Shown: positions 1-37,500 of the stretch, piece after piece
Position numbering within the stretch: position 1 is the stretch's first letter
Layout: every line of letters begins with the position of its first letter
Assembly: GCA_021787615.1 (NCBI GenBank)
Contig: JAJYLP010000028.1
Span: forward strand, 1-37,500
Length of the DNA: 37,500 bases
Source of the DNA: Pseudomonadota bacterium
GTDB taxonomy: Bacteria > Pseudomonadota > Gammaproteobacteria > Steroidobacterales > Steroidobacteraceae
Direction: 5' to 3'
Position numbers and translations under genes: made by a program
The notes under the pieces: generated by a model
Seen by the model: only the letters and a program-made list of their open reading frames with translations
Database searches by the model: none
What the model was told of the DNA's origin: nothing

Positions 1-137
1 TGGTCATGCCCGGGGACAACATCAAGATGACGGTGGAGCTGATCAGCCCGATTGCGATGGAAGAGGGGCTGCGCTTTGCCATCCGCGAGGGCGGCCGCAC
101 CGTCGGTGCCGGCGTCGTCGCGAAGATCCAGAAGTAA
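1..137 (+). CDS. tuf: Elongation factor Tu, C-terminal end (partial)
   Basis: The reading frame entering from the left edge (first full codon at position 3) encodes the last 44 residues of EF-Tu: [16 protein letters not shown], then [14 protein letters not shown], ending KIQK before TAA at 135-137. This is the end of beta-barrel domain 3 of the GTPase that delivers aminoacyl-tRNA to the ribosome. The N-terminal GTPase domain lies outside the window. The gene sits only 12 nt upstream of a tRNA-Trp gene, so the two are likely co-transcribed. Many gammaproteobacteria carry a second tuf copy after fusA in the str operon; that locus lies beyond the right edge here, so whether this is the tufA-like or tufB-like copy cannot be stated. 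Confidence 0.97.
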
Positions 138-149
138 GGCGAGTCACAC

Positions 150-225
150 AGGCCAGTAGCTCAATTGGCAGAGCGGCGGTCTCCAAAACCGCAGGTTGGG
201 GGTTCGATTCCCTCCTGGCCTGCCA
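150..225 (+). tRNA. trpT: tRNA-Trp (anticodon CCA)
   Basis: The 76-nt cloverleaf folds completely. Acceptor arm AGGCCAG (150-156) pairs with CTGGCCT (215-221), followed by discriminator G and encoded CCA (223-225). The D arm is GCTC/GAGC. The anticodon stem GCGGT/ACCGC encloses CTCCAAA with anticodon CCA at 183-185. The T arm GGGGG/CCCTC encloses TTCGATT, with one wobble pair. It lies between tuf (12 nt upstream) and secE (start codon 9 nt downstream). It is therefore probably cut out of a tuf–trpT–secE–nusG transcript rather than transcribed alone. Confidence 0.98.
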
Positions 226-234
226 ACCGATGAC

Positions 235-615
235 ATGACAGACGAAACCAAAATCGACGCAATCGGCACAGCGGACAAGGTGAAGCTGTGGGTAGCAGCG
301 CTCGCGGTCGCCGCGGGCATCGCAGCCTATTACCTGCTCGGCGCCCAGGTGGCCTGGATGCGCTGGATCTACGTCGCCGGCGGCATCGCCGTGGGCGTGC
401 TGATCGTGGCCTTCTCCCGCTACGGCGGGGAGTTCCGCGAGTTCGCGGTGAGCGCGCGCGTGGAGCTGCGCAAGATCGTCTGGCCGACCCGTAACGAGAC
501 CACCATGACTACCGTCGTGGTGTTCGCGTTCGTGGCGATCGCGGGCCTGTTCTTCTGGGGCCTGGATGTCGTGCTCGCCTGGGCGACGCGCGCGTTGACC
601 GGACAGGGGGGCTGA
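235..615 (+). CDS. secE: Preprotein translocase subunit SecE
   Basis: A 126-aa membrane protein of the SecYEG translocon, close to the 127 aa of the E. coli protein. Three hydrophobic segments are visible at about residues 20-38, 42-60 and 95-120. The conserved amphipathic stretch before the last one, with the motif ELRKIVWPTRNET, is the hallmark of SecE and contacts SecY. The start chosen is ATG at 235, giving MTDETK. A longer frame opens inside the tRNA and is not credible. No Shine-Dalgarno sequence fits in the 9 nt between the tRNA CCA end and the ATG. A tiny out-of-frame ATG-ACA-TGA at 230-238 overlaps the start. nusG follows 3 nt after the stop, the usual secE–nusG pairing. Confidence 0.96.
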   Translation: MTDETKIDAIGTADKVKLWVAALAVAAGIAAYYLLGAQVAWMRWIYVAGGIAVGVLIVAFSRYGGEFREFAVSARVELRKIVWPTRNETTMTTVVVFAFVAIAGLFFWGLDVVLAWATRALTGQGG

Positions 616-618
616 TTC

Positions 619-1152
619 GTGGCGCTGAGATGGTACGTGGTGCACGCCTACTCGAACTTCGAGCACCGGGTCGCCGAGTCGCTCAAGGAGCGGGTCAAGC
701 GCGCCGGGCTCGAGAGCAAGTTCGGCGAGATTCTGGTGCCGACCGAGGAAGTGGTGGAGATGCGCGACGGCCACAAGCGTCGCAGCGAGCGCAAGTTCTA
801 TCCCGGCTACGTGCTGGTGCACATGGAGATGGACGAGAACACCTGGCACCTCGTGCGCGAGGTGCCGAAGGTCCTCGGCTTCATCGGCGGCACGCCGGAG
901 AAGCCCGCGCCCATCACCGATCGCGAGGCGATGCAGATCCTGCGCCGCGTCGAGGAAGGCGCGGAAAAGCCGCGCCCGAAGGTGCTGTTCGAGCCGGGCG
1001 AGGTGGTGCGCGTGATCGACGGGCCGTTCAACGATTTCAACGGGGTCGTCGAGAGCGTCAACTACGAGAAGAGCCGGCTGCAGGTGGCCGTGCAGATTCT
1101 CGGGCGCTCGACGCCCGTGGAGCTCGACTTCGCACAGGTCGAGAAGGCCTAG
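619..1152 (+). CDS. nusG: Transcription termination/antitermination protein NusG
   Basis: A 177-aa NusG of normal length (E. coli 181 aa). The N-terminal NGN domain (about residues 1-115) begins [14 protein letters not shown] and contains [14 protein letters not shown] and the helix-forming [17 protein letters not shown]. The C-terminal KOW domain (about 124-177) shows the motif [16 protein letters not shown]. NusG binds the RNA polymerase clamp, suppresses pausing and links polymerase to Rho or to ribosomal protein S10. Translation starts at GTG 619, three bases after the secE stop, with a purine-rich GGGGGG stretch about 8 nt upstream as the likely ribosome-binding site. It is co-transcribed with secE. 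A 208-nt spacer with a GC-rich hairpin separates it from rplK. Confidence 0.97.
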
Positions 1153-1250
1153 GACGGCCGCGATTGGCGGCGCAGCCCATCGCCGGGTGCGATGCGCAGC
1201 GCCGCTGCAGGAATGTGAGGGGCCGCGAGCGCTGCGCGGTCTCGACAGTG

Positions 1251-1268
1251 CCGGCCCCTCGGGGCCGG
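1251..1268 (+). other. GC-rich hairpin in the nusG–rplK spacer
   Basis: CCGGCCCC (1251-1258) and GGGGCCGG (1261-1268) form a perfect inverted repeat separated by TC. It would fold as a 7-bp stem with a CTCG-type tight loop. No T-run follows, so it is not a standard intrinsic terminator. It sits in the 208-nt untranslated stretch before rplK, where ribosomal operons often carry leader structures. Partial termination, RNA processing and simple structural spacing are all possible. Confidence 0.4.
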
Positions 1269-1360
1269 GCGAGGCGGCCCGCATGGCCGCAGCGACAGGG
1301 CGCGAGCCCACGGAATCCACGACGGGGAGCCTGATCGGCGTTTGAACCCGGGAGAGATCG

Positions 1361-1792
1361 ATGGCGAAGAAAGTCCAAGGCTACGTGAAACTGCAGGTGC
1401 CCGCGGGCGCCGCAAATCCTTCACCGCCCATCGGGCCGGCACTCGGCCAGCAGGGCGTGAACATCATGGAGTTCTGCAAGCAGTTCAACGCGCAGACCCA
1501 GAAGCTCGAGAAGGGTCTGCCGATCCCGGTGGTGATCACCGTCTACGCGGACCGCAGCTTCACGTTCGTGATGAAGACACCGCCGGCCTCGGTGCTGATC
1601 CGCAAGGCGATCGGCATCGAGAAGGGCAGCGGCACGCCCAACACCACCAAGGTCGGCAAGATCAACCGCAAGCAGCTCGAGGAGATCGCCAAGACCAAGC
1701 AGCCCGATCTGACCGCGGCCGATCTCGATGCCGCGGTGCGCACCATCGCCGGTAGCGCGCGCAGCATGGGCGTCGATGTGGAGGAGGCGTGA
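1361..1792 (+). CDS. rplK: 50S ribosomal protein L11
   Basis: A 143-aa L11, essentially the family length (E. coli 142 aa). The N-terminal domain contains the proline-rich [22 protein letters not shown] segment, which forms the thiostrepton and micrococcin site with 23S rRNA. The C-terminal RNA-binding domain includes [11 protein letters not shown] and ends with a [11 protein letters not shown] motif. L11 forms part of the GTPase-associated centre and is needed for stringent-response activation by RelA. The ATG at 1361 is preceded by GGGAGA about 7 nt upstream. rplA begins 2 nt after the stop, so the L11 and L1 genes are translationally coupled as in other bacteria, where L1 represses this mRNA. 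Confidence 0.98.
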
Positions 1793-1794
1793 TC

Positions 1795-2484
1795 ATGGCA
1801 CTCAGCAAGCGTGTGAAGTCCTGGCAGGGCAAGCTCGCCCCGGGCAAGACCTATCCGGTCGAAGAGGCGTTCAAGCTGGTCAAGGAGTTCGCCAAGGCCA
1901 AGTTCGATGAGACGATCGATGCGGCGGTGAATCTCGGTATCGACGCGAGCAAGTCCGACCAGCAGGTGCGCGGCTCGACGGTGATGCCGCACGGCACCGG
2001 CAAGACCGTGCGCGTGGCGGTGTTCACCTCCGGCAAGAACCAGGAGATCGCCAAGGCTGCCGGCGCCGACATCGTCGGCCTCGAGGACCTGGCCGCACAG
2101 GTCAAGGCCGGCGAGATCAACTTCGACCGGGTGATCGCCAGTCCCGATGCCATGCGCGTGGTCGGTCAGCTCGGCCAGATTCTCGGCCCGCGCGGCCTGA
2201 TGCCGAACCCGAAGGTCGGCACGGTGACCCCGGATGTGGCGACGGCGGTGAAGAACGCCAAGGCGGGCCAGGTGACCTACCGCGTTGATAAGGCCGGCAT
2301 CGTGCACTGCACGATCGGCAAGGCCAGCTTCGAGGTCAACGCCCTGAAGGAGAACCTGGCGGCGCTGGTCGCCGATCTGCACAAGGCCAAGCCGGCCGCG
2401 GCCAAGGGCCAGTATTTGAAGCGCGTGACCGTCTCCTCGACCATGGGCCCGGGCGTCCTGGTCGATCAGGCGACATTGAGCTGA
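1795..2484 (+). CDS. rplA: 50S ribosomal protein L1
   Basis: A 229-aa L1 (E. coli 234 aa). It begins [10 protein letters not shown] and carries the signature segment [18 protein letters not shown] in domain II, followed by [28 protein letters not shown]1 forms the mobile L1 stalk that moves deacylated tRNA through the E site, and in other bacteria it represses the L11–L1 mRNA. The start at ATG 1795 is preferred over an in-frame GTG at 1789 because GGAGG lies at 1782-1786, 8 nt before this ATG and only 2 nt before the GTG. It follows rplK by 2 nt. The gene is followed by a 343-nt untranslated leader before rplJ. Confidence 0.98.
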
Positions 2485-2581
2485 TGAGAGGTTTGTTGAA
2501 TCGTTGATCGAGGCACGCGGCGCGCCGGTTGCGGCGCACCGCGTCAGTCCTGCGCGCAAGCGCATGACCCGTTTTGATGCG

Positions 2582-2670
2582 GGCCGGTCTGCTCAAGGGA
2601 CCGGCCATCATCGAAGACCGCAGGCGAGGGACCGTCCCTCTTAATGACTGCCTGCGCAGATGGTGAACCG
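2582..2670 (+). ncRNA. L10 leader (ribosomal protein L10/L7-L12 autoregulatory mRNA element)
   Basis: This segment of the rplA–rplJ spacer has the landmarks of the proteobacterial L10 leader. AGACCGCAGGCGAGG (2615-2629), CTTAATGACTGCCTGCGCAG (2640-2659) and the trailing ATGGTGA (2660-2666) are the conserved blocks, with GCAGGC pairing to GCCTGC. Just upstream, GGCCGGTC (2582-2589) and GACCGGCC (2599-2606) form a perfect 8-bp hairpin. In the known system the L10–L7/L12 complex binds the kink-turn of this leader and represses translation of rplJ and rplL. Position about 160-250 nt before rplJ agrees with that role. Recognition is from motif memory, not a covariance search. Confidence 0.8.
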
Positions 2671-2710
2671 CTGATCGCATCGAGGTTGGTCCTCGCGGCG
2701 TGAGGGGTCA

Positions 2711-2749
2711 CCGCCGCCGCTTCGGGTCCGCAAGGCCCCGCCGCGGCGG
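2711..2749 (+). other. Possible attenuator-like hairpin before rplJ
   Basis: CCGCCGC (2711-2717) and GCGGCGG (2743-2749) are perfectly complementary. They enclose a 25-nt GC-rich stretch in the L10 leader mRNA, between the L10-binding element and the rplJ start. No T-run follows. It may be a secondary structure that communicates L10 binding to the rplJ ribosome-binding site, but in such GC-rich DNA a match of this length is also likely by chance. Confidence 0.3.
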
Positions 2750-2827
2750 AGACGATGGGGAAGCGCGCCGGGCAACCGGCGGCTTCATTCGTAAACCGTG
2801 ATCTTCTCACCCGAGAGGAGAGAAGGA

Positions 2828-3355
2828 ATGGCACTTAACCTGGAAGACAAGAAGGCGATGGTAGCCGAGGTGGCCGAAGTGGCCGCCACGGCGCAGTCCG
2901 TTGTGGCTGCCGAGTACCGCGGCCTGACGGTCGGACAGATGACTGAGCTGCGCGCCAGGGCGCGCGCCCAGGGCGTGTACCTGCGTGTCGTGAAGAACAC
3001 GCTCGCCCGCCGGGCGCTCGCCGGCACGACCTTTGAGCAGGTGGGACCGAAGCTCAAGGGGCCGCTCGTGCTCGCGTTCTCGAAGGACGATCCGGGCGCC
3101 GCCGCGCGCCTGGTGAAGGACTTCGCGAAGGCGAACGACAAGCTCACGGCGACTCTGGTGTCTCTCGGCGGGCAGGTGCTGCCGGCCGGGGAACTCGACA
3201 AGGTTGCCAGTCTGCCGACCCGCGAGCAGGCGTTGTCGATGCTGCTCGGCGTGATCAAGGCGCCGATCCAGAAGTTCGTCGCGACGCTGGCGGAGCCGCC
3301 GGCGAAGCTCGCCCGCACCCTGGCCGCGGTTCGCGACCAGAAGCAGGCCGCGTAA
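2828..3355 (+). CDS. rplJ: 50S ribosomal protein L10
   Basis: A 175-aa L10 (E. coli 165 aa). It starts MALNLEDKKAMVAEV and contains the RNA-binding block VVAAEYRGLTVGQMTELRARARAQ. This is followed by the conserved YLRVVKNTLARRAL, which contacts 23S rRNA at the stalk base. The C-terminal helix that recruits L7/L12 dimers includes REQALSMLLGVIKAPIQKFV. The start is fixed by a strong purine-rich ribosome-binding site (GAGAGGAGAGAAGG) directly before ATG 2828; an in-frame ATA-type upstream extension is not credible. It is followed by rplL after 42 nt. The L10 leader upstream predicts feedback control by the L10–L7/L12 complex. Confidence 0.97.
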   Translation: MALNLEDKKAMVAEVAEVAATAQSVVAAEYRGLTVGQMTELRARARAQGVYLRVVKNTLARRALAGTTFEQVGPKLKGPLVLAFSKDDPGAAARLVKDFAKANDKLTATLVSLGGQVLPAGELDKVASLPTREQALSMLLGVIKAPIQKFVATLAEPPAKLARTLAAVRDQKQAA

Positions 3356-3397
3356 CACCACGCCCCTTTGTCCAAATTGAATCTGCGGAGAACCAAC

Positions 3398-3781
3398 ATG
3401 GCTGTCAGCAAAGACGAAATTCTCGATGCGATTTCCAAGATGACCCTGATGGAGGTCGTCGAGCTCATCTCCGACATGGAGAAGAAGTTCGGCGTCACCG
3501 CCGCGGCCCCGGTGGCCATGGCGGCCGCTCCGGCCGGCGGCGCCGCGGCGGCCCCCGTCGAGGAGAAGACGGAGTTCACCGTCATCCTCAAGGAATACCC
3601 GGCCGACAAGAAGGTCACCGTCATCAAGGTGATTCGCGAAATCACCGGCCTCGGCCTGAAGGAAGCCAAGGACCTGGTCGAGGCCGTGCCCTCGACCGTC
3701 AAGGAGGCCGTGTCGAAGGCCGATTCCGAGAGCTTCAAGAAGAAGCTCGAGGATGCCGGCGCCAAAGTCGAGATCAAGTAA
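3398..3781 (+). CDS. rplL: 50S ribosomal protein L7/L12
   Basis: A 127-aa L7/L12. The N-terminal dimerisation region ([28 protein letters not shown]) is followed by an alanine/proline-rich hinge at about residues 37-58. The globular C-terminal domain (about 60-127) has [43 protein letters not shown], which binds translational GTPases. Several dimers bind L10 to form the ribosomal stalk that recruits EF-Tu and EF-G. The start is ATG 3398, with GGAGA upstream; the longer frame from 3368 lacks a ribosome-binding site and family support. A strong GC hairpin lies 6 nt after the stop, before rpoB. Confidence 0.98.
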
Positions 3782-3787
3782 GGCGAT

Positions 3788-3818
3788 GGGCCGGGGCCGC
3801 GCTGCGCGGCCCCGGCCC
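3788..3818 (+). terminator. Very stable GC hairpin between rplL and rpoB (attenuator or processing site)
   Basis: GGGCCGGGGCCGCGC (3788-3802) and GCGCGGCCCCGGCCC (3804-3818) are perfect 15-nt complements around a single T, folding to about 13 base pairs with a short loop. There is no T-run after it. In E. coli the rplL–rpoB spacer holds a partial terminator and an RNase III site that set the lower level of rpoBC relative to ribosomal proteins. The location here is equivalent, so a similar role is inferred. Efficiency cannot be judged from sequence. Confidence 0.6.
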
Positions 3819-3967
3819 GGACCCTTGGGGTGAAAAGCCCCGCAGGCCGTCGAGGCGGGATGCCGCCGCAGCCGGCCAAACGACCGCCCGGGAGGGGCGT
3901 GCCGGCAGGAGGTCCACGGAGGGCTGCTTGATGGACGAACGCAATTTTTTCCTGAGGTGAACCCGAG

Positions 3968-8113
<4,146 letters not shown>

Positions 8114-8141
8114 TCACGGCGCGCCGTGAGGAGAACATGCG

Positions 8142-12344
<4,203 letters not shown>

Positions 12345-12393
12345 TGGCGCACGGGCCGCACCGCACGGCGGCGGCGCGCGGGACTTGAAGGAC

Positions 12394-12438
12394 ACGGGCC
12401 GGCGCAGGCGAGAGCTTGCGCCGGCCCGTTGCCTTCTG
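12394..12438. terminator. Bidirectional intrinsic terminator after rpoC
   Basis: ACGGGCCGGCGCA (12394-12406) and TGCGCCGGCCCGT (12417-12429) form a perfect 13-bp stem. Three further inner pairs (including one G-T) close a GAGA tetraloop at 12410-12413. TTGCCTTCT follows on the plus strand, a weak pyrimidine tail, and a comparable tail lies on the minus strand. It sits between the end of rpoC and the convergent lipoprotein gene whose stop codon is at 12453, so it probably ends transcription from both sides. Confidence 0.8.
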
Positions 12439-12452
12439 CGACGGGCCGTGAG

Positions 12453-14861
12453 TTACGGGTTCGTTGACAGCGTGTAGGCGGTGACCGTGTCGCCCGCAGG
12501 TACGACGAGCAGGCCGTCGCCCGCTGCGAGCCCCGACTGTGGAAGGCCGCCGTCCATGCCGGGGCTGGCAGGGATGGCGGCACCGAGGTTCTGCTGCCAA
12601 AGCAGGGTGCCGCTCGAGGCATCCAGCGCATAGAGATTGCCGGACGAGGACCCGATGAAGACGTACTGATTCACCACGATCGGGGAACTGGCCAACTGGC
12701 CGTCACCGGTGAAGCTCCACAGGATGGCGCCGGATGGCACGCTGATCGCCCGCAGGGTGCCGCCCTGCAGGAAGTAGCCGGTCGTTGCGGTGAATGCAGG
12801 TAGTACGTCCGCCGTATACGTTCCTTCGTTCGCCCCAGTCTCGGCATTCAGTACGCTGCCATCGACTCCGGTTGAGACGCTCGGGGCGTACAGAGCGCCA
12901 TTGGCTTCGACCGGCGTCGCACCGCCACCGCCTTCGCAGCCGGAGTTCTCCGACCAGATGGTCTCGCCGGTCGCCGGGCGGAAATCGTAGGCCTGACAGG
13001 GATAGGTCACGTAGAGACCGTCCGCCGTCACGGCCGGCGTGCTGTCGTCCCCATTCATGACCGGCTCCGTCCAGGCGATTGCGCCGGAGCCTTCCTCGAT
13101 GGCATACAACGTTCCGGCGGATCCCGCGCCGCCGGTAAATACATACCCGTCCGCGGCGGTCGGGCCGGAGGAAAAGAGGTACTGGCCGGTAAGCGGCGTG
13201 CTCCACTTCTGCACCCCCGTTGCGGCGTCGTATGCCAGCAGGTCTGCGGCGCCGGTGCTCGGCGCACTGACCACGAACACGGTGCCGCCGTCATACGTGG
13301 CATTGGTCCGGCCGCTGACGCTGATGGGTCCCCAAGCGGTAGCGCCTGTTTTCTGATCGAGCGCGAGCAGCTCGCTGCTGGGATTCGAGCCACTGGTAAT
13401 CTGCACGGTGATGAACACCTTGCCATCGGCAATCAGCGCATAACTCGGCGTCCCGCCGACGTTCACCGCCCAGCTGCTGGTGCTTGGCAATGAAACCGAG
13501 TTGAAGTCGACGGCGCCGGAATGCGCGGGGTTGATCTGCAGCGCCACGGCATCCTTCAGGGGTGGAGCGATGGTTACCGTGCTGACGCTGGAGGTGACGC
13601 CTTGCGAGGCATTCTGGACCGTGACGGCCGCGGAGCCTGCGCTCGCGATATCGGTCGCCGGGATCTGCGCCAGGAGCTCCTGCGCGGAGACGTATTTCGT
13701 GGACAGCGCGCTACCGTTCCACTGCGCAACGGAGGCGCTGTCGAAACCATAACCCAGGATCGTGAGAGAAAACGGCGGCCCGCCGGCGTAGACCGTTGGC
13801 GGCGAAACCGAAACGAGAGTGAGTGCGGTCGGAGCAATGACCGTAAAGTCGATGGGCGGCGGGCCGCCGCTGTTGGCTGCAGATATCGCCACGCCGACCG
13901 GCACCGATCCTGCGGTACTGAGATCCGTGGCGGGAACCTGCGCCATCAATTGATCCGAGTTCACGAACGTAGTCGTCAACGGAGTTCCGTTCCACTCGAT
14001 GATGGAATTCGCCGTAAAGTTCGCGCCCGCAACCGATAGCGTGAACGCGGGGGCGCCCAACGAGGCGGAAGTCGGGCTGATGGAGGTCAGAGTCGGTCCC
14101 GACACGGTGTATTCGATGACGTTGGACGTCGGGATTCTGGATGATCCGGAGGTAACGGTGATGTTCTCGATCTCCGGAATGTCGATGTCAGCTGCGGAGA
14201 TCTGTGCCGTCAGAGCCGTCGAGGAGACGAAGGCGGTCGGTAGCGGTGACCCATTCCAGTCGACTATCGATTGAGATGTGAAACCCGTGCCCGAGACGCT
14301 CAATGTGAATGCCGGTCCACCGGCATCGGCAGACGAAGGTTGTACGCCTGTGATCGACGGACCAGCTTGCGTAACGCTGTAAGTAACAGGAATCAGGTCC
14401 GGGCTCCCGGAAACCTCGTGTGCGCACTTCTGGTCATAGCACGTCGACACCTTGACGGTGTCCTCATATGTGCCGGCCCCCAGCTGGCTGGGAGGCAGGA
14501 AATTGATGGTCAGCGTGTATGCCGACGCGCTTACAGTCTGACTGACCGAGTTGATGCCGTTTGTGGAATAGCTCACCGACGTGTACGTCTGCAGTGCGGC
14601 GGAAACGGTGTTGATGTCGACCTGCAGAGTTGCGGTGGGCTCGGAAGTCTGGTTTGTGGTGCTGGACAGCGAGACGCTGCTCGGGCTGACGAACAGCGAT
14701 GCGCCGGAATAACTGCCGCTTGGCGCGGCAGCCGAGCCGCCGCCGCAACTGGCGAGAACGAGGCACAGTAGCGCCAGCGGCCCGAAACGGGAACTGAAGA
14801 TGTACGATCCCGCACGGTGGGTCCTGCGTACGCCGCGTGCCCCACGCTGCCGATGAAGCAT
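12453..14861 (-). CDS. Lipoprotein with TIG/IPT repeats and PQQ-like beta-propeller
   Basis: An 802-aa predicted lipoprotein. Residues 26-39 form a signal segment ending in the lipobox LAS-Cys39, followed by a Gly/Ser/Ala-rich linker. An Ig-like region spans about 55-160. Three homologous TIG/IPT modules follow at about 166-254, 255-343 and 345-433. Each has a G-xx-F near the start of a strand and a WNG-S/T-xL motif. From about 440 to the end are PQQ-type propeller blades with repeating ALDQKTGATAW, AYDAATGVQKW and ALDASSGTLLW units. Surface anchoring and protein or carbohydrate binding are inferred from the fold; no enzyme residues are evident. It is monocistronic, converges on rpoC and ends at the shared terminator. 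Confidence 0.85.
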   Translation of the reverse strand: MLHRQRGARGVRRTHRAGSYIFSSRFGPLALLCLVLASCGGGSAAAPSGSYSGASLFVSPSSVSLSSTTNQTSEPTATLQVDINTVSAALQTYTSVSYSTNGINSVSQTVSASAYTLTINFLPPSQLGAGTYEDTVKVSTCYDQKCAHEVSGSPDLIPVTYSVTQAGPSITGVQPSSADAGGPAFTLSVSGTGFTSQSIVDWNGSPLPTAFVSSTALTAQISAADIDIPEIENITVTSGSSRIPTSNVIEYTVSGPTLTSISPTSASLGAPAFTLSVAGANFTANSIIEWNGTPLTTTFVNSDQLMAQVPATDLSTAGSVPVGVAISAANSGGPPPIDFTVIAPTALTLVSVSPPTVYAGGPPFSLTILGYGFDSASVAQWNGSALSTKYVSAQELLAQIPATDIASAGSAAVTVQNASQGVTSSVSTVTIAPPLKDAVALQINPAHSGAVDFNSVSLPSTSSWAVNVGGTPSYALIADGKVFITVQITSGSNPSSELLALDQKTGATAWGPISVSGRTNATYDGGTVFVVSAPSTGAADLLAYDAATGVQKWSTPLTGQYLFSSGPTAADGYVFTGGAGSAGTLYAIEEGSGAIAWTEPVMNGDDSTPAVTADGLYVTYPCQAYDFRPATGETIWSENSGCEGGGGATPVEANGALYAPSVSTGVDGSVLNAETGANEGTYTADVLPAFTATTGYFLQGGTLRAISVPSGAILWSFTGDGQLASSPIVVNQYVFIGSSSGNLYALDASSGTLLWQQNLGAAIPASPGMDGGLPQSGLAAGDGLLVVPAGDTVTAYTLSTNP

Positions 14862-15024
14862 GTCGCCCTCTGAGTTTCTGTTATTCTTCGCGTCCGCCGC
14901 GGCGGCCGGGTTTTCATGTTACCACCCGCTGCGCGCTCGGCCAACGCCAAGCCCACTAGCGTCGAATTTCGCCGTCGCTGTGTCCCGGGGTGCCCGCCCG
15001 ACCGGCAGGACTCGTGCGGGATCG

Positions 15025-15576
15025 TCACGCGCCAGATGCGGGATGCCCGCTTGTTGCCGCGCGTGGAGTCCGTGCGCGGCGAACGCGCCGCACACTCACT
15101 CCGGTGAGCGTCCAGAGTCCCTGAAAGACCAGCCAGATGCTGACCGCGAACACTGCGGCGAACAAGAGCGCCTGGGCCGAGAGTCCGAATGTGGGCGCCC
15201 AGGCCGAGAGCGTTGCCCGCAGCAGATCGGGGTCCGGGTGCAGCGCCACGTACAGCGCCTGGTGATAGAGATTACCGTGCAGCGCCGCCAGCTCGTTGTG
15301 CAGATGCTGCACCGTGAGCGTCAAGTGACGGATCACCGCGCCCTCTGCGTGTATCGGCGCGACGGGGCTGGCGAGGTGATATTCGATCAGTCTGTGCAGG
15401 CTGCCGCCGAAGAACTGGTCGGCGATCTTCTGCCACGGCGCCAGATCGAGGCGCGCCTGGTCGAGGCGCCCGCCGAGCCGCTGGCGGTACTGGGCGAGGA
15501 AGCCCGGCACCAGGCCGCCCGTCACCACGGCGCAGATGAGCAGGATCCGATCGATTAAACCGCGCACGATGAACAT
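15025..15576 (-). CDS. DUF2937 family membrane protein
   Basis: A 183-aa protein resembling the DUF2937 family of unknown function. It has a hydrophobic N-terminal segment (about residues 4-27), then the family-typical AQYRQRLGGRLDQARLDL. A long amphipathic central region is followed by a second membrane segment near 140-163 (ALLFAAVFAVSIWLVFQG). The start at 15576 (MFIVRGLIDRILL) is chosen because GGAGCGGAAG lies directly upstream and because it matches the family N-terminus. The longer frame extends into a region without coding character. It lies 103 nt downstream of the glutathione S-transferase gene on the same strand, possibly in one transcript. No function can be inferred. Confidence 0.75.
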   Translation of the reverse strand: MFIVRGLIDRILLICAVVTGGLVPGFLAQYRQRLGGRLDQARLDLAPWQKIADQFFGGSLHRLIEYHLASPVAPIHAEGAVIRHLTLTVQHLHNELAALHGNLYHQALYVALHPDPDLLRATLSAWAPTFGLSAQALLFAAVFAVSIWLVFQGLWTLTGVSVRRVRRARTPRAATSGHPASGA

Positions 15577-15679
15577 CTTCCGCTCCACTGTCTGGGGGAT
15601 CGGTGTGCGGACCGGATCTGCACGCCGCGACCCGATCACGAGGCGAGCGACCCGGCTGTGCGGCCCCGCTGCGCCGCGC

Positions 15680-16312
15680 TCATCGCGCCACCGCTCGAAG
15701 CTCCCGCAGCAATGCGGCGATGCGGCGGGGCGCGGCGGGCCGCGCATACATGCGTTCGAGGTAGGCGCGCAGCTGCGGGCATTGCTCGAGTAAATCGTAG
15801 TTCTGCCCCCAATCGAGCGTAAACGCGACGATGATGTCGGCGGCGCTCATCGCGCTCCCGGCGACGAATTCGCGGTCGCTCATGTGCCGCTCGAGCACCG
15901 CGGCCATCGCCCCGAACTCACGCTTTGCGAGCGTGACGTCGGCGGGGAGGCGCTCCTCGGGCGGGTAAAGATTCGTGTGGCGCGCGATCCGCCACAGCGG
16001 CTGCTCGAGCTCGGTGACGGCGAAGAGCATCCAGCGATAGGCGTCGGCGCGCTCGCGCAGATCGGCAGGCAGCAGGCCGCGCTCGGGATGCTTCTCGGCC
16101 AGATAAAGCACAATGGCCACCGACTCGGTGAGCACCCAGCCCTCGTCGACCAGCACCGGGATCTTGCCCGCCGGATTGATCGCGCGGAATTGCGCGCCGC
16201 GATGCTCGCCGGCCGGCAGGTTGACCGGAACCGCCTCGAAGTCGATGCCGAGCTCCTGCAGCATCCAGCGGGCCCGGATCGAGCGGGTCGGGCCGAGCTC
16301 ATAGAGTCTCAT
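15680..16312 (-). CDS. Glutathione S-transferase family protein
   Basis: A 210-aa soluble protein with the two-domain GST layout. The thioredoxin-like N-terminal domain (about 1-78) starts MRLYELGPTRSIRARWMLQELG. It contains the cis-proline segment INPAGKIPVL and the glutathione-binding LTESVAIVLYLAE. The all-helical C-terminal domain (about 85-205) has the conserved capping motif MSAADIIVAFTLDWG. It would conjugate or reduce substrates with glutathione in the cytoplasm; the substrate is not predictable. The start at 16312 is supported by a strong GGTGGAGG ribosome-binding site and by the family N-terminus. The upstream 82-residue extension of the open frame is not homologous to anything I recognise. 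Confidence 0.9.
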   Translation of the reverse strand: MRLYELGPTRSIRARWMLQELGIDFEAVPVNLPAGEHRGAQFRAINPAGKIPVLVDEGWVLTESVAIVLYLAEKHPERGLLPADLRERADAYRWMLFAVTELEQPLWRIARHTNLYPPEERLPADVTLAKREFGAMAAVLERHMSDREFVAGSAMSAADIIVAFTLDWGQNYDLLEQCPQLRAYLERMYARPAAPRRIAALLRELRAVAR

Positions 16313-16768
16313 GATCGCCTCCACCGCCGATGGGGCCGTCCCGTCGATGATGGGTCCGGGCTGCGCTTGGTACGCGGCGGGCGTGCCGGGTGGGCGCAGT
16401 TTTAACCTCGGAGCGCGAGCGGACGTACGCGCCCCCGTTGGCTGTGAGCCATTTGCGCAGCGTCCGCGCAACACATTTAACATGACATCGCGCGCGGATG
16501 CGGCGCAGGGAGTCAGACGTTTTTCGACAATCCATCCAATCGTTGCGTCGGATCGCAAACGTGCACAGACTTGGGGTGAGCATCAAGGCTCCGACCGTCG
16601 GGAGGACAGGACGTTGAGCGCGTCGTGCGACCGCAAGACCGGCGGCACAATGGGTCGAAAAGACTGTAAAGCGCCACGAGGCTTGTCGCGAGGAAGCGCG
16701 AACCGACCAGAAGGTCCGTCTCGCACCGGCTCGCGCAAACACCGTCACGAAGACAGTGTGCAGCAGGA
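16313..16768. other. 456-nt spacer between YCII and GST genes, no gene recognised
   Basis: Long frames cross this stretch on both strands, but they read through arginine-rich shadow sequence without any recognisable domain. They overlap the starts or ends of the flanking genes. Base composition is slightly less GC-rich than the neighbours around 16450-16560. The promoter of the glutathione S-transferase gene probably lies here, but I see no convincing -35/-10 pair. No repeat or terminator was found. Confidence 0.5.
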
Positions 16769-17032
16769 TCAGGTTGGACTCCAATTCACCTCCCACGCCC
16801 ACACAGCGAGCTCCGCGGCGCCCGAACTGCCGAGCGGGTCGGTCGCCGCGATCGCTTCGGCTTGCGCGATCGACTCCGCGCGCAGCACATAGGCGCCGCC
16901 GGACTGGTCGATGAATGGGCCATGCGCCGCGAGCAGACCGCGCTCGCGCAGATCCTCGAGAAACGCGCGGTGCCCCGGGAGGATGTCCGGATCGAAATCC
17001 GGGGTCCGTAGTGCCAGGATCAGAAAATGCAT
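16769..17032 (-). CDS. YCII-related domain protein
   Basis: An 87-aa protein with the YCII/YciI alpha-beta fold signature. It begins MHFLILALRTPD, followed by HRAFLEDLRERGLLAAHGPF, and then the strand-forming GGAYVLRAESIAQAEAIAATDPLG. The C-terminal AVWAWEVNW is also typical. A His-Asp pair is often proposed as catalytic in this family; His21 lies in the expected position (PGHRAFL). The function of most members is unknown. It starts 29 nt after the stop of the FAD-linked oxidoreductase on the same strand, so the two are likely one operon. The open frame continues far upstream inside that gene, but ATG 17032 matches the family start. Confidence 0.8.
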   Translation of the reverse strand: MHFLILALRTPDFDPDILPGHRAFLEDLRERGLLAAHGPFIDQSGGAYVLRAESIAQAEAIAATDPLGSSGAAELAVWAWEVNWSPT

Positions 17033-17061
17033 CAGCGCTGCTCCCTGTGGGTTCGTGGCGT

Positions 17062-18843
17062 TCAACCGCGGCGCTTGGGGGAGAACCCGTCCGCGCTCCG
17101 GTGTTCGCTGCCCACACCGTGATGAAGGAAAAAGAGGCTCGCCGGGTCGTATTTCATCTTGACCGCCGACAATCCCGGGTAATGCGCGCTGCAGAATGCG
17201 TGTTGCCAGTCCGCCTGGAAGTAATCGCTTTCCGAGACGTACGAGCCGCCGCCGGGCACAATGCGGCGCCGGATGCCGCTCGAGCGGGTAATGGCCGGCG
17301 CTTCGCGGTGCGCGACCGTCAGGTCCGCGTTGGCGCCCGGCAGACCCGGAAATGCGCTCGGTCCGCCGGCCCTCAGAATCGCGAGCGCGAAGGCATCGAG
17401 CGCCGCCGGGCTCATGGCGGTGTCGCGCGCCGCCTCGACGAGCCTTTTGCGGAAGTGCCGCGTGACGTCCCACTGGCGGCTGGCATCGAACAACGCGTCG
17501 GCGCGCCGCTCGCGCTGCGGCTCATCGAGCAGGGCGCGCGGCAGCCACCGCGACGCATGACCGTGCAGGAATGCTCCCGCCTGTGCGCCGTCGCCCATCC
17601 ACCACGGGTGGTAGGTCGGCGCGCCGGGGCGCGGATCGGGTGTCATGGTGCCGGGCCTCTCGCGCTCCCAGAACCGCGCGTCCCACCCGTGCCGCGCCGG
17701 TATGGCGCCGATCAGGGTCGGGCCCAGCAGAGAGGCCTGCAGCTGAAGATCCGGGGGCGCCGCGCGGACCCAGGTGAAGAACGGCCCCCAGGGGGCTTCC
17801 ATCGGCGCGCGCGTGCGACCGCTTGACACCCGCCAGAGCGTCAGCTCGCGGTCGCGGTGGAAGGTGACCGTCTCGCCCCAGTGCGGATTGATCAGATTTT
17901 CCCGGCAGGACAGCGTGAAGCGATCGATCACGCGCCGGAACGCGGCATCGGAATGCGCCGGGATGGTCGCAAACACCGCAGCGCACTGATCGGGCAGCTC
18001 GCGCACCCGCAACCACACCGCGGTCACCACGCCGAAGGTGCCGCCGACGCCCTTCAGCGGCCAGAACAGGTCCGCATCGCGGTTTGCGTTGACTCTGCGG
18101 ATGCCCCCGCCCGCCGTGGCGACTTCCGCCTGCAAGAGCGCCGCGGCGCGGGCGCCGAAGTGCTTGGAGAAACTGCCGAACCCTCCGCTCTGCACCAGCC
18201 CCGCAACGCCGACGGTGGCGCAGTCGCCGCCCTGCACATAGCGGCCCGCGACGGTCGTGACGGCGTGATAGGCATCCATCCACACGGCTCCCGCGGCGAT
18301 GCTGACCGCAGTGTGGGGACGCTCGCTGGCGCGCCCCACGGGCTGGAACGATTCCTCGATCGTGATGCGGTCCATGTCGCGCGTCCCGATGAGCAGCGAG
18401 TCGGGGGCGTCCGATGTGCGTTGATAGCGGTGGCCGGCGCTCTTGATGACCGGCAACAGCCGGTGCTGGCGGGCGAACTCGACGGCCGCGGCCACATCGG
18501 CGGCGTCGCGCGCGCGTACCGCATAGGCGCTCGGCCTCGAGATCCGGGCGCCGGCGTCGCCGGACCGCTGGGTGAGTCCGGGCTCATCGCGCAGGTACGT
18601 GATCGCGTACTGGCAGGCGCGGTGCGCGGCGCCGCGGCCGCAGCCGGAAAACGGCGAATGCACCCGGATCAGCCGGCCGCCGCCGCAACCGTGGAGCGCC
18701 GCCCATTGGGCCGGGGAGGGCCCCAGTGCATCGTGCGGCCGCACACGGCAGCGCATGCGGATCCCGGAGCGGGACGGCGCAGCGGGCGGCTCGCCCGCGA
18801 ACGGTAGTGCCGCAAGACCGCTGAGGACGGCTCTTCGCTTCAC
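17062..18843 (-). CDS. FAD-linked oxidoreductase, PCMH/berberine-bridge-enzyme type, probably exported
   Basis: A 593-aa flavoprotein. A signal-like N-terminus (MKRRAVLSGLAALPFAG) precedes a PCMH-type FAD-binding domain (about 100-270). His138 in IKSAGHRYQ and Cys208 in the GGDCATVGVAGLVQSGGFG loop match the two residues that attach FAD bicovalently in berberine-bridge-type oxidases. The C-terminal BBE motif (SYVSESDYFQADWQHAFCSAHYPGLSAVKMKYDP) is intact. The substrate is unknown; relatives oxidise alcohols, sugars or alkaloids. The start is GTG 18843, with GGGGGAG upstream. It is transcribed divergently from the NRAMP-like transporter and followed by the YCII gene. Confidence 0.85.
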   Translation of the reverse strand: MKRRAVLSGLAALPFAGEPPAAPSRSGIRMRCRVRPHDALGPSPAQWAALHGCGGGRLIRVHSPFSGCGRGAAHRACQYAITYLRDEPGLTQRSGDAGARISRPSAYAVRARDAADVAAAVEFARQHRLLPVIKSAGHRYQRTSDAPDSLLIGTRDMDRITIEESFQPVGRASERPHTAVSIAAGAVWMDAYHAVTTVAGRYVQGGDCATVGVAGLVQSGGFGSFSKHFGARAAALLQAEVATAGGGIRRVNANRDADLFWPLKGVGGTFGVVTAVWLRVRELPDQCAAVFATIPAHSDAAFRRVIDRFTLSCRENLINPHWGETVTFHRDRELTLWRVSSGRTRAPMEAPWGPFFTWVRAAPPDLQLQASLLGPTLIGAIPARHGWDARFWERERPGTMTPDPRPGAPTYHPWWMGDGAQAGAFLHGHASRWLPRALLDEPQRERRADALFDASRQWDVTRHFRKRLVEAARDTAMSPAALDAFALAILRAGGPSAFPGLPGANADLTVAHREAPAITRSSGIRRRIVPGGGSYVSESDYFQADWQHAFCSAHYPGLSAVKMKYDPASLFFLHHGVGSEHRSADGFSPKRRG

Positions 18844-18946
18844 GCTCCGATCTCCCCCGAGGCGAACGACGACACTTTAACAGGCTTGGTCTCCCGCACG
18901 GAGGCGCCGCGGGCGTGCGCCGGCTCCGGGTTTCGGATTCCCGTTA

Positions 18947-18975
18947 TTGCCTTGCTCCGGGGCCGCTGATATCCT
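18947..18975 (+). promoter_or_regulatory. Candidate sigma-70 promoter of the NRAMP-like gene
   Basis: TTGCCT (18947-18952) and TATCCT (18970-18975) are separated by 17 nt, four of six matches to consensus at each box. This stretch is clearly richer in A and T than its surroundings. The predicted start near 18982 would fall inside the Fur-box-like site and leave a leader of about 120 nt before the transporter start codon. An alternative -10, TATTAT at 18995-19000, lacks a good partner. Confidence 0.5.
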
Positions 18976-18979
18976 TTAT

Positions 18980-18998
18980 GCAAATGCGAATCAGTATT
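18980..18998 (+). promoter_or_regulatory. Candidate Fur box upstream of the NRAMP-like transporter
   Basis: GCAAATGCGAATCAGTATT matches the 19-bp Fur consensus at 13 positions, including the central AATCA core. It lies just downstream of the proposed -10 box and would overlap the transcription start, the classic place for repression by Fe-bound Fur. A manganese regulator such as MntR uses a different palindrome, which I do not see. Confidence 0.55.
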
Positions 18999-19047
18999 AT
19001 TTATATCACCGAGGCCCTAGCGTAAGCGGTGGCCGCGCAGGCGGATG

Positions 19048-19075
19048 CAGCGGACCGGCTGAGGCCGGAACGCTG
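19048..19075 (+). other. Structured hairpin in the NRAMP-like gene leader
   Basis: CAGCG (19048-19052) pairs with CGCTG (19071-19075), and CCGGC (19055-19059) pairs with GCCGG (19064-19068) around a TGAG loop. The two helices are separated by a symmetric GA/AA internal loop of a kind that can form sheared purine pairs. A GCGG-TGG-CCGC mini-hairpin lies just upstream at 19026-19036. I do not recognise a known riboswitch class. Confidence 0.4.
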
Positions 19076-19102
19076 TGGCCCGGCGGCCCCAGGTGAAGCT
19101 CC

Positions 19103-20371
19103 ATGGATCAGCCCGCACCCGAATTCGCCGTTTCGACCCGCGCTGCGGCGCTGCCCGGGTGGAAGATGTTCCTGGCGGTCATGGGTCCGGGGCTGGTGGT
19201 GATGCTTGCCGACACCGACGTCGGCAGCATCATCACGGCCGCGCAGAGCGGTGTCCAATGGGGCTACCGGCTGCTGCTGCTGCAGCTGCTGCTGGTGCCG
19301 GTGCTGTTCGTCGTGCAGGAGCTGACCGTCCGGCTGGGGATCTTCACCGGCCAGGGGCATGGCGAACTCATCCGCAAGACCTTTGGCACCGGCTGGGCCT
19401 GGCTCTCGGTGAGCGGCCTCGGTGTCGCGACGCTGGGGGCGCTCGTCACGGAGTTCTCCGGTGTCGCGGCCGTCGGGGAGCTGTTCGGCGTCCCGCGGCT
19501 GCTCAGCCTCGGCGCCACGGTCGCGGCGCTGCTGACGATCGTCCTCACGGGCAGCTACCGGCGCGTCGAGCGCGTCGCGATCGCGCTCGGCCTGTTCGAG
19601 TTCGCCTTCTTCTTCGTCGCGTGGCGCGCGCATCCGCACGGCGCCGCGATGGCGGGCGGCCTGATGCACATGCCGCTCGACAACGGCGCCTATCTGTACC
19701 TGGTCGCCGCCAACATCGGCGCGGTCATCATGCCGTGGATGATCTTCTATCAACAGTCCGCGGTGGCGGACAAGAAGCTCCAGCCGCACCATTATCCGCA
19801 TGCGCGCTTGGACACCGCGATCGGCTCGGTCCTTACCCAGGCCGTCATGGCGGCTATCCTGATCGCGGCGGCGGCCACGATCGGTACGCTGCACGGGCAG
19901 GCCAGCCTCAACTCCATCGGCGACATCACCAAGATGCTCGTGCCGTTTCTCGGGGCGAACATCGGCCGCGTCGTCTTCGGCCTGGGCACCATCGGCGCCG
20001 CCCTGGTCGCGGCCATCGTGGCCTCGCTCGCCAGCGCGTGGGGCTTCGGCGAGGTGACCGGCTACCGCCACTCCCTGGAGCATCGCCCGCTCGAGGCGCC
20101 GTGGTTCTACGGGATCTATTCGCTCGCGGTCATCGGCGGCGCGGTGCTGGTCGATCTGGCGCCGAACCTCGTGGAACTGAACATCGGCGTGGAGGTGATG
20201 AATGCGCTCATGCTGCCGCTGGTGCTCGGCTTTCTCGTGGCCCTTGCCTTTCGCGCGCTGCCTGCGGAGCACCGGCTGAAGGGGCCGTACGCCTGGGTGG
20301 TGGTGGGCGTGGCGCTGCTCACCACTGGGCTCGGCGTTTACGGCGGGATCACAGGCGCGAGTCTGTTCTGA
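19103..20371 (+). CDS. NRAMP-family divalent metal transporter (variant metal site)
   Basis: A 422-aa membrane protein with about 11 hydrophobic segments, matching the NRAMP family. The TM1 block GPGLVVMLADTDVGSIITAAQSG (residues 28-50) aligns without gaps to the E. coli MntH TM1 motif, but DPGN is replaced by DVGS (39-42). Asp39 is kept, while the metal-coordinating Asn becomes Ser42. In TM6 the canonical MPH motif is MPW (210-212); Met210 is kept and the His is Trp. LTVRLGIFTGQGHGELIR after TM2 is typical. Transport of Mn, Fe or Mg cannot be decided. ATG 19103 has AGGTGA 7 nt upstream. A Fur-box-like site in the promoter hints at iron control. Confidence 0.88.
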   Translation: MDQPAPEFAVSTRAAALPGWKMFLAVMGPGLVVMLADTDVGSIITAAQSGVQWGYRLLLLQLLLVPVLFVVQELTVRLGIFTGQGHGELIRKTFGTGWAWLSVSGLGVATLGALVTEFSGVAAVGELFGVPRLLSLGATVAALLTIVLTGSYRRVERVAIALGLFEFAFFFVAWRAHPHGAAMAGGLMHMPLDNGAYLYLVAANIGAVIMPWMIFYQQSAVADKKLQPHHYPHARLDTAIGSVLTQAVMAAILIAAAATIGTLHGQASLNSIGDITKMLVPFLGANIGRVVFGLGTIGAALVAAIVASLASAWGFGEVTGYRHSLEHRPLEAPWFYGIYSLAVIGGAVLVDLAPNLVELNIGVEVMNALMLPLVLGFLVALAFRALPAEHRLKGPYAWVVVGVALLTTGLGVYGGITGASLF

Positions 20372-20442
20372 GCGCACGCGGGCGTCGGCCTCGAAGCCCT
20401 GGCCGGGCAGCCCGCGCGCACGGCCCGCCCTCATCGGGCACA

Positions 20443-20471
20443 TTTACGTTGCCTGCGGCGCCGTTCAGAAT
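20443..20471 (+). promoter_or_regulatory. Weak candidate promoter of the aldo/keto reductase gene
   Basis: TTTACG (20443-20448) and CAGAAT (20466-20471) are 17 nt apart, four matches to consensus in each. This is the only AT-richer patch in the 134-nt gap between the NRAMP-like gene and the aldo/keto reductase start. It would give a leader of about 28 nt. Confidence 0.35.
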
Positions 20472-20505
20472 GCGCACCGCGCCCTGCGCATCACGGAGGC
20501 ACTCC

Positions 20506-21501
20506 ATGGAACTGAGATCGCTCGGCCGGACCGGACCGAAGGTGTCGGCCCTGGGCCTGGGCTGCATGGGCATGTCGGGCATGTACGGCCCGGCGGACCG
20601 CCGCGAGTCCATTGCGACCGTTCATGCGGCGCTCGATGCCGGCATCACCCTGCTCGACACCGGCGATTTCTACGGCATGGGCCACAACGAGCTGCTGCTC
20701 GCCGAGGCGCTCGCGGGCGTGCCGCGCGAGCGCTTCCAGGTGAGCGTGAAATTCGGTGCGCAGCGCGATCCGTCAGGCCGCTGGATCGGCTTCGACGGCC
20801 GGCCTGCGGCGGTGAAGACCGCCCTCGCGTACTCGCTGCAGCGGCTGCGGCTCGACTACATCGACATCTACCGCCCCGCGCGGCTCGATCCGCAGGTGCC
20901 CATCGAGGAAACCGTCGGCGCGGCGGCCGAGATGGTGAAAGCCGGGTACGTCCGTCACATCGGCTTGTCCGAGGTGGGCGCGGCCACCCTCCGCCGGGCG
21001 GCCGCCGTGCACCCCATCTGCGACCTGCAGATCGAGTACTCGCTGATTTCCCGCGGCATCGAGGCCGACATCCTGCCTGCGGTGCGCGAACTCGGCAGCG
21101 CCGTCACCGCCTATGGAGTGCTCTCGCGCGGACTAATCAGCGGGCACTGGAGCCGCAAGCCACCCGCGCCGAGCGACTGGCGCGCGCACGGCCCGCGCTT
21201 CAGCGGCGAGAACCTCGAGCGCAATCTCGCCCTCGTGGAGGCACTGCGCGCGCTGTCCCATGAGCGTCAGGTCAGCGTCGCGCAGCTCGCCATCGCCTGG
21301 GTGCGCGCGCAGGGCGCCGACATCATCGCGCTGATCGGCGCCCGGCGCCGCGAGCAGCTGGCCGAGGCGCTGGGCGCGCTGCCGGTTCGGCTCACGCCCG
21401 CGGACCTCGCCGCCATCGAGCGTGCCGTGCCCACGGGTGCGGCGGCCGGCGAGCGCTACGCGCCGGCGCAGATGGCGCATCTCGACAGCGAGCGCCACTG
21501 A
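20506..21501 (+). CDS. Aldo/keto reductase (AKR family, catalytic His replaced)
   Basis: A 331-aa (beta/alpha)8-barrel oxidoreductase. It opens MELRSLGRTGPKVSALGLGCMGMS, as in AKR13/YakC-like enzymes that reduce aldehydes and ketones with NADPH. Of the catalytic tetrad, Asp51, Tyr56 and Lys82 are present. The position normally holding His, in the YxDxYxxHR motif, is Ala125 in YIDIYRPARLD. The cofactor loop near the C-terminus reads ALIGARRREQL. The RPARLDP variant appears familiar from a proteobacterial and actinobacterial subgroup, so it is probably a subfamily trait and not a random mutation. The start is ATG 20506 with ACGGAGG upstream. The same frame is open far upstream, but only as shadow of the transporter gene. 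Confidence 0.92.
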   Translation: MELRSLGRTGPKVSALGLGCMGMSGMYGPADRRESIATVHAALDAGITLLDTGDFYGMGHNELLLAEALAGVPRERFQVSVKFGAQRDPSGRWIGFDGRPAAVKTALAYSLQRLRLDYIDIYRPARLDPQVPIEETVGAAAEMVKAGYVRHIGLSEVGAATLRRAAAVHPICDLQIEYSLISRGIEADILPAVRELGSAVTAYGVLSRGLISGHWSRKPPAPSDWRAHGPRFSGENLERNLALVEALRALSHERQVSVAQLAIAWVRAQGADIIALIGARRREQLAEALGALPVRLTPADLAAIERAVPTGAAAGERYAPAQMAHLDSERH

Positions 21502-21518
21502 GCGGCGCGCGGCGCCGC

Positions 21519-21547
21519 TTTCTATGCCTCGTCACGCGAGGTATAAT
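21519..21547 (+). promoter_or_regulatory. Promoter and operator-like palindrome of the PadR operon
   Basis: A perfect -10 box TATAAT sits at 21542-21547, only 6 nt before the padR ATG. Transcription would start at or next to the start codon, giving a leaderless mRNA. A weak -35 (TTTCTA, 21519-21524) is 17 nt upstream. Between and overlapping the boxes is an inverted repeat with arms TATGCCTCG (21523-21531) and CGAGGTATA (21537-21545), which matches at 8 of 9 positions with a 5-nt centre. It is a plausible autoregulatory operator. Confidence 0.65.
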
Positions 21548-21553
21548 CGGCAC

Positions 21554-21892
21554 ATGGGCGAGCGTGATCCGACACTGATGGCCGGTGTCCCGGAGCTGGT
21601 GGTCCTGCGCCTGCTGGCCGAGCGCGAGATGTACGGCTACGAGATCGCCCGCACCTTGAAGGTGCTCAGCCGGGAGACCCTCAGCCTCGGTGAGGGCGTG
21701 CTGTATCCGGCACTGCATGCGATGGAGGCGCGAGGATTGCTGCGCCCGCGCCCGCGGCAGGTCGAGGGCCGCACACGCATCTACTATCAGCTGACCGCGC
21801 GCGGCCACAGGCGCCTTGAGCGCTTGACGGCGAACTGGCAGCGCATGAGCGCGGGCGTGGCGCGGATCCTGGGCACGAGCGACCATGAGTGA
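21554..21892 (+). CDS. PadR family transcriptional regulator
   Basis: A 112-aa winged-helix regulator of the short PadR class. Residues about 10-85 carry the family signature PELVVLRLLAEREMYGYEIAR, followed by LGEGVLYPALHAMEARGLL and the wing RTRIYYQLTARGHRRLE. Such proteins usually repress their own operon and respond to a small ligand. The start ATG 21554 is preferred because it matches the family N-terminus and lies right after a TATAAT box; no Shine-Dalgarno sequence is present. The following membrane-protein gene overlaps its last 8 nt, which argues for translational coupling. This pairing of a small PadR repressor with a membrane protein of its operon is widespread. Confidence 0.92.
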   Translation: MGERDPTLMAGVPELVVLRLLAEREMYGYEIARTLKVLSRETLSLGEGVLYPALHAMEARGLLRPRPRQVEGRTRIYYQLTARGHRRLERLTANWQRMSAGVARILGTSDHE

Positions 21893-22595
21893 GCTGCGCT
21901 TTGCCCAACTGAGCCGCGCGCTGCGGCGCCAGGGCGTCGCAGCCCGGCACGCGCGGCGGGCCGCGCTGGAAATGTCCGGCCATTACCATCAGCTGCGCTT
22001 GCAAGCGCTTGCGCGCGGCGAGCCGCCGGATCAGGCGGCGCGCGCGGCGCATGAGGCGATGGGCGCCGACGCCGTGCTCATTGAGCGCTACGCCGGCCGT
22101 CGGGAGCTGCGCGGCTGGCTGTATCGCTGGCCCGCGGTGTACGCGGTTGCGCCGCTGGCAAGCTTCGCGGTGCTGTGCGTGTCGATTATGGCGCTGCTGG
22201 TCCTGGTGCTCAACGGCCTGCAGCTCCTAGTGCACCACCTCGCGGTGCCGGCGGCGGTGGCCATGGCCGTCAATTCCGTGTTCGTCGTGGCCCTGCAGTG
22301 GGTCTTGCCCGTCTTGGTCGGTGCCGGGTTCGCGCTGCTCGCGAGCCGCCGTCCGGTCGCGCTGCGCTGGCTCATCGCGAGCGTGCTGCTCGTGTGCCTC
22401 ACGGCACGGCTGATGAACTCGGGACTGATGCTGCCGATTCCCGGACAGCGCGGCAGCGCCACCCTGGGCATCGGAATCCGGTTCCGCACGCTTGCGCTCC
22501 AATTGACCGGTACGCTCATCACGGCGGCGCTGGCGCTCGCGCCATACTTCATCGTGAGACATCGCTCGGGCTGGCGCCGGTCGCTTCCCAGCTGA
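21885..22595 (+). CDS. PadR-associated integral membrane protein
   Basis: A 236-aa protein. It has a soluble helical N-terminal region (about 1-85) resembling the HAAS/permease-prefix domains found next to PadR regulators: ARRAALEMSGHYHQLRLQALARGEPPDQAARAAHEAMG. At least four hydrophobic segments follow, near 86-115, 122-150, 157-176 and 203-225. The ATG at 21885 lies inside the end of the PadR gene, an 8-nt overlap typical of coupled translation. No catalytic motif is visible. From context it is probably a sensor or effector whose level is set by the PadR repressor; its molecular role is unknown. Confidence 0.75.
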   Translation: MSELRFAQLSRALRRQGVAARHARRAALEMSGHYHQLRLQALARGEPPDQAARAAHEAMGADAVLIERYAGRRELRGWLYRWPAVYAVAPLASFAVLCVSIMALLVLVLNGLQLLVHHLAVPAAVAMAVNSVFVVALQWVLPVLVGAGFALLASRRPVALRWLIASVLLVCLTARLMNSGLMLPIPGQRGSATLGIGIRFRTLALQLTGTLITAALALAPYFIVRHRSGWRRSLPS

Positions 22596-22605
22596 GTCCG
22601 CTGCC

Positions 22606-23238
22606 GTGGGCGCTGGGCGCGAGCGGATCACGGCGCGGCGGGTCTTCACAGCGGCGCTGGTGTTGGCGCTGCATGCGCCGTTGCTGCGTCTGCTGATGAC
22701 GTCCCGAACTCCGCAACCCGGCCGCCTCGCAGCCGTCCACAGCATTCCAGTGACGCTTTACCTGCCGATATCCGCGCCATCGGCACAAGCGCACCGGCGC
22801 CGCCGCCCACCGCGTCTCACCCCTGTCGCGCGCTTCGGTGCTGTTGCGGGCTCGCGGCTCGGCCTGCTCCGCCTTGCGCCGCTCGGGCCCACGCCGCGCC
22901 CCAGACCTGCCCGCTCACGGATCGATTGGATGAGCGCCCTGCGGCGCGAAGCGCAAGCGCTCACGGCGCGCCGCGCACCGGCGAGCGTACGCTTCGGGTT
23001 TCCGCGTTCGAGCGCATTCGCGCCCGCACCGCCTCTTCATCACTGGGACGGCTGGGATTACGCCGCGACGCACCGCATCGAAATGCTTCCGACGGGCGGA
23101 ACAGTCATCGCGCTCAACGACCGCTGTTCGCTCGTGATCGCCCCGATCGTCATCATCGGCTGTTGGCTCGGCAAGATTCCCGTCGCGGGCGATCTGTTCA
23201 AGCACCTGCGCGTCCGACCGCCGGGGAGCCTGCCGTAG
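22606..23238 (+). CDS. Hypothetical protein with N-terminal membrane anchor and C-terminal NDRC domain
   Basis: A 210-aa protein beginning at GTG 22606, 10 nt after the previous gene. Residues 13-31 form one hydrophobic segment, likely a membrane anchor. A proline/arginine-rich, low-complexity linker spans about 55-145. The C-terminal 60 residues look like a compact conserved domain: HWDGWDY, HRIEMLPTGGTVIALNDRCSLVI with Asn171-Asp-Arg-Cys174, a second Cys186, then GKIPVAGDLF (189-198). The TonB-like shape (anchor, proline-rich stretch, small end domain) is notable, but no TonB motif is present. It is the third gene of the PadR unit. No function is assigned. The start is uncertain because no good ribosome-binding site precedes it. 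Confidence 0.6.
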   Translation: MGAGRERITARRVFTAALVLALHAPLLRLLMTSRTPQPGRLAAVHSIPVTLYLPISAPSAQAHRRRRPPRLTPVARFGAVAGSRLGLLRLAPLGPTPRPRPARSRIDWMSALRREAQALTARRAPASVRFGFPRSSAFAPAPPLHHWDGWDYAATHRIEMLPTGGTVIALNDRCSLVIAPIVIIGCWLGKIPVAGDLFKHLRVRPPGSLP

Positions 23239-23264
23239 CCTCGGCGCACGCGCTCCCGCGCTGC

Positions 23265-24695
23265 TCAGCCTGCGCTTGCGGCATCCAGCAGATAAAGCGC
23301 GGCATACGAGCGCCATGGCTTCCAATTCGGCACGCGCGACTGCCACCCCGCTGCGGCCCGCAGCGGGCTCCTGGCCCCGACGGCAACGTCCCATCCGGTT
23401 GCCGGAAACGCATCCGGATCGTCGAGCGCGCGCATCGCAATGTACTGCAATGTCGAGTCCTCAGGCTGAACGACCGTACGCAGCTGTGTCAGGAGCTGAT
23501 CGCGCCAAGTGGTGCCATCGAGCGCGCATAACACCCGCGAGGCTGCCCGGACCGTCTGCGCCGCAGGCCTCGGCAGGTCATCGAGGTCCGCGGCCGCCAG
23601 CGCCTGCGCGTGCGGAAACGTGTAGCTCAGATCCTGCGCGGCGCCGAATTTCACCGGCGCACCGTACCGCTCGGCGATGAGCCCGAGCAGCTCGCGCGTG
23701 CGGCGCGGGGGGCAGTGCTCCTCGAGCAGCGCCTGGATGACGATCTCGCAGGCGTCCCACGCGCCCGGCAGACGCCGTCCGGGATGCGCGCGCAGCAGCG
23801 GCGCGAGCAGCGGATCGGCGCCGAGGTGACGCTCGATCAGTTCCGGATCGGCCGCCAGGTCGAACATGACGCGCATCTGAGTGACCACCTGCAGGAGGCC
23901 GTCCGCGCGCGGCAGCTGGATTCGCACCCGCAGCATGTCGACGCTCGGCTCCGGCGTCACCTCGAGCAGCCCCTGGCAGCCCTGCGACAGTATCGTGCGC
24001 CGGTATACGCCGCCGCGTGCCGATTCCACGCCCGGGATTGCGCGTGACGCCAGGAACTGCAGCAGCGCATCCCAGTCATAGGGCGGCCGGTAGGCCAGAC
24101 GCAACACGTATTCGCCCTCCGACAGGCTCGGCGGCCGGCCCCGTCGGCGCAGCTCTGAGGGCGGCCGTCCGTAGTACTGCCGGAACACGTCGTTGAAGCG
24201 GCGAATGCTGCCGAAGCCCGCGGCCATGGCGATCTGCGCGATGGTGAGATTCGTGTCGCTGAGCAGCTGTTTGGCGAACAGCACCCGCCGGGTGCGCGCG
24301 ATGGTGGTGGGCGAGGCGCCGAGGTGGCGCAGAAAGAGCCGCGAGAGGTGCCGCGAGGTGACGCCGAGCCGCTCGGCGAGCGCCTCGATGTTGCTCTCAT
24401 CGAGCGCGCCCTCGGCGATCAGGCGCAGGCCACGGCTGACCGTGGTGGAGGTGCCGTTCCATGCCGGCGTGCCCGGTGCGACCTCCGGGCGGCAGCGCAG
24501 ACAGGGCCGCAATCCCGCCTCGGCGGCCGCGGCGGCGCTCGGAAAATAGCGCACGTTCTCGCGCCTGGCGTGCGGCGAGGGGCATACCGGCCGGCAATAC
24601 ACGCCGGTCGTGGTGACCCCGATGAAGATGCGGCCGTCGAAGCGCGCGTCACGATTCAACCGCGCCTGCTCGCATGTTTGTTCGTCGAAGTCCAT
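23265..24695 (-). CDS. Ada-type regulator fused to AlkA-like domain (DNA alkylation response)
   Basis: A 476-aa multidomain protein. The N-terminal Ada zinc/methyl-acceptor domain (about 1-75) has Cys34, Cys38, Cys65 and Cys68 in the FIGVTTTGVYCRPVCPS/CLRCRP pattern. In E. coli Ada the first of these takes methyl groups from phosphotriesters. An AraC-type helix-turn-helix follows (about 84-183: LAERLGVTSRHLSRLFLRHLG). After it come an AlkA N-terminal domain (about 195-310) and an AlkA-like glycosylase domain to the end. There is no C-terminal O6-methylguanine transferase. The glycosylase part is diverged: LGQQ is LEEH, and the GIGPWT hairpin is unrecognisable. Asp436 may be the catalytic Asp. 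The start is ATG 24695. Confidence 0.88.
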   Translation of the reverse strand: MDFDEQTCEQARLNRDARFDGRIFIGVTTTGVYCRPVCPSPHARRENVRYFPSAAAAAEAGLRPCLRCRPEVAPGTPAWNGTSTTVSRGLRLIAEGALDESNIEALAERLGVTSRHLSRLFLRHLGASPTTIARTRRVLFAKQLLSDTNLTIAQIAMAAGFGSIRRFNDVFRQYYGRPPSELRRRGRPPSLSEGEYVLRLAYRPPYDWDALLQFLASRAIPGVESARGGVYRRTILSQGCQGLLEVTPEPSVDMLRVRIQLPRADGLLQVVTQMRVMFDLAADPELIERHLGADPLLAPLLRAHPGRRLPGAWDACEIVIQALLEEHCPPRRTRELLGLIAERYGAPVKFGAAQDLSYTFPHAQALAAADLDDLPRPAAQTVRAASRVLCALDGTTWRDQLLTQLRTVVQPEDSTLQYIAMRALDDPDAFPATGWDVAVGARSPLRAAAGWQSRVPNWKPWRSYAALYLLDAASAG

Positions 24696-24932
24696 CGCTG
24701 CGCCCTGTCGGTGACCGGCGGTCAGTCTAGTTTAGCGGCGACATGCGCGCCTCGGCGAGACGACATTCAGGTCCGATTGCAGCCAGCAGGCGCGCAGCGG
24801 CTCGCTGTAGTGTTGGTCAGGACAGCCGGGATCTCCCCGTGCAGCGCACGCTGCGGGCGCGAGAACCGCCGGCTGTCATGGCGGCTCTCGCGCCGGACGC
24901 GGGGGTGGGCATGAATCTGTCAGGAGTCCGTC

Positions 24933-26189
24933 ATGAAAACAAGACTTTCCGTTGGGCTTGCCTTGATCGGCGCCGTGGCGGCCCTGTGCGCCGCGGGCGG
25001 CGTATGCGCTGCCCCTGCGCAGCACACGGTCTACCGCGTGATCGATCTCGGCGACCCGGGTGGCGGAACCAACACTCAGGGAAGCAGCGACAATCAGCCG
25101 GGCTGGGTCGTGGGTTTCACCGCGCTGCCCGGCAATGCCGTCATGCACGCCGAGCTGTGGCGCGACCGCGCCGCTGTCGACCTTGGCACCCTCGGCGGCC
25201 CGAACAGCGCGGTCGCGTGGCCCAATCACAACGATCACGGTCTCATCGTCGGCATTTCGGAGACGGCCGAGATGCAGCCGCTCGGGGAGGTGTGGAGCTG
25301 CTCGCTCGCGGTGTTCCTCGGGGCGCCGCCGGACGGTCACGTGTGCCGCGGGTTCGTCTGGCGCGATGGGCATATGAGGCCTCTGCCGACCCTCGGCGGC
25401 GCCAATGGCTTCGCGACCGGTGTCAACAATCGCGGGCAGATCGTCGGCTGGGCGGAGAGCACCACTCACGATCCCACTTGCGATGAGTTCAACGACACGC
25501 ATCAGGTGCTGCAGTTCGAGGCGGTGATGTGGATGCGCGAGCAAGGGCACTACCGCGCGCATGCCTTGCCGCCGTACCCTGGTGATCTCGACGGCGCGGC
25601 GACGGCGATCAACCAGCTCGGCCAAGTGGCCGGCATCTCGGGCATCTGCGACGGGGCGGTCGGCGGCGCGACGGCCGAGCACATGGTGGTGTGGTGGCAC
25701 GGCCGCGTGCAGCGGCTCCTGCCGACGCTCGGCGGGTCGTATTGGAACACGCCCATGGACATCAACAACCGCGGTGATGTCGTCGGCTTCTCGGATCTCG
25801 CCGGGGACGGGCCGCTCGCTCCGAACTTCAACGCCTTCTTCTGGTCGGCGCGCCCGTTCGACTGCAATGGCGCAGAGATACCCGGCGGCACGTGCGATCT
25901 GGGCGTGACATCGGGCGACAGTGTGAGCGAGGCCCTCGGCGAGAACGACCGCGGTCAGGTCGTGGGCGCGTCCTTCGGTGCGGCGGATCCCTTCGGGCGG
26001 GCGTTCATCTGGCAGGACGGCAAAATGACCGATCTCAATACGCGGGTCGCGCCGGGGACCACGCTGTTCCTGACGGATGCGCAGGAGATCAACGATCGCG
26101 GCGTCATCACGGGTCAGGCGCTGGTGCCGGCCACGCAGGCGCTCGTGGCGTTCAAGGCGGTGCCGATCGGGCTCAGCGCGCAGCGGTAG
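24933..26189 (+). CDS. Exported HAF-repeat protein
   Basis: A 418-aa protein with a clear Sec signal peptide: MKTRLSVGLALIGAVAALCAAGGVCAAPA, with cleavage near residue 27-29. It is followed by HAF-type repeats, each with a D/P-LGTLGG or PTLGG strand and an NxxGxVVG turn. Examples are VDLGTLGGPNSAVAW, NNRGQIVGWAE, LPTLGGSYWNTPMDINNRGDVVGF and NDRGQVVGAS. Such repeats build a beta-propeller-like extracellular structure of unknown function. ATG 24933 has CAGGAGT 7 nt upstream. The 237-nt gap before it, shared with the divergent Ada-like gene, shows no convincing promoter. The 3' end overlaps the convergent methyltransferase gene by 17 bp. Confidence 0.88.
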   Translation: MKTRLSVGLALIGAVAALCAAGGVCAAPAQHTVYRVIDLGDPGGGTNTQGSSDNQPGWVVGFTALPGNAVMHAELWRDRAAVDLGTLGGPNSAVAWPNHNDHGLIVGISETAEMQPLGEVWSCSLAVFLGAPPDGHVCRGFVWRDGHMRPLPTLGGANGFATGVNNRGQIVGWAESTTHDPTCDEFNDTHQVLQFEAVMWMREQGHYRAHALPPYPGDLDGAATAINQLGQVAGISGICDGAVGGATAEHMVVWWHGRVQRLLPTLGGSYWNTPMDINNRGDVVGFSDLAGDGPLAPNFNAFFWSARPFDCNGAEIPGGTCDLGVTSGDSVSEALGENDRGQVVGASFGAADPFGRAFIWQDGKMTDLNTRVAPGTTLFLTDAQEINDRGVITGQALVPATQALVAFKAVPIGLSAQR

Positions 26190-26964
26190 CCGGATGAGGC
26201 GGCTTCGTCAGCCAGAACAGACCCGTCTGGAGCGTGAAGGAGCCGTCGGTCTCGATCGCGAGCGCCTCGCGCACTTCGCGCGGGGCGCTCGCCTGCAGTG
26301 AGCGGATCGCCGCCACGTGCCCCTGCGGTGTGCGCATGCGCGCGACCCAGGAGGCGAACTCGATCCGCAGGGGCCATTGCCGGTACTGCCCCTCGAGCAG
26401 ACCGGCCACGCCCAGCCGCTCGCGCCACTCGCGCACCGAGCGGTTGCGCACGTGCGAGACGTCCCGCAGCAGTTCGATCGCCTGCAGATGCGTGTCCGCA
26501 AGCGCGCTGTCCGCAGCGATGACATCGATGATGAGGGCGTGGCCGCCTGGCGTCAGCACACGGGCCATCTCGCGCAGTGCGTCCTCGAGTCGGCCCCAGT
26601 GGTGCGCGCTGTAGCGCGTACCCACGAGAGAGAAGGTCCCGTCCGGATACGGCAGGGATTGCGCGCTGCCGGTCTGCACCTCGATCCCCCGCAAACCCCG
26701 CTCGCGCGCGCCGCGCGCGACCGCCGCCAGCATGTTCGGCGAGGGGTCGAGCGCCACCAGGTGCTCGACGTGCGGCGCGAGCGCGAAGGACAAGTGTCCG
26801 GCGCCGCAGCCGAGGTCGAGCCCACGCGCGGGGCGCGCCATTGCGCTCGATACGAGTCTGCGTGCGTACTCGAGATCCGGACCCGCTGCGTGAACCGCGC
26901 TGTGCCGGTAGGCCTCGGCGGCTGGATCGAATTGCCTCTGGACAGTTTGCTCGTGAGTGCTCAT
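26173..26964 (-). CDS. Class I SAM-dependent methyltransferase
   Basis: A 263-aa protein of the UbiE/COQ5-like class I methyltransferase fold. Motif I is GLDLGCGAGHLSFALAPHV (about residues 49-67), followed by the acidic LVALDPS end of strand 2. Motif II/III correspond to QSLPYPDGTFSLVGTRYSAHHW and MARVLTPGGHALIIDVIA. The N-terminus VQRQFDPAAEAYRHSAVHA is typical of these enzymes. It would transfer a methyl group from S-adenosylmethionine to a small molecule that cannot be predicted. The start ATG 26964 is chosen from the family N-terminus; the open frame continues upstream as antisense of the aldo/keto reductase. It overlaps the convergent HAF gene by 17 bp at the stop codons. Confidence 0.9.
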   Translation of the reverse strand: MSTHEQTVQRQFDPAAEAYRHSAVHAAGPDLEYARRLVSSAMARPARGLDLGCGAGHLSFALAPHVEHLVALDPSPNMLAAVARGARERGLRGIEVQTGSAQSLPYPDGTFSLVGTRYSAHHWGRLEDALREMARVLTPGGHALIIDVIAADSALADTHLQAIELLRDVSHVRNRSVREWRERLGVAGLLEGQYRQWPLRIEFASWVARMRTPQGHVAAIRSLQASAPREVREALAIETDGSFTLQTGLFWLTKPPHPATAAR

Positions 26965-27120
26965 GGCTCGGACCGGCAGCGTGCAGACTGAGGGACGGTA
27001 GGGCCGCGGGGCGTCGCAACGCAAGCGGGGCGGCGGCCGTGCGCCGTGCGGGGGCGGGTTGCCAGCATGCCCCTGACCTGCCAGCCTCGCCGCTGCGACC
27101 CCCATCCCGGAGAGCCTGTG

Positions 27121-28134
27121 ATGCCAAGCGCTTCCCCCGCGACCGACCTTCCGACCCGGCCGCTCGGCCGAACCGGCATGGCCATTACCCGGGTGGGTTT
27201 CGGCGCCTGGGCCGCCGGCGGCACCGAATGGGGCGCTGTGGATGACGAGGCCTCGATTCGTGCGATACGCCACGCCGTCGACCGGGGCGTCAACTGGATC
27301 GATACGGCGCCGATTTACGGCTTCGGGCACTCCGAGGAGGTGGTGCGCCGGGCGCTGCGGGACATGAGTGCGACCGAGCGGCCCCTGGTTTTCACCAAGT
27401 GCGGCCTGGCATGGGACGAGGGCAATCCGCAGGCGCTGCCGCGCCGCACCGGCACGGCCGAGAGCCTGCGCGGCGAGCTCGATGCGTCGCTGCGCCGGCT
27501 GGGGGTCGAGCGCATCGACCTGTATCAGATGCACCGGCCGGCCGACGACACGCCGCTCGAGGACTACTGGCAGACGCTGCTCGATTTCAAGCAGGCGGGC
27601 AAGATCCGCGCCGCGGCGCTGTCGAATCATTCCGCGGAGCAGCTGCAGCGGGCCGAGCGGATCGGGCACGTCGATTCGCTGCAGCCCCCGTTCTCAGCCA
27701 TCCGCCGCCAGGCAGCCGCCGAGATCCAGTGGAGCCGCGCGCACGGCGTCGGCGTCATCGTCTACAGTCCGATGCAGGCCGGCTTGCTGAGCGGGGCCTT
27801 CACCGCCGAACGGGCGAAATCCCTGCCGGCCGACGACTGGCGCAGCCGCAACGCACAGTTCAGCGGCGAGGCGCTGCCGCGCAACCTGGCGCTGGCCGAG
27901 GCCCTCAAGCCGATCGCGGCACGGCACGGCACGACCGCCGCTGCGGTCGCCGTGGCCTGGACTCTGGCCTGGTCCGGCGTGACGGGCGCGATCGTCGGCG
28001 CGCGCCGCCCCGCGCAGGTCGACGGGTGGATCGGCGCGGCGACACTGGCGCTGACCGAGGAGGACCTGGAGGAAATCGCCGCGGCCATCGAGCGCACGGG
28101 CGCCGGCAGCGGGCCGCCGCGGCCGCCGCGCTGA
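27121..28134 (+). CDS. Aldo/keto reductase with complete catalytic tetrad
   Basis: A 337-aa NADP-dependent aldo/keto reductase. It begins with a short leader, then RPLGRTGMAITRVGFGAWAAGG. Asp61, Tyr66 (DTAPIYGFGHSEE), Lys93 (FTKCG) and His138 (YQMHRP) form the full catalytic tetrad. The segment VIVYSPMQAGLLSG is typical of the family, and the cofactor-binding GAIVGARRPAQV lies near the C-terminus. The substrate is unknown. The ATG at 27121 has GGAGAG 6 nt upstream; a longer in-frame ATG at 27046 lacks a site and would add unsupported sequence. Gene qor follows after 90 nt on the same strand. The methyltransferase gene is divergent, 156 bp away. Confidence 0.94.
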   Translation: MPSASPATDLPTRPLGRTGMAITRVGFGAWAAGGTEWGAVDDEASIRAIRHAVDRGVNWIDTAPIYGFGHSEEVVRRALRDMSATERPLVFTKCGLAWDEGNPQALPRRTGTAESLRGELDASLRRLGVERIDLYQMHRPADDTPLEDYWQTLLDFKQAGKIRAAALSNHSAEQLQRAERIGHVDSLQPPFSAIRRQAAAEIQWSRAHGVGVIVYSPMQAGLLSGAFTAERAKSLPADDWRSRNAQFSGEALPRNLALAEALKPIAARHGTTAAAVAVAWTLAWSGVTGAIVGARRPAQVDGWIGAATLALTEEDLEEIAAAIERTGAGSGPPRPPR

Positions 28135-28224
28135 GTCCACGGACCGCTCGAGGGACCCCGGGGTGGGCGCGCCGGTGTAATCTGGCGGCGCGCCGCGGCT
28201 GTGCGGCGCCATGAGGGGGCTGTC

Positions 28225-29196
28225 ATGAAATGCATCCGATTCCACGAGCACGGCGGGCCCGAGGTGCTGCGCGTGGAGGACCTCGACAGCGGCAAACCGG
28301 GCGCCGGTGAAGCGCGGATCCGCCACACGGCGATCGGTCTCAACTACATCGACGTGTACGACCGGACCGGACTGTATCCGGGCGAACTGCCCTGCGTACC
28401 CGGACGCGAGGCCGCCGGTGTCATCACTGCGCTCGGGCGCAACGTGCGCGGGTTCCGCGTGGGGGACCGGGTGGCTTACGTACACTCCGTGCCGGGCGCC
28501 TACTGCGAGGTGCGCAACGTTCCGGCCGCACGCCTGGTGAAGATTCCCAAAGGCGTCGCGGACGAGCAGGCCGCGGCCCTGATGTTGAAAGGGCTCACCG
28601 CTCAGTTCCTGCTGCGCCGCACCCACCGCGTGCGCCGCGGCGACACCATTGTGGTCCATGCGGCCGCCGGCGGCGTCGGCTCGCTGCTGACGCAGTGGGC
28701 GAAGTCGCTCGGCGCCCGAGTCATCGGCGTCGTCGGCAGCGAGGCGAAGGCCGAACTCGCACGCAAACACGGCTGCCGGCACGTGCTGCTCTCGGGGCGC
28801 GGGCCGCTGGCTCCCGAAGTGCGGCGCCTCACCCGCGGCGAGGGGGTCGCCGTGGTGTATGACTCGGTCGGCCGGGATACCTTCAGGGACTCGCTCGACT
28901 GCCTGCGGCCGCTCGGTCTGATGGTCTCTTACGGGAATGCCTCGGGCCCACCGCCGGCGGTCGATCCGCTCGAGCTCAGCCGGCGCGGCTCGTTATTCCT
29001 GACACGCCCGACGCTCTTCAACTATATCGGCCGCCGAGAAGAACTCGACGCCGCGGCACGCGAGCTGTTTGCCGCGGTGAAGCAGGGCGTGCTGCGCGTG
29101 CGCATCGGCCAGCGCTATGCACTGGCCGATGCGGCCCAGGCACACCGGGATCTCGAGGCGCGCCGCACGACCGGCTCGACGGTGCTGATTCCTTAG
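28225..29196 (+). CDS. qor: NADPH:quinone oxidoreductase (zeta-crystallin type)
   Basis: A 323-aa zinc-free medium-chain dehydrogenase/reductase, aligning end to end with E. coli Qor (327 aa). It shows FHEHGGPEVL at the N-terminus, the substrate-side GLNYIDVYDRTGLYP, and the nucleotide-binding HAAAGGVGSLLTQWAKSLGA (about 151-170). YDSVGRDTFRDSLDCL and the terminal GSTVLIP follow. It reduces quinones with NADPH, probably by one-electron transfer in the cytoplasm. ATG 28225 has GAGGGGG about 7 nt upstream; an upstream GTG at 28201 in the same frame is less likely. It may be co-transcribed with the aldo/keto reductase 90 nt before it. Confidence 0.92.
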   Translation: MKCIRFHEHGGPEVLRVEDLDSGKPGAGEARIRHTAIGLNYIDVYDRTGLYPGELPCVPGREAAGVITALGRNVRGFRVGDRVAYVHSVPGAYCEVRNVPAARLVKIPKGVADEQAAALMLKGLTAQFLLRRTHRVRRGDTIVVHAAAGGVGSLLTQWAKSLGARVIGVVGSEAKAELARKHGCRHVLLSGRGPLAPEVRRLTRGEGVAVVYDSVGRDTFRDSLDCLRPLGLMVSYGNASGPPPAVDPLELSRRGSLFLTRPTLFNYIGRREELDAAARELFAAVKQGVLRVRIGQRYALADAAQAHRDLEARRTTGSTVLIP

Positions 29197-29344
29197 TCTG
29201 CGCGCGGGAGTCTGCGCGCGGGGCATCGACTCCGCTCTGGCCCGCGTGATAGACCGATGCTGTGAGGGTGCTGTCCGCATCGCCGGGTCTCGCGCGTGCT
29301 CACAGGAGCCCTCCCGGGCAGGTTGCGGCAGGAGTGTGCCTTTT

Positions 29345-29786
29345 GTGTCCAGGGGGCGTGGACGGCCATGCCTGACGGATGCTGAACGGGAAACGCTGTT
29401 CGCCGCGGCCGATCAGGAGCTCGCGGACGCGCTGCCGCAGCCCTGGGCAAGTTATGCCCATGGCAGTTTCGCGCGCGGCGAACAATGGCCGAACAGCGAC
29501 CTGGATCTTGCGGTGCGGATGCCAGCCGGGGAGCGGTTACCCGATCGTCTGGGGCTGCTGGCGCGGCTGTCGGCGCGGCTCGGTTGCGATGTCGACCTGA
29601 CTGATTGGCGCCAGGGGAGCTCGATCTGGCGATGGCAGTACTGAAAGACGAGCGCGACTGGTGCGGCGGCGCGACGAGACTTGCGAATGGGCAGCGAGGC
29701 AGTTGACCGACCATGGGGATTTTCAGCCCCGCCGGGCAGCGATCATTGATGCCTTTCTGCACGATCCTTTGAGTCCGTACCAATGA
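29345..29786 (+). pseudogene. mntA: mntA remnant (type VII antitoxin nucleotidyltransferase), frameshifted
   Basis: The first part, likely from GTG 29345 with AGGAG 10 nt upstream, encodes a minimal nucleotidyltransferase domain. It has the GS...DxD active-site motif GSFARGEQWPNSDLDL and the later DVDLTD strand. The frame then stops at TGA 29642-29644. MntA-like C-terminal sequence can be followed in other frames: VLKDER from 29638, then LVRRRDETCEWAARQLTDHG and so on from 29658 to TGA 29784-29786. This implies at least two small indels. The last stop overlaps the ATG of the hepT remnant as ATGA, the normal coupling for this pair. MntA would AMPylate HepT; this copy is probably inactive. The C-terminal assignment is from family resemblance only. 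Confidence 0.65.
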
Positions 29787-30071
29787 GCGTGCCGGCAACG
29801 AAGATCGCCGCCATGACTCGCAGCGTGGCGCGCGCGCCAACTCGCAATTCCCAAGGACATGAAGGGCGGCTTTGCACTGCTGTCCGGCGCGGGCCTGATT
29901 ACCGCTCAGCTGAGTGCGCGGCGGCAGAGAATGATCGGCTTGCGCAATATTGCGGTGCAGCAGCACCAGGAGCCCGACCGCGAATTCATCGAGCCAGTGA
30001 TCCGCTCGGGCCTGGATGATCATCTGACTTTCGCCGAGACCGTCCGCCCGCATCTGCCCGGGTCAGCTTGA
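29783..30071 (+). pseudogene. hepT: hepT remnant (DUF86 toxin), internal deletion and frameshift
   Basis: From ATG 29783 the first 18 residues (MSVPATKIAAMTRSVARA) look like a HepT N-terminus. The frame then loses similarity near 29838. From there a different frame encodes the HepT C-terminal half: QLAIPKDMKGGFALLSGAGL, then RMIGLRNIAVQQHQ, ending at TGA 30069-30071. About 40-50 central residues, the helix holding the usual acidic and aromatic residues, are missing. The RNase motif RxxxxH is RNIAVQ, with the His replaced. Loss of the toxin therefore looks complete. It lies directly after the damaged antitoxin and converges on the DUF1810 gene 10 nt away. Confidence 0.65.
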
Positions 30072-30081
30072 TGCGGGTCGA

Positions 30082-30546
30082 TCAGGCGGTGCTCACCGCC
30101 ACCAGCTCGAGCGTACGGGCGTCTTCGCGTCCGCCGAAGTATTTTGCAATCGCCGCGCGAAACACTGCGCCGTAGGCTGGAGTGTCTGCGCGCACCGCAG
30201 CGCGCGCAAACAGCGTCATGCACGAGTGGAACTTCAGGTTGTCCGGGTAGGCGAGGATCGCCTCGATCGGCCGCGACTGCACCGCGGTGACCAATGCGGC
30301 GCACTCCGCGAGGCGCGCGCCCAGGATGGGGTGATGCAGATACTCGACGGCCTCCTCGAGTGAGGCGATGGCGTAGCGCTGCGCCATCGGACTTGAGCCG
30401 AGGCCACGGATCTGCGGGAACACGAACCACATCCAGTGGGTCACTTTGCGCCCGGCGGCGAGCTCGCAGCGGACCTGCTCGATCAGCGGATCCTGGGCGC
30501 GCACGAACCGCTCGAGCGCCCCCTCCCGGTGCGGCGCCCCGCGCAT
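30082..30546 (-). CDS. DUF1810 family protein
   Basis: A 154-aa cytoplasmic protein of the DUF1810 family. The family signature runs RFVRAQDPLIEQVRCELAAGRKVTHWMWFVFPQIRGLGSSPMAQRYAI, followed by HPILGARLAECAALV and DNLKFHSCMTLFA. The biochemical role of the family is not established. Two adjacent start codons exist, ATG 30549 and ATG 30546; the second is chosen because GGAG lies 6 nt before it. It begins 16 nt after the stop of the peptidase gene on the same strand, so the two are probably one transcript. The first half of the open frame before this start is shadow sequence. Confidence 0.85.
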   Translation of the reverse strand: MRGAPHREGALERFVRAQDPLIEQVRCELAAGRKVTHWMWFVFPQIRGLGSSPMAQRYAIASLEEAVEYLHHPILGARLAECAALVTAVQSRPIEAILAYPDNLKFHSCMTLFARAAVRADTPAYGAVFRAAIAKYFGGREDARTLELVAVSTA

Positions 30547-30562
30547 CATGCGCTCCGCCGAC

Positions 30563-31468
30563 TCACATGCGGGCGGCCACCGCCGGCCAGTGGCGCCGGG
30601 CGAAGCGCGCTTGCAGCCAGCTGCGGACGCGGCGCGCATCCGCGGTGCGCGTGTATTTCCCCCAGGAATGCATCAGCACCATGATGACGTCGTGGTGATC
30701 AATATAGGTATCGAGCACCAGGCACTGGCCGGCCCAGTGCGTGAAGCCGGTCTTCTGCACCACGATGTGCCACCAATGGTCCCGCACCAGAGGATCGGTC
30801 GGGTAGTACGGCAAGCGCCACCGCCCGTCACGGATGGTGTACCCGGGGCTGGTCGAGTAGCGGCGGATGACCGGGTTGTGCGCGGCTGCCAGGACCAGCT
30901 TCGCCAGATCCCCGGGCGTTGAGACGTCCGCGGGCGACAGCCCTGTCGGCTCGACGAAATGCGTGTGCCTCATGCCGAGCGCGCGCGCCTTGGCGTTCAT
31001 GGCGCGGACGCAGGCGCGCAGCCCGCCCGGGTAGTCGCGGCACAGCGTGCGCGCGGCCCGGTTCTCCGAGGACATCAGCGCCAGGTGGAACAGTTGCGCG
31101 CGCGTGAGCTCGATGCCGATCGGCAGATGCGAATAGGGCGTCCAGTCGGACCGCGTGATCCGCAGCCGCTGATTGAGCGGTTGATGCGCCTCGGCGACCA
31201 CCAGGGTAGTCATCAGCTTGGTGATCGACGCGATGGGGGTGATGCCTGCCGGCCGTTTGGCGTAGAGCACCCGCGCGACAGTTGCGTCGTACACAAACGC
31301 CTCGCGCGAGCGCACGTAGGGATGGCCCGCGAGCCGCCGGCGACGAATCGCGTACCGATGGGGCACGTAGTGCCGACGGACGGCATGGGCGGGAGCGCTG
31401 GTACCGAGACCGGCGGTGAGAAAACTGATCAAGACCAGGGCGAGCAGTCCCGAGCCGCGTGTGCTCAT
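30563..31468 (-). CDS. pbpG: D-alanyl-D-alanine endopeptidase, PbpG/PBP7-like (peptidase S11)
   Basis: A 301-aa exported serine peptidase. Residues 8-29 form a signal peptide (LLALVLISFLTAGLGTSAPAHA). A basic linker precedes the penicillin-binding fold, whose three catalytic motifs are complete. These are Ser81-Ile-Thr-Lys84, Ser134-Glu-Asn136 and Lys239-Thr-Gly241 in VVQKTGFTHWAG. VLYAKRPAGITPIASITKLMT and FVEPTGLSPADVST are typical of PbpG, which cleaves D-Ala–DAP cross-links in periplasmic peptidoglycan. There is no C-terminal amphipathic membrane anchor of the DacA type. The start ATG 31468 is chosen because the signal peptide begins there. The DUF1810 gene follows 16 nt downstream. Confidence 0.88.
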   Translation of the reverse strand: MSTRGSGLLALVLISFLTAGLGTSAPAHAVRRHYVPHRYAIRRRRLAGHPYVRSREAFVYDATVARVLYAKRPAGITPIASITKLMTTLVVAEAHQPLNQRLRITRSDWTPYSHLPIGIELTRAQLFHLALMSSENRAARTLCRDYPGGLRACVRAMNAKARALGMRHTHFVEPTGLSPADVSTPGDLAKLVLAAAHNPVIRRYSTSPGYTIRDGRWRLPYYPTDPLVRDHWWHIVVQKTGFTHWAGQCLVLDTYIDHHDVIMVLMHSWGKYTRTADARRVRSWLQARFARRHWPAVAARM

Positions 31469-31678
31469 CGGTTGTTCTCGGTCATGTTGTGAATCGCGAG
31501 CGCTGCAGCGTGACGCCGATCCCACCCTTGAGGGGGCCGCATGGGTGATAGCCCCGGAGTCCTGTCGCGCACGGCATCATGCCATGGCGGCGGCCGGCAG
31601 GGCAGAGGCCGGCATACAAAAAATGTGCGCGAATCGGCGGGCGCGGCCGCGCCCGCCGGCCCGATGGACGCTCCGGGG

Positions 31679-32395
31679 CTAGCGATGGGCCAATCGGGCG
31701 AGCGCGATCGCTGCGCCGATCAGCACGGCGAGCAGAACCCAGGCCCAGGGGTTGGCGAAATTGAACGTGTAGCCGACCCCCAACCGCCTCTGTACCAGCA
31801 GCCCGCGCCGGCGCGGGTTGAAGTAGAGGGGTCCGTACCAGCGGCCGCCGTCATCTCCCTGCGGCCGGCCCGCGCCGGCCTCAGCCGTATGCTGGCTGCG
31901 ATACATGAGCACGCCGGAGCGCACCAGAGCGATCGCGCCCGTGAGCAACGTGGCGGCGAAGAGCGCCATCCACACTCTGAAGGCGCCGAGCGGCAGCGGC
32001 AGGAGGCTGAACGCGGGCGTAAAGGCCAGGAACCAGGCCGACGCGACGATGAGCAGCGCGGTCTGCCAGCGGAACCGCCGTTCCGCGGCCACCGAACCGC
32101 GCGCAGCCTGCGGCGGCTGCTGAAGCATCAGCCATGCCAGGGCGATGAACACCAGGCACAGCCCGCCCATCGTGCCGATCACCGACAACACCACCGAGGG
32201 GGTCCGCCGCACCCAGAAGTCGGGCAGGCCGGTGAGATTCCAGTGGATGGGAATCAGCGCGGGCAGCTGCGCCCAGCGCAACGCCACCCAGGCGCTGAGC
32301 CCCGCCAGCCAGATCAGGGGGATCAGGGCAGTCAGCCAGCCCCCGGGCAGGCGCAGCGCGCGTGGGCGGTTCGGCGTGGGTTCGAGTCCGGACAT
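31679..32395 (-). CDS. DUF1648/DUF5808 membrane protein
   Basis: A 238-aa integral membrane protein. The first hydrophobic segment (about 20-40) leads into the DUF1648 signature LPALIPIHWNLTGLPDFW (45-61), seen in SdpI-like and related proteins. Three further membrane segments lie near 67-90, 110-130 and 135-158. A soluble loop then carries the DUF5808-like motif RWYGPLYFNPRRRGLLVQRR, with GVGYTFNFANPWAW (about 185-218), before the last membrane segment. The function of these domains is unknown; SdpI itself confers immunity to a bacterial toxin, but that role cannot be transferred. The start is ATG 32395. It is flanked by spacers of about 190-210 nt and appears monocistronic. Confidence 0.8.
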   Translation of the reverse strand: MSGLEPTPNRPRALRLPGGWLTALIPLIWLAGLSAWVALRWAQLPALIPIHWNLTGLPDFWVRRTPSVVLSVIGTMGGLCLVFIALAWLMLQQPPQAARGSVAAERRFRWQTALLIVASAWFLAFTPAFSLLPLPLGAFRVWMALFAATLLTGAIALVRSGVLMYRSQHTAEAGAGRPQGDDGGRWYGPLYFNPRRRGLLVQRRLGVGYTFNFANPWAWVLLAVLIGAAIALARLAHR

Positions 32396-32581
32396 CGGCA
32401 CGCATTCCGGTATCAGGGCGTCATGGGCGCGGATGATACCCCATCGTACGGCGCGCACGCAGAGATGCGGGCAGCGTGAGCCAGCCGGTTCTTTGCCCGA
32501 AGCCGGCGCACGGCGAGTTGCATGCCGACCTCGAGCTGGCCACCATGACAATGATCAGTGCGCCGCGATCAGCGCGGGGAA

Positions 32582-32995
32582 TCAAAGAGCGTCGGACCAA
32601 CGCCGCAACACGGCGCGCAGGGGCTCGTAGAAGGTTATGCCCACCCCCAGCACGACCCCGCCCCAGGCGATCGCCATCGGCGCGTACACGCCCAGATGCG
32701 CGTCCAGCCAGGGCATGGCGATCACGGCCGTGATGCCAGCCGCAAACGCCGCGCCGAGCAGTGTGACGAAAGTGCCGCGGCGGATCCGAACGTATTCCGC
32801 CTCCAGCGTCTCGAGCTGCTCGCGCCGCTCCCTCTCGAGCCGCGCACGCAGTGTGGCCAAGTCGGCTTCGGCACTACGGGACAACGCGGCATTCAGACGG
32901 GCGCGCAAGCTATGCGGGACTTGCGGCGCGCGCAGCGCACGTTCCAACGCGTCGTCGAGGCAACGATCGAACTCGGCCGGTTTGGGATTGGTCAC
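32582..32995 (-). CDS. Membrane protein coupled to ECF sigma factor, putative anti-sigma factor
   Basis: A 137-aa protein. Residues 1-40 form a helical, charged cytoplasmic region. A coiled-coil-like stretch (about 42-70: ADLATLRARLERERREQLETLEAEY) is followed by two membrane segments near 74-93 and 103-121. It starts at GTG 32995, whose GTGA overlaps the stop of the ECF sigma gene by 4 nt. Position and coupling are those of an anti-sigma factor, and a cytoplasmic domain joined to a membrane anchor fits. It has no zinc-binding HxxxCxxC motif and I do not recognise a named anti-sigma domain, so this role is inferred from context. Confidence 0.65.
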   Translation of the reverse strand: MTNPKPAEFDRCLDDALERALRAPQVPHSLRARLNAALSRSAEADLATLRARLERERREQLETLEAEYVRIRRGTFVTLLGAAFAAGITAVIAMPWLDAHLGVYAPMAIAWGGVVLGVGITFYEPLRAVLRRWSDAL

Positions 32996-33594
32996 GACAC
33001 ATCCTCCCGCCAGTAAGCCGGATCATCGAGGCCCCTGCGTTTCAACAGTTCACTGAGGGCTGCGCGACCCCGAAACAACGTGGTCTTCACCGTGCCCTCC
33101 GGGCAGCCGAGCATGCACGCCACCTCACTCACCGAGCGCTCCTCGTAGTAATAGAGGAGCAGCACGCGGCGCAACCGCTCCGGCAGCCGCTCTACCAAGT
33201 CGCGCAGTTGTTGCTCGCGTTCGTCCCACGGTTGGCGCGCTCCGGCCTGCGACGCCTGGGCGGTCTGCGGCGCCCCGTCCAGCTCATCCAGCGAGCCGAG
33301 CGTCCGCCGCCGCTGCAGCACCGTCAGGCAGCGGTTGCGGGTGATGGCATAGATCCAGCTCGAAAGCGCGGCCCGCCCGTCGTAGCGCGCGAGCGCCGTC
33401 CAGACTCGCACCAGGCTCTCCTGGGCGGCATCCTCGGCCTCGCTCCGGTCGCGCAGCAGCGCGCAGCACAGCCGGTAGACCTTGCCCTCGTATCGCGCGA
33501 GCAACGTCTCGAAGGCGCGCTCCCGCGCACCCGCGTGCAGCAGCGCCACGATGTCGCGATCCTGGCTCGTGTCCTCGCTTGCCGGCGCATGCAC
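32992..33594 (-). CDS. RNA polymerase ECF (sigma-70 family group 4) sigma factor
   Basis: A 200-aa sigma factor with only regions 2 and 4. Region 2 (about 27-95) contains LLARYEGKVYRLCCALLRDRSEAEDAAQES and the -10-reading LSSWIYAITRNRCLTVLQRRR. Region 4 (about 130-186) has LVERLPERLRRVLLLYYYEERSVSEVACMLGCPEGTVKTTLFRGR, a helix-turn-helix that reads the -35 element. The start is ATG 33594. Its promoter region and that of the divergent membrane protein share one architecture (TGAAAC, 19 nt, TATCAA), suggesting that it controls itself and that neighbour. The downstream gene overlaps it by 4 nt and probably encodes its membrane-bound antagonist. Confidence 0.93.
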   Translation of the reverse strand: MHAPASEDTSQDRDIVALLHAGARERAFETLLARYEGKVYRLCCALLRDRSEAEDAAQESLVRVWTALARYDGRAALSSWIYAITRNRCLTVLQRRRTLGSLDELDGAPQTAQASQAGARQPWDEREQQLRDLVERLPERLRRVLLLYYYEERSVSEVACMLGCPEGTVKTTLFRGRAALSELLKRRGLDDPAYWREDVS

Positions 33595-33649
33595 GCATCA
33601 CCCCCTGAGCGCCTCGGAGCGGCCCGCGCGGACAGTCCAGCCCCATAGC

Positions 33650-33680
33650 TTGATACCCCGGCGGCGCGGATCCGGTTTCA
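33650..33680 (-). promoter_or_regulatory. Candidate ECF-type promoter of the sigma factor operon
   Basis: Read on the minus strand, TGAAAC (33680 to 33675) is followed by a 19-nt spacer and TATCAA (33655 to 33650). The sequence around the second box is GGGGTATCAAGC. The same boxes with the same spacing occur on the other strand 17 nt away, facing the opposite gene. The predicted leader to the sigma ATG at 33594 is about 50 nt. Boxes of the GAAAC/TC type are usual for ECF sigma factors. Confidence 0.65.
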
Positions 33681-33696
33681 TTCGTTGCGCGGTTTT

Positions 33697-33727
33697 TGAA
33701 ACCCCCGGACAGCTTGCCGGGTATCAA
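33697..33727 (+). promoter_or_regulatory. Candidate ECF-type promoter of the DUF6249-type gene
   Basis: TGAAAC (33697-33702), a 19-nt spacer and TATCAA (33722-33727) repeat the architecture of the divergent sigma promoter. The extended second box GGGTATCAAGC (33719-33729) is the exact inverted copy of GCTTGATACCC at 33648-33658. The leader to ATG 33765 would be about 30 nt and contains the GGAGA ribosome-binding site. Confidence 0.65.
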
Positions 33728-33764
33728 GCGCGCAGGGCAATAATTTTTTCCGGAGAACTCATCC

Positions 33765-34247
33765 ATGTACATCCCAGGTCTCGGGCATCTCGGTACGGGG
33801 GCGCTGGCCATGCTCACTCCCATCATCGCCATCGTCGGCGCCTTCGCCACGGCGATGTTCGCCGTCTACCACAAGGTGCACAGACAGCGCGAAATGCTCC
33901 AGCTCTATCACGCCGAGCGCATGGCGGCGATCGAGAAGGGGATCGAGCTGCCGCCCCTGCCGGCCGAGCTCGTCAACGATCGTTCCTGCGGCTACGGCGG
34001 CAAGTACGACCCGGCCCGGCGCCGTTACCGGGGGGTCATGACGCTGCTGGTGGGCGTGGCGATCACGCTGGCAATGTGGAAGACGGGCCGGGACGACCAC
34101 TTCTGGTGGGGCCTGATCATCGTTGCGGTGGGCCTGGGGCAGCTGGTGATCGGAGTGCTGGAGCGCAGGGATCGGGCCGTGGATCCTCCCGGCGCGCCGC
34201 CGCCGGCGGGCGGGACTGGAAATTCCACGTTCCCGGGGCGCAGCTGA
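33765..34247 (+). CDS. DUF6249-type membrane protein, predicted ECF sigma target
   Basis: A 160-aa protein. An N-terminal membrane segment (about 14-34: MLTPIIAIVGAFATAMFAVY) leads into the family-typical HRQREMLQLYHAERMAAIEKGIELPPLPAEL. This short amphipathic element is followed by a polar loop, two further membrane segments (about 90-105 and 112-132) and a proline/glycine-rich tail. It resembles the DUF6249-type proteins often found beside ECF sigma genes; the function is unknown. ATG 33765 has CCGGAGA 8 nt upstream. It is transcribed divergently from the sigma gene, from a promoter that looks like the same sigma factor's target. A hairpin terminator follows at 34255. Confidence 0.8.
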   Translation: MYIPGLGHLGTGALAMLTPIIAIVGAFATAMFAVYHKVHRQREMLQLYHAERMAAIEKGIELPPLPAELVNDRSCGYGGKYDPARRRYRGVMTLLVGVAITLAMWKTGRDDHFWWGLIIVAVGLGQLVIGVLERRDRAVDPPGAPPPAGGTGNSTFPGRS

Positions 34248-34254
34248 GGCCGGT

Positions 34255-34284
34255 GGCGGTGATTGCGCGAGCGCAATCACCGCC
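34255..34284. terminator. Bidirectional hairpin terminator between DUF6249-type and PsiE genes
   Basis: GGCGGTGATTGCG (34255-34267) and CGCAATCACCGCC (34272-34284) form a perfect 13-bp stem with a 4-nt loop (CGAG). It lies 7 nt after the stop of the plus-strand gene and 18 nt before the stop of the convergent PsiE-family gene. No T-run is present, but position and symmetry fit a shared terminator. Confidence 0.7.
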
Positions 34285-34302
34285 CTGCCCGGCGCAGCGG
34301 CG

Positions 34303-34749
34303 CTACGGGCCCGAGCGCGGCGAGACCCAGCTGGTCAGGCTGCGGGCCAGCACCAGCAGGATCACGACGATGCACAGGCCGATGAGCTTCTCGGGCGCGA
34401 GCGATTTGGCGTACAGCATCACCAGCAGCTCGCGCAGCGCAAACACGACGGTCACGTCGAGCAGCTGGGTCAGGCGCACCTGATGTGTCCTGACGTAGCC
34501 GGTGAACGTGTTGAACAGCTCGACGAGGACGAACACATCGAGCACGGTGACGATCAGGTCGCGGAATTCACCCGCGTCGACGGTGCTCGATCTAAGGTCC
34601 GGGATCAGGCGCCAGACATTCACCAGCACATCGAAGAATGCGAACCCCATCACGACGATCGTGACCAGTACGAGGCCGATGATGACGACGTCGATGGCCC
34701 GATCGTAGATGCGCAGAATCAGGTCTCTCACGGGGTGCGGGTTGCTCAT
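34303..34749 (-). CDS. PsiE family (phosphate-starvation-inducible) membrane protein
   Basis: A 148-aa protein with four hydrophobic segments, near residues 18-40, 63-83, 94-113 and 120-138. It has the PsiE-family segments DLIVTVLDVFVLVELFNTFTGYV and ALRELLVMLYAKSLAPEKLIGLCIVVILLVLAR. In E. coli PsiE is induced by phosphate starvation; its function is unknown. The start is ATG 34749, with no obvious Pho box in the short AT-richer stretch upstream (34750-34795). It converges on the DUF6249-type gene, with a shared hairpin between. Confidence 0.85.
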   Translation of the reverse strand: MSNPHPVRDLILRIYDRAIDVVIIGLVLVTIVVMGFAFFDVLVNVWRLIPDLRSSTVDAGEFRDLIVTVLDVFVLVELFNTFTGYVRTHQVRLTQLLDVTVVFALRELLVMLYAKSLAPEKLIGLCIVVILLVLARSLTSWVSPRSGP

Positions 34750-35178
34750 CGGGTGTTGTCTGTTTGATTGAGCGTCTTAATCTAGCATCAATCCGTGCGG
34801 CGCTTCAGTTGCGGTGTTCCGCGCCCTCGAGGTCGCCGCGCGCGCCTCGGGGCGGTCACGGGCTTGCCTGGCGGGAACCGTTCGGCCTGCTGCTGCGGCG
34901 GGCGGCGCCCGGCATGAGGATGGGTCCGGCGCCGCGGCGCCGGAAGCTGTTCAAAGACACAGTCGCGCTGGCCGCCGCGGTGTGGGATGCACGGCCGGGC
35001 GCCGATGCGGGGGCGTTCCCGCCGCCCGCCAACGGTCCGGCTCGAGGCGCGGGGGCGTCCGCGTTGCGTCCGCGCAACATGAACAGGATCGGCGGTCCGG
35101 CGCGGGCCGGTGAGGCGCCCGGACAGCGGCCGGGATGCCCTGCCCGCGCCCGGAGCGGGCCGCTGTGCACCATGCCGG
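34750..35178. other. 429-nt GC-rich spacer upstream of the str promoter, with a 20-bp palindrome
   Basis: Open frames cross this stretch on both strands, but they encode arginine/proline-rich shadow sequence with no family resemblance, so no gene is called. A perfect 20-bp palindrome lies at 34925-34944 (half-site TCCGGCGCCG). A GCCCGC/GCGGGC hairpin sits at 35142-35160, just before the rpsL promoter. An AT-richer patch at 34755-34795 probably holds the PsiE promoter, although no clear boxes are seen. Confidence 0.5.
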
Positions 35179-35207
35179 TTGACACTCCGTTCCCCCGTCC
35201 CTAGAAT
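35179..35207 (+). promoter_or_regulatory. Sigma-70 promoter of the str operon (rpsL–rpsG–fusA)
   Basis: TTGACA (35179-35184), a 17-nt spacer and TAGAAT (35202-35207) give a perfect -35 and a five-of-six -10. Transcription would begin near 35214, leaving an untranslated leader of about 200 nt before rpsL. The leader contains no open gene. This strong promoter fits a ribosomal protein operon cut off from rpoC by 23 kb of other genes. Confidence 0.85.
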
Positions 35208-35414
35208 CGCCGGCCTTTCTCGGGTCGGCCCGACTGCACACCGGCCCCTGAAAAAAGCGATACCCAGACACCGGGCCAAATCCTCGCGAGCGCGCTTGAT
35301 GCAGTGCGCAGTGCGCAGGCGGCCCGGTTTTCGTCCGGCCGCTCACCACACGGGCGCACCCTCTAAAGACTCCGGGGCGCGGTCCGCGCTCGAACGCAGG
35401 ATCTTGGAGACAGT

Positions 35415-35789
35415 ATGGCGACCACGGGTCAGCTCATCCGGCAACCGCGCCGAACGAGAACAGAGAAAACCAAGGTGCCCGCGCTTGGGGCCTCGCCCCA
35501 GAAGCGCGGCGTGTGCACGCGCGTGTACACCACCACGCCGAAGAAGCCGAATTCCGCCCTGCGGAAGGTGTGCCGCGTGCGCCTCACCAACGGCTACGAG
35601 GTGACGAGCTACATCGGCGGCGAAGGCCACAACCTGCAGGAGCACTCGGTGGTGCTGATCCGCGGCGGCCGTGTGAAGGACCTGCCGGGCGTGCGCTATC
35701 ACACCATCCGCGGCACCCTCGACTGCGCCGGCGTCGGCGAGCGCAAGCAGGGCCGCTCCAAGTACGGCGCCAAGCGCCCGAAGAAGTAA
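35415..35789 (+). CDS. rpsL: 30S ribosomal protein S12
   Basis: A 124-aa S12 of normal length. The decoding-centre loop [19 protein letters not shown] is intact, with Lys43 and Lys44. The second functional loop [13 protein letters not shown] has Lys88 and Asp89, the usual methylthiolation site. Residues linked to streptomycin resistance are therefore wild type. The first 18 residues ([17 protein letters not shown]) differ a little from E. coli. ATG 35415 is preceded by TTGGAGA. It is the first gene of the str operon; rpsG follows 12 nt after the stop. Confidence 0.99.
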
Positions 35790-36281
<492 letters not shown>

Positions 36282-36327
36282 GCCGGCGGCCCGCCGACCG
36301 GTCACCTCACCCGACGGATATTGAATC

Positions 36328-37500
36328 GTGGCACGCGCAACGCCCATCGAGCGTTACCGGAACATCGGCATCTCCGCCCACATCGATGCGGGCAAGACGA
36401 CGACGACCGAGCGCATCCTGTTCTACACCGGCGTCTCGCACAAGATCGGTGAGGTCCACGATGGGGCGGCCGTGATGGATTACATGGAACAGGAGCAGGA
36501 GCGCGGCATCACGATCACTTCGGCCGCCACGACCTGTTTCTGGAAGGGCATGGACGGCAGCTACCCCGAGCACCGCATCAACATCATCGACACGCCCGGA
36601 CACGTCGATTTCACGATCGAGGTGGAACGGAGCCTGCGTGTGCTCGACTCGGCGGTCGCGCTGTTCGACTCGGTCGCCGGCGTGCAGCCGCAGTCCGAGA
36701 CCGTGTGGCGGCAGATGAACAAGTACGGCGTACCGCGCATCGCGTTCGTGAACAAGATGGACCGCGCCGGGGCCAACTTCCTGCGTGCGGTGGACATGAT
36801 CCGCGCGCGGCTGCGCGCCAATCCGGTGCCCATCCAGCTGCCGATCGGCGCCGAGGACCATTTCGAGGGCGTCATCGACCTGATCCGCATGCAGGCCATC
36901 TACTGGGACATGGAGACCCAGGGCATGCGCTTCGAGTACCGCGAGATCCCGCAGGAGCTGAAGGCTCAGGCCGAGGCGCATCGCGGCAAGATGATCGAAG
37001 CGGCCGCCGAGGCCAACGACACGCTGATGCAGAAGTACCTAGAGGGTGAGACGCTCAGCAACGAGGAGATCCGCGCGGGCCTGCGCGAGCGCTCGATCCG
37101 CAACGAGCTGGTGCTGTGCATGTGCGGCTCGGCGTTCAAGAACAAGGGCGTGCAGGCGCTGCTCGATGCCGTCATCGAGTTCATGCCCTCGCCGGTGGAG
37201 ATGCCGGACGTCAAGGGCATCGACAGCGACGGCGAGCCTGCCACCCGCAAGGCCGGCGACGATCAGCCGTTCGCCGCGCTCGCGTTCAAAATCCTCAACG
37301 ATCCGTTCGTGGGCAACCTGACCTTTTTCCGCGTGTACTCGGGCGTGCTCAACTCGGGCGACACCGTGTACGTGCCGACCAAGGACCGCAAGGAGCGCGT
37401 CGGCCGCCTGCTGCAGATGCACGCCAGCGACCGCACGGAGATCAAGGAAGTGCGTGCCGGGGACATCGCCTCGGCGGTGGGCCTGAAGGATGTGATCACG
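36328..37500 (+). CDS. fusA: Elongation factor G, N-terminal part (partial)
   Basis: The frame from GTG 36328 is open to the window end (391 codons), so the gene continues beyond it. Translation reads [27 protein letters not shown] (G1 P-loop), [11 protein letters not shown] (G2), DTPGHVD (G3), NKMD (G4) and [10 protein letters not shown] (G5). Domain II follows, with [21 protein letters not shown] and [18 protein letters not shown] is the GTPase that drives ribosomal translocation. The GTG start is fixed by the universally conserved N-terminus; no ATG lies nearby, and only a weak GGAT precedes it. It is the third gene of the str operon after rpsL and rpsG. Confidence 0.98.

Follow-up and report, generated by a model that had tools for sequence, protein, structure and literature searches.

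Two divergent SigW-like ECF promoters predicted between a sigma factor gene and a DUF6249 gene in Steroidobacteraceae

In a genome of the Steroidobacteraceae, the gap between the gene of an ECF sigma factor and the divergently oriented gene of a DUF6249 protein carries the same pair of short boxes on both strands, and this raises the question of which regulator reads these boxes and how far its action extends beyond the locus. The window, that is the whole stretch of DNA analysed here (37,500 nucleotides), was compared with related genomes, and the favoured answer, to which a probability of about 0.85 is assigned, is that the gap contains two divergent SigW-like ECF promoters that would be read by the adjacent sigma factor and would activate its own operon, including a putative anti-sigma factor gene, together with the DUF6249 gene. 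In this way the sequence alone predicts which promoters a proteobacterial ECF lineage recognises.

Genes and boxes of the locus

The sigma factor gene (32992-33594, minus strand) encodes a protein of 200 aa with the domains PF04542 at residues 31-97 and PF08281 at residues 128-180; it scores 101.3 bits against TIGR02937 (cut-off 42.9) and consists of region 2 and region 4 only, joined by a short linker, which is the composition of an ECF sigma factor. The recognition helix GTVKT comprises residues 167-171. The following gene on the same strand (32582-32995), which shares its first 4 nt with the end of the sigma gene, encodes 137 aa with two hydrophobic stretches (74-97 and 102-121), and congeneric loci have such a gene in the same place after the sigma gene. 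Its position, together with the overlap and the hydrophobic stretches, makes the product a putative membrane anti-sigma factor. The 137-aa protein had no match in Pfam or NCBIfam and none in a profile search of solved structures (PDB), and its AlphaFold model is all helix with low confidence (pLDDT 69, pTM 0.27); class I anti-sigma factors are characterized by an N-terminal four-helix anti-sigma domain, often accompanied by transmembrane helices. Farther along the sigma strand are located the genes of a DUF1648/DUF5808 protein and of an S11-family D-Ala-D-Ala peptidase (PF00768), which scores 262.2 bits, below the cut-off of 294 of the D-Ala-D-Ala endopeptidase model NF008668; both are candidate members of the sigma operon.

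On the other side of the gap, the DUF6249 gene (33765-34247, plus strand) encodes a protein of 160 aa assigned to PF19762 (41.6 bits, gathering cut-off 33), which has hydrophobic stretches at about 6-38 and 112-134 and is probably a small membrane protein. Several of its homologues are attributed by NCBI to Steroidobacteraceae. The reading frames at 35415-36281 (plus strand) resemble ribosomal proteins S12 and S7, and the sigma module lies near an apparent str operon.

The gap contains TGAAAC-N19-TATCAA on both strands, facing outward, at 33650-33680 (minus) and 33697-33727 (plus), exactly as the original prediction had described. Comparison with related loci refined the conserved unit to TGAAACC-N15-GGGTATCAA. 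On the sigma side the -35 element TGAAACC is located at 33674-33680 and the -10 element GGGTATCAA at 33650-33658 (both minus strand), and on the DUF6249 side the same two elements occupy 33697-33703 and 33719-33727 (both plus strand). The AAC that is a general trait of the -35 box of ECF promoters is present on both sides; the canonical CGT in the -10 box is replaced by GGT here and in 16 aligned congeneric loci, which speaks against the favoured reading. According to excerpts of PMC8103513, the AAC/CGT pair was an early criterion that was later relaxed. A -10 box with CGT occurs in G010, G034, G041, and L049-L051, and the form CGTATCAA is found in related loci. Each promoter is also nearly palindromic, as the distal TGAAACC differs by one base from TGATACC, the reverse complement of the proximal box, so that each could conceivably also fire weakly in the opposite direction.

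It is hardly credible that the boxes are chance matches or promoters of the housekeeping sigma-70 factor. The TGAAAC/TATCAA pair had a mean of 0.00 occurrences in 100 shuffles of the window; without a preset motif, the best divergent and equally spaced pair of 7+9 boxes in the 170-bp gap matched at 16 of 16 positions, and the best pairs in 600 dinucleotide shuffles of the gap reached at most 14 of 16, none equalling the real pair. The earlier view that two copies with equal spacing exceed chance was thus borne out. A simple consensus scan of 33540-33800 gave 0 sigma-70-like sites, and the conservation of the boxes over many species refutes chance.

Conservation of the promoters and the inverted repeat

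A DUF6249 match is present in 26 of 99 genomes, the own genome included. The sigma gene, DUF6249, and the gap between them are all found in 21 of these (loci L003-L019, L021, L024, L025, and L026, own genome included), and promoters of this type are kept in 21 of 21; loss of the boxes in relatives that retain both genes, named in the original prediction as evidence against it, was not seen. In the remaining five, G014, G022, and G043 are apparently deleted through the gap, the locus of G038 is cut by contig ends, and G055 gives a partial match. The gap is apparently deleted also in G056, whose DUF6249 remnant is below the search length. The apparent deletions of the congeneric genomes G056, G014, G022, and G043 differ from one another. 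All four take away both promoters together with the beginning of the sigma gene, at least three also take the beginning of DUF6249, and remnants are left on both sides; the positions are about 4395 in L180, about 3911-3922 in L182, about 5973 in L183, and about 4373-4435 in L184. Either repeated natural loss or assembly collapse would account for them.

When the gaps of 16 congeneric loci are aligned, the main conserved islands are the two TGAAACC and the two GGGTAT(CAA) boxes, and on either side GGGTAT is the box nearer to the gene and TGAAACC the farther one. TGAAACC is kept in 15-16 of 16 loci per column on the sigma side and in 16 of 16 on the DUF6249 side; GGGTAT is present in 16 of 16 on both sides, and its CAA in 12-13 of 16 upstream of the sigma gene and in 16 of 16 upstream of DUF6249. 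This alignment does not include L015; there the box scan had mis-picked the sigma-side box, which was identified by eye and in the residue/base scoring and has GGTACTGC as its -10 element. The box scan covered the loci before L111 minus four duplicates (L001, L002, L029, and L030). All 17 loci from L003 to L019 have promoter-like boxes in front of the sigma gene, two of them with an altered -35 element. In the 16 congeneric loci the spacing inside the promoters is constant and the distance between the promoters ranges from 15 to 22 bp; in distant loci this distance ranges from 0 to 30, and a few of them (L043, L048) depart from the internal spacing by one base. In L044 a sigma-side box appears only if the spacer is shortened by one base.

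These data bear on the 11-bp perfect inverted repeat of the original prediction, whose arms GCTTGATACCC (33648-33658) and GGGTATCAAGC (33719-33729) are indeed 60 nt apart and 100% complementary. Each arm coincides with one of the -10 boxes, and the repeat does not stand as a separate feature: its outer GC is not part of the conserved unit, no more than 2 of the 16 congeneric loci have the same two bases after CAA in both promoters, and the distance between the arms varies. The repeat is rather a by-product of two like -10 boxes, because the spacing of the boxes is fixed while the distance between the promoters varies. The perfect repeat, the single-base difference between TGAAACC and TGATACC, and the fact that one promoter is also a reverse site with two mismatches could suggest an operator bound by a dimeric repressor or activator, formed either by the repeat or by each TGAAACC/GGTATCA near-palindrome. 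This reading, already disfavoured, is very improbable: the distance between the arms changes from species to species and that within the promoters does not, the outer two bases of the repeat are mostly discordant, the boxes keep the same orientation to the gene on both sides in the aligned loci, and the symmetry is missing in a lineage with TGCAACC and TATAA boxes. Judging from the alignment, the gap holds two promoters and not one palindromic operator.

The adjacent sigma factor as probable reader

SigW of Bacillus subtilis (PDB 6JHE, 5WUQ) provides a structural comparison. In the structure of its sigma4 domain on the -35 element, as described in excerpts of PMC6713349, A-34 is contacted by T168 and T171 and G-35 by R175, and K170 belongs to the residues with purine-specific contacts; the crystallised DNA contains TTGAAACC. 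The -35 box TGAAACC is common to the window promoters and to the DNA of 6JHE, and T168, K170, T171, and R175 are all kept at the aligned positions of the window sigma factor, which points to a -35 recognition of the SigW type; R172 is replaced by Thr. The -10 elements differ, being CGTATA in the SigW promoter and GGGTATCAA in the window. The window sigma factor remains under the SigW cut-offs, with 109.5 bits versus 209 for NF007223 and 94.8 versus 243.1 for TIGR02948, and does not qualify as a SigW orthologue. Among Bacillales, L056 and L072 exceed both cut-offs, and L075 exceeds that of NF007223 and is slightly below that of TIGR02948; upstream of their sigma genes TGGAAC (L056) or TGAAAC (L072, L075) is followed by N16/17-CGTA, so that these SigW loci have a matching promoter upstream of the sigma gene as the window does. 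The window locus differs in the second divergent promoter, which is predicted to drive DUF6249.

The two promoters of a locus change together. Their identity within a locus is 14.73 of 16 positions versus 13.69 with shuffled partners, a value reached by 0 of 20,000 shuffles (30 loci), and for 11 hand-picked lineage representatives it is 14.18 versus 12.82 (11 of 20,000 shuffles). The 30-locus test was made without L044, which has no clean sigma-side box at the usual spacing, L025 and L026, which have a tandem layout, and the deleted L023; L031-L040 and L042, copies of genomes represented in L003-L019, were left out of this test and of the residue count given below. The concerted change is evident in L045, L047, L052, and L064, in which TGCAACC occurs in 8 of 8 -35 boxes and TATAA in 7 of 8 -10 boxes, the exception being the DUF6249 side of L047 with TACAA. 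In this lineage the -10 box is followed after about 6 nt by the conserved start codon (ATG) of the sigma gene, so that a leaderless sigma mRNA is predicted.

The base at -34 varies along with residue 171 of the sigma factor. When the promoters were scored with this base left free, 92 rows were obtained, of which 85 were counted and 7 had a promoter score under 8. With Thr at residue 171, A is found at -34 in 60 of 68 rows (G in 6, C in 2); with Asn or Ser, C is found in 13 of 15, the other two being Ser rows with A; the two remaining rows combine Asp with A (L011) and Ala with T (L061). The boxes picked for L025 and L026 in this scoring are not their real promoters, and TGCAAC was taken for L072 and L076, in which separate inspection finds TGAAACC. 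The rows are mutually related and the correlation ignores kinship, and it is thus supportive and does not count independent events. Within this limit, residue 171 appears to track base -34 in line with the SigW/-35 crystal structure, a natural case in which one residue of the recognition helix and one base of the -35 element change together. A Ser beside C-34 is also described for SigZ in the excerpts of PMC6713349.

Phylogenetic footprinting, concerted change of the boxes, the correlation of residue 171 with base -34, and the SigW structure give good support to the original proposal of two ECF-type promoters that face outward, with the neighbouring sigma factor as their most likely reader. 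A different ECF sigma factor of the same cell, or several of them, might instead bind the boxes, the adjacent sigma gene being a target and not the reader. Two observations fit this: AAC in the -35 box is an ECF trait in general (PMC8103513, in excerpt), and G003 and G011 retain a perfect DUF6249-side promoter next to a sigma gene that appears to be disrupted. In G011 (L010) this gene is split over frames with a stop, and in G003 (L011) the frame is open but region 4 matches at only 19 of 55 positions, compared with 40-55 in the other 16 of the loci L003-L019, and looks as it would after compensating frameshifts. The perfect DUF6249 promoters of these two genomes are contrary to a dependence on this sigma factor only, unless the loss is recent or due to an assembly error. 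The only altered sigma-side -35 elements of the 17 loci, TGAGACC in L010 and TGAAGCC in L011, are located at these same two sigma genes, a coincidence with a chance of 1 in 136 that was noticed after the fact and suggests linked decay. This speaks against another reader, as do the co-variation of both promoters with the lineage and residue 171 of the adjacent sigma factor, and the fact that the promoters go with the locus, with 5 one-mismatch sites outside it in 58 genomes; on balance, a reader encoded elsewhere is unlikely, and the adjacent sigma factor is preferred.

Reach of the motif and the predicted circuit

In the whole assembly (3,734,033 bases in 176 contigs), TGAAAC/TATCAA with spacers of 17-21 nt occurs only at the two sites of the gap, and the reversed control of the same pattern gives 0. 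With TGAAACC-N16-SGTATYAA and at most two mismatches, the own genome yields both promoters, one of them also read backwards, and one other site, compared with 2 for the reversed control. In 58 congeneric genomes at most one mismatch gives 42 sites, of which 37 are at this locus (20 genomes, 17 with both promoters) and 5 elsewhere; the reversed pattern gives 1, a pattern with one extra spacer base 7, and the reversed control of the latter 10, so that the off-locus sites are near the control level. The idea that the boxes furnish a usable genome-wide motif for a regulon was consequently not sustained, no convincing extra target emerging either in the own genome at up to two mismatches or in the congeneric genomes at one. 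The bare hexamers with two mismatches give 40 matches versus 16 for the reversed control, an excess that makes weaker extra targets of the sigma factor possible. SigW has a broad regulon; in contrast, the strong sites of the window sigma factor are nearly all local.

The analysis shows the boxes and that they are conserved, regularly spaced, co-varying, and nearly confined to the locus; the reader, the inhibitor role of the 137-aa protein, an envelope signal, the start sites, and DUF6249 as an output are inferred, the inhibitor, signal, and output following the general ECF model as outlined in excerpts of PMC8103513 and PMC7406223. Upon an envelope signal, the inhibitor, most likely the 137-aa membrane protein of the overlapping gene, would release the sigma factor; RNA polymerase with the freed sigma factor would then read both TGAAACC-N15-GGGTATCAA promoters, raising the expression of the sigma operon itself in a positive feedback loop and turning on the small membrane protein DUF6249. 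With strong sites nearly confined to the locus, the result would be a nearly self-contained circuit with two outputs.

Autoregulated operons of ECF sigma and anti-sigma factors share with the window an overlapping gene for a small, probably membrane, protein after the sigma gene, and AAC at -35; positive feedback is expected, according to excerpts of PMC8103513. The window differs from them in that the anti-sigma role is only putative and that the motif singles out one locus, in which DUF6249 is the partner. The locus, with divergent promoters that match each other at an ECF sigma gene and are conserved in relatives, adds a well-supported case to an arrangement already known. In searches of the open-access literature, no paper connected the TGAAACC motif with a sigma factor, judging by titles and the beginning of abstracts, and none was found on TGAAAC; judging from the listings, DUF6249 came up only in a paper on plant genes, and the query on autoregulated ECF factors with divergent promoters returned unrelated papers only.

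The uncharacterised family DUF6249 is thereby tied to ECF signalling as a testable target. In a class-wide sample, DUF6249 matches are present in 9 of 370 genomes, and an ECF-like gene lies within 1.5 kb in 10 of 12 loci, the own one included (one of the ten is weak, E 0.002). This would fit a role of DUF6249 as a dedicated partner of ECF systems rather than as one of many effectors; the fuller idea, a near single-locus ECF circuit with two strong targets in which such a partner serves as output or as membrane feedback element, is put forward tentatively, its odds being somewhat short of even. Apart from the own locus, the class-wide sample contains 11 DUF6249 loci, none of which has the motif at 12 of 13 positions or more; one (L171) matches at 11 of 13, and the promoter type therefore does not follow DUF6249 everywhere.

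A variant layout is observed in G034 and G041, in which DUF6249 and the sigma gene share a strand; in G041 a similar protein of 139 aa comes next. In G041 (L026, 2281-2889, plus strand) the twin promoters face a gene of the UrcA family (TIGR04433, 81 bits) on one side and the DUF6249-sigma operon on the other; G034 (L025, from 1534, plus strand) has the same layout with a closely similar protein at the position of the UrcA-family gene, which suggests a second kind of target.
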